Shown here piece after piece: positions 1 to 64,000 of a DNA stretch of 64,000 bases. Origin of the DNA: Aquimarina sp. Aq78 (GTDB lineage Bacteria; Bacteroidota; Bacteroidia; Flavobacteriales; Flavobacteriaceae); NCBI RefSeq assembly GCF_900299525.1, contig NZ_OMKA01000001.1:682001-746000 (forward strand), in the 5' to 3' direction. The stretch's first letter is position 1. Each line of letters starts with the position of its first letter. Position numbers and translations under genes: made by a program. Under the pieces are notes generated by a model that saw nothing but the letters and a program-made list of their open reading frames with translations, was not told where the DNA came from and did not search any database.

Positions 1-16
1 TATTGCATTCTGTTTT

Positions 17-391
17 ATGAAATTAGCACAACGATTATTTTATTACTTAGGTGGATTTGCCATCGGTCTTATTCTTTTATTTTTCTTTTTGGGTGGAAAA
101 AAAGCTTCTTGTGATTATGGTCCTTCGGCCAGGGTTCTTAAAAACATCAGAATAAAGAAAAAAACTTTTTCTGAACAAGCATCAGACAACATGCTGAAAT
201 ATCAAATAGACACTGCAGATATTGCTTTATTATTAAAAAATGGAGATGTAAGTTTTTCTAAAAGTAATACCAAACTAGATTCTTGCAAAATCTATTTCAT
301 TGAAGGTTCTGTTAAAGAAAAAAATGTTAACATGCTTATTGAAAATTGTGATTCTATTGCCAGAGTTAATCTTCTAAATATTATACCCTAA
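17..391 (+). CDS. Small membrane-anchored conserved protein of unknown function
   Basis: A 124-residue protein. Residues about 8-27 form one hydrophobic segment (LGGFAIGLILLFFFLGG), followed by a soluble region with Cys32, Cys90 and Cys111. It resembles small flavobacterial proteins that I recall being labelled DUF4258-like, but I cannot verify that. The topology suggests an inner-membrane anchor with the soluble part probably in the periplasm. The ATG lies 17 bases into the window, so its promoter and any upstream partner are out of view. It runs toward the leftward peptide gene at 528-689. No function is assigned. Confidence 0.75.
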   Translation: MKLAQRLFYYLGGFAIGLILLFFFLGGKKASCDYGPSARVLKNIRIKKKTFSEQASDNMLKYQIDTADIALLLKNGDVSFSKSNTKLDSCKIYFIEGSVKEKNVNMLIENCDSIARVNLLNIIP

Positions 392-462
392 ATTTATTTT
401 TACATCATTTCATTCAACTAATTTGAGAGTTGTATTTTATACATATAAAGGCATATCAATAT

Positions 463-495
463 AAAAAAGGCCATTATACTTACTATATAATGACC
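463..495 (-). terminator. Intrinsic terminator of the leftward peptide gene
   Basis: Read on the minus strand, GGTCATTATA pairs with TATAATGGCC (one G-T wobble) around a 7-base loop and is followed by six T. It lies 33 bases past the stop codon of the small ORF at 528-689, which supports that ORF as a real transcript end. Confidence 0.7.
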
Positions 496-527
496 ATATT
501 TTTTATTATTTTGGAGTATTTCAACAA

Positions 528-689
528 CTACCTACTTCCGACTATTACCAACTTCGATGCATCTTCTTCTTCTTCTGAACATGTATCTTCCGTTCCAGAA
601 CCTCCATGTATTTTAAGCAATAATTTTCTATTTAATGAGTTCTTCTTATTTTCTTTTTCAAAAGTACAGATATCTATTTTTTTTGTCAT
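528..689 (-). CDS. Short double-glycine peptide, possible secreted or modified peptide precursor
   Basis: A 53-residue ORF starting with MTKKIDICTF. The N-terminal half is Lys/Asn-rich and ends in KLLLKIHGG (residues 22-30). The C-terminal part is acidic, GTEDTCSEEEEDAS, with a hydrophobic tail KLVIVGSR. The layout, a basic leader ending in Gly-Gly before a short Thr/Ser/Cys/Glu-rich segment, recalls GG-type natural-product precursors of Bacteroidota. No LanB/LanC, ATP-grasp, radical-SAM or C39 peptidase gene is in the window, so modification is speculative. A good terminator follows at 463-495. It lies downstream of, and in the same direction as, two GNAT genes, separated from them by 265 bases. 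A plus-strand ORF over the same bases looks like a shadow. Confidence 0.5.
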   Translation of the reverse strand: MTKKIDICTFEKENKKNSLNRKLLLKIHGGSGTEDTCSEEEEDASKLVIVGSR

Positions 690-954
690 CTTAATATTAT
701 TAAATTTCTTTATCTTAATTATAAATTATTAGCAAAATTGTATCATAAACTTAATAATTTTCTGACAAATTATTATAGTTATACAATAATATTTTTTCTA
801 ATTCTTTTTTGAATAAAATCATAAAAATATAGAAAGTAAAAAATGCAAAAAATAAGTTATCTAGAATAAAGAAAAACTTACAAGTCCTCAATACTTTTGT
901 GCCCTTAGGTTGGCTGCATAGTTTTATCTTTAATTCCCGTATTTTTATATTTAA
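690..954. other. AT-rich gap upstream of the peptide gene
   Basis: This 265-base stretch separates the GNAT gene at 955-1467 from the small peptide gene. I see no clean TTG / TAnnTTTG promoter for the peptide and no other convincing ORF. Any leader or promoter of the peptide gene must lie here. Confidence 0.4.
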
Positions 955-1467
955 TTAAGCAATTAGGGGTAACCTCATAGTATACACCCAATATTTTTTT
1001 CCTAATCGTTCAATTTCTTTTATTCTTTTAAATCCTTTTTTCTCATACATGATCCGAGCAGCATTCATAAACTCTGATGTATGCAGCGCAATGATTTTTT
1101 CTTCACTCTTTTTTGCATACCTTATACAGAAATCAACTAGTTCTTTTCCTATTCCAAGGCCTCGATATTTTGGATCAACACCCAAGAATCGTATATAACA
1201 CCAATCAGATTCATACAACTCTGTAGGGTTTCCATTTGGAATGAAATAAATCATCCCAGCTATATCTGAATCTATTTCACAAATAAAAATTTTACTAATT
1301 TCTATCAGATTTAATACATTTTCTTCGCTTTCTAAAATAGCACTCAACGTGTTCCAATTCTCTGTGCTTAATATATTTGAAAACTCTGCATATGAAATTT
1401 TCCCTAATTGTCGTAATCCTTCCAGGTCATTTATATCAGCTACTCTATACTTCAAATCTTTACTCAT
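955..1467 (-). CDS. GNAT family N-acetyltransferase
   Basis: A 170-residue protein with the GNAT fold. The acetyl-CoA pyrophosphate-binding loop is seen as YRGLGIGKEL (residues 101-110), preceded by the beta-4 strand IRFLGVDPK and followed by the typical C-terminal AARIMYEKKGFKRI. It should transfer an acetyl group from acetyl-CoA to an amine; the substrate cannot be told. It is the last gene of a tight leftward run (955-3440), 6 bases from the second GNAT gene, so the two are probably co-transcribed. The two proteins are clearly different within the superfamily. Confidence 0.85.
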   Translation of the reverse strand: MSKDLKYRVADINDLEGLRQLGKISYAEFSNILSTENWNTLSAILESEENVLNLIEISKIFICEIDSDIAGMIYFIPNGNPTELYESDWCYIRFLGVDPKYRGLGIGKELVDFCIRYAKKSEEKIIALHTSEFMNAARIMYEKKGFKRIKEIERLGKKYWVYTMRLPLIA

Positions 1468-1473
1468 TTAGAA

Positions 1474-1992
1474 CTATTTGAGCTTAGTTTTCATTGCCCA
1501 AAACTCAAAAGTTTCGTCGCCAATAGTAAAGTTATGTTCTCCCGTAATTTGGTAGCCTTTCTTTTTATAAAAAGCAACAGCTTGTTTTTTAAGTTTCAGA
1601 TTAGATAACCATAGGTAATTGTGTTTACTATCAACAGCAGCTTGCACAATATACTGATGTAACTTCCCTCCTATACCTCTTGCCTCATATCCTTGTAATA
1701 AATATATACGCTGAAGCTTACAAATATTCTTTTCATCAATAAATTCTGAAGGGGAGTCTAATTTTAATTTGGCATAGCCAATTGGTAATGAGTTATAAGT
1801 AACCAACCAATATAGGTTTTCGGGTTTCATCAAACTATTCTTGATTTTATCAATAGAAAAGGCCCAATCCAAATAACTTATCAGGTTATTCTTATCATTA
1901 AAAAATTCTCCATAGGATTCGTCAAAAGTTTTTCTTCCTAAAGATGAAATCTTTTCTGCATCTTCTATAGTTGCTCTTCTTATATCAACCAT
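1474..1992 (-). CDS. GNAT family N-acetyltransferase, PaiA-like
   Basis: A 172-residue acetyltransferase. The CoA-binding loop is EARGIGGKLHQ (residues 103-113) after the strand LQRIYLLQGY, and the C-terminus has AVAFYKKKGYQ. The N-terminal region (IRRATIEDAEKISSLGRKTF...SYGEFF) resembles PaiA-type polyamine acetyltransferases and their relatives, so a polyamine or related small amine is a plausible substrate; this is inference from resemblance. It sits between another GNAT gene and a DUF1272 gene with 6- and 8-base gaps, as part of the operon divergent from the MocR regulator. Confidence 0.85.
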   Translation of the reverse strand: MVDIRRATIEDAEKISSLGRKTFDESYGEFFNDKNNLISYLDWAFSIDKIKNSLMKPENLYWLVTYNSLPIGYAKLKLDSPSEFIDEKNICKLQRIYLLQGYEARGIGGKLHQYIVQAAVDSKHNYLWLSNLKLKKQAVAFYKKKGYQITGEHNFTIGDETFEFWAMKTKLK

Positions 1993-2000
1993 TATATTAT

Positions 2001-2306
2001 TTATCTTTTTCTCGGTTCTATATTGGCAAATTCTTTCAAAATCTCTTTAAAAGCATTTTCATCAATTGGTTTGTATACTATTCTTGAACCTACAGGGTGT
2101 TTTTCAACGCAATTACCCGTTAGGCAATTTACTGGTCGAGTTGGTCTTTTTTCAAAACCACCTCCGCAATTAGGACATACATTATGTAGAATAGTATCTA
2201 CACAGTTAGTACAAAAAGTACATTCATAAGAACAAATCATTGCCTCATCACTATCATTAGGTAAAGCTTTATTACAATGCTCACAATTAGATCTTATTTC
2301 TAACAT
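2001..2306 (-). CDS. DUF1272 zinc-ribbon protein
   Basis: A 101-residue protein recognisable as DUF1272 by MLEIRSNCEHCNKALPNDSD at the start and the Cys-rich core C8xxC11, C25, C29, C32, C35, C44PNC47GG. The first eight Cys match a double zinc-ribbon arrangement. DUF1272 proteins have no established function; small zinc ribbons often bind nucleic acid or a protein partner. This copy is longer than the core, with extra Cys61 and Cys66 and a charged helical tail. It is third in the leftward operon, between a GNAT gene (8 bases) and a PNPOx-like gene (13 bases). Confidence 0.85.
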   Translation of the reverse strand: MLEIRSNCEHCNKALPNDSDEAMICSYECTFCTNCVDTILHNVCPNCGGGFEKRPTRPVNCLTGNCVEKHPVGSRIVYKPIDENAFKEILKEFANIEPRKR

Positions 2307-2319
2307 ATCCTTTGTTTTT

Positions 2320-2769
2320 TTATGGTTTGTATTGCTTTAATGCACTTTGTATTTGCTGCTCTTCAGTAGTTTCTGGATACAAAATATATTTTGGTGCTAG
2401 TATTCGCTTTACATCTTTAACAACAATATTTGTAATAGTCGCAAATGGAAACTTACCACCTGTTATCTGTAACAAAGGAGCTTGGATAGCAGCATAATCA
2501 GTATCATCCTTTCCTACAATATTAGCCACTCCTTTTAACTGAAATCCTTTTTGAATAAAGACATCTATAAAACTAACACATACATTATTATTTTCTCTAA
2601 TATTTTTCACGGTTTGTGGAGAAGCAATATTGGCAACAATAATATTAGTATTATCATAATACGTAAAAACTTCTTTGGGTGATACATTAGGAATATTATC
2701 TAATGAAGATGTAGCTAGCCAGCATAAAACACTTTTATCAACATATTCTTTTATTTCGGCAGTAAGCAT
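2320..2769 (-). CDS. Pyridoxamine 5'-phosphate oxidase-like flavin-binding protein
   Basis: A 149-residue split-barrel protein: the N-terminal DKSVLCWLATSSLDNIPNVSP and the following strand NIIVANIASPQTVKNIREN are characteristic of the PNPOx-like FMN-binding superfamily. Members reduce or bind flavin, F420 or haem; true pyridoxine-phosphate oxidases are longer, so B6 oxidation is not implied. It lies 8 bases downstream of a second, more distant PNPOx-like gene, and both sit next to a PLP-binding MocR regulator, which makes a link to vitamin B6 or amine metabolism worth considering (inference). Confidence 0.8.
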   Translation of the reverse strand: MLTAEIKEYVDKSVLCWLATSSLDNIPNVSPKEVFTYYDNTNIIVANIASPQTVKNIRENNNVCVSFIDVFIQKGFQLKGVANIVGKDDTDYAAIQAPLLQITGGKFPFATITNIVVKDVKRILAPKYILYPETTEEQQIQSALKQYKP

Positions 2770-2777
2770 TTCTATTA

Positions 2778-3440
2778 TTATTTTTTATTGTTCGTCACAT
2801 AGTTTAATACTGCTTTTGGCACTTCTATATCTTTTGGTAGATCATTATCAGAAATCGCATCAAAAGCTACTTGTTTTACAGGAACTACTCCCGCCCATAT
2901 TGGTAAATCAAGATCACTAGGTTCGTCATTTACCCCTTCTGCTCTTACTTTTGCTGAAGCCGTTTCTATACTAACTTCCAAAACTAAAGTTCCCTTAAAT
3001 TCTTTTTCGTTTGGTTGCCTCACATTATCCCAATGACCAGGAACCATATGATTAAGTATGTACTCCAGAGCATCCATTTTTTCTTGTGGATCTTCTACCT
3101 TTTTCACTTTACCAAATACATTCACCGATCTATAATTTGCAGAATGATGAAAAGCAGACCTTGCTAATACCAACCCATCAAGATGAGTTACTGATATACT
3201 AGCTTCTCCTGCATCCAACAAACTCAACATCATGCGGTTCTTTAGTGATCCATGCAAATAGATCTTATCATCCTTTCTTGCATATGCCATAGGAATCACA
3301 ATAGCTTGATTTTTAAAAACATACCCCACATGGCATAAAAATGCATCATCCAATATGGTATTAATAGTATCTACATCGTAATCCGCTCTTTTTGGTCCGC
3401 GAACTACTTTATTAAGTTCTGAAATTGAATATTCTGCCAT
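2778..3440 (-). CDS. Pyridoxamine 5'-phosphate oxidase family protein (Pyridox_ox_2/NimA-like)
   Basis: A 220-residue split-barrel flavoprotein. The N-terminal VRGPKRADYD, IPMAYARKDDKIYLHGS at about residues 50-66 and ARSAFHHSANYRSV near 94-107 fit the Pyridox_ox_2 group, which includes nitroimidazole-resistance-type (Nim) and other FMN-binding proteins. The exact reaction is unknown. It is the first gene of the five-gene leftward operon; a candidate promoter lies at 3461-3493, just before its ATG. It is divergent from the MocR regulator gene, the usual position for a MocR target. Confidence 0.85.
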   Translation of the reverse strand: MAEYSISELNKVVRGPKRADYDVDTINTILDDAFLCHVGYVFKNQAIVIPMAYARKDDKIYLHGSLKNRMMLSLLDAGEASISVTHLDGLVLARSAFHHSANYRSVNVFGKVKKVEDPQEKMDALEYILNHMVPGHWDNVRQPNEKEFKGTLVLEVSIETASAKVRAEGVNDEPSDLDLPIWAGVVPVKQVAFDAISDNDLPKDIEVPKAVLNYVTNNKK

Positions 3441-3460
3441 AATTTGTTTTATTTCTTATT

Positions 3461-3493
3461 CAAAAATAATAGTTTTATGGTACGTTAAAGCAA
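3461..3493 (-). promoter_or_regulatory. Candidate promoter of the GNAT/DUF1272/PNPOx operon
   Basis: On the minus strand, TTG (3493-3491) and TATTTTTG (3468-3461) are separated by 22 bases, matching the Bacteroidota -33/-7 pattern. The first ATG of the operon is at 3440, giving a short 5' UTR. Confidence 0.5.
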
Positions 3494-3524
3494 TCCAGTT
3501 TATAAATAATTAGTAGTCCAGTTT
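3494..3524. promoter_or_regulatory. Direct repeat TCCAGTTT, candidate MocR operator
   Basis: TCCAGTTT occurs twice, at 3494-3501 and 3517-3524, 23 bases apart (about two helical turns). The left copy abuts the -33 element of the divergent operon and the right copy runs onto the first base of the regulator's TTG start. Direct repeats are the known operator form for MocR-family regulators such as PdxR and GabR; binding here is inferred. Confidence 0.5.
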
Positions 3525-5029
3525 TGTTTCCATTTAAAAATAACATAGTTCTTGTCAGAAATAGTAATCGCAATCTATACCTTCAATTATGCGATCAGAT
3601 TATTGGATTCATAAAATCTGGAAAGCTACCGCCTTCTACAAAATTACCAGGATCACGAAAACTAGCTAACGATCTTAACATTCATCGCAAAACAGTAATT
3701 TCGGCATATGAAGAACTTATCTCCCAAGGATGGGTTGAAACTATTCCAACAAAAGGTACCTTTGTTACCAGCTCTCTACCTATAGTTAATCCTAAAAATT
3801 TTGTCCAACCAGCCTCAAAAAACAACAGAAAAGAGAAAAGCGGTTTCTCATTCCTGACTCGACCCCATTTAATACGTAAATCTAAGAATAAAATCAATCA
3901 AAAAACGCTGGTTGTTGATGACGGGTGTCCTGATCATAGATTAGCCCCTATAGAGGAAATTGCAAAAATATATCGAAATATCACTAAAAAAAGTTACCAT
4001 GAAAATTTACTTACCTATGGTTCTACATATGGGAATTTAGAACTTAGAAAAACTTTGGTTACTTATCTTAATCAAACCAGAGGATTGCATATTACTATTG
4101 ATAATATTTTAATTACTCGTGGAAGCCAGATGGGAATCTATTTAAATGGCCAATTACTACTTTCTGCAAAAAATAAGATTATTGTTGTTGGCAATACTAA
4201 TTATATGACTGCTGATAATACATTTAGAGAAGCAGGTGCACATATAGAACAAGTACCTGTAGACAAACAAGGATTGGACACTAATGCTATCGAAAAGCTT
4301 TGTAAAACCAAACAAATTAGTGCTGTTTATGCTACTTCTCACCACCATCACCCAACTACCGTAACGCTTTCTGCAGAACGACGCATGCATTTATTACAAT
4401 TAGCTCAATATCATGATTTTGCAATTATCGAAGATGATTATGATTATGATTTTCATTATAGCAATGCTCCAATTTTACCCTTAGCCAGTAATGATGACCA
4501 CGGAAATGTAATCTACATTGGAGGGTTCACCAAGATCATTGCTCCCTCTATTCGGATTGGATATTTAGTTGCTCCAAAAGATTTTGTTGACGAAGCTGCC
4601 AGGTTAAGACGGATTATCGATCGGCAAGGTGATGCTCTGCTAGAACAGACCCTTGCACAAATGATTAGCACTGGAGATGTACAAAGACATTGTAACAAGG
4701 TCCTTAAAATTTATAAAACGCGAAGAGATCTGTTTTGTTCTTTATTGAAAGAAAAGTTAGGTGATTATTTTGATTTTGAAATTCCTAAAGGCGGAATGGC
4801 GATATGGGTAAAACTAAACAAAGCATACCATTGGGATGCAATATGTACCGAAGCCGAAAAACTAGACATGGAGCTTAATCCGGATTGGCGTCGTTATGAT
4901 AATGATAACTCAAGACATAATGGAATTAGAATGGGGTTTGCTTCATTAAATGAAGAAGAGATTCGTGAAGTTATTGAGCGATTGGTGACAATTTTTACAT
5001 CAATTAATGTCACACCCAATCCTAATTGA
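3524..5029 (+). CDS. MocR-family (GntR plus aminotransferase) transcriptional regulator
   Basis: A 501-residue two-domain regulator. Residues about 15-80 form a GntR-type winged helix (LPGSRKLANDLNIHRKTV). Residues about 125-495 form a fold-type I aminotransferase-like domain that binds PLP; the PLP Schiff-base lysine is Lys337 in GGFTKIIAPSIRIGY. Such proteins sense PLP or an amine and control a divergent gene. The start is TTG at 3524: an in-frame stop lies at 3503 and the next in-frame ATG is far inside the protein. The start beginning MFPFKNN agrees with family N-termini. The likely target is the leftward operon beginning at 3440. Confidence 0.9.
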   Translation: MFPFKNNIVLVRNSNRNLYLQLCDQIIGFIKSGKLPPSTKLPGSRKLANDLNIHRKTVISAYEELISQGWVETIPTKGTFVTSSLPIVNPKNFVQPASKNNRKEKSGFSFLTRPHLIRKSKNKINQKTLVVDDGCPDHRLAPIEEIAKIYRNITKKSYHENLLTYGSTYGNLELRKTLVTYLNQTRGLHITIDNILITRGSQMGIYLNGQLLLSAKNKIIVVGNTNYMTADNTFREAGAHIEQVPVDKQGLDTNAIEKLCKTKQISAVYATSHHHHPTTVTLSAERRMHLLQLAQYHDFAIIEDDYDYDFHYSNAPILPLASNDDHGNVIYIGGFTKIIAPSIRIGYLVAPKDFVDEAARLRRIIDRQGDALLEQTLAQMISTGDVQRHCNKVLKIYKTRRDLFCSLLKEKLGDYFDFEIPKGGMAIWVKLNKAYHWDAICTEAEKLDMELNPDWRRYDNDNSRHNGIRMGFASLNEEEIREVIERLVTIFTSINVTPNPN

Positions 5030-5122
5030 TATAATAATCATCTATATATTCTTTTGGATATCGTTCATAAACAATTTTAAGATATTGATTTTCAACTTCT
5101 TTACCTTTAAAATCTTAAAAAA

Positions 5123-5692
5123 TCACCCAATATCCAAATCATATTTTGTTAACAACCCTATAAGTCCTGATGCACTAAATCTGGCTTTCTTTAACTTGTT
5201 GATTTCTGGATCAATTGTAAAGTTTTTGGCAGTTCTAAAATCGGCTTTCTCTGCAATAGTTCTTTCAAAAATTGCTCCTGATAAATTACAATTAGACAAT
5301 ATTGAACCAGTAAGGTTGGTATCTGTAAAATCTGCTTCTTTTAAGCTACAATCGTTAAACATAGTATTTTTCATAGAAAAGCCATAAAAAGATACATAAT
5401 CGAGGTTGCAGTGATCAAATTTCACTTCAAATAGAAAATCATTACATTTACTAAAGTCTAATCCCAGCATTTTACAAGCCTCGAAAGCAACTTCCTGAAA
5501 AGAAGTCTCTTTCATCATTACAGTATTAAAATTACAGGTATCAAATCTACATTCTAAAAAAGTAACCACAGACATGTCTGTCTTAGAAAAATTACAATTT
5601 ATAAATATGCAATTATCATATTCTCTTGATGGTAATTTTTGATTAGAAAAATCCTGATTTTCAAAGGTTTGATCAATGATTGGATGACTCAT
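5123..5692 (-). CDS. Pentapeptide-repeat protein
   Basis: About 189 residues starting at the ATG at 5692 (MSHPIIDQTF); an in-frame TTG five codons upstream is less likely. Most of the chain consists of A(D/N)LxX-type repeats, e.g. CIFINCNFSKTDMSVVTFLE and LKEADFTDTNLTGSILSNCN, which fold as a right-handed quadrilateral beta-helix. Qnr-type members protect DNA gyrase, but most pentapeptide proteins have unknown roles; the length is near that of Qnr proteins (about 215), without enough detail to claim that function. It is 19 bases from a VOC-family gene in the same direction. Confidence 0.85.
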   Translation of the reverse strand: MSHPIIDQTFENQDFSNQKLPSREYDNCIFINCNFSKTDMSVVTFLECRFDTCNFNTVMMKETSFQEVAFEACKMLGLDFSKCNDFLFEVKFDHCNLDYVSFYGFSMKNTMFNDCSLKEADFTDTNLTGSILSNCNLSGAIFERTIAEKADFRTAKNFTIDPEINKLKKARFSASGLIGLLTKYDLDIG

Positions 5693-5711
5693 AAAAATAG
5701 ATATCAATACG

Positions 5712-6089
5712 TTAGTTTATTCTCCAGGGTGGATTTTTTCTATTATCCCCAGCAAAATACAAAATGATTAGGTTACCATCAGGATCTTTAAGTCTTGCTT
5801 CTCGCCATAACCATCGTTGATCTGTTGGCAGTAGGTCGAATTGCAGTCCTTCGCTGGTAAGGCGTTCTACTTCTTTATCTAATTTTTCAGTTTCAAAATA
5901 TATATGTACTCCATCATTTTCGGGCAATGCATCAACTAGGTGGATAGAAAAAGTAGCATCACCTTCTACACATTCAAAACGCGCATACTGCGGTAATGAT
6001 TCAACAATAAGATGTAAACCTAGTTTCTTATAAAAAGAAATAGATATTTCAACATCGAGGGATGGGATGGTAACTTGGTTTAGGTTCAT
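5712..6089 (-). CDS. VOC (glyoxalase/bleomycin-resistance fold) family protein
   Basis: A 125-residue vicinal-oxygen-chelate protein with two beta-alpha-beta-beta-beta modules: SLDVEISISFYKKLGLHLI at the start and the typical end LKDPDGNLIILYFAGD. Metal-ligand positions are only partly visible (a His in FSIHLVD), so the reaction, lyase, dioxygenase or simple ligand binding, cannot be assigned. It is probably co-transcribed with the downstream pentapeptide-repeat gene. Confidence 0.85.
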   Translation of the reverse strand: MNLNQVTIPSLDVEISISFYKKLGLHLIVESLPQYARFECVEGDATFSIHLVDALPENDGVHIYFETEKLDKEVERLTSEGLQFDLLPTDQRWLWREARLKDPDGNLIILYFAGDNRKNPPWRIN

Positions 6090-6211
6090 TTTTATATTCT
6101 TTTAACCTATAAAAACAGTACTATATACCTCATTCTATCCCATATACATCTTTTAAAATCTGTAAATACGAGAAATTCTGAAGTTTCGTTTTCAAAATTT
6201 CTAAGGTATAC

Positions 6212-7384
6212 CTATAGTCTTCTTCTTTTCTTCTCTTGAGAAAGTAAATTTAATTCTCTACTGGTTTGTCCAGCAACTGAAGTATTTTCTTCTGCTCTTC
6301 GAATTAGATATGGCATTACATCGCGTACAGGGCCGAAAGGCAGGTATTTTGCCACATTATACCCTTTTGCTGCCTGATTAAAACTAATATGATCACTCAT
6401 ACCATATAATTGACCAAACCAAACTCTAAAGTCATCTTTAGCAATATTAAGTTCTGTCATTAATTTCATTGCCAAGTAACTACTATCTTCATTATGCGTT
6501 CCTATAAAAACAGAGATATCCTCTATGTTTTTAAGAATATATTTCATTGTAGTATCAAAGTTCTGATCTGTATGTTCTTTATCTTTACAAATAGGTGTAG
6601 GATATCCTTTTTCTTTAGCGCGTTCGTTTTCTTTTTCCATATACGCACCACGTACAATCTTTACACCGATCTTAAAATCATATACTCTTGCTTCTTCATG
6701 TAGTCTTTGTAAATACTCCAGGCGATCATGTCTATAAAGTTGCAATGTATTATATACAATAGCTTTTTCTTTATTATACTTTCTCATCATTTTGCCCACC
6801 AATTCATCTGCAGCACCCTGCATCCAGCTTTCTTCTCCATCGATTAGTAAAGCTACATCGCAATCATGGGCTTTTTTACACACCATATCAAAACGTTCTT
6901 CGATACGCTCCCACTCTTTTTCTTCTTCTGCATTTAAAGGAGTTCCTTCGGTTTTCTTTTGCCAAATTAAAAAACGACCAAATCCTGTAGGTTTAAATAC
7001 CCCAAAAGGCATTGCATCTTTTTGATCTGCAAACTCCAGAAGTGTTATCGTTTTTTCTAATACGGCATCAAATTGTGCCTCCTCTTCTTTTCCTTCTACC
7101 GAATAATCTAATACAGAACACACCTTTTTGCCATACATGTTATCTACTACCGATAAACAATCTTCTTCACTAACTCCTCCACAGAAATGATCAAAAACAG
7201 TTGCTCTTATCAACCCTTGAACTGGTAAATGTGCTTTTATGGCAAAATTTGTAACCGCAGTTCCTATTCTAACCAAGGGTTCATTAGAAATCATTTTAAA
7301 CAGAAAGTACGCTCTTTCTAGCTCTGAGTCGCTTTTTAAGGTAAATGCAGTCTCAGTATTATCAAACAAATTGTTTTGGTTCAT
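6212..7384 (-). CDS. Proline dehydrogenase (monofunctional)
   Basis: Proline dehydrogenase, oxidising L-proline to 1-pyrroline-5-carboxylate with FAD and passing electrons to the quinone pool. About 390 residues. The PRODH TIM barrel is seen in VKIVRGAYMEKENERA, ISVFIGTHNEDS and the C-terminal substrate-binding signature KYLPFGPVRDVMPYLIRRAEE. It lacks the P5C dehydrogenase half of bifunctional PutA, usual for flavobacteria. I start at the ATG at 7384 (MNQNNLF); the codon just before it is a TTG. A -7 element, TATATTTG on the minus strand at 7470-7463, lies about 80 bases upstream. Divergent from aroB. Confidence 0.95.
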   Translation of the reverse strand: MNQNNLFDNTETAFTLKSDSELERAYFLFKMISNEPLVRIGTAVTNFAIKAHLPVQGLIRATVFDHFCGGVSEEDCLSVVDNMYGKKVCSVLDYSVEGKEEEAQFDAVLEKTITLLEFADQKDAMPFGVFKPTGFGRFLIWQKKTEGTPLNAEEEKEWERIEERFDMVCKKAHDCDVALLIDGEESWMQGAADELVGKMMRKYNKEKAIVYNTLQLYRHDRLEYLQRLHEEARVYDFKIGVKIVRGAYMEKENERAKEKGYPTPICKDKEHTDQNFDTTMKYILKNIEDISVFIGTHNEDSSYLAMKLMTELNIAKDDFRVWFGQLYGMSDHISFNQAAKGYNVAKYLPFGPVRDVMPYLIRRAEENTSVAGQTSRELNLLSQEKKRRRL

Positions 7385-7462
7385 CAAAAGTTAATTTTAA
7401 AAATATGCACGTAGAAATATGATTATTTCTATGCATACATTGCATTTATTTTAAGATATCTG

Positions 7463-7470
7463 CAAATATA
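7463..7470 (-). promoter_or_regulatory. Candidate -7 element for proline dehydrogenase
   Basis: Minus-strand TATATTTG fits TAnnTTTG and lies about 80 bases before the gene's ATG. I see no matching TTG at the expected -33 distance, so support is partial. Confidence 0.35.
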
Positions 7471-7533
7471 GAACTTGCGAGTTTATTTTATTATAAATTC
7501 TGCTTAATTTCGCTCCTCATAATTTAATACTAT

Positions 7534-8604
7534 ATGAAGCCCATAGTTTCAAAAGATTCAATCGTTTATTTTGGTCAGGAATGCTATACTGCATTAAACA
7601 CTTACCTTTCAACAGCCAACCATTCAAAAATATGTATCCTGGTGGATGATAACACCCATGAACATTGTTTGTCTTTATTGATGAGTAAGATTGAAAAAGA
7701 ATATGATATCGAGGTTATTGAAATAGAGAATGGTGAAATTCATAAGAATATTGAAACGTGCAGTGGTATCTGGAATGCTCTTTCTGAATTAGGTATGGAT
7801 CGAAAAAGTTTAATGATCAATCTGGGTGGCGGTGTTATTACAGATCTAGGTGGTTTTATAGCTTGTACTTACAAAAGAGGAATTAGTTATATCAATATCC
7901 CAACTTCACTACTAGCAATGGTAGATGCTTCTGTAGGAGGAAAAACAGGTGTCGATCTGGGTAACTTAAAAAATATGGTAGGTGTAATTAGTGAATCCGA
8001 AATGGTTCTTGTTGATACAGAATACTTGGGAACCCTACCAGTAAATCAAATGTGTAGCGGGTTTGCAGAAATGCTAAAACACGGCCTCATTCAAGATCGA
8101 AGTTATTGGGAAAAGATAAGTGATCTTTCTCAACTTAATTTTGAAGATCTGGATCAAATGATTTATGATTCTGTGGTGATTAAAAACAAAATTGTTTCTG
8201 AAGACCCAACTGAGCAAAATGTTCGTAAGTATCTTAACTTTGGTCATACACTAGGTCATGCTATCGAATCTTTCTATCTAACTCATCCAGAAAAACCTAC
8301 ACTACTACATGGTGAGGCAATTGCTATAGGAATGATCATGGAAGCTTATATATCTACAGAATTACTATCCTTAACAAAAGAAGATTTACAATATATTGGA
8401 TCGGTAATTTTGGCTACGTTTCCAAAAATAGATATTGACGCAGGAGATTATAAAAGTATTATGGAACTTCTTATTCATGATAAAAAGAATGAAAAAGGAA
8501 ATATTTATTTTGTTTTATTAAATACAATTGGTGAAGCAAAATATAACTGTATCGTATCTGATGAATTGATTCTTAAATCCTTTGAGTATTATGCTTCTTC
8601 ATAA
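7534..8604 (+). CDS. aroB: 3-dehydroquinate synthase
   Basis: AroB converts DAHP to 3-dehydroquinate, the second step of the shikimate pathway, in the cytoplasm using NAD+ and a divalent metal. The 356-residue length is typical. The nucleotide-binding stretch LGGGVITDLGGFIA (97-110) and the following IPTSLLAMVDASVGGKTGVD (122-141) are diagnostic. Metal-binding residues appear in FAEMLKHG, FGHTLGHAIE and HGEAIAIGM. Shikimate products feed chorismate to the isochorismate synthase and MenD encoded later in the window. Confidence 0.97.
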   Translation: MKPIVSKDSIVYFGQECYTALNTYLSTANHSKICILVDDNTHEHCLSLLMSKIEKEYDIEVIEIENGEIHKNIETCSGIWNALSELGMDRKSLMINLGGGVITDLGGFIACTYKRGISYINIPTSLLAMVDASVGGKTGVDLGNLKNMVGVISESEMVLVDTEYLGTLPVNQMCSGFAEMLKHGLIQDRSYWEKISDLSQLNFEDLDQMIYDSVVIKNKIVSEDPTEQNVRKYLNFGHTLGHAIESFYLTHPEKPTLLHGEAIAIGMIMEAYISTELLSLTKEDLQYIGSVILATFPKIDIDAGDYKSIMELLIHDKKNEKGNIYFVLLNTIGEAKYNCIVSDELILKSFEYYASS

Positions 8605-8680
8605 TATGAAAGATAACAGTGTGCTTATTTCATGATTAACTAGTGCTACGGTATAGGTTTCACCATCACATTCATTTTCT

Positions 8681-11422
8681 TTAAGCAGGGATATCGATTT
8701 CTATAATGGTACCTCTATCAATCATAGTATCTATATGCATGTTACCGCTTAACGCCTTAGTACGAGACAATATATTATTCAGCCCTATTCCTTTTGAAAT
8801 GCTTTCTGTATCAAATCCTACTCCATTATCTTCGATAATAAACTTAATTCGTTTATCTAGTATAGTAAACTGTAAATTCACCTGATCTGCATGGGCGTGT
8901 TTAATAATGTTATTCATTAATTCCTGAGTAATTCTATATAGCTCAATTTTTATCTTATCTGTTAGCAGTTGATTAAACCTTGATGATGGATAAAAATCAT
9001 TATTTATAATGAATGAGCAGGTTTTGGATAGATTGCTCAAATAATCTTTTATTAATTTCTCGAATGAACTTTTTAGGATTTTTGGCGGTATTAAATCATG
9101 AGAAAGTGCACGGACCTCATTATACGTTCCATCAACATTTTGAATTACTTTTTGAAGCTCATGATTAGAATTATTTGACAACTTAGACAAATCAAGTTTT
9201 ATTGCAGCAAGATTACCTCCGATACCATCATGTAATTCTTTTGCTATTCTTTCTCTTTCTTTTTCTCGACCATCATAACTTGCATTTATTGCTTCTATCT
9301 CCTTTTTCAATAAAATCTTTTGTGTTTTTAACCTTTGACGATAATATGCAAGTATAAAAAAAGAAACCACCAGAGCAAGAATACCTCCTCCTATTGCTAT
9401 ATTTCTAAGTAATAATTCTCGAGCTAACTGAGATTTCTGAATATCTAATTGATTACTCTTAATTTCTTTTTCCGCTATCTGTAAGCTATTCTCCATATTC
9501 AATTGATCAATTTTGCTTTTCCTTCTAGCAGCTTCTAATTGAATAATATCTCGTTCTTTTCGTTCTGTTTCTAAGTCCTTTTCCAAACTTACCCTATACA
9601 ACTCTTCTTTTTGACTATTAAACAAAACAGCTTGGTACTTCTTTTCCTTATGGAGTAATAATATCTCTTTTTCTTTCTTATCAGTATCGTACTTTATTTG
9701 TATGTCGGCTATTTGTTTAACCTTATTAATATTAAAAATACTATCATTAATTATTGCATACTTTTTATAATATACCAGCCCTTTATTATATTCATTTAAT
9801 TCTTCATAGCATTTTGATAACCAAAAGTAGTTATTCTTAATTTCCATACGTGACTGCATCTTAATAGATGGCTCCAAACTTTTCTGAAAAAAGATTACTG
9901 CCTTTTCATACTCTTCCAACTTAAAATAGATTGTACCCAATCTCGTATATGATTCTATAGCTATTTTTTGAAATTTTTCTAACTCATTTTCTTTTTTCAT
10001 TACCTTATTCATCCAGTCAACAGCTTCTTCAAACTTCTCTTGACTTTGCATGCACTCAGCCATAGCATTATAATACTGTATCATCTCTCGAGAAAGACCC
10101 AATTTATCAAAACCATCATGAGCTTGATTTAAATAAGACACAGCTTGATGATATTTTTTTTCTTTAATCAAAATTCTTCCAAGATTCAAATATGATACTG
10201 CAATCCCTTTTTGTAACTTCAGATCTTTAAAAATTTTCAAAGCTTTCTTATAACTTTCTTCTGATTTTTTAAGATCGTTTAATAGATAAAAGGCTTCTCC
10301 CATATTATTATAAATCCCTGACAATGAAGATTTATCTTTTATACCTTCATAAAAATTAAGGCTCTTATACAAAAATTCAATACTTTTTTGATAATCACCT
10401 TGTTCTATATATACAATTCCAAGATATTCATTGATTCTAGCTTCTCGTTCTTTATTATTTGTTCTATTTGCAACTTTCAGGGCTTTATTAAAATAATTTA
10501 AAGCCAATTTATAATTACCTCTCATAAGGGATGTTATCCCAAAATTGCTATATATCAATATAATTCTATAATGATACCCTTGCTCTTCGCATATCTTCAA
10601 AGCTTCTAAGTAATACTTTTTGGCTTCTTTATATTTTTCTTTTTGACTTAGAAATACAGCTTTCTGTATATTAATACCACTAATAGCTCTTAGATTGTTA
10701 ATGCTTTCGGCTATTTCAAGAGCTTTATCATAATGTAAATTTATTTTATCAACGCTGCCATTCTCATAAATTATCAAATCTGCAACTTTTACATGTAGAT
10801 TAATCTGTAAATTATTATCATTAAGTAATTCTGCAAATTGCAAGGCTTCAAAAGCCAAGTTTTTAGCTTTTTCTATTTCTCCTTTCATAGAATAAGCGGC
10901 AATAAGGTTATTCATCGCCCAGGTAATTGCCTTATCATCCTTTATTTTCTTGCTTAGATGTAATCCTTTAAGATAATATTTTTCTGCTTTATCATACCTA
11001 TTTGTTTTTAGATACAACTCCCCCATATACCCATATAGTCTAACTTCATCTTTTTTGCTTTTAACTACAGAAAATATATCATAAGCCATTTCAAGATGCT
11101 CTGCAGATTTATCAAATATTCCTGAGATACTATAAGCATCTCCAAGCAAAATATGTGCTCTTCCTTCATTTAACAAATCACCAACTTTCTTGCTTATTGA
11201 CAATGATTCACTAGCATATTTTATTGTTTTTTTTTGATCTCTATTTTGATGAGATTTTGCTAACTCTAGTAGCGTAGAAATACGTTTTTTTTCTTTAGAA
11301 TTAACTAGTGGAATAGTGAGATTATCTACAACATCATTTTTTTGCGCGTGAATTTCAAGAAACGATAAAACAAATACAAGAAAAAATTTAACGAAGAACT
11401 TTGATTTTAGAATATTTTTCAA
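8681..11422 (-). CDS. TPR-containing sensor histidine kinase (HisKA_3 type)
   Basis: A 913-residue sensor. Residues 1-26 are a signal peptide or anchor; about 45-560 are tandem TPR repeats (e.g. AEKYYLKGLHLSKKIKDDKA), probably periplasmic; then a charged coiled coil (about 565-660), one transmembrane helix (IAIGGGILALVVSFFILAYY), a HisKA_3 box with the phosphorylatable His in ERIAKELHDGIGGNLAAIKL, and a GHKL ATPase domain with RITQELMNNIIKHAHA and EDNGVGFD. This is the NarX/DesK class, which normally pairs with a LuxR-type regulator; none is adjacent. The start is TTG; an in-frame stop lies nine codons upstream and there is no nearby ATG. Confidence 0.9.
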   Translation of the reverse strand: MKNILKSKFFVKFFLVFVLSFLEIHAQKNDVVDNLTIPLVNSKEKKRISTLLELAKSHQNRDQKKTIKYASESLSISKKVGDLLNEGRAHILLGDAYSISGIFDKSAEHLEMAYDIFSVVKSKKDEVRLYGYMGELYLKTNRYDKAEKYYLKGLHLSKKIKDDKAITWAMNNLIAAYSMKGEIEKAKNLAFEALQFAELLNDNNLQINLHVKVADLIIYENGSVDKINLHYDKALEIAESINNLRAISGINIQKAVFLSQKEKYKEAKKYYLEALKICEEQGYHYRIILIYSNFGITSLMRGNYKLALNYFNKALKVANRTNNKEREARINEYLGIVYIEQGDYQKSIEFLYKSLNFYEGIKDKSSLSGIYNNMGEAFYLLNDLKKSEESYKKALKIFKDLKLQKGIAVSYLNLGRILIKEKKYHQAVSYLNQAHDGFDKLGLSREMIQYYNAMAECMQSQEKFEEAVDWMNKVMKKENELEKFQKIAIESYTRLGTIYFKLEEYEKAVIFFQKSLEPSIKMQSRMEIKNNYFWLSKCYEELNEYNKGLVYYKKYAIINDSIFNINKVKQIADIQIKYDTDKKEKEILLLHKEKKYQAVLFNSQKEELYRVSLEKDLETERKERDIIQLEAARRKSKIDQLNMENSLQIAEKEIKSNQLDIQKSQLARELLLRNIAIGGGILALVVSFFILAYYRQRLKTQKILLKKEIEAINASYDGREKERERIAKELHDGIGGNLAAIKLDLSKLSNNSNHELQKVIQNVDGTYNEVRALSHDLIPPKILKSSFEKLIKDYLSNLSKTCSFIINNDFYPSSRFNQLLTDKIKIELYRITQELMNNIIKHAHADQVNLQFTILDKRIKFIIEDNGVGFDTESISKGIGLNNILSRTKALSGNMHIDTMIDRGTIIEIDIPA

Positions 11423-11625
11423 AATACAAGGGGCATTTTTTGGTGATTAAGCTAAAATAAATAATTTTTACTAATTAAATCCTATAAAATTAACTTCACA
11501 TACATTATAGTTACTTAATTGACCAGAAGTAGTTTGTGCCCCTTCTATAACTTAATATTGAAAAGTTATATTCTTAGTATTTTATTACATTCGTAAAAGA
11601 CAAAACACACTAAAATCATAACCTC

Positions 11626-12339
11626 TTGAGAAAAAAACTTATAAAGCTTCTTAAAATACTATTGCTAAGCATACTTACATTGGTGATTATTACCGTTACA
11701 ACTTTGTATTTTTCTTTACATGAAAAACTTCCTGAAGGGAAATCTGGCCCAGAAGCTGATGAATTTGCATTAAAAATACTAGATGCCGTTAAGCATGATA
11801 ACTACCTGAATACTGGTTATTTGCAATGGACTTTTAGAAGTAAAAACCACTATCTATGGGATAAAAAGTCAAATACGGTAACTGTAAAAAAAGAGGATAA
11901 CGCAGTACTTCTACATTTGGATTCTCCAGAAAAAAACCGGGTACTAAGTACAATGTATTTTAATGATCAGGAAAAGAAAAAAATGATAGAAAAAGCATTG
12001 ATAAATTTTAACAATGACTCTTTTTGGTTGATTGCTCCTCATAAACTTTTTGACAAAGGAGCTATTCGTAAATTAGTAACCTTAGAAAATAATACTAAAG
12101 GATTATTAGTTACTTATCAGTCAGGAGGAACTACCCCCGGAGATTCTTATCTCTGGAAAGTAGATGCAAACTACAGGCCAACAAGTTACAAAATGTGGGT
12201 ATCTATCATCCCAATTGGAGGTCTCGAAGCTTCTTGGGAAAACTGGATAACTACAAAAACAGGAGTCCACCTTTCTCAACAGCATAGATTACTTGGTTTC
12301 GGAATCCCTATAAGTAATCTTAAAACCTGGAATGACTAA
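11626..12339 (+). CDS. Membrane-anchored protein of unknown function
   Basis: A 237-residue protein with a basic N-terminus and one hydrophobic helix (about residues 9-28, KILLLSILTLVIITVTTLYF), then a probably periplasmic domain. No domain is recognised; the soluble part has paired aromatic motifs (GYLQWTFRSKNHYLWD, ASWENWITTKTGVHLS). The start is TTG at 11626 and no ATG occurs within the first 130 codons, so TTG is strongly indicated unless the protein begins much later. It faces the metalloprotease gene, with a terminator between them at 12345-12376. Confidence 0.7.
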   Translation: MRKKLIKLLKILLLSILTLVIITVTTLYFSLHEKLPEGKSGPEADEFALKILDAVKHDNYLNTGYLQWTFRSKNHYLWDKKSNTVTVKKEDNAVLLHLDSPEKNRVLSTMYFNDQEKKKMIEKALINFNNDSFWLIAPHKLFDKGAIRKLVTLENNTKGLLVTYQSGGTTPGDSYLWKVDANYRPTSYKMWVSIIPIGGLEASWENWITTKTGVHLSQQHRLLGFGIPISNLKTWND

Positions 12340-12344
12340 AACAT

Positions 12345-12376
12345 AAAAAAAAGGGTGAAACATATAGTTTCACCCT
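12345..12376 (-). terminator. Terminator between convergent genes
   Basis: AGGGTGAAAC (12352-12361) pairs perfectly with GTTTCACCCT (12367-12376) around a 5-base loop. On the minus strand eight or more T follow, so it terminates the leftward metalloprotease transcript and may also serve the rightward gene. Confidence 0.8.
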
Positions 12377-12400
12377 AATAGCCCAAATGTTACATTATAC

Positions 12401-14503
12401 TTATTTTATAGACACTTTCTGGGTAACTGTCTTTTTAGAATCTGTTACCTGAATAAAGTACATTCCCGGAGAGAGCGTACTAACATCTATTGTATGACGA
12501 TCTTTTCCTCCTGGAGGAGTATCTAAACCAACAACTTTTAGCACTCTACCATTAATATCTTTAATAGATAATGTAGAAGAAGTATTTAATACATTACTAA
12601 CTTCAATAGTAAGAACTTCATCAGCAGGATTAGGATACGCTTTGATACTTAACTCTCCCGAAATCTCACCTCTTTGCAGAGAAACTCGAGTAGCAGAGCC
12701 ACAAGATCCAAGATTTTTCCATCCAGTAGATGTTCTTTCATATAAACTTCCTTGATATGTCACCTTATCTCCTACAGAATATGTTGTACCACTAGAATAG
12801 GGTTGAACTCCTGCACATGGATCATTTGGATTAGTTGGGCACACTCCCAAGTTTTTCCAACCTGTAGATGTTCTTTCATACAAACTTCCTTGATATGTTA
12901 CTCGATCTCCTACAGAGTATGTTGTACCACTAGAATATGGCTGCACTCCCTCGCAGTTGATTCCTCCACCATCATTACAGTTACCGGTAGAAGCATAACT
13001 ATCTTGACTACATTGAATCGTAAAAGAATCCACAGTAGCATTAGACGAATTTTTAGCCTCCCAACTTGCCCCTCTAGTAGTTGAAACCTGTCTGGTTTGA
13101 CCAGAATTAACTGAAAACTGAGAACTATTGTTTGTAAAATACTCTAAAGTACAATCTGTATTATTGTTAAACGTTACAGTTGCAGAATCACCAGTATTAC
13201 ACCCAGTAGTACCACATGTCTGAAGACAACTTGAAGAACTGATCTTGTTACGAATTACATTACCCGGTTGTGGGCCAAATCCTTTGGTGAAGTTAATTCC
13301 TGCACTAGTAAGGTGACAGTAACTCATAATAGTCCCTCCATCTGATGGGATTGCTGGTTTAGAACAACTACCTTCTACATTATAACAACCATCAATCGCA
13401 GTATTATTACCATTCCAAACACAAGCCTGAGTATGATTTGAACCTAAGTTATGTCCCATCTCATGTGCAATTACCATTACAGAAAATGAGTATGTAGGTA
13501 CGTTATTAAAAGTTTTATTAATACCAGAAACTGCAAATCTGTAATTAGATTGACAAACACCACTTAAATATGCCACTCCACCAGAGAAATCATAAGTTAC
13601 AAAATGCCCCAGATCTGCTCCATTAAGACCATTTTGCCTTCTATAACTTGAATAATCAGATAATCCGCTAAAAGGGTTTTGAGACGTCCACGCATTTATT
13701 TGTGATATTTTTACAGTCACATTGTCATTAGAATACAATATAGCAACCTGATTAAATATAGATTGTAAATAATCAGAAGCCTGCTGGCTTCCTCCCTTAT
13801 CTCTTACAACATCATTTCCTATATCAAAGTATACTTTAACACATTTTTCTGCTGCTTTACTGGTAGAAGGATTGTCTGAAAGTTCTTCTTCTGTATAGCC
13901 TTCATAATTCGCTTCGGTATTACAAGTAAAGTCTTGTAAATGAAGTAAATTATTATCCTCATACATAATGTGTTCTGAACTGTTTTCTAACCGTCCCATG
14001 ACAAGGTTCCCGTTACCACCATCAATACTAATAATACCCGAAACTTCGCCATCTAATAAACTAACGGCCGCAATAGAGTTTGTTTTACCCCTTACTACTC
14101 CTCTGTAATGAGAAACAGCTTTGGCCGATTTAATAACTTTACCAGAGGGCATTTCTACAACTTTAAAATCATCTGTAGCGATATCTACTTTAACTAATTC
14201 TAGTACCATCGAAGATTTTTGCCCTGGGATTTCCAAATTCATAGTTTTGGGAGCATTAGACTTGATAGATACTAGTTTTTTAGTGTCTAAAGAAAATAAA
14301 GTATAATCTTTAACTTCTTTTGGTAATTGAACATTTGCTTTTTGTTTAGCAGTCATTAAACTAAACAAATTAACCTCTTGAAAATCGGAACCCTGTGTTT
14401 TTTGTTGTTTTACCAACTCATCAGGTGTATGCTGCCGCTGTTGAGCGTGCATAAAATTTATTACCATAAAAAAGGTAATTGCAATTTTGAACATGTTTTT
14501 CAT
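12401..14503 (-). CDS. Secreted zinc metalloprotease (reprolysin-like) with T9SS sorting domain
   Basis: A 700-residue exported protease. Signal peptide 1-20 (ends MHA-QQ); propeptide to about 200; metzincin catalytic domain with the full zinc motif HEMGHNLGSNH (about 347-357), its third His followed by disulfide-type Cys; then a Cys-containing domain; two near-identical modules of 46 residues each (YSSGTTYSVGD...YERTSTGWKNLG) resembling CBM5/12 chitin-binding modules; and a C-terminal domain of about 75 residues (AYPNPADEVLTIEVSN ... GMYFIQVTDSKKTVTQKVSI) typical of type A T9SS sorting signals. The protein should be secreted or surface-attached and digest protein, perhaps in chitinous material (inference). 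Confidence 0.93.
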   Translation of the reverse strand: MKNMFKIAITFFMVINFMHAQQRQHTPDELVKQQKTQGSDFQEVNLFSLMTAKQKANVQLPKEVKDYTLFSLDTKKLVSIKSNAPKTMNLEIPGQKSSMVLELVKVDIATDDFKVVEMPSGKVIKSAKAVSHYRGVVRGKTNSIAAVSLLDGEVSGIISIDGGNGNLVMGRLENSSEHIMYEDNNLLHLQDFTCNTEANYEGYTEEELSDNPSTSKAAEKCVKVYFDIGNDVVRDKGGSQQASDYLQSIFNQVAILYSNDNVTVKISQINAWTSQNPFSGLSDYSSYRRQNGLNGADLGHFVTYDFSGGVAYLSGVCQSNYRFAVSGINKTFNNVPTYSFSVMVIAHEMGHNLGSNHTQACVWNGNNTAIDGCYNVEGSCSKPAIPSDGGTIMSYCHLTSAGINFTKGFGPQPGNVIRNKISSSSCLQTCGTTGCNTGDSATVTFNNNTDCTLEYFTNNSSQFSVNSGQTRQVSTTRGASWEAKNSSNATVDSFTIQCSQDSYASTGNCNDGGGINCEGVQPYSSGTTYSVGDRVTYQGSLYERTSTGWKNLGVCPTNPNDPCAGVQPYSSGTTYSVGDKVTYQGSLYERTSTGWKNLGSCGSATRVSLQRGEISGELSIKAYPNPADEVLTIEVSNVLNTSSTLSIKDINGRVLKVVGLDTPPGGKDRHTIDVSTLSPGMYFIQVTDSKKTVTQKVSIK
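12708..12958 (-). repeat. Tandem duplication encoding two carbohydrate-binding-like modules
   Basis: Two copies of a 138-base unit, beginning at 12708 and 12846, encode almost the same 46 residues. Differences are mostly silent third-position changes plus R/K in the GDRVTY/GDKVTY strand, which points to a duplication kept by selection on protein sequence. Confidence 0.85.
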
Positions 14504-15080
14504 CGTGATTAGTTTTAATTTTGAAGAATTACTCTATTGACTTTATTGGGCTATTTATACTATCAATAGTAAAAACTTCAAAGAGTTTGTGAATAATTAA
14601 GTTACTAATTCTACATACCGTTTAAAAAAAGTTCATGGGTAGTTTATAAAAATAGAAATCATTCAATATTTTAGTTAAAAAACTAAAGTATTCTCACTAC
14701 ATGAATCATTTGAATAAAAAAAAATCTCAAAAAAGAACATAGTATTAGATATATATACTTCCAAAATTTGATCATAAAATCAAATAAATATCAAATAATT
14801 GACAATAAAAAAATTTGAGAATACAGTCATTCAAAATTTTACAAAACTTCTTACTTGTTAAAAAAAAATTCTTACATGCACTTTATAATGAAAGAAAAAT
14901 AATACGTTCAAATTATGTTTTTTCCATATATAAGATATTGTTTTTCAGTTGTTTGAAATATTTTTTAAAAAACAAATAACTAATATATCTAATAAAAATG
15001 TTGATTTAACATAACTGAAACTTATCCAATTTCACAAAACGCTGCCAAATAACTACATTTGCAATCTTGGTTTAAAATTT
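14504..15080. other. Long AT-rich intergenic region between divergent genes
   Basis: 577 bases without a convincing ORF on either strand, very rich in A and T tracts. It must hold the promoters of the leftward protease and the rightward uvrA. I recognise only a -7 element for uvrA at 15054-15061. No hairpin, riboswitch or tRNA was seen. Confidence 0.6.
15054..15061 (+). promoter_or_regulatory. Candidate -7 element of uvrA
   Basis: TACATTTG matches TAnnTTTG and lies 19 bases before the uvrA ATG. No clear TTG is present at the -33 distance and no LexA-type box is obvious. Confidence 0.35.
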
Positions 15081-17909
15081 ATGGTAGCATCAGAAGAAAA
15101 TATTGAGGTTTTAGGAGCACGGGTTCACAACTTGAAAAACATAGACGTTACCATACCTCGTGAAAAGTTAGTAGTGATTACAGGTTTATCAGGATCCGGT
15201 AAATCCTCCTTAGCCTTTGATACCATCTATGCAGAAGGACAACGACGTTATATAGAAACTTTTTCTGCCTATGCCAGGCAATTTTTGGGAGGATTAGAAC
15301 GACCAGATGTGGATAAAATTGATGGTCTTTCTCCCGTTATTGCAATCGAGCAAAAAACAACCAGCAAAAGCCCACGTAGTACTGTTGGAACCATCACAGA
15401 AATCTATGACTTTCTTAGGTTATTATTTTCTAGAGGAAGTGATGCCTATAGCTATAATACCGGGGAAAAAATGGTAAGCTATAGTGATGAGCAGATCAAG
15501 AATCTAATTTTAAAAGATTTTTCTGAAAAAAAAATCAGCATCCTGGCTCCTATTATTCGTTCTAGAAAAGGACATTATAGAGAGTTATTTGAACAAATTG
15601 CAAAACAAGGTTTTGTAAAAGTGCGTACCAATGGTGAGATCAAAGATATCACCAAAGGCATGAAACTTGATCGCTATAAAACTCACGATATTGAAATCGT
15701 TATAGATCGATTAATGGTTACCAAAGATCAGGAGAATTCAAAACGCCTGATGGAAACAATCAATACTGCGATGTACCACGGTAATGACGTATTGATGGTA
15801 ATCGAACAAGAATCTCAAGAAGTACGTTTCTTCAGTCGAAATTTAATGTGCCCATCTAGTGGTATTTCATATCCTAACCCAGAACCCAATAATTTTTCAT
15901 TTAACTCTCCAAAAGGAGCTTGCCCTAAATGTAATGGTATTGGTAACTTATACGAAGTAAACTTAAAAAAGATCATCCCAGATGATTCTATATCTATAAA
16001 AAATGGAGGGTTAGCTCCACAAGGACCTCAAAAAAACAATTGGATTTTTAAGCAATTAGAATTAATTGCACAACGCTATGATTTTAAGTTAAGTGATCCT
16101 ATAAAAAAAATTCCCAAAGAAGCCATGCAAATTATCCTTCATGGTGGAAAAGAAAAGTTTACTGTAAACAGTAAATCTCTTGGGGTTACCAGGGACTATA
16201 AAATTGATTTTGAAGGGGTAGCTTCGTTTATTGATACTACATATAGAAATAATGACTCGACTTCATTACGAAGATGGGCCAAAGATTTTATGGATAATAT
16301 TCAATGCCCGTCTTGTGAAGGATCAAGATTGCGTAAAGAGTCCTTATATTTCAAAGTAAATACAAAGAATATAGCAGAATTATCTGCAATGGATATTAAT
16401 GAACTTTCTGATTGGTTTAAATCTCTTCCCGAGCATTTAAGCGAGAAGCAAAACAAGATTTCGGGAGAAATATTAAAAGAAATTAACGTCAGACTTCAAT
16501 TTTTGGTAGATGTAGGGCTCACCTATTTATCTTTAAACCGAAGTAGTAAATCACTCTCTGGTGGTGAAGCACAACGTATACGACTAGCAACTCAAATTGG
16601 ATCGCAACTCGTAGGAGTTTTATATATTCTGGATGAACCCAGTATTGGTTTACACCAGAGAGATAATCAGAAACTAATTAACTCACTAATTCAGTTACGG
16701 GATATTGGTAATTCTGTTATCGTTGTAGAGCATGATAAAGATATGATTGAGCGTGCTGATCATGTTATCGATATAGGTCCTTTGGCAGGAAAACACGGCG
16801 GAGAAATTATTAGCGAAGGTACTCCCGAAGAATTACAAAAACACAATACACTTACAGCAGATTATTTAAGTGGCAAAAAGCAAATCGAAACCCCTACTAA
16901 ACGTAGAAAAGGAAATGGAAAGACCATTTCTCTAAAAGGAGCTACAGGAAATAATTTAAAGAATGTATCTATCGATATTCCTTTAGGCAAAATGGTTGCC
17001 GTTACAGGAGTTTCGGGTAGCGGAAAATCTACACTCATTAACGAGACACTCTACCCTATCTTAAATGCGTATTATTTTAATGGTGTAAAAAAACCAATGC
17101 CATATAAAAGTATCAAAGGTCTCGAGCACTCTGATAAAGTAATTGACATTAATCAATCTCCTATAGGTCGCACACCAAGATCTAATCCTGCAACATATAC
17201 AGGTGTTTTTTCTGAAATAAGAAGCTTATTTGCCAAAACTCCCGAAGCCATGATTCGCGGATATAAACCAGGACGTTTTAGCTTTAATGTTCAAGGAGGA
17301 AGATGTGAAACCTGTAAAGGTGGTGGGTTAAGAGTGATAGAAATGAACTTCTTACCCGATGTATATGTAGAATGTGAAACCTGCCAGGGAAAACGATTTA
17401 ATAGAGAAACTTTAGAGATTAGATATAAAGGAAAATCCATTTCTGATGTCTTAGAAATGACCATTAATGAATCCTGCTTATTCTTTGAACATATCCCTAA
17501 GATTTCAAGAAAATTGAAAACCATCCAAAATGTTGGTTTAGGATATATTACCCTAGGACAACAATCAACTACATTATCTGGTGGTGAAGCACAGCGTATC
17601 AAACTAGCAACAGAATTATCAAAAAGAGATACCGGTAACACTTTTTATATTCTTGATGAACCAACAACGGGTCTTCATTTTGAAGATATTCGTGTTTTGA
17701 TGGACGTGTTAAATGAATTAGTAAATAAAGGAAATACAGTTTTAATTATTGAACACAATCTGGATGTAATCAAAATGGCTGATTATATTGTTGATATCGG
17801 ATACGAAGGAGGAAGAAATGGAGGGAAAATCGTAGCTAAAGGAACGCCAGAAGAAATTATAAAAGATAAAAAAAGTTATACTGCGCAGTTTTTAAAGAAA
17901 GAACTGTAA
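15081..17909 (+). CDS. uvrA: Excinuclease ABC subunit A
   Basis: UvrA recognises bulky DNA lesions and loads UvrB in nucleotide excision repair. The 942-residue length is standard. Two ABC ATPase modules are visible: Walker A GLSGSGKSSLAF (35-46) and GVSGSGKSTLINETLYP in the second half, with signature motifs SLSGGEAQRIRLA and TLSGGEAQRIKLA and Walker B ILDEPSIGLH and ILDEPTTGLH. Zinc-finger Cys pairs are at CPKCNGIG, CPSCEGSR and CETCKGGG...CETCQGKRF. Followed 24 bases later by the LOG-family gene. Confidence 0.98.
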   Translation: MVASEENIEVLGARVHNLKNIDVTIPREKLVVITGLSGSGKSSLAFDTIYAEGQRRYIETFSAYARQFLGGLERPDVDKIDGLSPVIAIEQKTTSKSPRSTVGTITEIYDFLRLLFSRGSDAYSYNTGEKMVSYSDEQIKNLILKDFSEKKISILAPIIRSRKGHYRELFEQIAKQGFVKVRTNGEIKDITKGMKLDRYKTHDIEIVIDRLMVTKDQENSKRLMETINTAMYHGNDVLMVIEQESQEVRFFSRNLMCPSSGISYPNPEPNNFSFNSPKGACPKCNGIGNLYEVNLKKIIPDDSISIKNGGLAPQGPQKNNWIFKQLELIAQRYDFKLSDPIKKIPKEAMQIILHGGKEKFTVNSKSLGVTRDYKIDFEGVASFIDTTYRNNDSTSLRRWAKDFMDNIQCPSCEGSRLRKESLYFKVNTKNIAELSAMDINELSDWFKSLPEHLSEKQNKISGEILKEINVRLQFLVDVGLTYLSLNRSSKSLSGGEAQRIRLATQIGSQLVGVLYILDEPSIGLHQRDNQKLINSLIQLRDIGNSVIVVEHDKDMIERADHVIDIGPLAGKHGGEIISEGTPEELQKHNTLTADYLSGKKQIETPTKRRKGNGKTISLKGATGNNLKNVSIDIPLGKMVAVTGVSGSGKSTLINETLYPILNAYYFNGVKKPMPYKSIKGLEHSDKVIDINQSPIGRTPRSNPATYTGVFSEIRSLFAKTPEAMIRGYKPGRFSFNVQGGRCETCKGGGLRVIEMNFLPDVYVECETCQGKRFNRETLEIRYKGKSISDVLEMTINESCLFFEHIPKISRKLKTIQNVGLGYITLGQQSTTLSGGEAQRIKLATELSKRDTGNTFYILDEPTTGLHFEDIRVLMDVLNELVNKGNTVLIIEHNLDVIKMADYIVDIGYEGGRNGGKIVAKGTPEEIIKDKKSYTAQFLKKEL

Positions 17910-17933
17910 GTAACAATATAAAAAAATAAATTT

Positions 17934-18623
17934 ATGAGAAAAGAGCAACACCATAAAGGCTGGAATGAAATAAAAACAAATGATTCATGGGCAATCTTCA
18001 AGATTATGGGAGAATTTGTTAATGGATTTGAAAAAATGAGTAAAATAGGACCTTGTGTATCTATTTTTGGATCTGCTCGTACAAAAACAGATGATAAATA
18101 CTATCAATTAGCTGTAGATGTCGCCAAAGAAATTGTAGATCAAGGCTATGGAGTTATTACTGGTGGTGGTCCCGGTATAATGGAAGCGGGAAATAAAGGA
18201 GCACATTTAGGAGGAGGAACTTCTGTTGGGCTCAATATAGATTTACCTTTTGAGCAACATGACAATCCATATATCGATAGCGATAAAAGCTTAGATTTTG
18301 ACTATTTTTTTGTACGTAAAGTGATGTTTGTAAAATATTCTCAAGGATTTGTAGTTATGCCAGGAGGGTTTGGAACTTTGGATGAATTATTCGAAGCAAT
18401 AACATTAATACAAACCAAAAAAATTGGGAAATTCCCTATTATATTGGTAAGTACCGAATTTTGGGGAGGACTCATCGATTGGGTAAAAAGCACATTGCTA
18501 CAAAAATTCGGGAATATAAGCCCAGGAGATTTAGATTTAATACACATTGTAGATACCCCAGGTGAAGTATTAGGAATTTTAGATGATTTTTATGGGGAGT
18601 ATAATTTAAGTCCGAATTTCTAA
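17934..18623 (+). CDS. LOG family protein (nucleoside 5'-monophosphate phosphoribohydrolase)
   Basis: A 229-residue Rossmann-fold protein of the LOG/TIGR00730 family. The signature motifs are GGGPGIMEAGNKGA (about 81-94) and MPGGFGTLDELFE (about 142-154), the PGGxGTxxE active site. Family members hydrolyse cytokinin ribotides or other NMPs to base plus ribose 5-phosphate; in non-plant-associated bacteria the physiological substrate is often purine or pyrimidine NMP. It follows uvrA by 24 bases and is probably in the same operon. Confidence 0.92.
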   Translation: MRKEQHHKGWNEIKTNDSWAIFKIMGEFVNGFEKMSKIGPCVSIFGSARTKTDDKYYQLAVDVAKEIVDQGYGVITGGGPGIMEAGNKGAHLGGGTSVGLNIDLPFEQHDNPYIDSDKSLDFDYFFVRKVMFVKYSQGFVVMPGGFGTLDELFEAITLIQTKKIGKFPIILVSTEFWGGLIDWVKSTLLQKFGNISPGDLDLIHIVDTPGEVLGILDDFYGEYNLSPNF

Positions 18624-18784
18624 TTCATTTTATTATCAATCAATCATTAATATAAAATCGATTTTGAAGAGTATCATAGTAAGGCATTGCTATACGTAAT
18701 AAAGTTTTGATAAATAAATCCAGATGGGTAACATTATTTCTTTTTAATTTATATCATAAAAATGCCTTTAATTAAATATAAAAA

Positions 18785-21613
18785 TTGAATATTTTAAAAG
18801 TATATAGTTTTATAATTATCTTTTTTGCGCTAACCACAGGGTTTGCTCAGCATAATATCATTATAAATGCTAATCTGGATACCCAAAAAAAGGTAGTAAC
18901 TATAGAACAAGAAGTTACATACACCAATTTATCAAAAGATACACTTACACAAATATTCTTTCATGATTGGGCCAATAGCTTCTCTGATAAGACCACTCCT
19001 CTTGGTAAAAGGTTTGCTGAAGATTTTATAAAACGTTTTTACTTTGCCAAAGATGAAGAACGAGGGGGAACTATAATCCAACATGTTAGCAATAAAGAAT
19101 CACAACCCTTGCAATGGGGTCGACACAATGGAATCCAGGATATTATATGGATAAAATCTAATAGGCCTATTTATCCAGGAGAAAATCAAACTTTTCTATT
19201 AAAATATCAAATCAAAATTCCCAGTAACAAATTTACCAGATATGGATATCACGCAAACGGGAATTTTAGTTTAAAATACTGGTATATCCTTCCTGCTGTA
19301 TACGATACAAAATGGAATATTTATAGTCATAAAAATTTGAATGACTTATATGCACCTATAGCAGATTACCGACTTAACTTTACTTTACCATCCGCATATG
19401 AAATCGTTAGTGATCTAAAACAAAAAAATACTGTTTTATCAGAGGACGAAACAACCAAAACTATACAATTTGAAGGTAACAAAAGAAATGAAGTAAACTT
19501 ATACATAGAAAAGGTATCATCTTTCTACAGCTTCCCATCTGATGGTGTTCAGTTTATAAGTAATATAGATGACAATGATTTAATGCCAGAAATGAAATCG
19601 GTAGCGACCGATAGGATTATTGGTTTTTTACAAAAAAAATTAGGCCCATATCCTTTTGATAAAATTGTTATTTCTGAAAATGATTACAAAAGCAATCCTG
19701 TATATGGACTAAATCAACTACCAGATATATTAAGACCTTTTCCCGATGGTTTTCAATTTGAAATCAAACAACTTAAGACAATTACCGAAAATTATCTGGA
19801 AAGAACTCTTATCATAAATCCCAGATACGATGCCTGGATAAAAGATGCAATACACATCTATTTAATGATGGCGTATACAGAGCAATATTATCCCGAAATG
19901 AAAATTATCGGTAAACTTAGTAAAGTGATTGGTCTACGATGGTTTCATGCTGCAGACCTGGATTTTAACGACCAATACTTTTTAGCTTATAAAAATATGG
20001 CTCGATTGTTTTTAGATCAGCCTTTACTGCAGCCACAAGATGAGTTGGTAAAGTTTAATAAAAATATAGCAAATGCATATAAAGCAGGAGTTGGATTTAA
20101 ATATCTTGAAGATTACTTAGGTGATGATAATATTGTCGATCAGAGTATTAAAAAATTTTATACTCAAAATGTATTAAAATATACAAATTCTGGAAAATAC
20201 AAAAAGGTACTTATCGATATAGCTCCCAAGGACATAGAATGGTTTTTTGAGGATTATGTACAAACCAATGAAAAACTTGATTTTAAAATAAAGTCTGTAA
20301 AAAAAGAAAAAGATTCGATTGAAGTTACAATCAAAAATAATGGCAATAACACAATGCCAATTTCTTTATCTGGATTTAGAAAAAAGGATATGGTTTCTAA
20401 AACCTGGGTTACAGGTATCACCGGTACCAAAAAAGTAAAAATTGCTAATGAAAATATTAGTAAACTGGTATTGGATTATGATCAGAACATCCCAGAAGTA
20501 AATAGGCGTAATAATTATAGAAACCTAAAATGGATATTTAACAAACCTATACAGTTTAGGTTTTTACAGGATATAGAAGATCCAAGGTATACTCAAGTAT
20601 TTTTTATTCCCGAAGTAGAGTTTAATGTATACGATGGTTTTTTGTTAGCTTCAAAATTTTATAACAAGACTTTCATAAAAAGAAATTTTCAGTACAACCT
20701 ATCCCCTGCTTATGGTTTCAAATCCAATAAATTGTTGGGATCAGCATCTATCTCCTATAGACAACAACTGTCTGATTATGGATTATATAAAGTACAATAT
20801 GGGGTAAATGGTAGTATGTTTAGTTATGCTCCCGATTTATTATTTAAACGATTTTCATCATCTATAAGTTTTTATTTTAGGCCCGAAGATCTTAGATCCA
20901 ATAAAAAACAGAGGCTTCTCCTTAGAAATATTAATGTTTTTAGAGATCGAGATAAAGAAAATCCTGTTGTTACTCCTGATTATAATGTTTTTAATATAAG
21001 ATATCGATATTCTGATTTTAACCTTATCGATTTTCTAGGATATACTATTGATTATCAGATATCAAAAAACTTTAGTAAGCTATCAGCTACTGTAAATTAC
21101 AGGAAACTGTTTCTTAATAATCGACAATTAAATTTGCGTCTATTTGCAGGGTCTTTTCTTTTTAATGATACAGAAAAAGATGGTGATTTCTTTAGCTTTG
21201 CTCTAGACAGACCCACAGATTATTTATTTGATTATAATTATCTGGGACGTAGTGAAGATACCGGTTTGGTAAGCCAGCAAATTATTTTGGCAGAAGGAGG
21301 GTTTAAATCTCAACTCGAATACCCTTTTGCTAATCAATGGATTACCACCTTTAATGCTAATACCAATATATGGAACTGGATTTATGCATATGGAGACGTA
21401 GGGTTGGTGAAAAATAAAAATATCTCTCCAAAATTTGTCTATGACGCAGGAGTACGACTCAGTTTAGTAGCCGATTACTTCGAAGTTTTTTTCCCTGTAG
21501 TATCTAACAAAGGATGGGAAATATCACAACCAAATTACGAACAGCAAATTCGATTTATCATAACATTAAGTCCAGAAACATTAATCGGTCTTTTTACCAG
21601 AGAGTGGTATTAA
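18785..21613 (+). CDS. M1 peptidase-like protein lacking the zinc motif, fused to an outer-membrane barrel
   Basis: A 942-residue exported protein. Residues 1-21 are a signal peptide (ends TTGFAQ). The N-terminal part resembles M1 aminopeptidases (beta-saddle with TNLSKDTLTQIFFHDWANSF, then a thermolysin-like region), but no HExxH is found: the expected region reads YGLNQLPDILRPFP...FEIKQLKTITENYL, and the usual downstream Glu helix is WIKDAIHIYLMMAYTEQYYP. It is therefore probably not a peptidase. The last 350 or so residues alternate like a transmembrane beta-barrel and end in REWY, with the terminal aromatic typical of outer-membrane proteins. I recall similar flavobacterial proteins but no known function. 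The start is TTG, which gives a complete signal peptide; no ATG alternative is near. Confidence 0.8.
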   Translation: MNILKVYSFIIIFFALTTGFAQHNIIINANLDTQKKVVTIEQEVTYTNLSKDTLTQIFFHDWANSFSDKTTPLGKRFAEDFIKRFYFAKDEERGGTIIQHVSNKESQPLQWGRHNGIQDIIWIKSNRPIYPGENQTFLLKYQIKIPSNKFTRYGYHANGNFSLKYWYILPAVYDTKWNIYSHKNLNDLYAPIADYRLNFTLPSAYEIVSDLKQKNTVLSEDETTKTIQFEGNKRNEVNLYIEKVSSFYSFPSDGVQFISNIDDNDLMPEMKSVATDRIIGFLQKKLGPYPFDKIVISENDYKSNPVYGLNQLPDILRPFPDGFQFEIKQLKTITENYLERTLIINPRYDAWIKDAIHIYLMMAYTEQYYPEMKIIGKLSKVIGLRWFHAADLDFNDQYFLAYKNMARLFLDQPLLQPQDELVKFNKNIANAYKAGVGFKYLEDYLGDDNIVDQSIKKFYTQNVLKYTNSGKYKKVLIDIAPKDIEWFFEDYVQTNEKLDFKIKSVKKEKDSIEVTIKNNGNNTMPISLSGFRKKDMVSKTWVTGITGTKKVKIANENISKLVLDYDQNIPEVNRRNNYRNLKWIFNKPIQFRFLQDIEDPRYTQVFFIPEVEFNVYDGFLLASKFYNKTFIKRNFQYNLSPAYGFKSNKLLGSASISYRQQLSDYGLYKVQYGVNGSMFSYAPDLLFKRFSSSISFYFRPEDLRSNKKQRLLLRNINVFRDRDKENPVVTPDYNVFNIRYRYSDFNLIDFLGYTIDYQISKNFSKLSATVNYRKLFLNNRQLNLRLFAGSFLFNDTEKDGDFFSFALDRPTDYLFDYNYLGRSEDTGLVSQQIILAEGGFKSQLEYPFANQWITTFNANTNIWNWIYAYGDVGLVKNKNISPKFVYDAGVRLSLVADYFEVFFPVVSNKGWEISQPNYEQQIRFIITLSPETLIGLFTREWY

Positions 21614-21761
21614 TTTCTTTCTGAAAAATCATATCAAAAAATAAATGTGAAAATTTTGAACATTTGTTAACCAATCCTTAAAATACTGTCCAAAAACTAT
21701 AATTTATCAATAAAAACACAGTTTTAATGAATTATACTCAAAAAAATTAAGAGTTTCAGCC

Positions 21762-21792
21762 TTGCAAATGGTCAGGATTTTAGCTAAATTTG
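21762..21792 (+). promoter_or_regulatory. Promoter of the E1 dehydrogenase gene
   Basis: TTG at 21762-21764 and TAAATTTG at 21785-21792, separated by 20 bases, match the Bacteroidota -33/-7 consensus. The gene's ATG is 24 bases further on. Confidence 0.65.
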
Positions 21793-21815
21793 CAAAACAT
21801 TAAAACACCGTTCAC

Positions 21816-24230
21816 ATGCAGCCTGAAACCATTACTTCATCTAATATTTCATTCGAAGAATATAGAGATCAAATACTTAGAGACTACAAAATAGCATTAA
21901 TTAGTAGAGAATGTAGTTTATTAGGAAGACGAGAAGTATTGACAGGTAAATCTAAGTTTGGAATTTTTGGAGGAGGAAAAGAGTTACCGCAACTTGCGAT
22001 GGCTAGAGTTTTTCGTAATGGTGATTTTAGATCAGGATACTACAGAGATCAAACATTTATGATGGCTATTGATCAATATACTGTAGAGCAGTTCTTTGCT
22101 GGCTTATATGCTCATACAGATATTAATAAAGAACCTTTTGCTGCAGGAAGACAAATGGGAGGGCATTTTGCAACTCACAGTCTTAATGAGGATGGCACAT
22201 GGAAAAACCTGATGCAGCAAAAAAATTCAAGCGCAGATATCTCCCCTACCGCTGGTCAAATGCCTAGGCTATTAGGTCTAGCTCAAGCATCAAAAGTATA
22301 CCGTAACGAAAAAAGTGTTTCTAATCATTCTAATTTCTCTATCCAAGGAAATGAAGTAGCTTGGGGAACTATTGGTAATGCAAGTACCAGTGAAGGTTTA
22401 TTTTGGGAAACTATTAATGCAGGAGGTGTTTTACAAGTACCAATGGTTGTTAGTGTCTGGGATGATGAATACGGCATCTCTGTTCATGCAAAGCATCAAA
22501 CCACCAAAGAAGATATTTCTCTTATTCTGGAAGGTTTTAGACGGGATGAACATCATGAAGGCTATGAAATATTAAAAGTTAATGGCTGGGACTACCCTGC
22601 TCTCATGGATACCTATGAAAAAGCCGAAAAATTAGCACGTGAAAAACATATTCCTGTTATTATTCATGTTAAAGAATTAACACAGCCACAAGGACACTCC
22701 ACTTCCGGATCTCACGAAAGATACAAAAGTGAAGAACGATTAAATTGGGAACGTGAATTTGATTGTAATAAAAAGTTTAAAGAATGGATCATTGAACACA
22801 ATATTGCAACAGCAGAAGAGCTTCTGGATTTTGAAAAGACTGCAAAAAAGAAAGTAAGAAAAGGAAAAGCCGAGGCTTGGAATGCATATTTATCAGAAAT
22901 CAAATCAGAACAAAAAGAAGCATTAGATATCCTTAAATCTGTAGAGAATAAAAGTGCAAATAAAAATTTCATTTCTCCTCTGGTTAATCTATTAGCTTCT
23001 AAAGAAGAACCTATACGTAGAGATATTCTTGAGGCTACAAGAAAAACATTACAATATATCACCAAAGAAAATTTTACAGAGAAATCTACACTTCAGGAAT
23101 GGATAAATAATTACATTTCTCTTATTCAACCAAAATACAGTAGCCATTTACATAACGAAAGTGATTCTAATGCTATCCACGTTAAAGAAGTAAAAGCTCA
23201 ATACGATACCAATACACAACAAGTTGATGGTAGAGTTATTATAAGAGATAACTTTGAAGAATTATTTAGCAGAATTCCTGAAGCACTTATTTTTGGAGAA
23301 GATAGCGGTAAAATCGGTGATGTAAATCAAGGCCTTGAGGGACTTCAGGAAAAATTTGGAGAAACCAGGGTATCCGATGCTGGGATTAGAGAAGCTACTA
23401 TAATAGGACAAGGAATTGGGATGGCCATGCGAGGACTAAGACCCATTGCCGAAATTCAATATTTAGATTATATTTTATATTGCATACAAGGACTAAGTGA
23501 TGATCTTGCTACGTTGCGATATAGAACTTTTGCAAAACAAAAGGCCCCATTAATTATAAGAACACGAGGACATAGACTAGAAGGAATATGGCATTCTGGT
23601 TCTCAAATGGGCGGTCTTGTTCACCTACTAAGAGGTATCCATATTCTTGTACCTCGAAATATGACCAAAGCTGCAGGTTTTTATAATACATTAATGGATA
23701 GTGATGAACCAGCTTTAGTTATAGAATGTCTTAATGGATATCGTCTAAAAGAAAAGATGCCTACTAATTTATCCGAAATCAGAACACCAATTGGTATTGT
23801 TGAAACAGTTAAAGAAGGAACAGATATCACCTTGGTATCCTATGGCTCTACATTGCGATTAGTTGAACAAGCTGCAAAAGAATTACTATCGGTAGGAATT
23901 AATGCTGAAGTAATTGATGTACAATCCTTACTCCCTTTTGATCTAAATCATGATATTGTAAAAAGTGTTGCTAAAACCAACCGATTATTGATCATTGACG
24001 AAGATGTACCAGGTGGTGGTACTGGATATATTTTACACAAATTGATTGATGAGCAAAATGTGTATCAATACTTAGATAGTAAACCACAAACCCTAAGTGC
24101 TCAACCACACAGGCCAGCTTTTGGAACGGATGGAGATTATTTCAGCAAACCTTCGATAGAGGATATTTTCGAAAATGTGTATGCTATTATAAATGAAACA
24201 GATCCGGTTAATTTTCCTAAATTAAGATAA
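21816..24230 (+). CDS. 2-oxoacid dehydrogenase E1, alpha and beta subunits fused
   Basis: An 804-residue thiamine-diphosphate enzyme. Residues about 30-330 match E1 alpha, with the ThDP region GNASTSEGLFWETINAGG and DDEYGISVH; about 470-800 match E1 beta, with FGEDSGKIGDVNQGLEGL, AEIQYLDYILY and DEDVPGGGTGYILH. It should decarboxylate a branched-chain 2-oxoacid or pyruvate and pass the acyl group to a lipoyl E2, which is not nearby. The single-chain alpha-beta fusion is common in Bacteroidota, where it is usually annotated as branched-chain (2-oxoisovalerate) E1; substrate specificity is inferred. It has its own promoter at 21762-21792 and converges on a leftward gene. Confidence 0.92.
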   Translation: MQPETITSSNISFEEYRDQILRDYKIALISRECSLLGRREVLTGKSKFGIFGGGKELPQLAMARVFRNGDFRSGYYRDQTFMMAIDQYTVEQFFAGLYAHTDINKEPFAAGRQMGGHFATHSLNEDGTWKNLMQQKNSSADISPTAGQMPRLLGLAQASKVYRNEKSVSNHSNFSIQGNEVAWGTIGNASTSEGLFWETINAGGVLQVPMVVSVWDDEYGISVHAKHQTTKEDISLILEGFRRDEHHEGYEILKVNGWDYPALMDTYEKAEKLAREKHIPVIIHVKELTQPQGHSTSGSHERYKSEERLNWEREFDCNKKFKEWIIEHNIATAEELLDFEKTAKKKVRKGKAEAWNAYLSEIKSEQKEALDILKSVENKSANKNFISPLVNLLASKEEPIRRDILEATRKTLQYITKENFTEKSTLQEWINNYISLIQPKYSSHLHNESDSNAIHVKEVKAQYDTNTQQVDGRVIIRDNFEELFSRIPEALIFGEDSGKIGDVNQGLEGLQEKFGETRVSDAGIREATIIGQGIGMAMRGLRPIAEIQYLDYILYCIQGLSDDLATLRYRTFAKQKAPLIIRTRGHRLEGIWHSGSQMGGLVHLLRGIHILVPRNMTKAAGFYNTLMDSDEPALVIECLNGYRLKEKMPTNLSEIRTPIGIVETVKEGTDITLVSYGSTLRLVEQAAKELLSVGINAEVIDVQSLLPFDLNHDIVKSVAKTNRLLIIDEDVPGGGTGYILHKLIDEQNVYQYLDSKPQTLSAQPHRPAFGTDGDYFSKPSIEDIFENVYAIINETDPVNFPKLR

Positions 24231-24234
24231 TTAG

Positions 24235-24846
24235 CTACTGAAAGTCTTCAATTTTTAATCGTTTTCCATCTTTATAGGATATTACAAATATTCTCTTATC
24301 AAACCCTGATGCTATTAGTGTTTTTCTAAAATCCTGAGCTTCGGCCAAGGTTTCAAAAATACCTAAACTCATTTTATAGAATGAAGTATCACTATAAATA
24401 AGTGTATTTGTAAATTTCTCAGAAATAGCAGGGGTGTTTTTTGCATTAAATGCTTTTAACTGCACTGAATACACAGTATCTTTTTTAATCAAACTTCTAT
24501 ACAGATATAGGTTTTTGATTTCTTTAAGGTTAATTTTTTCTTTTTTTAATGCTTTTAATTCTTCCTTAGCGGAAGCCAGCTCTTGTTTTACTACAGAAAG
24601 CTCACTAATCCCTGCTTTGCCATTTTTTGATGGTGGTTTGCTAAAATAAAAAGCATTAGCTACAAGAAAAATAGTTAATAGAAATAGGACTAGCGAGAAT
24701 GATCCAAATAGCCTATTAGATTTCTTACTTTTTTTTAGCCTATCCGACTCTTCATCCAGAAGGTCTTCGAGCTTTTTCTGTTTAATTTCGGCTTTTTCTA
24801 TCTGATAATGTAGAGATAGAAGATCCTCATCTTTCATAACTTTCAT
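24235..24846 (-). CDS. Single-pass membrane protein with SPOR-like domain
   Basis: About 203 residues from the ATG at 24846 (MKVMKDEDLL); an ATG at 24837 is equally possible and an upstream TTG less so. Layout: cytoplasmic helix with LLSLHYQIEKAEIKQKKLED, a transmembrane segment (FGSFSLVLFLLTIFLVANAFYF), a coiled coil (VKQELASAKEELKALKKEK), then a C-terminal domain of about 75 residues (TVYSVQLKAFN ... YKMSLGIFETLAEAQDFRKTL) with the two beta-strand/helix halves of a SPOR peptidoglycan-binding domain. It may act at the cell wall or division site. The N-terminal module is shared with the neighbouring gene at 24910-25716. Confidence 0.75.
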   Translation of the reverse strand: MKVMKDEDLLSLHYQIEKAEIKQKKLEDLLDEESDRLKKSKKSNRLFGSFSLVLFLLTIFLVANAFYFSKPPSKNGKAGISELSVVKQELASAKEELKALKKEKINLKEIKNLYLYRSLIKKDTVYSVQLKAFNAKNTPAISEKFTNTLIYSDTSFYKMSLGIFETLAEAQDFRKTLIASGFDKRIFVISYKDGKRLKIEDFQ

Positions 24847-24909
24847 TGTGGTGGGGGGTAGCTTCAAAAGTTTTGTTAGTTATTCTAAAGATATATTTTT
24901 AAACAATGC

Positions 24910-25716
24910 TTAAGGGAGTTTCTGTTCGGTTATTTTATATACTATTCCATTATTAATTTCCAAAATTAAAACAGGCTTATCTGTAATTACTTTCTGGAAA
25001 GCCTTTAATGGAAAACCGGAAGAAATCTGATTAATATTTTCAATCTTCACCCTCGCCTTATCGTCAAGTTCTAATATTTTAGACCTAGAACTCTGGTTAT
25101 GAATATAATAATTATTATATAAAAAATACAATGTATCTCCATTTTTATCCAAATCATATTCGGCTTCCCCTAATTCTTTAGCTTTTTTAACTGCTTTTCT
25201 ACCCTGATAATACTCTATAATATCTGCTTCTATAAAAACAACATCGTTGCTTTTATAAACTCTATTTATGTAACAATATTTCCTTTCAAATTTTAGTTTA
25301 GATTTTCCATCCGCTTCTTCTTCTTTTCCACTTCCAGTATTACCAGAAAGAGAAGTTATAGTATCTGCTTTATTTGATAATTCTTCATTTTGATATTTAG
25401 AAATATCTGTTTTAAGTTTATCCACTTCCTTTTGTAAAGAATCATTTTCAAATATAAGTCGCTGTACATCTACATCTCCTTCTAAAGACTCAGTTTTGGT
25501 AATATTTTCTTTTTCACCAAGGATCACATAAAGACTTCCCGCGGTTAGCAACAACATCAAAATAAGAATAAAAATAAAGTAAAAATTACGTCTTCTTTTA
25601 CTTCTCTTTAAATCTTCAGAAATAGAGATAAGGCGATCCTCCAGCCGTTGCTGTTTGATATCAGTTTTTTCCATCTGATAGTGCATCGATATAAGCTCTT
25701 CTTCTTTTTTATCCAT
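24910..25716 (-). CDS. Single-pass membrane coiled-coil protein, partial paralogue of its neighbour
   Basis: 268 residues. The N-terminus EELISMHYQMEKTDIKQQRL mirrors the neighbour's DLLSLHYQIEKAEIKQKKL, followed by basic residues (KRSKRRRNF) and a transmembrane helix (FIFILILMLLLTAGSLYVIL). The outside part has a coiled coil (about 85-115), a low-complexity linker, and a C-terminal domain (CYINRVYKSNDVVFIEADII ... KVITDKPVLILEINNGIVYKI) that I do not recognise and that is not SPOR-like. It lies 63 bases upstream of the SPOR-like gene in the same direction, so the two may act as a pair. Function unknown. Confidence 0.75.
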   Translation of the reverse strand: MDKKEEELISMHYQMEKTDIKQQRLEDRLISISEDLKRSKRRRNFYFIFILILMLLLTAGSLYVILGEKENITKTESLEGDVDVQRLIFENDSLQKEVDKLKTDISKYQNEELSNKADTITSLSGNTGSGKEEEADGKSKLKFERKYCYINRVYKSNDVVFIEADIIEYYQGRKAVKKAKELGEAEYDLDKNGDTLYFLYNNYYIHNQSSRSKILELDDKARVKIENINQISSGFPLKAFQKVITDKPVLILEINNGIVYKITEQKLP

Positions 25717-25764
25717 TGTATACTAAAGCAATTCTAATTTTAAAAAAGATCGGTAATTATAAAA

Positions 25765-26607
25765 TTAAGGCATCCATTTAATGTTCTTGAAATCTGGCTT
25801 TCGCTTTTCAAGAAATGCGTCTCTTCCTTCTTTGGCTTCCTCTGTCATATACGCTAGTCGTGTTGCCTCCCCTGCAAACACCTGTTGCCCTACCATACCA
25901 TCATCTGTAAGATTCATTGCAAATTTTAACATTTTGATAGATGTAGGTGATTTCTCAAGGATTTCTTTTGCCCATTCATATGCTGTATCTTCAAGATCAT
26001 CATGAGGAATCACAGCATTTACCATTCCCATTTCATAAGCATCTTGCGCAGAGTAATTTCTTCCTAAAAAGAAAATTTCACGTGCTTTTTTTTGTCCAAC
26101 CATCTTTGCTAAATAAGCAGAACCATATCCTCCATCAAAACTTGTTACGTCTGCATCGGTTTGTTTAAAAATAGCATGTTCTTTACTTGCAAGAGTAAGA
26201 TCGCAAACAACATGAAGACTATGCCCTCCTCCTACAGCCCATCCAGGTACTACTGCAATAACGACTTTTGGCATAAACCTAATAAGCCTTTGAACTTCTA
26301 AAATATTTAACCTGTGTCTACCATCATCTCCAACATACCCTTGATGACCTCTAGCCTTTTGATCTCCTCCGCTACAAAAACTATATACTCCGTCTTTTGT
26401 CGAAGGCCCTTCTGCAGAAAGCAGAACCACACCTATAGATGTATCTTCTTGTGCATCATAAAAAGCATCATAAAGTTCACTTGTTGTATTTGGCCTAAAA
26501 GCATTACGTACATTTGGTCTGTTAAATGCTATTCGTGCAACACCTCCCGATTTTTTATAGGTGATATCTTCGTATTCTTTTACAGTTTTCCAATCTATTG
26601 AACTCAT
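25765..26607 (-). CDS. menB: 1,4-dihydroxy-2-naphthoyl-CoA synthase
   Basis: MenB closes the ring of o-succinylbenzoyl-CoA to make 1,4-dihydroxy-2-naphthoyl-CoA in menaquinone synthesis. A 280-residue crotonase fold. Oxyanion-hole and active-site regions are visible: AFNRPNVRNAFRPNT, SFCSGGDQKARG, VPGWAVGGGHSLHVVCDLTL and DVTSFDGGYGSAYLAK, the last being a MenB hallmark. I start at the ATG at 26607 (MSSIDWKTV); an in-frame TTG eight codons upstream overlaps a likely -7 element (minus-strand TATTTTTG, 26636-26629). menD and isochorismate synthase lie 3-7 kb away in the same direction. Confidence 0.96.
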   Translation of the reverse strand: MSSIDWKTVKEYEDITYKKSGGVARIAFNRPNVRNAFRPNTTSELYDAFYDAQEDTSIGVVLLSAEGPSTKDGVYSFCSGGDQKARGHQGYVGDDGRHRLNILEVQRLIRFMPKVVIAVVPGWAVGGGHSLHVVCDLTLASKEHAIFKQTDADVTSFDGGYGSAYLAKMVGQKKAREIFFLGRNYSAQDAYEMGMVNAVIPHDDLEDTAYEWAKEILEKSPTSIKMLKFAMNLTDDGMVGQQVFAGEATRLAYMTEEAKEGRDAFLEKRKPDFKNIKWMP

Positions 26608-26767
26608 TAATCTATTTTTTTGTATCCTCAAAAATACTACAATATACTATATCTCACTGCATCAATTATGGGGTAAATCCCCTTATTTTTGATTTTATTT
26701 TAAATAAAAAACAGATTTTAGTATAGTTTTTGATGGTTTTATCTGAATTGATAATATATTTACCATT

Positions 26768-27178
26768 ATGAAAGTTTTTTTAGCAATACTTATTGGAGGC
26801 ATTAGCTTTTTATCATACGGACAAGAAGATGTACCAAATACAATATCTATAGAATGGGAGCAATTAAGCGCCCCATTAGTAATGAATAAAAAAGAGCTTA
26901 AAACTAAAAAGTATCAATTACTGGAAGTAGATCTAACTGTAGACTTAAGACAGCAAGCATTTAAGAAAAGCTATACAATGTACATTGATACTCCGAAGTA
27001 TAAAGATATTTCGTCAAAATATAATGTTGCAATCCCTCAACCAAAAACATCTGGTTTTAGATTATCTGGTAATGGTTACAACCCCAATACAAATATTGGG
27101 GGTATAAAAAATACAGCTTATAAAGATGCCAGTTTATATAGTGGTGCTTTCTGCCCTATTACCGGTTTAGCTTATTAA
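26768..27178 (+). CDS. Exported small protein of unknown function
   Basis: 136 residues with a signal peptide (MKVFLAILIGGISFLSYGQ, cleavage likely before QEDV). The mature part has no recognised domain; it carries a charged middle (NKKELKTKKYQLLEVDLTVD) and a Gly/Asn/Tyr-rich tail (GNGYNPNTNIGGIKNTAYKD) ending in GLAY. It probably resides in the periplasm or outer membrane. It converges on the ferritin gene. No homologue is recalled, so it may be lineage-specific. Confidence 0.65.
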   Translation: MKVFLAILIGGISFLSYGQEDVPNTISIEWEQLSAPLVMNKKELKTKKYQLLEVDLTVDLRQQAFKKSYTMYIDTPKYKDISSKYNVAIPQPKTSGFRLSGNGYNPNTNIGGIKNTAYKDASLYSGAFCPITGLAY

Positions 27179-27225
27179 TCCAAATTATACAAAAAAACAT
27201 CTTAGATTAAAATTTACTATATAGG

Positions 27226-27735
27226 TTATTTACCAACAGGGATTCTTTCATCAATGTATTGAAGTGGCATATCTCCTGACAAATCAAACATATCTAAAAT
27301 ATCTTTAATAGTCTCTTCCTCCTCAAGCTGCTCTTCTACAAACCACATTAAGAAGTTTTCTGAACCAAAATCATTTACTTTCCTACATTTTGCAACAATT
27401 TTATAAATAGATTGTGTGATGGATATCTCATGGTTTAATGCAGTTTCAAAAATTTCTCTAAGAGAAGAAAATTCATGGGTTATATTAGAAACATCAGGAG
27501 AATATGCTGATCCACCTGTATCATTAATAAACTTAAAAATTTTCATCATATGCTCTCTTTCTTCTGCCGCCTGCTTATAAAAAAAAGAAGCACTATTTAC
27601 AAGAGTTTTTTGATCACACCATGAGGCCATTGCTAAATACAATGACGAAGCTCTTTGTTCTTTCTCAATTTGCTTATTAAGCATATCCATTACCTCTAGA
27701 TTAATGCTTATTTCTTGTCGTGTTAGATTTTCCAT
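27226..27735 (-). CDS. Bacterial non-haem ferritin
   Basis: A 169-residue four-helix-bundle ferritin that oxidises Fe(II) and stores iron in a 24-mer shell. Ferroxidase residues are visible in LNKQIEKEQRASSLYLAMASW and in the ExxH motif of AAEEREHMMKIF (Glu59/His62), with later Glu in VEEQLEEEETIKDIL. FtnA-type: no haem-binding Met of bacterioferritin is evident. Leftward, with a 93-base gap from the upstream small gene. Confidence 0.93.
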   Translation of the reverse strand: MENLTRQEISINLEVMDMLNKQIEKEQRASSLYLAMASWCDQKTLVNSASFFYKQAAEEREHMMKIFKFINDTGGSAYSPDVSNITHEFSSLREIFETALNHEISITQSIYKIVAKCRKVNDFGSENFLMWFVEEQLEEEETIKDILDMFDLSGDMPLQYIDERIPVGK

Positions 27736-27828
27736 TTTTCTAATATTTTTAATAAAAGTATAGAAAATCTAGATGTAAAACTTAATTGATACCCTATTTA
27801 TAGTAAGTCTAAATCTAATAATAAAACA

Positions 27829-28140
27829 TCATGATACTAGCATAGCATTTAATTCTATCATTGCAAATGTTCCTTTCATAAAATCTACAAAATCCAACAC
27901 CATTAATGTATCTAATAAAATCAAATGTTCTTTATCACATAAAGACAATAATACGGTATCATTATGATTAAGTAAATCATCTATATACTCAAATGAGGAC
28001 ATCTGTTTTGCCTTATACCTTAAGCTAAGCAATTGACAAAAAGAAATTTTAACCATTTTATGGCCAAAGTCAATATAATAACATCGCTCTGTTGATGATT
28101 GATATGAGGAGTAGTATGTTGAAGAAAAAATTAATTCCAT
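27829..28140 (-). CDS. Small conserved protein of unknown function
   Basis: 103 residues, starting MELIFSSTYYSSYQSSTERC. The region CYYIDFGHKMVKISFCQLLSLR and the Leu-rich C-terminal half (LILLDTLMVLDFVDFMKG) suggest a small compact alpha/beta protein. It faintly recalls the DUF6686 group of Bacteroidota, which I cannot confirm. No signal peptide or membrane helix. It lies between ferritin and a CvfB-like gene in the same direction; a tie to iron is possible only by position. Confidence 0.6.
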   Translation of the reverse strand: MELIFSSTYYSSYQSSTERCYYIDFGHKMVKISFCQLLSLRYKAKQMSSFEYIDDLLNHNDTVLLSLCDKEHLILLDTLMVLDFVDFMKGTFAMIELNAMLVS

Positions 28141-28240
28141 ATTTAAAGGCCGCTAAAATACTTTTTATTTAGATTTAATCCAAATAAAACAAGCAAAAAG
28201 TAACTTCTCCTTTAAATATTGGTACTGATTTTATTTTGGT

Positions 28241-29074
28241 CTACTCTACCAAGCGTATTCCCTCTTTCTCAATAATAATTTTTCTTTCTTTGTACAGTGA
28301 TCCGATAGCTTTTTTAAAACTTTTCTTACTCAATTGAAAAACCTCTTTAATATCTTCGGGATCTGATTTATCATTCAGATCAATAAAACCACCGCTAGAT
28401 TTTAACTCTTTTAAAACCTGCTCTGCATTTGGCTCTATCCCTCTAAATCCGTGTCGCTGTAATGTAAGATCTATCTTGCCATCAGGGCGAACTTTTTTCA
28501 CAAACCCTTTAAGTTGATCTCCTGGTGTTATCTTTTGAAAAATTTCATCACCATATACTAATCCTAAATGTTTTTGATTTACAATCATATTCCAACCATG
28601 TGGTGAAGGATGAGAAGCGATAAGATCGACTTCATCATATGAAGACAGTAAAACTAAAGAATTATCTAAAAAAGCATTAGTCTTACTTGACGCAACAAGT
28701 CGATTGGTTTCTCCATCAAGGTACACATAAACAAGATACCAACTACCTGCTCTCATTTTTGAGGATTGTTCTCTAAAAGGAACAAAAAGATCTTTTTCTA
28801 ATCCCCAATCCAGAAAAGCACCAATTTCTGACACATTTGTACATTTTAAATAAGCAAAAGATTTTACAGTTGTAAAAGGCTCTAAGGTAGTAGCAACAAT
28901 ACGCTCTGAACTATCCAAATACACAAAAACCTTTAAAACATCTCTTATTTGAAATTGTTCTGGCACATACTTATTAGGCAATAAAACCTCATCCCCTTCT
29001 TCGTCACAAAGATAAATTCCTTGATCTCTTTCTCTAACGACCTCTAACATATTATATTCCCCAAGCTTAAGCAT
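28241..29074 (-). CDS. CvfB-like S1 RNA-binding protein
   Basis: 277 residues with three OB/S1-like domains followed by a winged helix, as in the CvfB family. Visible are the first strand pair GIYLCDEEGDEVLLPNKYVP, an S1 motif VSEIGAFLDWGLEKDLFVPF, another around LKGFVKKVRPDGKIDLTLQ, and the C-terminal helix LSKKSFKKAIGSLYKE. CvfB binds RNA and affects expression of surface and virulence proteins in Gram-positive bacteria; in flavobacteria the role is untested. A -7 element (minus-strand TATCTTTG, 29098-29091) precedes it, and a strong hairpin at 29128-29171 insulates it from the upstream DUF2853 gene. Confidence 0.88.
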   Translation of the reverse strand: MLKLGEYNMLEVVRERDQGIYLCDEEGDEVLLPNKYVPEQFQIRDVLKVFVYLDSSERIVATTLEPFTTVKSFAYLKCTNVSEIGAFLDWGLEKDLFVPFREQSSKMRAGSWYLVYVYLDGETNRLVASSKTNAFLDNSLVLLSSYDEVDLIASHPSPHGWNMIVNQKHLGLVYGDEIFQKITPGDQLKGFVKKVRPDGKIDLTLQRHGFRGIEPNAEQVLKELKSSGGFIDLNDKSDPEDIKEVFQLSKKSFKKAIGSLYKERKIIIEKEGIRLVE

Positions 29075-29127
29075 GTCTCTTTTTTTTGCGCAAAGATAAT
29101 TCTTTAATCCTCCTATTTATCTAAATT

Positions 29128-29171
29128 CAACAAAAAAAGGTGTTCATTACAATGAACACCTTTTTTTGTTG
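29128..29171 (-). terminator. Strong hairpin terminator between DUF2853 and CvfB-like genes
   Basis: A perfect 21-base inverted repeat (29128-29148 and 29151-29171) with only two unpaired bases between the arms: A7 and T7 runs flank GGTGTTCATT and its complement. It lies just past the DUF2853 stop codon and would work in either direction. Confidence 0.9.
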
Positions 29172-29185
29172 TAGAAAATCGTATA

Positions 29186-29527
29186 CTATTTATAAACAGA
29201 TTCTTTTCCAAAATGTTTTGTCAAAAGATAATAAACCACCGCTCTATACTTATTACGGTTTGATTTACCATAAGCCTCAACTACAGAAGCAATACCTTCA
29301 TCTAGTTTTGGTCCATCAGAAAGACCAAGTTTCTTGATTAAAAAGTTTTTCTTTACGGTATCTAATTCACTTTGATCCGAACCAGATACTGTGGCAGCAT
29401 CTGCATTGTAAATTGAAGGACCACATCCAATTGTAACTTTGGTTAAAAGATCCATATCTGGAGTCTGGCCAATTTTATCTTTGATATCTGCGGCGTATTT
29501 TGTGATTAACTCGTCTCTTTTACTCAT
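29186..29527 (-). CDS. DUF2853 family protein
   Basis: 113 residues, recognised as DUF2853 from MSKRDELITKYAADIKDKIG, TPDMDLLTKVTIGCGPSIYN and the C-terminal SNRNKYRAVVYYLLTKHFGK. It is an all-helical, soluble cytoplasmic protein; the family has no known function. Its transcript ends at the hairpin immediately downstream. A gap of 104 bases separates it from menD upstream. Confidence 0.88.
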   Translation of the reverse strand: MSKRDELITKYAADIKDKIGQTPDMDLLTKVTIGCGPSIYNADAATVSGSDQSELDTVKKNFLIKKLGLSDGPKLDEGIASVVEAYGKSNRNKYRAVVYYLLTKHFGKESVYK

Positions 29528-29631
29528 AGGATAATTGCGTTTTTAGGTTTTTAGTTCACTTTTTTTCCAGATCAAATATAGATGAATTATTCATTAATAA
29601 TTCATCTGCAAAGTATATTAAAACACGGATA

Positions 29632-31356
29632 TTAGACAAAATACCTAAAATAATCGACTAAAGTACTATCGTTTTCTTTTCTGGGAGTAAAAATTTCAAG
29701 CAATTGAGGTGTTTTATCATTTTCATACATCTTTTTAGATTCATGAACTAATTCTTCCAGCGTATGTGCAGTACGATATTCAAAACCAAACATTTTGCAC
29801 AAATGCATTGCCGTAAGATGATGTGTTGTTTCAAAATATTTTTCAAAATTAACACTCTCCTCTTTTCCTGGCAGAATTCTAAATATCCCGCCCCCTTCAT
29901 TATTAATAACAATAATTTTAAAATTTGAAGGGATATAATCATTCCATAATCCATTACTATCATAGAAGAAACTTAAATCTCCCGTTATCAAGGTTGTAGG
30001 TACTCCCGAAGCCAGAGCTGCACCAATAGCAGTAGATGTACTTCCATCGATACCACTTGTTCCTCTATTACAAAACACCTGAAAAGTTGGATTTAACGTA
30101 AATAATTGCGCATACCGCACAGTAGAGCTATTACTTAATTGTATCATTTGCCCATCTGAAATAACATTAAAAATAGCTTCGAATGCTTTGAGATCGCTAA
30201 AAGAAATTTTATCAAGATATGATGCATGCCGTACTCTACGATGATCTCTTATAGAAACCCAAAAAGGTTTATAGGTACTATCGACGCTCTTTATGTTTTG
30301 AAAAAAACGTGAGAAGAACACATTGGTCTGCAATTTTATATGTTCTGTGAGACAGAAATAGGTATCATATGCTTTTTTTGAATCAATATGCCAATGTGAT
30401 TTTGGCTGATATTGTCGCAAAAATGCTTTAATCCTTTTAGAGACAACCATACCTCCAATAGTTAAAAGAATATCTGGCTGTAATGCTTTAAGTTCATCTT
30501 CATTTAAAGTAGAAATTAATTGATCGATACAATTAATATGTGATGCATGATGAATATTAGATGTCGTTTCTGTTAATACCAAAACCGAAGGATCATCGGC
30601 AAAATACTCTATCCACTTTTGCTCAACTGTTCCTGGTGAATTGACACCTATTAATACCATTTTACGTTTTGCCTGATTCCACTCTTCATGCATTTCTGAT
30701 TGTAAATCTTCAGAAAACTGATGATGGGGTTTTTCTACAGGAATATTTCTGGAAATAATAGTAGGTTGATCCAGTTTATCGTATAAAGGTTCGTAAAAAG
30801 GGACATTAATATGTACTGGTCCTTTTTGCTCTATTGCTTTATTTAACGCCAGATTGATTTCTCTTTCATTATGCTTTTGAGCTTCATGTTGCTTTTGGCG
30901 TACTTTAGGATCATCAATTTTTGTTTCGGCAACAACTTCAGAATATAAATTAGCCGAATACAAAATGTGGTTTTCAAATACATTTTTTTGACGAATCGTT
31001 TGCCCGTCTCCAATATCAATTCTTTCAATAGGGCGATCTGCACTTAAAACTACTAATGGTATATCACTATAAAATGCTTCTGAAATTGCAGGATAATAGT
31101 TTAATAATGCACTACCCGAAGAACAAACCAAGGCAACTGGTTTTTGGATCTGTTGTGCAATACCTAATGCAAAAAAAGCAGCACATCGTTCATCTACGAT
31201 ACTATAACACTGCATACCAGGATGTTCACTAAACCCAATTGTTAGTGGTGCGTTACGAGATCCTGGTGAAATAACAATATGAGTGATTCCTTTTGCTTCG
31301 CATAAGGTAACAATAGATTGTGCTAAAGGAATTTTTGAATATAAGCGTTTCTTCAT
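29632..31356 (-). CDS. menD: 2-succinyl-5-enolpyruvyl-6-hydroxy-3-cyclohexene-1-carboxylate synthase
   Basis: MenD joins 2-oxoglutarate, after ThDP-dependent decarboxylation, to isochorismate, the first committed step of menaquinone synthesis. 574 residues. Family marks include VISPGSRNAPLTIGF near the N-terminus, the glutamate region SIVDERCAAFFALGIA, VCSSGSALLNYYPAISEAFY, NRGTSGIDGSTSTAIGAA and the ThDP/Mg2+ motif GDLSFFYDSNGLWN. It lies downstream of isochorismate synthase (63 bases), in pathway order. Confidence 0.97.
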   Translation of the reverse strand: MKKRLYSKIPLAQSIVTLCEAKGITHIVISPGSRNAPLTIGFSEHPGMQCYSIVDERCAAFFALGIAQQIQKPVALVCSSGSALLNYYPAISEAFYSDIPLVVLSADRPIERIDIGDGQTIRQKNVFENHILYSANLYSEVVAETKIDDPKVRQKQHEAQKHNEREINLALNKAIEQKGPVHINVPFYEPLYDKLDQPTIISRNIPVEKPHHQFSEDLQSEMHEEWNQAKRKMVLIGVNSPGTVEQKWIEYFADDPSVLVLTETTSNIHHASHINCIDQLISTLNEDELKALQPDILLTIGGMVVSKRIKAFLRQYQPKSHWHIDSKKAYDTYFCLTEHIKLQTNVFFSRFFQNIKSVDSTYKPFWVSIRDHRRVRHASYLDKISFSDLKAFEAIFNVISDGQMIQLSNSSTVRYAQLFTLNPTFQVFCNRGTSGIDGSTSTAIGAALASGVPTTLITGDLSFFYDSNGLWNDYIPSNFKIIVINNEGGGIFRILPGKEESVNFEKYFETTHHLTAMHLCKMFGFEYRTAHTLEELVHESKKMYENDKTPQLLEIFTPRKENDSTLVDYFRYFV

Positions 31357-31419
31357 TCGAATCGCTAAATTACAATATCGAACTAATTTACACCAGAATT
31401 TTAAGTAATTTAACCCTGG

Positions 31420-32511
31420 CTAAAACAAAACTCTTTTCATTGTCTCTGTTTTCTTTACAGTTTCCTCCCACTCTTTCTCTGGATCAGAATCTTTTGTGAT
31501 CCCTCCTCCTACATAAAGAATTGCTTTTTCATTACTTAACTCCATACAACGAAGGTTCACAAATAAATCAGATTTAACAGCACCTTCTTTATTCATATTG
31601 AGTTCCCCCAGAAAACCTGTATAATACTTACGATTGTATCTTTCTGTAGTAAGAATAAAAGATTTAGCTTCGTCTTTAGGAAGTCCGCAAACAGCTGGGG
31701 TTGGATGCAACACCTTAATTATTTTTTCTATGCTTGAATTTTCATGATCCAAAACCCCGCTAATATCGGTACGTAGATGTAAAAGTGTACCTGCTTTATG
31801 TGTGTAAGTTTTAGAATATTGTACATCATTAATAATTGAAGATAATTCATTAGTAACAAAAGAAGTAACCATTTCCTGCTCTACTAATTCTTTAGTTCCC
31901 CAATCAACATCTATAGTATTTATATATGGCTGTGTTCCTGCTAGGGCCATTGTAAAAAAATCGTTGTTTTTTACCCGGATTAAGGTCTCTGGAGTCGCTC
32001 CCATCCATGTACCGATTTTGGGATGAAACCACAGATATACAAAGGCCTTTGGATAATAGTCTATCAGGTTTTTAAATATATGCAGATTACTAAAAGAATT
32101 TGGTATTAAAACCTCTTCTTTTCTTGACAATACTACTTTTTTAAAACGATCAGATTGTATTGCTTTAATTCCTTTTTTTACAAGCTCAACATGTTTTTTT
32201 TTAGCTTCAGATTTCACCAAAAAAGAATCTGCTGATTTCTCTGAAGTTCTTTTTTCCTTATTTATAGTTTGTGATGAAATAGTAGCATTGCAATAATTAC
32301 TTTTTTCTGAAGGAATAATAACAGCTTTATCAGAAGTATCAAAAGGAGCAAAAACAAACCCCGAAACAGTATAATCCTCTACTTCATATATTTGATCATT
32401 TTCTTGAAAAATAGCATGTAATGTCATAGAATCTGCTTTCCTATACACTACAAAAGGCAGATGTTGATCTAACTGCTCTTCAATTTTAGCATAAACATCT
32501 TCTATGCTCAT
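31420..32511 (-). CDS. menF: Isochorismate synthase
   Basis: Converts chorismate to isochorismate for MenD. 363 residues from the ATG at 32511 (MSIEDVYAKIEEQL); an in-frame TTG eight codons upstream would overlap the preceding gene and is less likely. Chorismate-binding-enzyme motifs: FKKVVLSRKEEV, GTWMGATPETLI, LHPTPAVCGLPKDEA, RKYYTGFLGE, SDLFVNLRCMEL and the C-terminal YVGGGITKDSDPEKEWEET. The start lies one base after the stop of the thioesterase gene, indicating translational coupling. MenF versus EntC naming rests on the menD neighbour. Confidence 0.95.
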   Translation of the reverse strand: MSIEDVYAKIEEQLDQHLPFVVYRKADSMTLHAIFQENDQIYEVEDYTVSGFVFAPFDTSDKAVIIPSEKSNYCNATISSQTINKEKRTSEKSADSFLVKSEAKKKHVELVKKGIKAIQSDRFKKVVLSRKEEVLIPNSFSNLHIFKNLIDYYPKAFVYLWFHPKIGTWMGATPETLIRVKNNDFFTMALAGTQPYINTIDVDWGTKELVEQEMVTSFVTNELSSIINDVQYSKTYTHKAGTLLHLRTDISGVLDHENSSIEKIIKVLHPTPAVCGLPKDEAKSFILTTERYNRKYYTGFLGELNMNKEGAVKSDLFVNLRCMELSNEKAILYVGGGITKDSDPEKEWEETVKKTETMKRVLF

Positions 32512-32512
32512 A

Positions 32513-32938
32513 CTATTTGGTTTTAGGAAGTGCAATAGTAGTCAACTTAACTATTGAAACCAGACTACCTTCTTCATCCTTTATCTTTATATCCCATAAC
32601 TGAGTAGTACGCCCCTGGTGTAAAATTTCCGCTTTAGCAAATACATAACCTTGCTTAACACTTTTTACATGATTTGCAGAAATCTCTATTCCTCTTATAT
32701 AAAAATCTTTAGCATTAAGAAAAATAAATGATGCTGCACTACCCACACTCTCTGCAAGTGCTACCATAGCTCCACCATGCAAAACACCATCTGGCTGATG
32801 AACTCTGGGAGTCACAGGCATTTTAGCAACCAGATAATCTTCACCAACTTCACAGAAAGAAATCTCCAAAGTTTCCATTAAAGTGTTTTTACACATCTTA
32901 GCACATTGTTCTAGCACTTCTTCCTGTGTCAAATTCAT
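32513..32938 (-). CDS. PaaI-type hotdog thioesterase, possible DHNA-CoA thioesterase
   Basis: A 141-residue hotdog-fold acyl-CoA thioesterase. The PaaI/YdiI-type active-site stretch HQPDGVLHGGAMVALAESVG includes the catalytic acid (Glu in AESVG). It leads an operon with isochorismate synthase and menD, so it may hydrolyse 1,4-dihydroxy-2-naphthoyl-CoA, the thioesterase step (MenI) of menaquinone synthesis; that is inferred from context. A minus-strand TATTTTTG at 32964-32957 is a possible -7 element. It is divergent from the TetR gene. Confidence 0.85.
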   Translation of the reverse strand: MNLTQEEVLEQCAKMCKNTLMETLEISFCEVGEDYLVAKMPVTPRVHQPDGVLHGGAMVALAESVGSAASFIFLNAKDFYIRGIEISANHVKSVKQGYVFAKAEILHQGRTTQLWDIKIKDEEGSLVSIVKLTTIALPKTK

Positions 32939-33011
32939 AAGCTTTATAATTTAAACCAAAAATATACAATGCTATCTAATAATTCTAACTATATTTGATT
33001 ATTATTTTAAC

Positions 33012-33019
33012 GAACGTTC
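33012..33019. promoter_or_regulatory. GAACGTTC palindrome before the TetR gene
   Basis: Perfect palindrome GAACGTTC inside the looser dyad AACGAACGTTCAAT, ending 7 bases before the TetR ATG. TetR proteins often bind such dyads at their own promoter or start, so it is a candidate autoregulatory operator (inference). Confidence 0.4.
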
Positions 33020-33025
33020 AATAAA

Positions 33026-33589
33026 ATGCCAAAGGTAAAAACATCCAAAGAAGAAGTTCTAAAAAAGATAATCCCTATCCTGCGCTCTCGAGGAGTTCAA
33101 AACAGTAGTATGAGTGAGCTCTCTAAAGCCTGTGGTATACAGAAGTCTCATTTTTATTATTATTTCAGCAATAAAGAAGATCTAATTAGAGAAGTTCTTG
33201 CAACTGTTCACAGCTATTTTAATTACAATCTATTTAGGATTATTGAAAGTAGCACTTTAACTCTTAATGAAAAAGTGTTAAAAATGAAGCTACTTCTGGA
33301 CAAATTATTCAAAGCTTCAGATGGTGGGTGTATTATGGCAAACACAGCATTAGAAACCATTCACCTCGACCCCATATATAAAAAAGAAATACAATCATTT
33401 TTCAGAGATTTTATTTTAGGGCTACAACAATTGCTTGAAGTGAATCACTCAACAGAAAAAGCATTACTACTGGCAGAACAAATGGTACAGGATATCGAGG
33501 GTGGTATTTTATTGATGCAGATTTATGACGATCCAAAATATCTTAACAATGCCATTGAAAGAACAGAAATAGCAATATTAAATCAGTAA
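33026..33589 (+). CDS. TetR/AcrR family transcriptional regulator
   Basis: 187 residues. The N-terminal helix-turn-helix is clear: LRSRGVQNSSMSELSKACGI followed by QKSHFYYYFSNKEDLIREVL. The C-terminal ligand domain has ASDGGCIMANTALETIH, like the TetR_C group found in AcuR-type regulators. It is followed 3 bases later by an alpha/beta hydrolase gene, so it probably regulates its own operon, induced by the hydrolase substrate or a related small molecule. The palindrome at 33012-33019 may be its operator. Confidence 0.9.
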   Translation: MPKVKTSKEEVLKKIIPILRSRGVQNSSMSELSKACGIQKSHFYYYFSNKEDLIREVLATVHSYFNYNLFRIIESSTLTLNEKVLKMKLLLDKLFKASDGGCIMANTALETIHLDPIYKKEIQSFFRDFILGLQQLLEVNHSTEKALLLAEQMVQDIEGGILLMQIYDDPKYLNNAIERTEIAILNQ

Positions 33590-33592
33590 AAT

Positions 33593-34444
33593 ATGGAATC
33601 ATACACTATTCATTCTTCTGACGGCTACCCCATTTCGGTAAATGAGTTTGTTCCTAAATCTCCTAATCACAAAACAATAGTTTTTGCTCCTGCAGTAGCA
33701 GTTCCTCAAAAAATTTATTTCCCACTTGCAGAATACCTCGTTGCCAGGGGGTGTAATGTATTTACTTTTGATTATCGAGGAATAGGAGATTCTCTTTCTC
33801 AAAGCATTCAATCTTTAAAAGAACATGGTTTTTTATTCTGGGCACAGGATTTTAAATCAGTTTCTAAACATGCAAAAGAAGAATTTCCTAAAAACGAACA
33901 ATATATGATTGGTCATAGTTATGGTGGTAATAGTGTTGGTTTTAGTGATGCGTACCAATATTATGACAAATACTTTACTGTAGCTTCGCAATTTGGGTTT
34001 TATAAGCATTTTACCTTAAAAATGAGAATACTCATCTATCTTAATTTTAAGTTTTTTGTACCACTTACCACCTCCCTTTTAGAATACTACCCATCTGGTT
34101 GGTTTGGATTAGGAAAACCCTTAACCACCAGGGTAGCCAAAGATTGGGCTATTTTTTTATTACACCCAGATTCGATGTTATATTTTACCCAAAAAGACAC
34201 TAGTACGTATTACAAAGAAATTAAAGAGCCTATGCTTTTATTAAGTATTGATGATGATTCGTTTGCTCCCAAAAAATCAGTCGATATTTTAGGTGAGCTT
34301 GTATATAAAAATGCAAAAGTGACCAGAAAACATCTAAAACCTAGTGATTTTAATCTAAAAACTATTGGCCATTTTGATTTTTTTAGAACAAAAAATCGAG
34401 ATATCTTGTGGCCAATTATTGACGATTGGTTTCATCTTAATTAA
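33593..34444 (+). CDS. Alpha/beta hydrolase (serine aminopeptidase S33 type)
   Basis: 283 residues with the alpha/beta-hydrolase fold: oxyanion-side strand TIVFAPAVAVPQKIYFPLAEYL, the segment NVFTFDYRGIGDSLS, and the nucleophile elbow YMIGHSYGGNSVG. A candidate acid is in LLSIDDDSFAPKKS and a His near TIGHFDFF. It is likely a cytoplasmic esterase or lipase-like enzyme of unknown substrate. In an operon with TetR (3-base gap) and followed 28 bases later by a second alpha/beta hydrolase of a different subfamily. Confidence 0.88.
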   Translation: MESYTIHSSDGYPISVNEFVPKSPNHKTIVFAPAVAVPQKIYFPLAEYLVARGCNVFTFDYRGIGDSLSQSIQSLKEHGFLFWAQDFKSVSKHAKEEFPKNEQYMIGHSYGGNSVGFSDAYQYYDKYFTVASQFGFYKHFTLKMRILIYLNFKFFVPLTTSLLEYYPSGWFGLGKPLTTRVAKDWAIFLLHPDSMLYFTQKDTSTYYKEIKEPMLLLSIDDDSFAPKKSVDILGELVYKNAKVTRKHLKPSDFNLKTIGHFDFFRTKNRDILWPIIDDWFHLN

Positions 34445-34472
34445 ATACAAAAGATCTATTATCATATATCAT

Positions 34473-35111
34473 ATGAGTGCTACCGAAAAAGAAATCTCTT
34501 ACACTGCTACAAACACATATTCTACACTTAATAATCTGCATCCAGGCACTAAAAATGTTTGGTTAGTTTTTCATGGAATTGGATATTTGAGTAGATACTT
34601 CATACGGTTATTTGAAAGTCTTAATAAAGAAGATAATTATTTTATTGCACCTCAGGCTCCATCAAAATATTATAAAGGTGATAACTACAGAAGGGTTGGT
34701 TCTAGTTGGCTAACCAAAGAAAACACCCAGGCAGAAACCAAAAATGTATTACAATATGTTGATGCAATACTATCATCTGAAGAAATTCCTGAGCATACAA
34801 GGCTAATCGTATTAGGATATTCTCAAGGAGTAAGTATTGCCAGTAGATGGATTGCCAGTCGTAAAATAAATTGTGATGCTTTGGTCATGATCTCTGGCGG
34901 CTTTCCTAAAGAACTGTCTAGAGAAGATTTCTCTTTTCTTACTGATCAAACAAAAATCACTCATATTCTGGGGGAAAAAGATCCTTTTTTTGAAATAGAA
35001 AAAGTTGAAGCTGAGAAAATACGGGTACAGCAAATATTGCCACAAATTGAGTTTAGAACTCACCCAGGTGGACATGAGCTAGAACCAAAAACTTTGATTG
35101 ATTTACTATAA
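34473..35111 (+). CDS. Carboxylesterase/phospholipase-type alpha/beta hydrolase
   Basis: 212 residues from the ATG at 34473 (MSATEKEISY). The open frame extends 36 codons upstream into the preceding gene, but those residues do not fit an enzyme N-terminus. Features: VWLVFHGIGYLSRYFIRLFE, the nucleophile elbow LGYSQGVSIASRW, the acid in HILGEKDPFFE and the His in THPGGHEL. It matches the short carboxylesterase/YpfH-like group. It is probably co-transcribed with TetR and the first hydrolase. Confidence 0.88.
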   Translation: MSATEKEISYTATNTYSTLNNLHPGTKNVWLVFHGIGYLSRYFIRLFESLNKEDNYFIAPQAPSKYYKGDNYRRVGSSWLTKENTQAETKNVLQYVDAILSSEEIPEHTRLIVLGYSQGVSIASRWIASRKINCDALVMISGGFPKELSREDFSFLTDQTKITHILGEKDPFFEIEKVEAEKIRVQQILPQIEFRTHPGGHELEPKTLIDLL

Positions 35112-35125
35112 ATCTACCTACCCTA

Positions 35126-35503
35126 TTACTTTTTTAACTCTTCTATTGCTGATCTGCTATGAACAGTATCATAAATAATAGTAAGTTTTTGAATCTTATT
35201 TTCAGAATTTAGTACTATAATATCTACTACCTTAAACACGACTCTTTTTCCATCTTTTAATTCCCAATCAAAATCAAAAAGCAGTGAAATTCTATTTGAG
35301 TCTTTTTCAGAAAATAAACCATCAAATTTTAATTTTGAAGTAGTGGTATCTTCTGCCAAAGCTTTATAAAACTTACTAGCTGGCATTGTTCCGTACAATG
35401 GAGATTCTACAATCCCGTCGTCGGCAAATAAACTAACAACTTTATTCACTTCATTTTTTTCTAAAAATGATAAGTAATTCTGAGCAACTTCTTCTTTTGT
35501 CAT
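35126..35503 (-). CDS. NTF2/SnoaL-like family protein
   Basis: 125 residues with the cone-shaped alpha+beta NTF2 fold: an N-terminal helix pair (EEVAQNYLSFLEKNEVNKVVSL), then FADDGIVESPLYG and long strands such as NRISLLFDFDWELKDGKR. The fold is used by isomerases, cyclases and simple ligand binders; no specific residues allow assignment. It follows the DinB-like gene by 3 bases in the same direction. Confidence 0.8.
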   Translation of the reverse strand: MTKEEVAQNYLSFLEKNEVNKVVSLFADDGIVESPLYGTMPASKFYKALAEDTTTSKLKFDGLFSEKDSNRISLLFDFDWELKDGKRVVFKVVDIIVLNSENKIQKLTIIYDTVHSRSAIEELKK

Positions 35504-35506
35504 ACC

Positions 35507-36019
35507 TTATAAATATCTTTCTTTTATAACCTCAAAATGATGTTTCTGATGTCCGATTAATATATACCCTGCAGCTCTTGAACTCATAGGGCTACCACTC
35601 GCCTCTCCTATCCTGGTTAACATTTCACCAGTGAAGCTTTTGAATAATGAAATAGAGTTACTTCTTGCAGACTGAAAATCTGAAATTAATTCTTCTTTAC
35701 TATAATTATTCGCATTTGAATACGGAACATAATCATCCTGTTCAAACCCCATAATTGGTGTTTTATCATTCCTTGCAAAACGCAAAGCACGGTATGCAAA
35801 AATACGTTCACCATCAATTACATGTTGCAATACTTCTGCTACAGTCCATTTACCCTCTGCATAGGCATGAGTAAGTTTTTCTTCAGGAATGGATTGCACA
35901 AAATCAACAAATTCTTTTTGGCCGTTTTCTAGTCCCTTTACAATATCAGGCGACTCCGCTTTAGCAATATATGTTTCATAATACAGGTTAAATTCTCCTT
36001 CTTTTAACTGTGATACCAT
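35507..36019 (-). CDS. DinB-like four-helix protein
   Basis: 170 residues of the DinB/YfiT-like metalloenzyme superfamily. Putative metal-binding His are in WTVAEVLQHVIDGERIFAYR (one) and GYILIGHQKHHFEVIKERYL (two), the usual three-His pattern. Members include bacillithiol/mycothiol S-transferases and uncharacterised damage-inducible proteins; the role here is unknown. Probably co-transcribed with the downstream NTF2-like gene. Confidence 0.85.
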   Translation of the reverse strand: MVSQLKEGEFNLYYETYIAKAESPDIVKGLENGQKEFVDFVQSIPEEKLTHAYAEGKWTVAEVLQHVIDGERIFAYRALRFARNDKTPIMGFEQDDYVPYSNANNYSKEELISDFQSARSNSISLFKSFTGEMLTRIGEASGSPMSSRAAGYILIGHQKHHFEVIKERYL

Positions 36020-36114
36020 AGTGTATTAGATATAGATTAAATTCCAATTTATTTGTAATAGTATATAAACTCACATTACACTATAAAACTTTGTCACGAA
36101 GTATAATATGAGTT

Positions 36115-36150
36115 AAAAAATGAAGCTGAAATTTAATCATTCCAGCTTCA
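36115..36150 (-). terminator. Terminator downstream of PEP carboxylase
   Basis: TGAAGCTG (36121-36128) pairs with CAGCTTCA (36143-36150); on the minus strand the stem is followed by six T. It lies 36 bases past the ppc stop codon. Confidence 0.65.
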
Positions 36151-36185
36151 TAATATAATATCCTTAACAGTACTTTATTAAAAAA

Positions 36186-38771
36186 TTATGCCGAATTACG
36201 ACTTGCATTAATATTTCCAAACAAAGAACGAGTTACCATCTTCTCATAAATTGCAATATCTTCAGGATTTGCATCTTTATCCCTACTTAAATCCTGAATT
36301 TTCTTCAATGCATATTGTTGTATAGTAAGCAGAGGTAATACGATATTTTCTCTAATATCGATAGATGCTTTTCCTGCAGGTTCGTTTTGCATTAACTCAG
36401 AATATCCTGTTAACTTAAATAACAATCTTTTTGTTAACAAGTATTCATCATGAATGATGTCCCAAAACGCACCATATTCCTCATCTTCTTTCATATAAGA
36501 AGTCAATTCAAAAAAGGATTTAGTAAGACTCATCATACTATTACCAATCAACGTTCTAAAGAATGGTGAATCTTTATAAAGTGACATTATTTTATCAAAT
36601 TCTCCTTTTTCTTCAAATGCCTTTAAGGCGGTTCCTACTCCATAAAAACCAGGGACATTCTGCTTTAACTGACTCCAACTTCCTACAAAAGGTATCGCTC
36701 TTAAATCACCAAAATCTAAGGTTGCACTTTTACTTCTTTTAGAAGGTCGGCTACCAATGTTTGCTTTCCCATAGTACTTTAATGTACTCATATGCTCAAG
36801 ATATGGTAGAAATTTAGGGTGGTTTTTGAAATCAACATATGTTTGATAGCTTATATCTGCAAGCTCTTGCATGGTTTGCTTATTCTTTACAGAGAAAAGA
36901 TTACCCTCATTACTAGTTAATTCATTTTCTACCCCAGCTCCTAGCAGTTGTTCTAAATTATATTGACAAGAATCCAGTGTACCAAAATTAGAACTAATTG
37001 TTTGTCCTTGAACGGTTAATTGTATTTCCTCGTCTTCAATTGTTGGACCAAGAGAAGCATAAAATTGATTTGTATTTCCTCCTCCTCTTGCAGGTGGTCC
37101 TCCTCTACCATCAAAGAACACTACTTTTACATCGTATTTTCTAGACACTTCAGTTAATGCCTCTTTTGCTTTAAAGATTCCCCAATTTGCCATAAGGTAT
37201 CCTCCATCCTTGGTGCCATCAGAGAAACCAAGCATAATAGTTTGTTTCATTCCGCGGCGTTTCAGATGTTCCATATATTCTGGATTGTTATACAAAGACT
37301 CCATAACCTGATGTGAAACCTGTAAATCTGGCACCGTTTCAAAGAGAGGAATTACATCTACCGTAGGAAACTCCCAATCACAAAGTCTTATCAGTGCAAA
37401 TGTTTCTAATACATTCAGTTCATTTCCATTATTACTAATAATGTAACGATTAGCTGCTCTTTCTCCATTATTTTGCTGTATTGTTTTGATAGCATAAATG
37501 GATTCTATTGTTGCTCTTGTTATATCATCATCAAAAATAGAGGGATCTATTTTTCCTTTAATGTTAGAAAGCACCCTGATCTGTTCGTTTTCAGAAAGAG
37601 ATTCATATTCCTTAGGAAAAAGATCAAATTCCAGTTCATTAGTCTTCTGTACAACTTCTGTAAGTACTTTATGATGAATTCTTGAATCTTGACGAACATC
37701 TAGTGTCCCGAAATGAAAACCAAAAATTTTCACTTTATTAATTAAATCTTGCAGATCTTCAAGAAATAAAGATTGATGCTCTTCTATTAACTCTTCTCTA
37801 ATTTCAAGCAATCCATTCATTAATGTTTCTACCGATAATGGTTCTGCTGTTTTTGCATAATAAAAGTTATCATACAATGCATTTTCTAAAACTGCTATTT
37901 TATCCTGAAGATTACCAAAAGTGATTCTTCGTTTTAATACTCGAATATCTCGATAATAATTTATCAAAATTGTTTTTCGCAATCGTTTTGCTACTTTTAG
38001 TGTAATCTCTGTGGTTACAAACGGGTTTCCATCTCTATCTCCTCCGGGCCAGAATCCTAAATTGATTAAATCATTTTCAAGATCTTCTCCTTCAAATATA
38101 TTTTGTTGGATGTAATTATATATGGTTCCTGCAGAATGGTAAAATACATTTTCTAAATACCAAATCAAACTTACTGCTTCATCATAAGGTGTTGGTTTTT
38201 CTTTCTTGAAGAAAGCTGTTTTACCTAACTGAGCTAATAGCTTTTTTATTTTAGGGGAATCATTATCACGAATTGCCGCATCCAAATCATGAATAATCCC
38301 AAGTACTGTTCCTGGGTAAAACTGTGTAGGGTGCGCTGTTAAGGTTGGGCGAATTTTAAATCTCCTTAGATAATCTTTCAATTCTTCTAATTTACCTTTT
38401 GCCTGGGCTTCTTCTTTAATACTTCTTAAAGTCCCGCGACCATCCATATTATTAACTACAGGAAAGGCAGCATCTTCTATAGCATCGAATAATACAACTT
38501 GACGCTCGATATACTGGATAAACCTAAACAGTAAATCATGCTTTTCTTTTGGCACAGGGTTATCTTGATACAATGAAAAAAAATCTTCTACAATTTCTGT
38601 AGGATTTTTATGTTGATCATAACCTTTTTCACATACTTCTTTAAAAAGTGGTAACAAAACTCCTGTATTACTTATAGTATCAAAAGGTAATGTTATAAAT
38701 ATACTATTGTATATCTGGTACTTAGCGAGAACATTTTCATTAAAACGTTCGATTTTTGGTTTTCTAGCCAT
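36186..38771 (-). CDS. ppc: Phosphoenolpyruvate carboxylase
   Basis: PEP carboxylase makes oxaloacetate from PEP and bicarbonate to refill the TCA cycle. 861 residues, slightly short of the usual 870-930. Catalytic landmarks are LTAHPTQFYPG (about 141-151), FWPGGDRDGNPFVT, LGFSDGTKDGGYLMANW and the mobile-loop FFDGRGGPPARGGGNTNQF. The C-terminus reads NINASRNSA, not the QNTG/RNTG end of well-studied PEPCs. Single-gene unit: a terminator lies downstream, and the upstream Lrp/AsnC gene ends at its own hairpin. Confidence 0.96.
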   Translation of the reverse strand: MARKPKIERFNENVLAKYQIYNSIFITLPFDTISNTGVLLPLFKEVCEKGYDQHKNPTEIVEDFFSLYQDNPVPKEKHDLLFRFIQYIERQVVLFDAIEDAAFPVVNNMDGRGTLRSIKEEAQAKGKLEELKDYLRRFKIRPTLTAHPTQFYPGTVLGIIHDLDAAIRDNDSPKIKKLLAQLGKTAFFKKEKPTPYDEAVSLIWYLENVFYHSAGTIYNYIQQNIFEGEDLENDLINLGFWPGGDRDGNPFVTTEITLKVAKRLRKTILINYYRDIRVLKRRITFGNLQDKIAVLENALYDNFYYAKTAEPLSVETLMNGLLEIREELIEEHQSLFLEDLQDLINKVKIFGFHFGTLDVRQDSRIHHKVLTEVVQKTNELEFDLFPKEYESLSENEQIRVLSNIKGKIDPSIFDDDITRATIESIYAIKTIQQNNGERAANRYIISNNGNELNVLETFALIRLCDWEFPTVDVIPLFETVPDLQVSHQVMESLYNNPEYMEHLKRRGMKQTIMLGFSDGTKDGGYLMANWGIFKAKEALTEVSRKYDVKVVFFDGRGGPPARGGGNTNQFYASLGPTIEDEEIQLTVQGQTISSNFGTLDSCQYNLEQLLGAGVENELTSNEGNLFSVKNKQTMQELADISYQTYVDFKNHPKFLPYLEHMSTLKYYGKANIGSRPSKRSKSATLDFGDLRAIPFVGSWSQLKQNVPGFYGVGTALKAFEEKGEFDKIMSLYKDSPFFRTLIGNSMMSLTKSFFELTSYMKEDEEYGAFWDIIHDEYLLTKRLLFKLTGYSELMQNEPAGKASIDIRENIVLPLLTIQQYALKKIQDLSRDKDANPEDIAIYEKMVTRSLFGNINASRNSA

Positions 38772-38873
38772 TGGTGTGGTGGTACTTGTTTATGGTTAAT
38801 ATGCTTTTTTGTTACATACAGCAGAGATTTTTTTAAAACATCTCATGCCTGGTTATAAAAAGCTTTTTTAATT

Positions 38874-38908
38874 AATAAGCCCTTTAAGATTTTCTTAAAG
38901 GGCTTATT
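38874..38908 (-). terminator. Terminator of the Lrp/AsnC gene
   Basis: A perfect 16-base stem, AATAAGCCCTTTAAGA (38874-38889) with its complement at 38893-38908, and a 3-base loop. It lies 24 bases past the Lrp/AsnC stop and before the ppc start, so it separates the two genes. The T run is short, so it may act partly as a stabiliser. Confidence 0.75.
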
Positions 38909-38931
38909 CTATATTTGTTTAGTATATCCCT

Positions 38932-39411
38932 TTATAAATCCTGGAAAATAGAATGCATTAATCGTTTCTTATCATTAATACTTTCTTCTAATGAAATCAT
39001 AGTCTCTGTACGATATACACCATCAATGTCATCTAGTTTAAAAATAATCTCCTTAGCATGATTAGTATCTTTAGCTCTAAGCTTACAGAAAATATTAAAC
39101 TTTCCTGTTGTTATATGAGCAACTGTTACAAATGGTATTTCATTAATCCTTTCTAAAACGAATTTGGTTTGTGAAGTATTTTGAAGATAAATACCAACAT
39201 ATGCTATAAATGAATATCCTAATTTCTTATAGTCTAATGTTAATGAAGATCCTTCAATAATACCTGCTTCTTCCATTTTTTTAACTCGCACATGTACTGT
39301 ACCAGCAGAAATCAACAATTTTTTTGCGATATCTGTAAATGGTGTACGTGTATTCTCGATCAACATGTCTAGAATCTGGTGGTCAACTTCGTCTAATTTA
39401 AACTTTGCCAT
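38932..39411 (-). CDS. Lrp/AsnC family transcriptional regulator
   Basis: 159 residues. N-terminal helix-turn-helix VDHQILDMLIENTRTPFTDI then AKKLLISAGTVHVRVKKMEE; C-terminal RAM/ligand domain (FIAYVGIYLQNTSQTKFVLE ... VAHITTGKFNIFCKLRAKD). It probably responds to an amino acid and acts on unlinked genes. A possible -7 element (minus-strand TAAATTTG, 39456-39449) lies about 38 bases before the ATG. It is downstream of the M14 carboxypeptidase in the same direction but appears to have its own promoter. Confidence 0.92.
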   Translation of the reverse strand: MAKFKLDEVDHQILDMLIENTRTPFTDIAKKLLISAGTVHVRVKKMEEAGIIEGSSLTLDYKKLGYSFIAYVGIYLQNTSQTKFVLERINEIPFVTVAHITTGKFNIFCKLRAKDTNHAKEIIFKLDDIDGVYRTETMISLEESINDKKRLMHSIFQDL

Positions 39412-39487
39412 ATTGTTTTTTTATTATTTTTCCCGATTATTTACATTGCAAATTTAGCAGAAAAATACAGTTTCCATACATTTTATT

Positions 39488-40645
39488 TTAACTTTTTGCT
39501 GATTCTATTAAGAATAATTCAGAGTTTAGGTGAAATTTTAACAGCTTAGCCTCTGGAACTATCTCTACTGTAACGTTTTCGTTATGTATTGTTCTTTTTT
39601 CGCCAATAATTTCCCTATGTCCGTAAAATTTTTGGAGATTATCAATTTTAACAATTTTTGGTATAAATTTCACACTATTTTTGATTAATTCTTCGCTGTA
39701 TTGAACGGCTATATCTACGTTTTTATCCTCTAACATCACATCTCTAATAATAATATCATAGAAGCATTTTCCATTTTCTGGTATTAAAAAATAATCTTTA
39801 TATCTATCTCCAATAATTTTAGTAGTCGTTATATATTGTATTGAAGTTATAAGAGAATAAAATATGTATTCTCTGGTTATTTCACGATCATAATCATTTG
39901 GATAATGCCCAGCTTCAAAAAGTATGGTCGGCACTCCCATATTAGCCAAAGTATCTCCTACACAATTTAAATTAAAACCATCATCATACCTTCCTACTTG
40001 ATTTGGAATGCACTGTTGGAGTACTGTATTCATTTTTGCTATGATTTCCATAGCTATTTTACGACTTGGAGTTATAGATCGTTCTAAATCACTTGCTGGA
40101 GATAAAAAAGATACTGTAGCGGGATATTTAGTTTCTCCTGCACTAAAAATAGTACGTTGTCCATGAAGGTTAAACGCAAAATCTGGTTGGATACGTTGAA
40201 CCAGTGTACTAAACACTACACTTTCCTTTTGTGTTTTTTGCTGCGCATCTCTATTAAGATCTACATCGTTATAATTAAGTCTTGTATATGCTTTTGCACC
40301 ATCTGGACTCAAAATAGGTACTATATATATTGTACACTCTTCTAAAATAGCTTTTGCCGAATCATTTGAGATGTCTGTAACGAAGTTTAAGAAATCAAAT
40401 ACAGCTTTTGTCGTTGTACTTTCATTACCATGCATCTGGGACCAAAACAAAAGTTTTTTGGATCCATTCCCTAATTTAATAAGATGTATAGGAGCATTAT
40501 TCTCTGAGAGTCCTATTTGTTCAATTTCGGTCTTCAAAGACAAAAGATTCAATAACGGAGAAATATGATCTAGAGTAATATAACGTCCAAATAAAGAAGG
40601 CTCTTTATAAGTATTAAACCAGTTATGTAGTATACGAGTATCCAT
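39488..40645 (-). CDS. M14 family zinc carboxypeptidase
   Basis: 385 residues. M14 zinc ligands are visible as His72 and Glu75 in SQMHGNESTT and His161 in FNLHGQR, with the substrate-binding YNDVDLNRDA (126-134) and a likely catalytic Glu in TILFEAGHYPND. No signal peptide is evident, so it is likely cytoplasmic, perhaps processing peptides or peptidoglycan fragments. It is divergent from the XRE regulator, and the shared 383-base gap is filled with palindromic operators, suggesting joint control. Confidence 0.9.
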   Translation of the reverse strand: MDTRILHNWFNTYKEPSLFGRYITLDHISPLLNLLSLKTEIEQIGLSENNAPIHLIKLGNGSKKLLFWSQMHGNESTTTKAVFDFLNFVTDISNDSAKAILEECTIYIVPILSPDGAKAYTRLNYNDVDLNRDAQQKTQKESVVFSTLVQRIQPDFAFNLHGQRTIFSAGETKYPATVSFLSPASDLERSITPSRKIAMEIIAKMNTVLQQCIPNQVGRYDDGFNLNCVGDTLANMGVPTILFEAGHYPNDYDREITREYIFYSLITSIQYITTTKIIGDRYKDYFLIPENGKCFYDIIIRDVMLEDKNVDIAVQYSEELIKNSVKFIPKIVKIDNLQKFYGHREIIGEKRTIHNENVTVEIVPEAKLLKFHLNSELFLIESAKS

Positions 40646-40712
40646 TAATTCATTTTAGAAAACTACGAAATTACTATAGTTTACTGAAGATTCATAACAA
40701 ATCAGATTAATA

Positions 40713-40809
40713 TTTACACTTGTAAACTAAAGGGGTGTTTACAAGTGTAACAACATCTTATTTACATTTGTAAACATTCAAAATTCATTCATTTGTTTAC
40801 ATAGTTAAA
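40713..40809. promoter_or_regulatory. Upstream cluster of TTTACA-N2-TGTAAA palindromes
   Basis: Four sites: TTTACACTTGTAAA (40713-40726), TTTACAAGTGTAAC (40738-40751), TTTACATTTGTAAA (40761-40774) and a degenerate TTTACATAGTTAAA (40796-40809). Centres are 25, 23 and 35 bases apart. A further half site TTTAC is at 40818. The cluster begins 68 bases upstream of the M14 carboxypeptidase ATG. Confidence 0.75.
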
Positions 40810-40951
40810 CAACAACGTTTACTATGTTTCTAAATGTATTCTAGTTATTAACAAAAAAAATAATCTAATCAAGTAATATAGAATATATATCTACAAATCA
40901 AGTGTTTAACTACATTAATCTAAATAAAGAGTTTAATATTAAATATCGTTA

Positions 40952-41037
40952 GTTTACAATTGTAAACCATTGTTTTCAACAAATTTGTTTACCTTTGTAA
41001 CCAATATTTACTTCTAAACTAGTTTACAATGGTAAAC
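40952..41037. promoter_or_regulatory. Promoter-proximal operators of the XRE gene
   Basis: Three palindromes centred exactly 35 bases apart: GTTTACAATTGTAAAC (40952-40967, perfect), TTTACCTTTGTAAC (40988-41001) and GTTTACAATGGTAAAC (41022-41037). The second covers the -7 element and the third contains the ATG at 41029. A weaker dyad TTTAATATTAAA lies at 40932-40943. Confidence 0.8.
40970..40997 (+). promoter_or_regulatory. Promoter of the XRE regulator gene
   Basis: TTG at 40970-40972 and TACCTTTG at 40990-40997 with a 17-base spacer fit the Bacteroidota -33/-7 pattern; transcription would start near 41003. The -7 element lies inside the middle operator, predicting autorepression. Confidence 0.6.
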
Positions 41038-41508
41038 AATAAGGATTTCGGTAAAAGAATCCAAAAAATAATGGATTATCACGCTGTATCTGCCTCATCT
41101 TTTGCAGATTACATGGGTGTAGGTCGTTCTTCTATTTCTCATATTCTTAGTGGGCGAAACAAACCTAGCCTTGATTTTGTAATGAAGATTGTTGATGCAT
41201 ATACAGATGTAGATTTACAATGGTTATTATATGGAAAAGGAACATTTCCTAAATCTGAACATGTTTCTGTTGAGAAAAAAATTCCTTTATCAGATGCCTC
41301 TACTATTTCTCAATCTACATCTGCTCCAACCACAATTTCTAAACAAGATTTATTTTCGCAGTCGTCACCAGAAGAAAATATAGCTGCACCAAATACTCCT
41401 CCACTTGAAAAAATTTCAAGAGTAATTTCTTCCGAAAATGAAATAGACAGAATTGTTATTTTTTATACAGATGGAACCTTTAGTTCATATCACATGAAAA
41501 AATCTTAA
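41029..41508 (+). CDS. XRE-family (Cro/CI-like) transcriptional regulator
   Basis: 159 residues. N-terminal HTH_3 domain: DFGKRIQKIMDYHAVSASSF followed by ADYMGVGRSSISHILSGRNK and PSLDFVMKIVDAYTDVDLQWLLYGKG (residues 6-71). A Ser/Thr/Pro-rich linker (about 75-130) joins it to a short conserved-looking tail DRIVIFYTDGTFSSYHM (139-155). I recall similar one-domain regulators across flavobacteria, but no known ligand. The operator cluster around its own promoter, with one site containing the start codon, strongly suggests autoregulation and control of the divergent M14 gene. Confidence 0.9.
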   Translation: MVNNKDFGKRIQKIMDYHAVSASSFADYMGVGRSSISHILSGRNKPSLDFVMKIVDAYTDVDLQWLLYGKGTFPKSEHVSVEKKIPLSDASTISQSTSAPTTISKQDLFSQSSPEENIAAPNTPPLEKISRVISSENEIDRIVIFYTDGTFSSYHMKKS

Positions 41509-41577
41509 CAACTTTTTTCTTCCTTTCTATTAACTTTCTGGAAATAGAATTATTTTCGTTTTTCATTTATAACTATT

Positions 41578-41952
41578 ATGAAGCGATTTGCTTTACTATT
41601 TTTCTGTACTCTATTTATTAGTAGTTGTTACCAACAAGAACGTAACTGTATAGATTTTCATACAGGTACTTTTGAATTTGAAACTTTTCTGGATGGCGAG
41701 TTAATTACAACTACCTTTATTCGTAATGATACTATAGAAATTGATTATTTCAGAGGTAAGATTGACACAGCCAGTATTCGATGGATTAATGACTGTGAAT
41801 ATATTGTACAGAAATTGTCTCCCAAAAATATGGCTGAGAAAAAAGCTATACATATGAAAATCTTAACTACTGATAAAAACATCTATACCTTTGAATATGG
41901 ATTGGTAGATGCAACAAACAAACAACGTGGAACCGCAAAAAAAATAAAATAA
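41578..41952 (+). CDS. Small lipoprotein of unknown function
   Basis: 124 residues. The signal peptide ends in a lipobox LFISSC with Cys17 as the likely lipidated residue. The mature part is rich in beta-strand patterns (TFEFETFLDGELITTTFIRN, FRGKIDTASIRWINDCEYIV), suggesting a small beta-barrel or sandwich. Its stop codon overlaps the TerC start by one base (TAATG), so the two are translationally coupled; I infer a functional link to TerC, nature unknown. Confidence 0.8.
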   Translation: MKRFALLFFCTLFISSCYQQERNCIDFHTGTFEFETFLDGELITTTFIRNDTIEIDYFRGKIDTASIRWINDCEYIVQKLSPKNMAEKKAIHMKILTTDKNIYTFEYGLVDATNKQRGTAKKIK

Positions 41953-42758
41953 TGTTCGAAATTTTTACATCTGCAGATGCCTGGGTCGCTTTATTAACAC
42001 TTACATTTTTAGAAATTGTTCTTGGTATTGATAATATCATTTTTATTTCATTGGCTTCTAGTAAATTACCCGATCAACAACAAAAAAAAGCAACCAATAT
42101 TGGACTATTCTTAGCCATGATCATGCGTGTTGTTTTATTATTTGGTATATCACTATTAGTTGCTATGGAAGCTCCTTTCTGGCATATCAATCTTCCCTGG
42201 ATAGAAGCTGGTATTAGCGGTCAAGCCTTAATTCTATTTGGCGGAGGGATGTTTCTATTATATAAGAGTGTTCATGAAATCCATGAAAAAGTCGATGAAA
42301 AAGGTGAGGAAGAAAAAGAGATTCAAGCCAAAAGTTCTTCTTCTCTTTCTAATGCGATTGTACAGATTACCCTAATCAATGTTGTCTTTTCTTTTGATTC
42401 TATCCTTACAGCTGTAGGGATGACAAATGGATTAAGTGATGATCCTAATGACGCATTATTATTAATGATTATTGCTGTGGTAGTATCTGTTTTAATTATG
42501 ATGCTGTTTGCAACTCCTGTAGGGCGCTTTGTAAACAAACACCCATCAATCCAGATATTGGGGCTCTCGTTTTTAATCCTTATTGGGTTTATGCTTATTG
42601 CAGAAGCTGCACATTTAGCCCACCTTCAGATATTTCAAAGCGAAGTTGGTACCATACCAAAAGGATACCTTTATTTTACAATTGCATTCTCACTACTAGT
42701 CGAGTTTTTAAATTTTAAGCTACGAAAAAAGCAAAAAACTTCTAAACAAAAAGGATAA
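41952..42758 (+). CDS. TerC family integral membrane protein
   Basis: 268 residues with about seven transmembrane helices. The family motif LEIVLGIDNIIFISLASSKL near the N-terminus carries the conserved acidic residues of the TerC/Alx group, and a second conserved helix is FSFDSILTAVGMTNGL. A charged cytoplasmic loop (EIHEKVDEKGEEEKEIQAKS) divides the halves. Members are implicated in metal (manganese) export and tellurium resistance, and in metalation of secreted enzymes in Bacillus. Coupled to the preceding lipoprotein gene. Confidence 0.92.
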   Translation: MFEIFTSADAWVALLTLTFLEIVLGIDNIIFISLASSKLPDQQQKKATNIGLFLAMIMRVVLLFGISLLVAMEAPFWHINLPWIEAGISGQALILFGGGMFLLYKSVHEIHEKVDEKGEEEKEIQAKSSSSLSNAIVQITLINVVFSFDSILTAVGMTNGLSDDPNDALLLMIIAVVVSVLIMMLFATPVGRFVNKHPSIQILGLSFLILIGFMLIAEAAHLAHLQIFQSEVGTIPKGYLYFTIAFSLLVEFLNFKLRKKQKTSKQKG

Positions 42759-42823
42759 GATATAATTGTGACATTATAAACCGGTTCAAAAAATATATAG
42801 TTTGAACTTATCAAAAATAAAAT

Positions 42824-43477
42824 ATGAATAATTTTTTTTCTATTGTATCTCTCTTCTTTATTTCTATATCAATTTATGGGCAAGAGTATAAAGAGAAACT
42901 TAGTAATGATGTTTGTAAATGTTTTACAGAAAACAATAAAAAAGGGATTAATACGCTAGAAAACTGTTTTACTCAAAATATTGGTAATTATCGAAATGAA
43001 TTCGATAAGCTCATTGACAAAAACTCTTCTATTTCTGAGTATGAACAAGGAGAGATTATTGGGAAAAAAATATTCTTTGAAATGCAGCAAAATTTAATTC
43101 AAAAATGCGATGCCTATTTTCTTTTCTTTGAAAATTTAAGAGAACAATCAATTCTCGCTATGAAAAAGAAATACAGTCAATCAAAAATGGATTCTATTAC
43201 TACTCTCATTTCAAAAAACAAAACAACTGATCTAATTTGGGAAAGAGCAAATTTATATTTTGCTAATAGCGAATTAAAAAACGCAGAAGCTGATTACCAG
43301 GAATGTTTAAAAATGGATCCAAACCATATTCCAAGTATGTTCTTCTTAGGTTGGCTACATGAAAGAAATAAAAACTATAATAAAGCAATTGAACTTTATA
43401 AGATTATCTTAAATGCAACCAAAAAACAAGAAATAGTCTTGTTTATAGAAATTGCTACAAGAAAATCAAAAGAATGA
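42824..43477 (+). CDS. Exported TPR protein
   Basis: 217 residues. Signal peptide 1-19 (FISISIYGQ), a Cys-containing N-terminal part (VCKCFTENNKKGINTLENCF) and at the C-terminus one or two TPR motifs (ANLYFANSELKNAEADYQEC, HIPSMFFLGWLHERNKNYNK). Probably a periplasmic scaffold; partner unknown. It lies between TerC and an ABC transporter in the same direction with gaps of 65 and 99 bases, so it may be transcribed alone. Confidence 0.75.
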   Translation: MNNFFSIVSLFFISISIYGQEYKEKLSNDVCKCFTENNKKGINTLENCFTQNIGNYRNEFDKLIDKNSSISEYEQGEIIGKKIFFEMQQNLIQKCDAYFLFFENLREQSILAMKKKYSQSKMDSITTLISKNKTTDLIWERANLYFANSELKNAEADYQECLKMDPNHIPSMFFLGWLHERNKNYNKAIELYKIILNATKKQEIVLFIEIATRKSKE

Positions 43478-43576
43478 ACATTTGATACTAGTCATAAAAC
43501 TATATAGTTCATGAAGAGAATATGATAAGCTGTAACAACTTACCCATTGATTCGTCTTCAGAGAAATGTATAGATA

Positions 43577-44497
43577 ATGAGTCAATTAATAGTCAAAACA
43601 GAAAAGCTTAACTTCTCATATTCGAAATCGAAAAAAGATATTGACAGTTTAGATTTAGAAGTCCCTAAAGGAAGCATATATGGTTTTTTAGGTCCAAATG
43701 GTTCAGGAAAAACAACTACAATAAGACTTCTCTTAGGTTTACTCAATAAAAACTCGGGAAATGTTAAGCTCTTTGAGAAACCTTTTGCAAACAATAGAAT
43801 TGATACACTATCAAAAATAGGAGCACTAATAGAAAACCCTTCTCTTTACAATCATTTAAGTGCAAGGCAAAATTTACTCATTGCCTCTAATTATCGAGGA
43901 AACATCAAGAAAGATCGAATAGATGAAGTTTTAGAAACGGTTAACCTTTTACGTGTGAAAAACAAAAAGGTCAAAACTTTTTCTTTAGGAATGAAGCAAC
44001 GTTTAGGTTTAGCAATAGCATTACTTTCAAAACCAGAGTTATTGATATTAGATGAGCCAACTAACGGATTGGACCCTAAGGGAATTATCGAAATGAGAGA
44101 ATTAATAAAAAAACTTAACAAAGAAGACGGTATTACCATTTTTATATCCAGTCATTTATTAAGTGAAATTGAAAAAACATGTACACATGTTGGTATTATT
44201 AGAGAAGGAAAAATGCTTTTTCAAGATACGGTTAAGGCTTTAACTACATCGCAATCAGATCAATTACAAATCGAACTTGAAACAGATGATAAACATCGTA
44301 CATATGATCAACTGATTCAAATGGGATTCGAAATAAAAAATATAGAACATGAAGAACACCTTCTTTCGGTTTCTGTAAAAGAAAAATCCCAAATCCCTGT
44401 ACTGGTAGATTCCCTTCGAAAAAATGATATTAATATTTACCAGGTAATGATCAAGAATAATCTTGAAGAATTGTTTCTAAACCTCACCGAAAATTAA
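43577..44497 (+). CDS. ABC transporter ATP-binding protein (BcrA/CcmA-like)
   Basis: 306 residues. Walker A LGPNGSGKTTTIR (38-50), signature FSLGMKQRLGLAIALL, Walker B LLILDEPTNGLDPKG and the H-loop FISSHLLSE. The C-terminal extension after residue 225 is typical of ABC-2 drug or lantibiotic exporters such as BcrA. Its permease follows 5 bases later. The pair probably exports or expels a hydrophobic compound or peptide from the membrane; the substrate is unknown. Confidence 0.92.
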   Translation: MSQLIVKTEKLNFSYSKSKKDIDSLDLEVPKGSIYGFLGPNGSGKTTTIRLLLGLLNKNSGNVKLFEKPFANNRIDTLSKIGALIENPSLYNHLSARQNLLIASNYRGNIKKDRIDEVLETVNLLRVKNKKVKTFSLGMKQRLGLAIALLSKPELLILDEPTNGLDPKGIIEMRELIKKLNKEDGITIFISSHLLSEIEKTCTHVGIIREGKMLFQDTVKALTTSQSDQLQIELETDDKHRTYDQLIQMGFEIKNIEHEEHLLSVSVKEKSQIPVLVDSLRKNDINIYQVMIKNNLEELFLNLTEN

Positions 44498-44502
44498 TCC
44501 AA

Positions 44503-45297
44503 ATGACAGTCATCACATTCTATTTCAGTAGTTTAAAAAATGAAATACTTAAGTTGAAACACACTTTTGCCTTATGGTTAACTGCCATTTGTGCACTACT
44601 TATTCCTCTATTATTTTTTATAGTATATACCATAAAATGGGAAGGTTTGATTCCTGAAGATGGAGTTAATCCCTGGAATCAATACGCAAATGAACAAATT
44701 GTGAATAGCCTTCCTGCATTGGTTCCTCTATTTATTGTTCTCATCACAAGTTTAATTATCCAAATAGAACATAAAGCAACAGCCATTAAACATTTGTTTG
44801 CTTTACCTATCCCAAAATCGAGCGTTTATTTTGGTAAACTAAGTATAATCATTGCTACTGTATTTGCTACATATGCTATGTATTACGGATTGATTTTATT
44901 AAATGGAAATTTATTAGGTAGTATGCGCCCACAATTGAACTTTTCAGAATTTTCTCCAGAATACGTATTTCATATAAAAATACTATTTCGGTCATTTATC
45001 TCTGTTTTAGGCATTCTAGCTATTCAATTTTGGCTAAGTTTTCGATTTAAAAATTTTATTATTCCATTAGGAATCGGTATGGTATTGGTAATTATTGGTT
45101 TAATAGCCGCTAGAGCGCCAGAATCAATTTATTTTCCATATTCCTATTCTGTGATAAGTATGAATCCATTAGACGAAAAAACTTCAGATCTTAGTCTCTT
45201 TTGGTGGCTTCCTACTGTATCGATATATAGCCTAATATACTTTTTGGTGTTTTCTATTGCAGGTTTCTTTGATATCAAAAGAATAAATGTAAAATAA
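44503..45297 (+). CDS. ABC-2 type transporter permease
   Basis: 264 residues with six predicted transmembrane helices, e.g. ALWLTAICALLIPLLFFIVY, LVPLFIVLITSLIIQIEH, IIATVFATYAMYYGLILL and IPLGIGMVLVIIGLIAAR. The size and the EHKATAIKHLFALPIPKSSV loop match ABC-2 permeases of the lantibiotic-immunity (EpiG/MutG) and bacitracin-export type. It forms a two-gene unit with the ATPase. Role in resistance or immunity is inferred from family only. Confidence 0.85.
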   Translation: MTVITFYFSSLKNEILKLKHTFALWLTAICALLIPLLFFIVYTIKWEGLIPEDGVNPWNQYANEQIVNSLPALVPLFIVLITSLIIQIEHKATAIKHLFALPIPKSSVYFGKLSIIIATVFATYAMYYGLILLNGNLLGSMRPQLNFSEFSPEYVFHIKILFRSFISVLGILAIQFWLSFRFKNFIIPLGIGMVLVIIGLIAARAPESIYFPYSYSVISMNPLDEKTSDLSLFWWLPTVSIYSLIYFLVFSIAGFFDIKRINVK

Positions 45298-45489
45298 AAA
45301 GAATATTCACTATAAAAACAATCGTATTTACCAGTAATCAATATTCAAAAATAATTCTGGATCAGATCCCACTCTGCTCCTTAATTATAATCAACACAAA
45401 TTATTAATATTTGAAGATGTTTTTCACAAGTATAATATTAGAATCAAAATAATTTGGTTAATATTATACTCCTAAAAAATATTTTTCAC

Positions 45490-47157
45490 ATGAATGATTT
45501 AGAAATAGCAAAACAGATACAGCTTAAGCACATAAGTACTATTGCCGAAAAACTAGGATTAAATTCTGACAATATCGAAATGTATGGTAAGTATAAAGCC
45601 AAATTACCACATTCGGTTATTGATAAAAATAAGGTAAACAAAAGTAACTTAATTCTTGTTACTGCTATTTCTCCAACACCTGCCGGTGAAGGAAAAACCA
45701 CAATGTCTATAGGTCTGTCTGAAGGTCTAAACCAATTAGGAAAACAAACCACAGTGGTTTTAAGAGAACCTTCATTAGGTCCTGTTTTTGGGATTAAAGG
45801 TGGAGCTACAGGTGGTGGTTACTCACAAGTACTTCCTATGGAGGATATTAACCTGCATTTTACTGGTGATTTTTCTGCTATTGAAAAAGCTCATAATTTA
45901 CTATCAGCCGTTATTGATAATAATATACAAAGTAAAACAAATTCATTGGGTATAGATGCCAGAACTGTTACCTGGAAAAGGGTAATGGATATGAATGACA
46001 GAGCCCTTCGACATATTGTTGTAGGCCTGGGAGGGACAACTTCTGGTGTCCCAAGAGAAACAGGCTTTGATATTACGGCAGCATCAGAAATAATGGCAAT
46101 CTTATGCCTGGCAGATGATTTAGAAAACCTAAAAGAACGATTAGGGAATATCTTTATTGGGTATACTTTTGGTAAAAAACCAGTATATGCCAAAGATCTA
46201 AAAGTCGAAGGAGCTATGGCAGCACTTCTTAAAGATGCAGTTAAACCCAATCTGGTACAAACTATAGAAGGTAACCCGGCAATTATTCATGGCGGACCTT
46301 TTGCTAATATAGCCCAAGGTACCAACTCTGTAATTGCAACACGTATGGGAATGTCGCTTTCTGATTATACCGTAACAGAAGCAGGTTTTGGTGCGGATTT
46401 GGGCGCAGAGAAATTTTTGGATATAAAATGCCAAAGCGCTGGGATTTCACCAAAAGCAATCGTGATCACTACTACAATACGAGCATTAAAATATCATGGA
46501 GGAGCAGATTTAAAGTCATTGACAGATCCAAATGTCGAAGCTCTTAAAAACGGAATACCAAATCTTGAAAAACACTTAGAAAATGTAAAGCAGTTCGGAA
46601 TCACTCCTGTTATTGCTATCAATAGATTTGTGTCTGATAGCGATGAAGAAATTGCTGCTATTCAAGAGTTTGCAAAAAATAATAATGTAAGAGTTGCTTT
46701 AGCCGAAGTTTGGGCCAAAGGAGGAAAAGGGGCCATAGAGCTTGCAAAACACGTAGTAGAGATTGTAGAATCTGGTGATTCAAACTTTTCTCCACTATAC
46801 AATTGGGAAGCAGATGTAACCGAAAAGATTGAAACTATTGCTACCAAAATATATGGTGCAAATCGAGTGGATTATACTGCAAAAGCAAAGAAAAACCTAA
46901 GAACAATTGCAGCATTAGGATTAGAGAATCTTCCGGTTTGTATTGCCAAAACTCAAAAATCATTATCTGATAATCCAAAATTAATAGGTCGCCCTAAAGA
47001 TTTTACCATAACTATTAGAGAAATAGAAATAGCTGCAGGTGCAGGGTTTTTGGTACCAATTACCGGAGATATGATGAGAATGCCAGGTCTTCCTGCGCAT
47101 CCGGCATCAGAAAACATCAATATTGATAATGACGGAAATATTACAGGCTTATTTTAG
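45490..47157 (+). CDS. fhs: Formate-tetrahydrofolate ligase
   Basis: Ligates formate to tetrahydrofolate with ATP, giving 10-formyl-THF. 555 residues, the standard length, from the ATG at 45490 (MNDLEIAKQI); an in-frame TTG 12 codons upstream is unlikely. P-loop-like PTPAGEGKTTMSIGL (62-76), REPSLGPVFGIKGGATGGG and the C-terminal FLVPITGDMMRMPGLPAHPA are diagnostic. It precedes fdhD and two formate dehydrogenase genes, so formate can be either assimilated or oxidised by products of this locus. Confidence 0.97.
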   Translation: MNDLEIAKQIQLKHISTIAEKLGLNSDNIEMYGKYKAKLPHSVIDKNKVNKSNLILVTAISPTPAGEGKTTMSIGLSEGLNQLGKQTTVVLREPSLGPVFGIKGGATGGGYSQVLPMEDINLHFTGDFSAIEKAHNLLSAVIDNNIQSKTNSLGIDARTVTWKRVMDMNDRALRHIVVGLGGTTSGVPRETGFDITAASEIMAILCLADDLENLKERLGNIFIGYTFGKKPVYAKDLKVEGAMAALLKDAVKPNLVQTIEGNPAIIHGGPFANIAQGTNSVIATRMGMSLSDYTVTEAGFGADLGAEKFLDIKCQSAGISPKAIVITTTIRALKYHGGADLKSLTDPNVEALKNGIPNLEKHLENVKQFGITPVIAINRFVSDSDEEIAAIQEFAKNNNVRVALAEVWAKGGKGAIELAKHVVEIVESGDSNFSPLYNWEADVTEKIETIATKIYGANRVDYTAKAKKNLRTIAALGLENLPVCIAKTQKSLSDNPKLIGRPKDFTITIREIEIAAGAGFLVPITGDMMRMPGLPAHPASENINIDNDGNITGLF

Positions 47158-47225
47158 AAGTCAATATCAATAAATATGCTCGTTTGCATTATAGTTAATG
47201 TTTAACATAATACAATTATTTCTAT

Positions 47226-47233
47226 TAACTTTG
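47226..47233 (+). promoter_or_regulatory. Candidate -7 element of the formate dehydrogenase operon
   Basis: TAACTTTG fits TAnnTTTG, 32 bases before the fdhD ATG. There is no exact TTG at the -33 position, so the call is tentative. Confidence 0.35.
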
Positions 47234-47265
47234 TGTAAATGGCTCTTTATTAATTAATAGTTCTT

Positions 47266-48102
47266 ATGGCAATTAGAAATTATGAAGGCAAGAAATATGA
47301 AGTAGATTCAGTGAATAAAACATTAGATTCACTTACTATTGAAGAAGCATTGCAAATAAATATCAACAATAAACCCTTTACGGTGTCTATGAGGACTCCG
47401 GGAGAAGATATTAGCCTAATTCGAGGGATGCTTCATTCTGAAGATATCGTTAAAAACATAAATTTCCTGCCCGATATCGTCTTAAAAAAAGAGAATGATG
47501 ATGGCATTGTAACCATAGTAAATCTTACTATTCCTGAAGAAGAATTAGGTGATGGATATTCTAACAGCAGAAGTTTATTATCTGTCTCTTCTTGTGGCAT
47601 TTGTGGCCGAACAGAACTTGGAGATCTATCATTTCTTGGAAAAACTATCGATGATACCGAAATAATTGATGTCAATATTATTCATCAATTATTTACAAAA
47701 ATGAGTGCTTTACAGCATAATTTTAACCAATCTGGTGGTGCGCATGCTGCTGCTGCATTTACCAATACAGGAGAACTACTATGTTCTATGGAAGATATTG
47801 GTCGTCATAATGCCGTAGATAAAGTTATTGGTAAACTAATTTTATTGAACAAACTGGATCAAGCAAAAATAATTACTGTGAGCGGACGTGTTTCTTATGA
47901 AATCGTTGTTAAATGTTTTAAAGCAAAAATTCCGTTTTTAGCGGCGGTTTCTGCACCATCTTCTTTAGCTGTTGATTACTCTAAAGAACTAGGGATTACA
48001 TTATTAGCATTTTGCCGTAATCAGAGAGCAACCTGTTACTCTCATCCTTATCGTACTAAAACAACTAAACAATTTCGAGACACCGATACAAAAGCAAGTT
48101 AA
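47266..48102 (+). CDS. fdhD: Formate dehydrogenase accessory sulfurtransferase FdhD
   Basis: FdhD moves sulfur from a cysteine desulfurase to the bis-MGD cofactor and is required for active formate dehydrogenase. 278 residues. The sulfur-carrying pair is Cys110 and Cys113 in SVSSCGICGR. Other marks are TPGEDISLIRGML, QSGGAHAAAAF, MEDIGRHNAVDKVIGK and the C-terminal GITLLAFCRNQRATCYSHPY. First gene of an operon with gaps of 9 and 12 bases to the two dehydrogenase subunits it serves. Confidence 0.97.
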   Translation: MAIRNYEGKKYEVDSVNKTLDSLTIEEALQININNKPFTVSMRTPGEDISLIRGMLHSEDIVKNINFLPDIVLKKENDDGIVTIVNLTIPEEELGDGYSNSRSLLSVSSCGICGRTELGDLSFLGKTIDDTEIIDVNIIHQLFTKMSALQHNFNQSGGAHAAAAFTNTGELLCSMEDIGRHNAVDKVIGKLILLNKLDQAKIITVSGRVSYEIVVKCFKAKIPFLAAVSAPSSLAVDYSKELGITLLAFCRNQRATCYSHPYRTKTTKQFRDTDTKAS

Positions 48103-48111
48103 AAAGAATAT

Positions 48112-49764
48112 ATGTCAGATAACTTAAGTGAATTATTAGGTAGAAAAAAAGTAGATCAAAGCCTCTTCAATAAAATGGGAGAGCTGGCAAAACCCGCAGG
48201 TACACCAAGTGATGAAGAGTTAGCAAAATTAGCTGATGATTTTTTAATTGGAAAAGCCAATGCCTATGGTACAGCTAGCTTCTATGATTTTTTAAAGCCC
48301 GAAAACAAAGGTAAGAAAGTATATGTATGTAATGGGACCGCATGTGTTTGTGCCGGTACGCAAGATACTGTAGGCAATTCACTTAAAGATCATTTCAAGG
48401 AAGATGAAATTGGGCATATGACATGTCTTGGGAGGTGTCATGAGAATAACGCATTTCATTATAATGGAAAAAATTATTCTGGTGATGCACTTCATAATCT
48501 TGATCAAATTATTAATTCAAAAAATGAGTTAAATCAAGATAACTATACTATAAAAGCTAGTGGAAAAGCAATACTTACCCAATCATTCACTACCATTTCT
48601 GATTTTTATAAGCCGCTTATAAATGCACTCAAAAAAGATTCTGCAGAAATACTAGAGGAAATTAAAACTTCGAATGTTCGAGGTCGTGGTGGTGCTGGGT
48701 TCCCAATGGGATTAAAATTAGAGTTTTGCAGAAATGTAGAAAATACTACAAAATTTATTATTTGTAATGCCGATGAAGGAGATCCTGGTGCTTTTTCTGA
48801 TCGATATTTATTAGAACATCAACCCCATTCGGTATTATTTGGGATGCTTATTTCAGGATATGTTACACATGCAAGTTACGGGATTGTGTATATACGTGCA
48901 GAATATCCTGAAGCTGTAAAAATTGTACAAGATGCGATCGATGATCTTCGAAATGAAGGGTTAATCGGAGATAATATTCAGGGCAGTGGGTTTAATTTTG
49001 ATTTCAAAATCATACAGGCGCAAGGATCATACATTTGCGGAGAAGAAACGGCGCTTATAAACTCTATAGAAGGGCAACGACCAGAAGTTCGTGTTCGCCC
49101 GCCCTATCCTGCGCAAAAAGGCTTATTTAATAAGCCAACTGTAGTCAATAATGTGGAAACATTAGCCGCTTTACATTACATTATAAGTAATGGAGGAAAT
49201 GCTTGGAAACAAATTGGAACTGAACGCTCTTCTGGAACAAAACTAGTTTCTTTAGATAGCTTTTTTAATCGACCTGGCCTCTATGAAGTAGAAATGGGAA
49301 CTCTTCTTTCTGTAGTTATTAACGATTTGGGTGGTGGATTTAAATCTGATGTAAAGGCACTGCAGATTGGCGGGCCTCTTGGAGGAGTAGTCCCTATCTC
49401 AAAAATTAATGATTTAACAATAGATTTTGAATCTTTTTCAAAAGAAGGTTTCTTACTGGGTCATGCATCAATTATTTGCATTCCTTCAAGTTTTCCAATG
49501 ATGAAATTTATAGAACATCTTTTTGATTTTGCTTCTTATGAAAGCTGTGGAAAATGTTTTCCTTGCAGATTAGGGACAAAACGTGGACATGAGCTTTCTA
49601 CCAAAGCATTACATTCAGATTATAAAATAGATCAAAAATTGTTCTCAGACCTTTTAACTACCCTCGAGCAAGGATCATTATGTGCGCACGGAGGTGGTAT
49701 CCCACTACCTATCCGAAATACGTTACACTATTTTGAAGATGAATTGAAAACGTACTTCAACTAA
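48112..49764 (+). CDS. NAD-linked formate dehydrogenase, NuoE/NuoF-like fused subunit
   Basis: 550 residues. Residues 1-135 are a NuoE-like thioredoxin-fold domain with 2Fe-2S ligands Cys73, Cys78, Cys105 and Cys109. The remainder is NuoF-like: the FMN/NADH site NVRGRGGAGFPMGLKLEF (188-205), CNADEGDPGAFSDR, the strand AQGSYICGEETALINSIEG and the 4Fe-4S cluster ESCGKCFPCRLGT with the distal Cys in LCAHGGG. It takes electrons from the catalytic subunit encoded next and reduces NAD+. Fused E-F diaphorase subunits occur in FdsB-type formate dehydrogenases and Hnd/Hox-type hydrogenases; context fixes formate. Confidence 0.93.
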   Translation: MSDNLSELLGRKKVDQSLFNKMGELAKPAGTPSDEELAKLADDFLIGKANAYGTASFYDFLKPENKGKKVYVCNGTACVCAGTQDTVGNSLKDHFKEDEIGHMTCLGRCHENNAFHYNGKNYSGDALHNLDQIINSKNELNQDNYTIKASGKAILTQSFTTISDFYKPLINALKKDSAEILEEIKTSNVRGRGGAGFPMGLKLEFCRNVENTTKFIICNADEGDPGAFSDRYLLEHQPHSVLFGMLISGYVTHASYGIVYIRAEYPEAVKIVQDAIDDLRNEGLIGDNIQGSGFNFDFKIIQAQGSYICGEETALINSIEGQRPEVRVRPPYPAQKGLFNKPTVVNNVETLAALHYIISNGGNAWKQIGTERSSGTKLVSLDSFFNRPGLYEVEMGTLLSVVINDLGGGFKSDVKALQIGGPLGGVVPISKINDLTIDFESFSKEGFLLGHASIICIPSSFPMMKFIEHLFDFASYESCGKCFPCRLGTKRGHELSTKALHSDYKIDQKLFSDLLTTLEQGSLCAHGGGIPLPIRNTLHYFEDELKTYFN

Positions 49765-49776
49765 ACATTTAATATC

Positions 49777-52503
49777 ATGAAAACAGCTTATATAGATAAC
49801 CAGGCTTTCGAAATAGTTGAAGGAGAAACTATGCTCTCTTTTATAAGAAGGTATAAAGAAAGAAATCTTGTTCCAACCTTATGTGATGCACCAAACTTAG
49901 ATCCTTTCGGTTCTTGCCGTGTGTGTAGCGTAGAAGTGGCCTTAGAAGAAAACGGAGCTGTTAAGACCTTGGCTTCTTGCCATACACCAGTTTCAGAAGG
50001 GCAATATATATATACAAATTCTGAATCGGTTAAAGAATTACGAAAAAATATCGTAGAGTTGGTATTAACAGACCATCCTCTTGATTGTTTAACCTGTGAG
50101 GTAAATGGAAATTGTGAGCTACAAACAGTTGCTGCCCAGGTAGGAATCAGAGAAGTACGCTATCCAGAGGGAGATAATCATCTTCATAAAACAAAAGATT
50201 TAAGTCATCCCTATATGACTTCAGATTTATCCAAATGCATTAATTGTTATCGATGTGTACGTGCATGTGATGAAGTACAAGGGCAATTTGTATTAAGTAT
50301 GTCTGGTCGAGGCTTTGATTCTTCTATCATTAAAGGATTAGATCAATCTTTTATGGATTCTGATTGTGTAAGTTGCGGTGCCTGTTCTCAAGCATGCCCT
50401 ACTTCTGCTATTTCAGATGTTTTTCAGTCAAAAGCTATTAAAGCAACCGATACAACAAGAACTATTTGTACCTATTGTGGTGTAGGTTGTAATCTTGAAG
50501 TCGCTACCAGTAATGGAGAAATATTAAGTATTCAAGCTCCTTATGATGCCGAGGTAAACCAGGGGCATACCTGCTTAAAAGGTCGTTATGCATTTAAGTT
50601 TTACGATCACCCAGAGCGTTTAAATTCTCCTATGATCAAAAGAAATGGGGCATTTGAAAAGGTTAGCTGGGATGAAGTATATGAATATATCGCTTCAAAA
50701 TTAACTTCTTATAAAAATGAATTTGGCTCGGATTCTATGGCAGGGATTTCGTCTTCACGATGTACCAATGAAGAGAATTATTTAATGCAAAAATTTTTTA
50801 GAGCTGTAATCCAGACTAACAATATAGATGGTTGTGCACGAGTATGCCACTCGCCTACTGCTTTAGGAATGCAACGCACATACGGTACCGGAGCAGCTAC
50901 AAACTCTATTGATGATTTAAAAGATACAAACTGCATTATGGTTATTGGGGCTAATCCAACCGATGCACACCCCGTAACAGGAGCCAAATTAAAGCAGTTT
51001 GCTATGAAGAGTGATAATGTGTCTATTGTTATTGATCCAAGACGTACCGAATTGGCTAAATATGCAACACACCACTTAGCATTAAGACCAGGAACTAATG
51101 TGGCTGTTCTTAATATGATGATGTATTACATTATAACCGAAAAACTGGCAGATGCTTCTTTTATCGAAAGTAGAACAGAAGGGTTTGAAGAGTATAAAAA
51201 AGAGATTCTTTCAATAAATATAGACAAGTTAGAAGCCGTTTCTGGTGTGGATCGCAATCAAGTACGCGAAGCTGCCATTGCCTATGCTTCTGCTCCAAAT
51301 GCGATGTCTTTTCATGGATTAGGAGTAACTGAGCATTCTCAAGGTACATTTACAGTAATGCAAATTGCCGATTTGGCTTTGCTTACAGGTAATATTGGAA
51401 GACGTGGTGTTGGTGTAAATCCGCTACGCGGGCAAAATAATGTACAAGGTTCTGCTGACATGGGAGTACAACCGCATCAGGGAGCAGGATATTTGGATAT
51501 TACTAACGATCAGGTAAATAAACAGTATAATGAATTTTACGGTGTAAACGTACCTATGAACATAGGATACAAAATACCTGAAATGTTTGATGCTGCCCTG
51601 GCGGGAGATCTAAAAGCTATTTGGATTATAGGAGAAGATGTAGTGCAAACCGATCCCAACACACAAAAAGTTATTAAAGCACTTCAGTCAACCGATCTTG
51701 TAATTGTTCAAGAATTATTCATGACCGAAACCGCAAAATATGCAGACGTTATTTTACCAGGTGCATCGTTTCTGGAGAAAAACGGAACGTTTACCAATGG
51801 AGAGAGACGTGTGCAAGCAGTTCATAAAGTTGTTGAACCTATTGAAGGATCTAAACCAGACGGACAAATTATTGTAGATATTATGAATAAAATGGGATAT
51901 GCTCAACCAGATTATACTCCCGATGGGATGTTGGAAGAAATATCTCAAATCGTTCCTTTCTTTGCTGGAATTAAATGGGATAGATTAGGTGTAAATGGAT
52001 TACAATGGCCCGTTGCAAAAGATGGTACAGATACGCAAATCCTTCATAAAACAGATTTTAAACGAGGAAAAGGATTATTTGAGTTTAATTCTTGGGAAGA
52101 AACTAAAGAATTAACTTCACATGCCAAAGACTATCCATATATTTTAACAACAAACAGGGAATTAGAGCATTATAATTGTGGGGCTATGACTCGTAGAACG
52201 GCTAATGAACAAATACTATCTGATGATTATCTAATGATTCATCCAGAGGATGCTCAGGAAAACTTGGTAAATGAAGGTGATTATGTTTGTCTAGAATCTC
52301 CAAGAGGGAAAGTAGATGTAAAAGCCAGGATTACTGATGAAGTTAAAAAAGGTGTATTGAGTACTACTTTTCATTTCCCAGAAATTATGATTAATAATTT
52401 AACCGGGGATATTCATGATTCTGAAGCAATGTGTCCAGAATATAAAGTTGTCGCTGTTCGAATACGAAAAAGTAAAGGAAAATTTAAACCACAGTTAAGT
52501 TAA
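49777..52503 (+). CDS. Formate dehydrogenase catalytic (alpha) subunit, NuoG/FdhF-like
   Basis: 908 residues. Oxidises formate to CO2 at a Mo/W bis-MGD centre. The order is: ferredoxin-like 2Fe-2S domain (Cys36, 47, 50, 68); His-Cys3 4Fe-4S site (His100, Cys104, 107, 113); two 4Fe-4S clusters (Cys154/157/160/164 and 197/200/203/207); then the Mo-bisMGD domain beginning CTYCGVGCNL. The metal-ligand residue is Cys357 in CARVCHSPTALG, in place of the selenocysteine of E. coli FdhF. It appears cytoplasmic: there is no Tat signal. Likely partner is the NuoE/F-like subunit upstream. Confidence 0.95.
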   Translation: MKTAYIDNQAFEIVEGETMLSFIRRYKERNLVPTLCDAPNLDPFGSCRVCSVEVALEENGAVKTLASCHTPVSEGQYIYTNSESVKELRKNIVELVLTDHPLDCLTCEVNGNCELQTVAAQVGIREVRYPEGDNHLHKTKDLSHPYMTSDLSKCINCYRCVRACDEVQGQFVLSMSGRGFDSSIIKGLDQSFMDSDCVSCGACSQACPTSAISDVFQSKAIKATDTTRTICTYCGVGCNLEVATSNGEILSIQAPYDAEVNQGHTCLKGRYAFKFYDHPERLNSPMIKRNGAFEKVSWDEVYEYIASKLTSYKNEFGSDSMAGISSSRCTNEENYLMQKFFRAVIQTNNIDGCARVCHSPTALGMQRTYGTGAATNSIDDLKDTNCIMVIGANPTDAHPVTGAKLKQFAMKSDNVSIVIDPRRTELAKYATHHLALRPGTNVAVLNMMMYYIITEKLADASFIESRTEGFEEYKKEILSINIDKLEAVSGVDRNQVREAAIAYASAPNAMSFHGLGVTEHSQGTFTVMQIADLALLTGNIGRRGVGVNPLRGQNNVQGSADMGVQPHQGAGYLDITNDQVNKQYNEFYGVNVPMNIGYKIPEMFDAALAGDLKAIWIIGEDVVQTDPNTQKVIKALQSTDLVIVQELFMTETAKYADVILPGASFLEKNGTFTNGERRVQAVHKVVEPIEGSKPDGQIIVDIMNKMGYAQPDYTPDGMLEEISQIVPFFAGIKWDRLGVNGLQWPVAKDGTDTQILHKTDFKRGKGLFEFNSWEETKELTSHAKDYPYILTTNRELEHYNCGAMTRRTANEQILSDDYLMIHPEDAQENLVNEGDYVCLESPRGKVDVKARITDEVKKGVLSTTFHFPEIMINNLTGDIHDSEAMCPEYKVVAVRIRKSKGKFKPQLS

Positions 52504-52657
52504 CCTATACACCTATAATCATTCAGGTAGTTTTAAGGTAGGTTTTTAACTTTATTAGAGAATAAGTGATTAGCTATTCTAAAAGTATATTTCCGCAATA
52601 CCGATCAAAAAATAGTCGAGTTTTAGATGTACTATTGTAGTGTTCAAAAAGCAAATT

Positions 52658-53551
52658 ATGCCCGAAAGCACAAAAGATTCATACCAATATAGGATTTCTA
52701 ATGCAATTACTTTTATAGAAGAGAACCTAAAAAACGTACTTACATTGGATCGTATTGCACAGGAAGCTTGTTACTCTAAATATCATTTTATTCGTCTTTT
52801 TGCAGCTGTCACAGGAGAAACAGTAGTAGACTATGTAAGAAAACGAAGAGTTTCTGAGTCTGCTCATGAGTTAATTCTTACCCAAGAACCTATTGTAGCT
52901 ATTGCAGAACGTTATCAATTTGATTCTCAACAAGCATATACACGTGCTTTTCAATCTGTTTTTAATACAAGCCCGGGAAAGTATAGAAAAAAAGGGCATC
53001 GACTTGTAACTTTTGAACGATATACCTTATCACCAGCCGATATCAATAAATTACAAAACGATTTTGTTTCTATGGAGCCAAAAATTATTACGATCACAGA
53101 CAGAAAATTAGTAGGAATGCGAATAAAAACTTCGCTAGCTAATGATGCAACTTCACAAATGTGGCAACAATTTATGCCTAGAAGATTTGAAATCAAAAAT
53201 AACAAAAACACAGGGTATTATTCTGTACAGACTTTTGATGAAGACATCACTTTTGACACTTTTACAGAAGATGTAATATTCGAAAAATGGGCCGCAGTTG
53301 AAGTCTCTGATTTTGATCATATTCCAGAAGGTATGACTCCTTATGAACTACCAGGCGGTAAATATGCTATATTTATTCATAAAGGACCTGTTGATACTTT
53401 CAAAAAAACAATGGATTATATACACGGGAAATGGCTTCCTAATTCGGGTTATGAATTGGATCAAAGAAATCATTTTGCAATTATGGGAGACAAGTACCAT
53501 GGCCCACATCATCCAAAATCTGAAGAAGAAATCTGGGTTCCTATTCAATAA
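52658..53551 (+). CDS. AraC-type regulator with GyrI-like effector domain
   Basis: 297 residues from the ATG at 52658 (MPESTKDS); a GTG six codons upstream is possible. N-terminal AraC double helix-turn-helix (ISNAITFIEENLKNVLTLDR, QACYSKYHFIRLF, AIAERYQFDSQQAYTRAFQS), as in Rob/SoxS-like proteins. The C-terminal GyrI-like/SRPBCC-type domain starts near residue 140 (ITDRKLVGMRIKTS) and contains LPGGKYAIFIHKGP. Such proteins bind small hydrophobic or cationic drugs. Convergent with the LytTR gene. Targets unknown. Confidence 0.9.
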   Translation: MPESTKDSYQYRISNAITFIEENLKNVLTLDRIAQEACYSKYHFIRLFAAVTGETVVDYVRKRRVSESAHELILTQEPIVAIAERYQFDSQQAYTRAFQSVFNTSPGKYRKKGHRLVTFERYTLSPADINKLQNDFVSMEPKIITITDRKLVGMRIKTSLANDATSQMWQQFMPRRFEIKNNKNTGYYSVQTFDEDITFDTFTEDVIFEKWAAVEVSDFDHIPEGMTPYELPGGKYAIFIHKGPVDTFKKTMDYIHGKWLPNSGYELDQRNHFAIMGDKYHGPHHPKSEEEIWVPIQ

Positions 53552-53593
53552 TACATGTAACCAGAAATTTTAATATGTGAATGAAGAGGGTAT

Positions 53594-54325
53594 TTATATT
53601 TTCTCCAGGAAAGGAAATACCCTATCTCTGTAACTAACGCCTATAGGAATCTCTACAGTATCAATATCAATATCGTTTGTTGTAAAAGCCGTTACTTTTT
53701 TTAGATTAATAATATAAGATCTATGTGTTCTTAAAAATTCTTTATCCGATAATTCTAACTCTATATCCCCAATTTTATACTTCGCTACAATACATTTCTT
53801 ATCGGTATGTATTTTTATATAATCTTTTAGGCTTTCAATGTATAAAATGGTATTTAAATGTATTTTGTGATGTTTGTTTCCTGATTTGATAAGAATATAG
53901 GGATCTTCTCCTGTTAATGCATTAATAGGCGCTTCTGTATCTCTCTGAATTCCATTTTTTATTCTGAAATAACGCTCTACTGCTTTAAAAAATCTATCAA
54001 AAGTAACAGGTTTCAAAATGTAATCTACGATATCCAGCTCATACCCTTCTAGAGCATAATCTCTATAAGCAGTTGTTAGGATAGTACTAGGAGGATGTTT
54101 TATTGTTTTTAAAAGGTCTATCCCAGTCACCGAAGGCATTTTTACATCCAAAAACAATAAATCAATAGCTTCATTATTTAGAATGTCAAAAGCTTTTAGT
54201 GCATTATTACAGGAAGCAACCACTTCTAAAGACTCTATTTGAGAAATGTGCTTTTCTATAAGTCGTACAGCCAAAGGCTCATCATCAACAATCAAACATC
54301 TTGTCTTTGTAGTAAATGTGTTCAT
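53594..54325 (-). CDS. LytTR-family response regulator
   Basis: 243 residues. Receiver domain with phosphoacceptor Asp60 in DLLFLDVKMPSVTG, the acidic pair in LIVDDEPLAV and the Lys in YILKPVTFDRF. C-terminal LytTR DNA-binding domain (about 145-243) with LYIESLKDYIKIHT and FLRTHRSYIINLKKV. The start ATG overlaps the kinase stop by 4 bases, so the two are translationally coupled. Downstream of the pair is the convergent AraC gene; targets may include the neighbouring hydrolase or TonB genes (inference). Confidence 0.93.
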   Translation of the reverse strand: MNTFTTKTRCLIVDDEPLAVRLIEKHISQIESLEVVASCNNALKAFDILNNEAIDLLFLDVKMPSVTGIDLLKTIKHPPSTILTTAYRDYALEGYELDIVDYILKPVTFDRFFKAVERYFRIKNGIQRDTEAPINALTGEDPYILIKSGNKHHKIHLNTILYIESLKDYIKIHTDKKCIVAKYKIGDIELELSDKEFLRTHRSYIINLKKVTAFTTNDIDIDTVEIPIGVSYRDRVFPFLEKI

Positions 54326-55383
54326 ACTGTAAGTTCTAGAGTTACTGTAAATAAATTTTCTTTTTCATCGATATTAAGGATATAACCATTGGGGTAAATT
54401 AAATCCAATTGTTGCTTGATGTTATTAAGTCCGATAGATTCCTTAACTCCCTCTTGTGTAGAGTTAGCGACAGAATTAGTTACTACAAAGGTAAAAATAG
54501 TGTTTTGATAACTAATAGAAATATCAATTTTTGGGGATCCACTATCCTCTCCTGCTCCATGCTTAAATGCATTTTCTACTAATGGAAGCAAAATAAGCGG
54601 GGCTATTTCAATATCCTTTTCTAGTGATGTATTAAATGTCACTTGCAAACGATCGTCATATCTTAGTTTTTCAAGGGCGATATAATTTTCCAGGAAAGAA
54701 ATTTCGTTTGTAACAGAAACAAATTTAGTGTTACATCTATACAGCACATAATCCAGTATCTCTGATAACTTACTTATTGATTCTGGGGTTTTTGGAGAAT
54801 TATCCAAAGACAACATATAAATATTATTAAGTGTATTAAATAAAAAATGAGGGTGTAATTGAGTCTTTAGCATTTTTAATTCTGCCCCTACTTTCTCTTT
54901 TTCTAATAACAAATTTTGTTGTTTCACCTTAGAAATATCTACTATAAACTGGACTGCCAGAAAAATTAATGCTGCTATATAAATACTAGGGAAATAATGA
55001 GCCATCAAAAATTTCACATCTAGAAAAATTTCAGCAACTGTTTCTTGAGTAAACGGAGGTATTCGTACCAATGGTTCTGCTACATGAACTATCAACACTC
55101 TACTTAATGCACTAAATATGTAAGCACTAAGAAGCATTAAGATCGTAAAATGTACATATTTTTTGGTGTAAATAAATTTGGGAACCAAAATGTATGTCAA
55201 AGAATAAGATGCCAATATTTGAGGAATCATAATGCAAATCTTATATACCAAAGAAGCGACCATTGTATGATTTTCTTCAAAATCATCTCTAACCATAAAA
55301 AACAATAACACAACCAACCAAAATATAATATGAAAAGATAATCTTGACTGTCTAAAATCTTTTTTAAATTTTTCAAAATTCAT
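54322..55383 (-). CDS. Sensor histidine kinase (His_kinase/LytS type)
   Basis: 353 residues. Four transmembrane helices at about residues 17-31, 43-68, 78-100 and 128-150 form the sensor. Then a coiled coil and the His_kinase box with the phosphorylatable His179 in LHPHFLFNTLNNIYML, and a GHKL ATPase with LPLVENAFKHGAG and IGLNNIKQQLDLIYPNG. Cognate of the overlapping LytTR regulator. No extracytoplasmic ligand domain is present, so the signal is probably sensed in the membrane. Confidence 0.93.
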   Translation of the reverse strand: MNFEKFKKDFRQSRLSFHIIFWLVVLLFFMVRDDFEENHTMVASLVYKICIMIPQILASYSLTYILVPKFIYTKKYVHFTILMLLSAYIFSALSRVLIVHVAEPLVRIPPFTQETVAEIFLDVKFLMAHYFPSIYIAALIFLAVQFIVDISKVKQQNLLLEKEKVGAELKMLKTQLHPHFLFNTLNNIYMLSLDNSPKTPESISKLSEILDYVLYRCNTKFVSVTNEISFLENYIALEKLRYDDRLQVTFNTSLEKDIEIAPLILLPLVENAFKHGAGEDSGSPKIDISISYQNTIFTFVVTNSVANSTQEGVKESIGLNNIKQQLDLIYPNGYILNIDEKENLFTVTLELTV

Positions 55384-55486
55384 AATCTAAATATGCTGTT
55401 ATATACGATTTATTCTCTAAAAAAATCAATCAATAATTTCACTCCAAATTACCGCTTTTTTGAAGAGATATTTTACTGTAGGCCAA

Positions 55487-56569
55487 CTACTTTTTATAAA
55501 GAAACTCGGCAGCAGATGCTCCCATTTTTCGATGATTATGACCAATATTGGGTACTATTTTTAATTCCCAATTAAAATCAAGATTCATCTTCTTCGCTTT
55601 TGCTTTTGCCTCGTTAAAAAAGAATTTCCCTCTTTCTAATCTATGTTTTCCTTGTTTATCCGCAGACATTGATCTCAACAAAGTACCACCTATTTCATCT
55701 TCATTATCTAATTCTCCTATAAATAAAATTAATTTTTTTCTAAACGAAGACTTCAAATCTTGCTCTGTAAGTTTTGTGTTTTTTATTCCAAAAGGGAGTT
55801 CTGATTCAAAATCTGGCAAAGTATAAAAACCAGAATTAGATGCTAAAATCCTGTTGGCTTTAGAATGGTGCTGGAAGATTGCCATACGATGTAAAATTTG
55901 ACCACCTGCAGAATGCCCAAAAAGATCATATTGTGTTTGGGTAGTATGTAGAGTATCAACAACAAGATCAAATAACCTGTCAAAATCATTAAAAATCCAT
56001 TTTTCGGGATTAGAATTCACTTTAAAAGTAAACCCATCCTCTTTTAGCTTTACAATATTAGAATTCTTAACATATTCTATATTGTTTTTTAAATTCAAAT
56101 CATACATCAATCCGCACATATGATAGGCTTCAAATCCATATTGTTTTTCAGAATACATTGGAGAAAGAATAAGCACGCCATATTTTTCTGAAGCAGAAAC
56201 CCAGGCATCTCTATAACTATCTCCATTTCTTCCTGCTCCAGGAACAACAATCAATATTTTTGATTCTGGTTCGTAATTTTTTGGCTTATGATAAAATACT
56301 TTTATGGTTTTGTTTTTATTTTCATTTCCTCCATCAATAAGGAACTCTCCTGAGCCATTTTGAATGTCAATTTCATTTAAAACCAACTTTTTCCCCAAAT
56401 CACTTTTCTTTATGAGTTTCATTTTACAATGTGAGCAAGTTCCGGGTTTAGAAAAAGTAAATTCATCACAGGACAACCCACAAGGTTCGCAGACATAGCC
56501 CTCTATTTGATTTTCAAAAGAAGTAAAAATTAGAATTATAATAAGTAGAAAGGTCGTTTTTGTTTTCAT
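55487..56569 (-). CDS. Exported alpha/beta hydrolase with Cys-rich N-terminal module
   Basis: 360 residues. A signal peptide (about 1-23) is followed by CEPCGLSCDEFTFSKPGTC and SHC (Cys27, 30, 34, 45 and 48), a small metal-ribbon-like module similar to the heavy-metal-binding domains attached to efflux proteins. The rest is an esterase-type alpha/beta hydrolase: LIVVPGAGRNGDSYRDAW, the nucleophile elbow DLFGHSAGGQILHRM, an acid near LFIGELDNED and the late His in IVPNIGHNHRKMG. Probably periplasmic or outer-membrane associated. The 1-base gap to the upstream serine hydrolase gene implies an operon. Substrate unknown. Confidence 0.82.
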   Translation of the reverse strand: MKTKTTFLLIIILIFTSFENQIEGYVCEPCGLSCDEFTFSKPGTCSHCKMKLIKKSDLGKKLVLNEIDIQNGSGEFLIDGGNENKNKTIKVFYHKPKNYEPESKILIVVPGAGRNGDSYRDAWVSASEKYGVLILSPMYSEKQYGFEAYHMCGLMYDLNLKNNIEYVKNSNIVKLKEDGFTFKVNSNPEKWIFNDFDRLFDLVVDTLHTTQTQYDLFGHSAGGQILHRMAIFQHHSKANRILASNSGFYTLPDFESELPFGIKNTKLTEQDLKSSFRKKLILFIGELDNEDEIGGTLLRSMSADKQGKHRLERGKFFFNEAKAKAKKMNLDFNWELKIVPNIGHNHRKMGASAAEFLYKK

Positions 56570-56570
56570 C

Positions 56571-58010
56571 TTAGTTTTCGTTTGTAAAAGAGCCAGAAAA
56601 TCTAAATAATGGTAAATCCTGTGACGGTTTTACTAGTCCTGGACTCCTATAATACATGGTCTTTCCAGAAATAGTATTGTTATTAAAATCAATTGCTGTA
56701 TTTAAAATTCCATGAGGATGTATCAGTGCATATTTATTTTTTATTTGTAAATAAATAAGAGGATAAATTTTCATGTTGTCTGTATTTGGCTCAATAATGA
56801 GTCTGTCATTTTCACCATCAAGAATGAGAATGCCTTTTTTATCAATTTCTTTTCCTTTATTTTTGACTTTAAGAATAACTTCTGCTTTTCCTTTAGGTTG
56901 AATAATTGGAGTGGTTGGCGCCAAAAAAAGTAAAGCAATCATATGCGCAGTTTCTTCAATAGCCCATATTCTTTGGGCATTTGCCATGATAGAAATTGTA
57001 AGTTTTTCATCTGGAAAAATACTAATTACACTTCGGGTTCCTCCCATCGCGCCTGCATGTTCATGAATTCGTCGTCCATCTATATCCCAATTTTCACGCC
57101 ATCCTATCCCCACTCCTGTTTTTTTCCCCGAGCTTAGTTTTTGACTTTCAAACATTGTTTTAACAATACTTGGTTTTATAAATCCATTTATATAGGAATC
57201 GCCCATTTTGGTTAAATCAGTTGGAGTAGAAACCATCCCTCCTCCTGCCCACTTGTAACTAGGATCTTCGGGATTACTGATCTTTACTGGAAGCCCTTTA
57301 TTTATTCCTTCTTTATAAAATTCATATAGCTCTGTCATTTCGATAGATGGATTAGATCGAAAATCGGGCTGAGTTGCTTGCATAGATAAAGGTTTCAATA
57401 CTTTATCATTTAGATAATCAAGAAAGCTTTGATTTGATGCTCCTTCAATTACCTTAGATAATAAAGTGTATCCATGTGTACTGTATTGATATTTTAAACC
57501 TGGTTCATGCAAAAGTTCTATATGTGCAAATACTCCTAATGCTTCTTCTACAGATGTATAAAAACGTTGTTCAATTTTATCTTTATGCGAATAATGGGGA
57601 ATACCAGCAATATGTCCGGCAAGTTGTCTTGTGTTAAACGAATATTTTTTCTTAGGAAACATAGGTACATAGGAATGTACAGATTTATCCAGATCTAATT
57701 TATTTTCTTGAATTAATTTGGCTAGAGCAGTTGCTGCTATAACTTTAGATACTGATGCTGCTCTAAATTGAGTGTTTGGTGTTACTTGTTTTTTTGTTTT
57801 CAGATTCGCATACCCAAATCCTTCAGCAAAAATAATTTTTCCTTTATGACGTATTGCAATTGACATCCCTGGAGGAGTATTTGGTAAATCCATCAATTTT
57901 TCTATCATCACTTTAGCAAGGTTTTTGGGTTGCTTAAAGGAATCTTGTGCATAAGTATTATTCCAAATTAAAAACAAAAAACTTAAAACAATTAATCGCT
58001 TATCAAACAT
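56571..58010 (-). CDS. Serine hydrolase of the beta-lactamase/PBP family
   Basis: 479 residues. Signal peptide 1-21 (NTYAQ). The beta-lactamase-family fold has the SxxK motif as Ser86-Lys89 in RAASVSKVIAAT, the YxN-like tyrosine motif in YQYSTHGYTLLSKVIEG and the third-strand motif in RIHEHAGAMGGTRS. A C-terminal beta domain (370-479) follows, as in class C-like esterases. These proteins act as esterases or D-amino peptidases; clinical beta-lactamase activity is not implied. It starts an operon with the Cys-rich hydrolase and is divergent from the TonB receptor. Confidence 0.88.
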   Translation of the reverse strand: MFDKRLIVLSFLFLIWNNTYAQDSFKQPKNLAKVMIEKLMDLPNTPPGMSIAIRHKGKIIFAEGFGYANLKTKKQVTPNTQFRAASVSKVIAATALAKLIQENKLDLDKSVHSYVPMFPKKKYSFNTRQLAGHIAGIPHYSHKDKIEQRFYTSVEEALGVFAHIELLHEPGLKYQYSTHGYTLLSKVIEGASNQSFLDYLNDKVLKPLSMQATQPDFRSNPSIEMTELYEFYKEGINKGLPVKISNPEDPSYKWAGGGMVSTPTDLTKMGDSYINGFIKPSIVKTMFESQKLSSGKKTGVGIGWRENWDIDGRRIHEHAGAMGGTRSVISIFPDEKLTISIMANAQRIWAIEETAHMIALLFLAPTTPIIQPKGKAEVILKVKNKGKEIDKKGILILDGENDRLIIEPNTDNMKIYPLIYLQIKNKYALIHPHGILNTAIDFNNNTISGKTMYYRSPGLVKPSQDLPLFRFSGSFTNEN

Positions 58011-58299
58011 ATCGTTACTATTTATTTTGATTATTCTATATAATCATAAGGGTTTAAAAAATTCATTTAATTCCTTATTCAGAAAATATATTTAAACAAA
58101 AATATGTTTTGTTACGAGTCTAAAATACTGAAGTAGACCAATCCTCAAAAAAAACACCCAAATACAGTAAAAAAACCCATGAATAAAGCATGTGTATTAT
58201 TCTTTATCATCCGACGATTTTTTGCCGGTATTGGTCGATAACTCAAAATCTGTATCAACAAAACAAGCATTTTTGGCAAGAATCAAAAAACGAATCAGA

Positions 58300-60654
58300 A
58301 TGAAAAAAATAGCGTTTATATTCTTGTTAAGCTGTATTATGTCTTTACAAGCACAAATATCAAAACAACTAACTCTTAGTGGTAAAGTAATAGAAAAAGC
58401 ATACAAACAACCGTTAGAGTTTGCTACAATAGCAATCATAAACTCGGTTAATCAAAAAACTATTACGGGTGGAATTACCAATGCAGAAGGAAATTTTGTA
58501 ATTGAAGTTCCCCCTGGAAAATATACTATTAAAATAGAATATATCTCTTTTAAAACATACATAGTAAATGATATAACTATCGATGCTGATATGACTCTTG
58601 ATACTATAATACTTGAGGAAGATAATGAGCAATTAGCAGAAGTAACAATAGTATCAGAAAAAACTACTGTAGAGTATAAATTAGATAAAAAAGTATTTAA
58701 TGTAGGAAAAGATCTTATTCATAAAGGAGGAACAATAAGTGATGTATTAGACAATGTTCCTTCGGTAAGTGTAGACGCAGCAGGAGCTGTTAGTCTTAGA
58801 GGAAATACAAGTGTTAGAATACTAATTAATGGAAAACCTTCTGTACTTACTGCAAACAATGGGCTTGAGCAGATTCCGGCAGAAAACATCGAAAAAGTAG
58901 AAGTAATTACCAATCCTTCAGCCAGATACGAATCTGAAGGTGCTGCAGGTATTATAAACATTATTCTTAAAAAAAATAAACGTTCTGGTTTTGGGGGTTC
59001 TTTACAACTTACTTCAGGAATTCCTGCAAATCACAATACAAATATTAATCTAAATTATAAAACAGAAAAAATTAATGTATTTGCTAATCTAGGGTACAGA
59101 TATGCTATTTTTTTTGGAGAAGAAAAACAAACACAAACTACCCAAATAAACGCTATAACCAATAGTGTAAACCTTAATGCAGATACCAAAAGAAACGATG
59201 ATCATTATAATATCTATTTTGGTGGGGATTATTACGTTAATGATAAAAACACACTTACCGCAAGCTTTTATCATAACAAATTAAAGAATACTGATGAAAC
59301 TGATTTCACTTATACCTATCTAAATACCAATAAAGAAACAGATAGTGTTATATCACGAAAAGAGGATTATAAAGAACCACAAAATTTTAATCAGTTAGAA
59401 ATCAATTATGTAAAAACATTTGATAAAAAGGGACAAAAATTTACAGCTAATGTTCAGTACGATTTTTGGAATGATGATGAAAATGAAATGATCACGCAAC
59501 AACGTATTCTACCAACTGAAGGAGGTCTAACAAGAATCAGAACCCGGGATGTAGAAAGTAGTAAAGATCTTCTTATACTATCTGACTTCATATCTCCTTT
59601 GACCGAAAAATCCAGATTAGAAACAGGTGTTAGAGCAGAAATCAGGAGAATTACCAGTGATTATACCGCATGGGTAGACGATCAAATATTAGAAGATTTT
59701 GATAATCGTCTGGATTATGACGAGCGTATTTATGGAGCATATATACAATATGGTAACAATAGAAAAAAGTTTAATTATCTTCTGGGAGTTAGGCTAGAAC
59801 ATTCTGATATCGGTATTAGTGATCGCAAAGCTCTTTTTAGTAATAAGAAAAAATACACAGACATATTTCCTACCACTCATTTTACTTATAATTTTACAGA
59901 AAGAACCAATCTTCAATTAAGTTATAGCAGAAGAATTAATAGACCACGATTTTGGCAACTAAATCCTTTTGGAGGGCTTTCGGATCCTAGAGATCTCTTT
60001 GCAGGAAATCCTGATTTAAACCCTGCATATGCCAATGTTCTTGAACTTGCATTATTAAAAAGATGGACAAAAATAACGCTCAATCCATCAGTTTACTATC
60101 AATATCATACTGATTTCTTCCAGTTTATTACCTCTCCTACTGCCGAAGGAGGTTTTATAACAACACCCGTAAATTTATCTCATGAAGAACGTCTTGGATT
60201 TGAGTTAGCAACAACATATAACCCGTTTAAATGGTGGCGTTTATCTGGTGAGTTTAATTATTATACTTTTACACAAGAAGGAACTTATGAAAATATCAAT
60301 TATGATACAGAAGATACAAAATGGTCTACAAGAGTAAATTCTAGAATGAAGTTTTCAAAAGGGTTTTCTATACAAACAAATTTTACCTATCAGGGAAAAA
60401 GTAATAGTGGGCAAAGACTTATCAAATCACAATATTGGGCAAACTTTGGGATTAGTAAAGACCTATTTAAAGACAAAGTTTCTCTAACACTTAATGCGAA
60501 TAACATTTTTGATTCGAGAATTAATAAATCCACAGTTACAGGTCAAAACTACAGTTTGGTTTCCTCTACTACCAGAAGTGGCAGAAGAGTTAGTGCGACT
60601 CTTACATATCGATTTAATCGTAAAAAATCTGACCGTGACCGTTTACCAGACTAA
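58300..60654 (+). CDS. TonB-dependent outer-membrane receptor
   Basis: About 784 residues from the ATG at 58300 (MKKIAFIFLL); the frame stays open 36 codons upstream from a GTG but without a signal-peptide shape. Signal peptide to about residue 19 (LQAQ), a CarboxypepD_reg-like sandwich (LSGKVIEKAYKQPLEFATIA), a plug (GGTISDVLDNVPSVSVDAAG, NPSARYESEGAAGIINIILK) and a large beta-barrel ending RFNRKKSDRDRLPD. This is the outer-membrane beta-barrel type seen across Bacteroidota, not a SusC. The ligand is unknown; no SusD partner is adjacent. It may be controlled by the nearby LytTR system (inference). Confidence 0.92.
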   Translation: MKKIAFIFLLSCIMSLQAQISKQLTLSGKVIEKAYKQPLEFATIAIINSVNQKTITGGITNAEGNFVIEVPPGKYTIKIEYISFKTYIVNDITIDADMTLDTIILEEDNEQLAEVTIVSEKTTVEYKLDKKVFNVGKDLIHKGGTISDVLDNVPSVSVDAAGAVSLRGNTSVRILINGKPSVLTANNGLEQIPAENIEKVEVITNPSARYESEGAAGIINIILKKNKRSGFGGSLQLTSGIPANHNTNINLNYKTEKINVFANLGYRYAIFFGEEKQTQTTQINAITNSVNLNADTKRNDDHYNIYFGGDYYVNDKNTLTASFYHNKLKNTDETDFTYTYLNTNKETDSVISRKEDYKEPQNFNQLEINYVKTFDKKGQKFTANVQYDFWNDDENEMITQQRILPTEGGLTRIRTRDVESSKDLLILSDFISPLTEKSRLETGVRAEIRRITSDYTAWVDDQILEDFDNRLDYDERIYGAYIQYGNNRKKFNYLLGVRLEHSDIGISDRKALFSNKKKYTDIFPTTHFTYNFTERTNLQLSYSRRINRPRFWQLNPFGGLSDPRDLFAGNPDLNPAYANVLELALLKRWTKITLNPSVYYQYHTDFFQFITSPTAEGGFITTPVNLSHEERLGFELATTYNPFKWWRLSGEFNYYTFTQEGTYENINYDTEDTKWSTRVNSRMKFSKGFSIQTNFTYQGKSNSGQRLIKSQYWANFGISKDLFKDKVSLTLNANNIFDSRINKSTVTGQNYSLVSSTTRSGRRVSATLTYRFNRKKSDRDRLPD

Positions 60655-60687
60655 TCAATATACTTGTACTAAAACTTCAATTAATAA

Positions 60688-60726
60688 AAACCCTTTAGAT
60701 TTTCTAATTCTAAAGGGCTTTATTAT
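60688..60726 (+). terminator. Terminator of the TonB receptor gene
   Basis: CCCTTTAGA (60691-60699) pairs with TCTAAAGGG (60709-60717), with AAA/CTT flanks partly extending the stem, followed by a T-rich run. It lies about 35 bases past the stop codon. Confidence 0.7.
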
Positions 60727-60829
60727 TATTTTCCGTTATCAATAAATAATTTACTTGGTATTTTATAATTATAAATTTTAATGCACTTTTGCAGTACTAA
60801 ACAATCTATATATTAAACGTATCATTATA

Positions 60830-61408
60830 ATGAGTCTAGAAAGAGAATTACACAAGCGTAGCGGATCTGTATGTGAATTATCAGGAGAAACTGAAAATTT
60901 AAAAGTCTATGAAGTTCCTAAGTCTCCGGGAACAGGCCTGGATTCGCATATTCTTATTTCTCAAGTGTGTTTAGAACAAATAGAAGATCCTGAGAAAGTA
61001 GATGCAAATCACTGGCGCTGCCTTAATGATAGTATGTGGAGTGAAGTTCCTGCTGTACAAGTAATGGCATGGAGAATGTTACATAGATTAAAATCTGAAG
61101 GTTGGCCTCAAGATTTATTAGATATGCTATATCTGGATGAAGATATGACAGCATGGGCAAATGCCACTGGAGATGGTGATGATAAAGAGGATGCTATTAA
61201 ACATTTAGATGCCAATGGTGCACTATTACAAGCTGGAGATTCTGTTGTTTTGATTAAAGATCTCGATGTAAAAGGCGCTAATTTTACTGCCAAACGAGGT
61301 ACTCCTGTTCGAAATATTTCATTGGTTCATGATAATGCCGAACACATAGAAGGTCGAGCTAATGGGCAACATATTGTGATTCTTACCAAGTTTGTAAAAA
61401 AGACATAA
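60830..61408 (+). CDS. PhnA/YjdM domain protein
   Basis: 192 residues. The C-terminal part is the PhnA/YjdM domain: DSVVLIKDLDVKGANFTAKR, GTPVRNISLVHDN and EHIEGRANGQHIVILTKFVK. The N-terminus has a zinc-ribbon remnant around Cys15 and an inserted helical region. Despite the name, PhnA-family proteins are not proven phosphonate enzymes here; no phosphonate genes are near. A terminator follows at 61448-61486. It is likely a single-gene unit. Confidence 0.88.
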   Translation: MSLERELHKRSGSVCELSGETENLKVYEVPKSPGTGLDSHILISQVCLEQIEDPEKVDANHWRCLNDSMWSEVPAVQVMAWRMLHRLKSEGWPQDLLDMLYLDEDMTAWANATGDGDDKEDAIKHLDANGALLQAGDSVVLIKDLDVKGANFTAKRGTPVRNISLVHDNAEHIEGRANGQHIVILTKFVKKT

Positions 61409-61447
61409 AGAACTAAAAAGTAATAGAACGAACTCTAAATGAGTTGT

Positions 61448-61486
61448 AAAAAACTGTGATCCTTTAATATAAGTTCACAGTTTTTT
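61448..61486. terminator. Bidirectional terminator between PhnA and the leader peptide gene
   Basis: AAAAAACTGTGA (61448-61459) pairs perfectly with TCACAGTTTTTT (61475-61486). It lies 39 bases after the PhnA stop and 14 bases after the stop of the leftward peptide gene, and carries T runs in both directions. Confidence 0.85.
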
Positions 61487-61500
61487 ATCTATAAAAATTT

Positions 61501-61701
61501 CTATAGTACATACATATATTTTAATCGCGGCTGTTCACAGTGATAACCTCTCGCTAAGAAAGCTTTAACCTGTGAATGTTTAGATACAAATGCACTGCCT
61601 TTTATATCAGTCATCGAACAAACCCAACTTTCTCCTTTAATATCTTTGAGTTTTGACTTTTCTATTTCAAATTTTTTAAACTTTTCTAGTTTACTTTTCA
61701 T
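61501..61701 (-). CDS. Small peptide with bacteriocin-like leader
   Basis: 66 residues. Residues 4-23 (KLEKFKKFEIEKSKLKDIKG) match the amphipathic leader of double-glycine bacteriocin and natural-product precursors (F..f.i....l..I.GG), but the second Gly is Glu24. The following 42 residues contain Cys28 and Cys54, aromatic residues and many Ser, and end in a hydrophobic LKYMYVL. It may be exported by a C39-peptidase ABC transporter and form a disulfide or be modified; no such transporter or enzyme lies in the window. The leader pattern recalls other flavobacterial small peptides. A strong terminator is directly downstream. Real gene likely; function unknown. Confidence 0.65.
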   Translation of the reverse strand: MKSKLEKFKKFEIEKSKLKDIKGESWVCSMTDIKGSAFVSKHSQVKAFLARGYHCEQPRLKYMYVL

Positions 61702-61855
61702 TATAATATCTTTTTTAAATTAAATATAATATTAAAAGTACTGAGGTTTTAAATTTTAAAAACCTGTATTATATAACCGCTCTGGTTTAAGCAATAATTG
61801 ATTGTACAAAATTGATATACGTAACAAAACAGATCTTGAAAAGTATTTTACATTA

Positions 61856-61897
61856 AAAAAGAGATCAGTTTCTGATGGCAGAAACTGATCTCTTTTT
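61856..61897 (-). terminator. Terminator of topoisomerase IV subunit A
   Basis: A perfect 19-base stem: A6-GAGATCAGTTTCTG (61856-61874) pairs with its complement at 61879-61897 around a 4-base loop. On the minus strand six T close it, 18 bases after the stop codon. Confidence 0.9.
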
Positions 61898-61914
61898 AAA
61901 TTTTTGATCACAAT

Positions 61915-64000
61915 CTAGAATAAACTCGCCTGTTCCCCTTCTTCACCGGCATCGGCATCATTGTCTGAAGATTTTGCTGAAGTTTGATTGTTGGTTGCTT
62001 CAGGAGATACATTTTCTTCTTCAATCACTTCAATTTCTTCAGCAGGAAGTGATTCTTGTTCTTCATATGGTAATGGATCCAGTAGATTGATCTGTTTCAC
62101 TTTATGTGTCGTTAATTGATTTCCTAAAGCTTTTGATCCTTTGATCGATATAAATTCTTCGAGGTTTATTTCTTCGTTCGGTCGTTGATCTTTGCCTCTA
62201 AGCTTCGTAAATATTATTTCTGCTATCGGTCTATAATCTGTAGAAACAACTTCTAAGAAAGATTTTTGATGTTCTGTAATAAAAGTTTCTTCACGCTCTG
62301 GGTGTTCAATCAGAAAACGTTTAATATAGTATCGCTCTTTCTCTCCATCCCAATATATTGCAGATATTGGTTTTTTAGGTTTCCATTTTTCTAAAACAAT
62401 CATATCCGAACTAAAATGCAATGTCATTTCGGGAATTATTGTTTTTGCATTACCTTTTTGGGTAATAACCAGAAGGCGATCCTCTCCTCTAAATTCACCT
62501 AATAATTCACCTCTTCCATCGACATTAAGGCGCTGTACCGAATCATCAAACCAAATTCTTCGTGGTTTTAGAGTAGATACTCCTTGTTCTTTCAATTCAA
62601 CGCGTTTAATATTATATTTGGTAACAATATTTCCTTTTACCCCTCTGCCTTTGATTAACAAATCTGCAAAATCAAGGTCGAATTTTAATTTTTTAATACT
62701 TCCTGCTTGTCGTAAGAATATAGTAATTACTTCGGCCTCGCCATTTGGATTAGCAGAGAAATACGTGACTTTTGATCCTTTTTTTCCTTGTGCAAGATCA
62801 TATTCTTTATCTCTTGTTACTCCTGTAACTGCAAAACGCTTAACATATGATGCTCCTCCTCTACCATCTTGATAAATCATATTATAAATCGTACGCTTAT
62901 CTTTTTTCTTAAAGACAGCTATATGAATTATATTTTTGCCAATAAAAGTTTTTGATCCAACTTTGGTAATCATCAATTTTCCTTCTTCTGTAAAACAGAT
63001 AATATCATCAATATCAGAACAATCTGCTACATATTCATCCTTACGCAGCGAAGTACCGATAAATCCTTCTTCACGATTTACGTATAATTTTGTATTTCGA
63101 ATTACAACTTTGGTCGCTTCAATATCATCAAAAATCTTGATTTCGGTCTTACGTTCTTTTCCTTTACCATATGTAGTTTTTAGCCTTTTAAAGTAATCTA
63201 TAGCAAACTCTATAAGGTGCTCAAGATTATGTTTTACCTGTGCTATATCTTCTTCAAGTGCATCTATTTTTTGTTGTGCTTTATCTATATCAAATTTAGA
63301 AATACGTTTAATTCGAATTTCTGTTAGACGTACAATATCTTCCTCGGTAATCGCTCGTTTTAGATGTTTAATATGAGGTTGTAATCCTTTATCAATAGCT
63401 TCAATCACCCCCGGCCATGTTTCTACTTCTTCTATATCCCGGTAGATTCGGTTTTCGATAAAAATTCTTTCTAATGATGCAAAATGCCATTGTTCCTGTA
63501 ATTCTTCTAACTGAATCTCGAGCTCTTTCTTTAGTAATTCTACTGTATTATCGGTAGAACGGCGTAACATTTCTGAAACACCAATAAAGTTTGGCTTATT
63601 ATCTTCTATAACACATCCTAATGGGGATATAGACACTTCGCAATTCGTAAATGCATAAAGTGCATCGATCGTTTTATCAGGGGAGATACCAGAAGGAAGA
63701 TGTATTAATATCTCTACTTTTGCTGCGGTATTATCCTCTATTTTCTTAATCTTTATCTTTCCTTTTTCATTAGCTTTAAGAATAGAATCTATTAAAGATG
63801 TGGTCGTAGTAGAAAATGGTATTTCATTTATAACCAAAGTGTTCTTCTCATATTGAGATATCTCGGCACGCACCCTAACTTTACCGCCACGGTTACCATC
63901 ATTATAGTTTGTAAAATCTGCTATTCCTGACGTAGGAAAATCTGGAAAAATAGTAAATCGTTTGCCTTGTAAATGTTTAATGGATGCATCGATCAATTCG
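61915..64000 (-). CDS. parC: DNA topoisomerase IV subunit A, 5' end cut by window edge
   Basis: About 695 C-terminal residues of a type IIA topoisomerase subunit A; the frame is open to the edge and the N-terminal part with the catalytic Tyr lies outside. Visible are FPDFPTSGIADF, the coiled-coil gate region (KAQQKIDALEEDIAQVKHNL) and the beta-pinwheel C-terminal domain with blades such as DGRGGASYVKRFAVTGVTRD and KKGSKVTYFSANPNGEAEVI. An acidic tail (EEIEVIEEENVSPE) ends the protein. Flavobacteria carry gyrA and parC; the Asp/Glu-rich end and lack of an obvious QRRGGKG GyrA box favour ParC, which separates daughter chromosomes. Naming is fairly but not fully certain. Confidence 0.88.
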   Translation of the reverse strand, partial: ELIDASIKHLQGKRFTIFPDFPTSGIADFTNYNDGNRGGKVRVRAEISQYEKNTLVINEIPFSTTTTSLIDSILKANEKGKIKIKKIEDNTAAKVEILIHLPSGISPDKTIDALYAFTNCEVSISPLGCVIEDNKPNFIGVSEMLRRSTDNTVELLKKELEIQLEELQEQWHFASLERIFIENRIYRDIEEVETWPGVIEAIDKGLQPHIKHLKRAITEEDIVRLTEIRIKRISKFDIDKAQQKIDALEEDIAQVKHNLEHLIEFAIDYFKRLKTTYGKGKERKTEIKIFDDIEATKVVIRNTKLYVNREEGFIGTSLRKDEYVADCSDIDDIICFTEEGKLMITKVGSKTFIGKNIIHIAVFKKKDKRTIYNMIYQDGRGGASYVKRFAVTGVTRDKEYDLAQGKKGSKVTYFSANPNGEAEVITIFLRQAGSIKKLKFDLDFADLLIKGRGVKGNIVTKYNIKRVELKEQGVSTLKPRRIWFDDSVQRLNVDGRGELLGEFRGEDRLLVITQKGNAKTIIPEMTLHFSSDMIVLEKWKPKKPISAIYWDGEKERYYIKRFLIEHPEREETFITEHQKSFLEVVSTDYRPIAEIIFTKLRGKDQRPNEEINLEEFISIKGSKALGNQLTTHKVKQINLLDPLPYEEQESLPAEEIEVIEEENVSPEATNNQTSAKSSDNDADAGEEGEQASLF

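Follow-up and report, generated by a model that had tools for sequence, protein, structure and literature searches.

A predicted local autorepressor of the Flavobacteriaceae and its helically phased operator array between divergent promoters

Introduction

AraC, LacI and GalR form short DNA loops in which repression depends on helical phase, as shown by insertions; these proteins are unrelated to the regulator considered here, at whose locus the same dependence, usually shown by inserting bases, is readable from natural variation (66 loci). The CI repressor of phage lambda, in turn, carries a C-terminal domain for dimerisation and self-cleavage, and its OR1 and OR2 operators are spaced 24 bp apart. 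The present locus resembles lambda CI in the phage CI-type helix-turn-helix (HTH) of its regulator (PF07022), in its operator pairs and in the looping that would occur between operator clusters, and differs in that no C-terminal CI domain was detected and in the size of the loop, which would be about 200 bp. According to excerpts of PMC4207663, lambda CI forms a 2.3-kb loop as an octamer.

The same excerpts describe the Rco repressor of plasmid pLS20, with a predicted HTH, which acts on divergent, overlapping promoters through two multi-site operators separated by a 75-bp spacer; looping was concluded, the spacer contains a static bend, and a 5-bp (half-turn) insertion destroyed regulation (PMC4207663). 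By analogy, Rco is the closest system in its way of working: as far as the excerpted source goes, both loci combine an HTH repressor, divergent promoters and two operators, each with several closely spaced sites. Rco is a plasmid conjugation switch, whereas here the gene is chromosomal and occurs in nearly all genomes of the family; Rco acts at overlapping promoters with a 75-bp spacer, whereas the promoters here lie roughly 200 bp apart; and an operator over the start codon, together with a phase conserved across genera (comparative evidence), is found here and not, in the excerpts, for Rco.

The regulator is near-universal in its family, occurring in 238 of 249 genomes (194 of 202 genera), yet no earlier description of it or of its locus was found in the open-licence literature, as covered by the partial texts consulted. 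The comparative analysis presented here makes it likely that the regulator is a local autorepressor which shuts the two divergent promoters through cooperative binding in helical phase, probably via a short loop.

Materials and methods

The window, meaning the whole stretch of 64,000 nucleotides analysed (contig NZ_OMKA01000001.1, positions 682,001 to 746,000), is part of the 5.97-Mb genome of Aquimarina sp. Aq78. The named set comprised the best 80 of 506 relatives (L031 to L110), mostly Aquimarina and Flavobacterium, with counts given on 81 loci; the nearest named relative of the regulator protein, that of Aquimarina macrocephali, is 97% identical. The genus-wide set comprised the window and 80 family loci, each with a genus code of its own, i.e., 81 loci; the 80 were hand-picked from the listed, mostly better-scoring matches and are not a random sample, and at least three of them duplicate records of the named set. 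The family is taken to be Flavobacteriaceae on the basis of the named relatives. An additional 20 loci were taken from other families of the order.

Results and discussion

The locus and its regulator

Direct reading of the sequence confirmed what the sequence-only reading had noticed first: the three palindromes GTTTACNNNNGTAAAC (sites F, G and H; Table 1) have centres at 40959.5, 40994.5 and 41029.5, at spacings of 35 and 35 bp, the middle one overlapping the −7 box and the last one including the ATG of the regulator, whose codons 1-3 (ATG GTA AAC) lie within site H. A view limited to three sites proved too small, as the intergenic region contains a pair of site clusters, two promoters and, as a third element, M, with sites A, B, C and D also sitting between the regulator and the divergent M14 gene. 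This gene arrangement is constant: a divergent M14 homologue adjoins the regulator in 80/80 named loci and was matched in 78 of the 80 family loci; in the remaining two, a contig end truncates the sequence. In an order-level draw, which includes members of the family, the regulator was found in 102 of 146 genomes.

Table 1. Coordinates of the features of the locus in the window.
Feature	Position	Strand	Description
Divergent M14-family zinc peptidase gene	39488-40645	−	PF00246, E = 4e-12
Operator A	40712-40727		Many named-set loci have comparable sites between about −304 and −336
Operator B	40737-40752	−	Counterpart of the family site with TAnnTTTG facing the M14 gene; here TACACTTG, one mismatch
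Operator C	40760-40775		B-C 23 bp in the window
Operator D	40795-40810		35 bp from C
Element M	40891-40940	+	Conserved 50-bp non-palindromic motif between the clusters
Operator F	40952-40967		GTTTACAATTGTAAAC, perfect palindrome, upstream of the regulator promoter
Operator G	40987-41002	+	GTTTACCTTTGTAACC, holds the −7 box TACCTTTG (40990-40997) of the regulator promoter
Operator H	41022-41037	+	GTTTACAATGGTAAAC, includes the start codon and codons 2-3 of the regulator
Regulator gene	41029-41508	+	159 aa; XRE/CI-type HTH, variable linker, predicted C-terminal beta hairpin

The regulator matches PF07022 (38.6 bits, cut-off 22) and PF01381 (35.4 bits, cut-off 23), both above the Pfam gathering score. 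Its structure model consists of five helices at residues 4-68 with a pLDDT of about 90, followed by a linker modelled at low confidence and a hairpin of two strands (141-155). Across 52 sequences, the HTH is strongly conserved (RSSISHILSGRNKPSL), the linker is variable, and a short C-terminal motif, IxRIVIFYxDGTF (window 41443-41493), is conserved; going by the model, the hairpin is a candidate for oligomer contacts. Membership of the lambda CI repressors proper was rejected on the Pfam scan, which detected no lambda CI-type C-terminal domain, the model showing a linker and the short hairpin in its place. NCBIfam gave no match above cut-off, and a HigA-type antitoxin was likewise rejected (17.7 bits against a cut-off of 47.7). 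A sequence search of the PDB returned weak HTH matches only (best E = 0.026), and the PHROGs matches were mostly to general repressor or regulator families.

The operator array

With a weight matrix, 404 sites above 9 bits were found in the 81 genus-wide loci, compared with 6.0 in resampled sequence; because these loci also served to train the matrix, the contrast is a measure of enrichment rather than independent evidence. The usual layout in this set places B, C and D by the peptidase gene and G and H by the regulator. Site F is not general but present in some lineages: among genus-wide loci with B, C and either G or H, only 16 had F called, while F-G is 34-36 bp in 73 of the 81 named-set loci.

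Neighbouring sites keep few spacings. B-C is 24 bp in 68 of 70 genus-wide loci, the pairs having been defined beforehand at 23-25 bp, and C-D is 33-35 bp in 57/64. The spacing of G to H, for which the window had suggested a fixed value, is conserved in relatives, at 33-37 bp in 65 of the 72 genus-wide loci with both sites called and at 32-36 bp in all 81 named-set loci. When spacings between neighbours were taken without a preset class, 69 of 214 genus-wide values were 24 bp and 110 were 34-36 bp. None of the 136 C-D and G-H spacings fell at 26-32 or 38-42 bp, and values between the classes were rare: one of 30 bp genus-wide, and 30, 31 (three times), 32 and 39 bp among 341 in the named set.

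The paired sites are confined to the locus. In the 5.97-Mb genome, all 12 palindrome bases are matched at two places only, sites F and H, and the pair TTACNNNNGTAA spaced 34-36 bp occurs twice, both times at the locus, with 0 occurrences of the reversed-pattern control. A stricter operator-pair pattern, without a match in the window's own genome at that strictness, was found at 21 places in 19 of 120 genomes (control, none), all of them at this locus, 16 being assigned via regulator coordinates and 5 after fetching the sequence. The strict pair of genome G145 adjoins M14 where another contig begins; that of G124 has an AsnC-type gene as neighbour, and the fetched stretch contains no M14 match. 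A wider set of paired sites across the genome was therefore rejected, the 34-36 bp pairs and the strict pairs being confined to the locus, and the regulator is predicted to act locally in the genomes searched. Single sites in the window's own genome showed no enrichment at up to two mismatches (357 matches per strand, compared with 467 for the control), and TTTACANNTGTAAA with up to one mismatch gave at least 111 matches per strand compared with 62 for its control; scattered single sites may thus exist elsewhere in this genome. An exact TTTACAGTTGTAAA lies at window positions 28863-28876; among the matches listed, five are exact genome-wide, three of them at the locus.

Promoters within the array

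Promoters of Flavobacterium and Bacteroides fragilis have a −33 TTG and a −7 TAnnTTTG motif, as given in the excerpted text of PMC4306948. TAnnTTTG is present on the plus strand in 66 of 73 genus-wide G sites, and in B sites on the minus strand, toward the M14 gene, in 59/65, with 0/65 on the plus strand. The corresponding counts are 22 (minus) and 12 (plus) of 65 for C, and 6 (minus) and 5 (plus) of 60 for D, so that the boxes are concentrated in the two sites facing the genes. The −33 TTG, counted for G promoters only, was found 16-22 bp upstream of the G box in 29/73. Short leaders are suggested by the position of B, whose left edge and the predicted start codon of M14 are separated by 12-16 bp in 44 of 65 loci. 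For the window, where B departs from the −7 box by one mismatch, the distance to the M14 start is greater than these 12-16 bp.

Helical phase between the clusters

The C-G distance, measured in 66 of the 81 genus-wide loci, takes values of 201-203, 208-215, 219-227, 233-235, 243 and 255 bp, most commonly 213-214 bp (26 loci) and 222-224 bp (17 loci). Between 6 and 16 bp, the best period for these 66 distances was 10.5 bp (R = 0.75), and the observed R was not attained in any of 20000 sets with a jitter of up to 5 bp; when each distinct distance was counted once, R fell to 0.49. The named set required a triple with C-D of 33-36 bp, present in 72 of 81 loci with nine missing. In these 72 loci, D-G is 169, 177-181, 189-192 or 200-202 bp, with R = 0.78 at 10.5 bp; at the same period, R is only 0.64 for D-F and 0.48 for C-G, two distances better fitted by shorter periods. 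The distance between clusters thus appears to keep helical phase, as would be expected of a DNA-looping autorepressor, and does so more weakly in the named set. The window itself has a C-G distance of 227 bp, 3-4 bp off the family phase, shared by 17 of the 72 named loci, while its D-F distance of 157 bp, i.e., 14.95 turns, is in register.

On a tree of M14 and HTH sequences, in which 38 of 78 inner branches have less than 80% support, the turn class, assigned by rounding so that off-phase distances received a class too, changes at least 19 times. When starred branches alone are counted, the class of 21 turns requires only 5 changes, and the other listed classes at most 3. The locus would provide ready natural constructs for measuring loop geometry.

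Equal spacing within the window had been taken to suggest phase-dependent higher-order binding. The phase part of this proposal is backed by the near-whole-turn steps, whereas a placement of neighbouring sites on one face of the helix is not: at 10.5 bp per turn, 35 bp corresponds to 3.33 turns and 24 bp to 2.29 turns, which would leave each dimer turned by roughly a third of a turn relative to the next; what stays constant is the phase.

Proposed mechanism

From the sites, their conservation, the silent-site constraint described below, the phasing and the promoter-box overlap, all present in the sequences, we infer binding by the regulator, repression, cooperativity and a loop. The regulator would be a local autorepressor of its own gene, its dimers binding 16-bp palindromes placed on the −7 boxes, at G for its own gene and at B for the M14 peptidase gene. 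Further dimers would sit at C and D, next to the peptidase gene, at H, across the regulator's own start codon, and, in some lineages, at F. Binding would be cooperative between neighbouring sites spaced 24 or 35 bp, and the two clusters, about 200 bp apart, would be joined in a short DNA loop, so that the distance between them could change mainly by whole helical turns. At one of the two promoters, the regulator may activate rather than repress.

Element M and the geometry of the complex

Element M was found in 77 of 80 loci, the search having left out L158, which is cut by a contig end, and leave-one-out models gave the same position in 77/80. Its median score is 25.8, and that of the window 20.5; resampled sequence, by comparison, has its 99% level at 8.6 and reaches 17.1 at most. 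The M-G distance is near-fixed, at 90-96 bp in 65 of 70 loci and 103-104 bp in the other 5. The D-M distance, measured in 62 of the 80 loci, is 64, 74-75, 83-86, 95-97 or 105-106 bp in 61 of them and 130 bp in one.

These distances bear on a different account, in which the clusters act independently, each closing its own promoter, and the phase stems from a second protein bound at M that touches the repressor or RNA polymerase, with no loop between the clusters. This account is doubtful but deserves to be weighed. M is in phase with D, and the D-M distance is tighter (R = 0.92) than C-G (0.75) or D-G (0.79); the near-fixed M-G distance also speaks for a protein at M. On the other hand, a D-M range of 64 to 106 bp is wide for direct contact without DNA bending, and the core of M occurs elsewhere without clear excess. 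Allowing one mismatch, the core pattern was found at 26 places in 23 of 120 genomes, with 7 for the reversed control; 17 of the 26 are at the locus, 7 elsewhere and 2 in genomes without a listed regulator position, hence 7 to 9 places against the 7 of the control, which makes a general transcription factor unlikely. By its distribution, M seems to be local to this locus.

DNA bending at M was approached by curvature prediction with wedge parameters: mean predicted curvature is 46.9, 47.9 and 43.1 degrees at −140, −130 and −120, compared with 34.0 degrees in resampled sequence, and is also raised at −260 (46.5) and +20 (44.8). Compared with its own resampled sequence, M has a mean curvature z of 0.43, with 46 of 77 loci positive. 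An Rfam search of the intergenic region returned a single match of 18 bits, with a cut-off of 101.

A more speculative proposal, to which we give somewhat less credence still, is that the regulator and the locus-specific 50-bp M form a single wrapped nucleoprotein complex, family-wide, with an operator code reaching into the regulator's first codons. With steps of 2.3 or 3.3 turns, each site is rotated by roughly a third of a turn relative to its neighbour, a geometry that would fit DNA wrapped on a protein core better than a flat loop. If this were true, evolution would have kept the geometry of the complex by changing lengths mostly in whole turns. The short loop formed by an autorepressor remains the preferred reading.

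The start-codon site

Under that reading of a looping autorepressor, the overlap of H with the start codon would result from a very short leader combined with the need to keep the site at about 35 bp from G, and the operator would consequently dictate the silent positions of codons 2-3. H is located at exactly −7 in 73 of the 81 genus-wide loci, at −17 or −18 in 6, and was not called in 2. Of the 73 loci in which H is at −7, 72 have AAC as codon 3, compared with 136 of 446 Asn codons (30%) in the rest of the gene; at codon 2, Val is encoded by GTA in 35/37 (rest of the gene, 146/467) and Ile by ATA in 32/32 (rest, 144/614), these statistics counting as independent loci that are not. Codon 3 is likewise AAC in 74 of 76 non-shifted named loci. 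The silent-site constraint looked for in relatives was thus borne out. The overlap had also been said to force a Val-Asn choice, which fails for Val, as codon 2 encodes this residue in 37 of the 73 loci, Ile in a further 32 and Leu in 4; its first base is nearly free (G in 50%). The locus offers a clear case in which a DNA operator would dictate synonymous codons.

The tie between operator and start codon, suggested by the window, is common without being strict. In ten loci H lies about one turn upstream, at −17 to −19; nine of these keep 35-36 bp to G, and L164 has 25 bp. Judging from these shifts, the operator belongs with the array rather than with the ATG. Among the ten shifted loci, 5 have AAC as codon 3, 2 have AAT and 3 encode Asp there, which amounts to a partial release of the coding constraint. 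This residue of AAC is what favours an explanation in which codons 2-3 are kept for protein or translation reasons and the operator match is coincidental: xTAAAC is retained in five of the ten (L115, L122, L128, L164 and L046) although the operator has moved. We nevertheless regard such a coincidence as very improbable, because the remaining five shifted loci have AAT, GAT or GAC, the silent positions are constrained while the residue at codon 2 varies, and the outer base of the non-coding site C (C in 94%) is conserved about as well as that of H (98%). Least credible of all is an RNA hairpin controlling translation with the AUG in the loop of a 6-bp stem, since the 57-nt window RNA, although predicted to fold in this way (−7.0 kcal/mol for the whole stretch), does so no better than 26 of 200 shuffles (z = −1.06), the coding half keeps its outer C in 98% while the pairing G is kept in only 56%, similar palindromes occur far upstream, and in the shifted loci the palindrome departs from the AUG and stays with the other operators.

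Outside the family, none of the 20 loci from other families of the order has a site at −7 of an ATG start, as assigned by a nearest-ATG rule that leaves some starts doubtful. In four of them (L193, L196, L197 and L200), the same palindromes occur elsewhere upstream of the regulator, e.g., at −71/−48/−15, with spacings of 22-23 and 33-34 bp. A few regulator genes appear to start with a codon other than ATG, namely ATC in L063 and L083 (at 2501) and TTG in L170 and L189; in L063, L083 and L170, the −7 operator is kept all the same.
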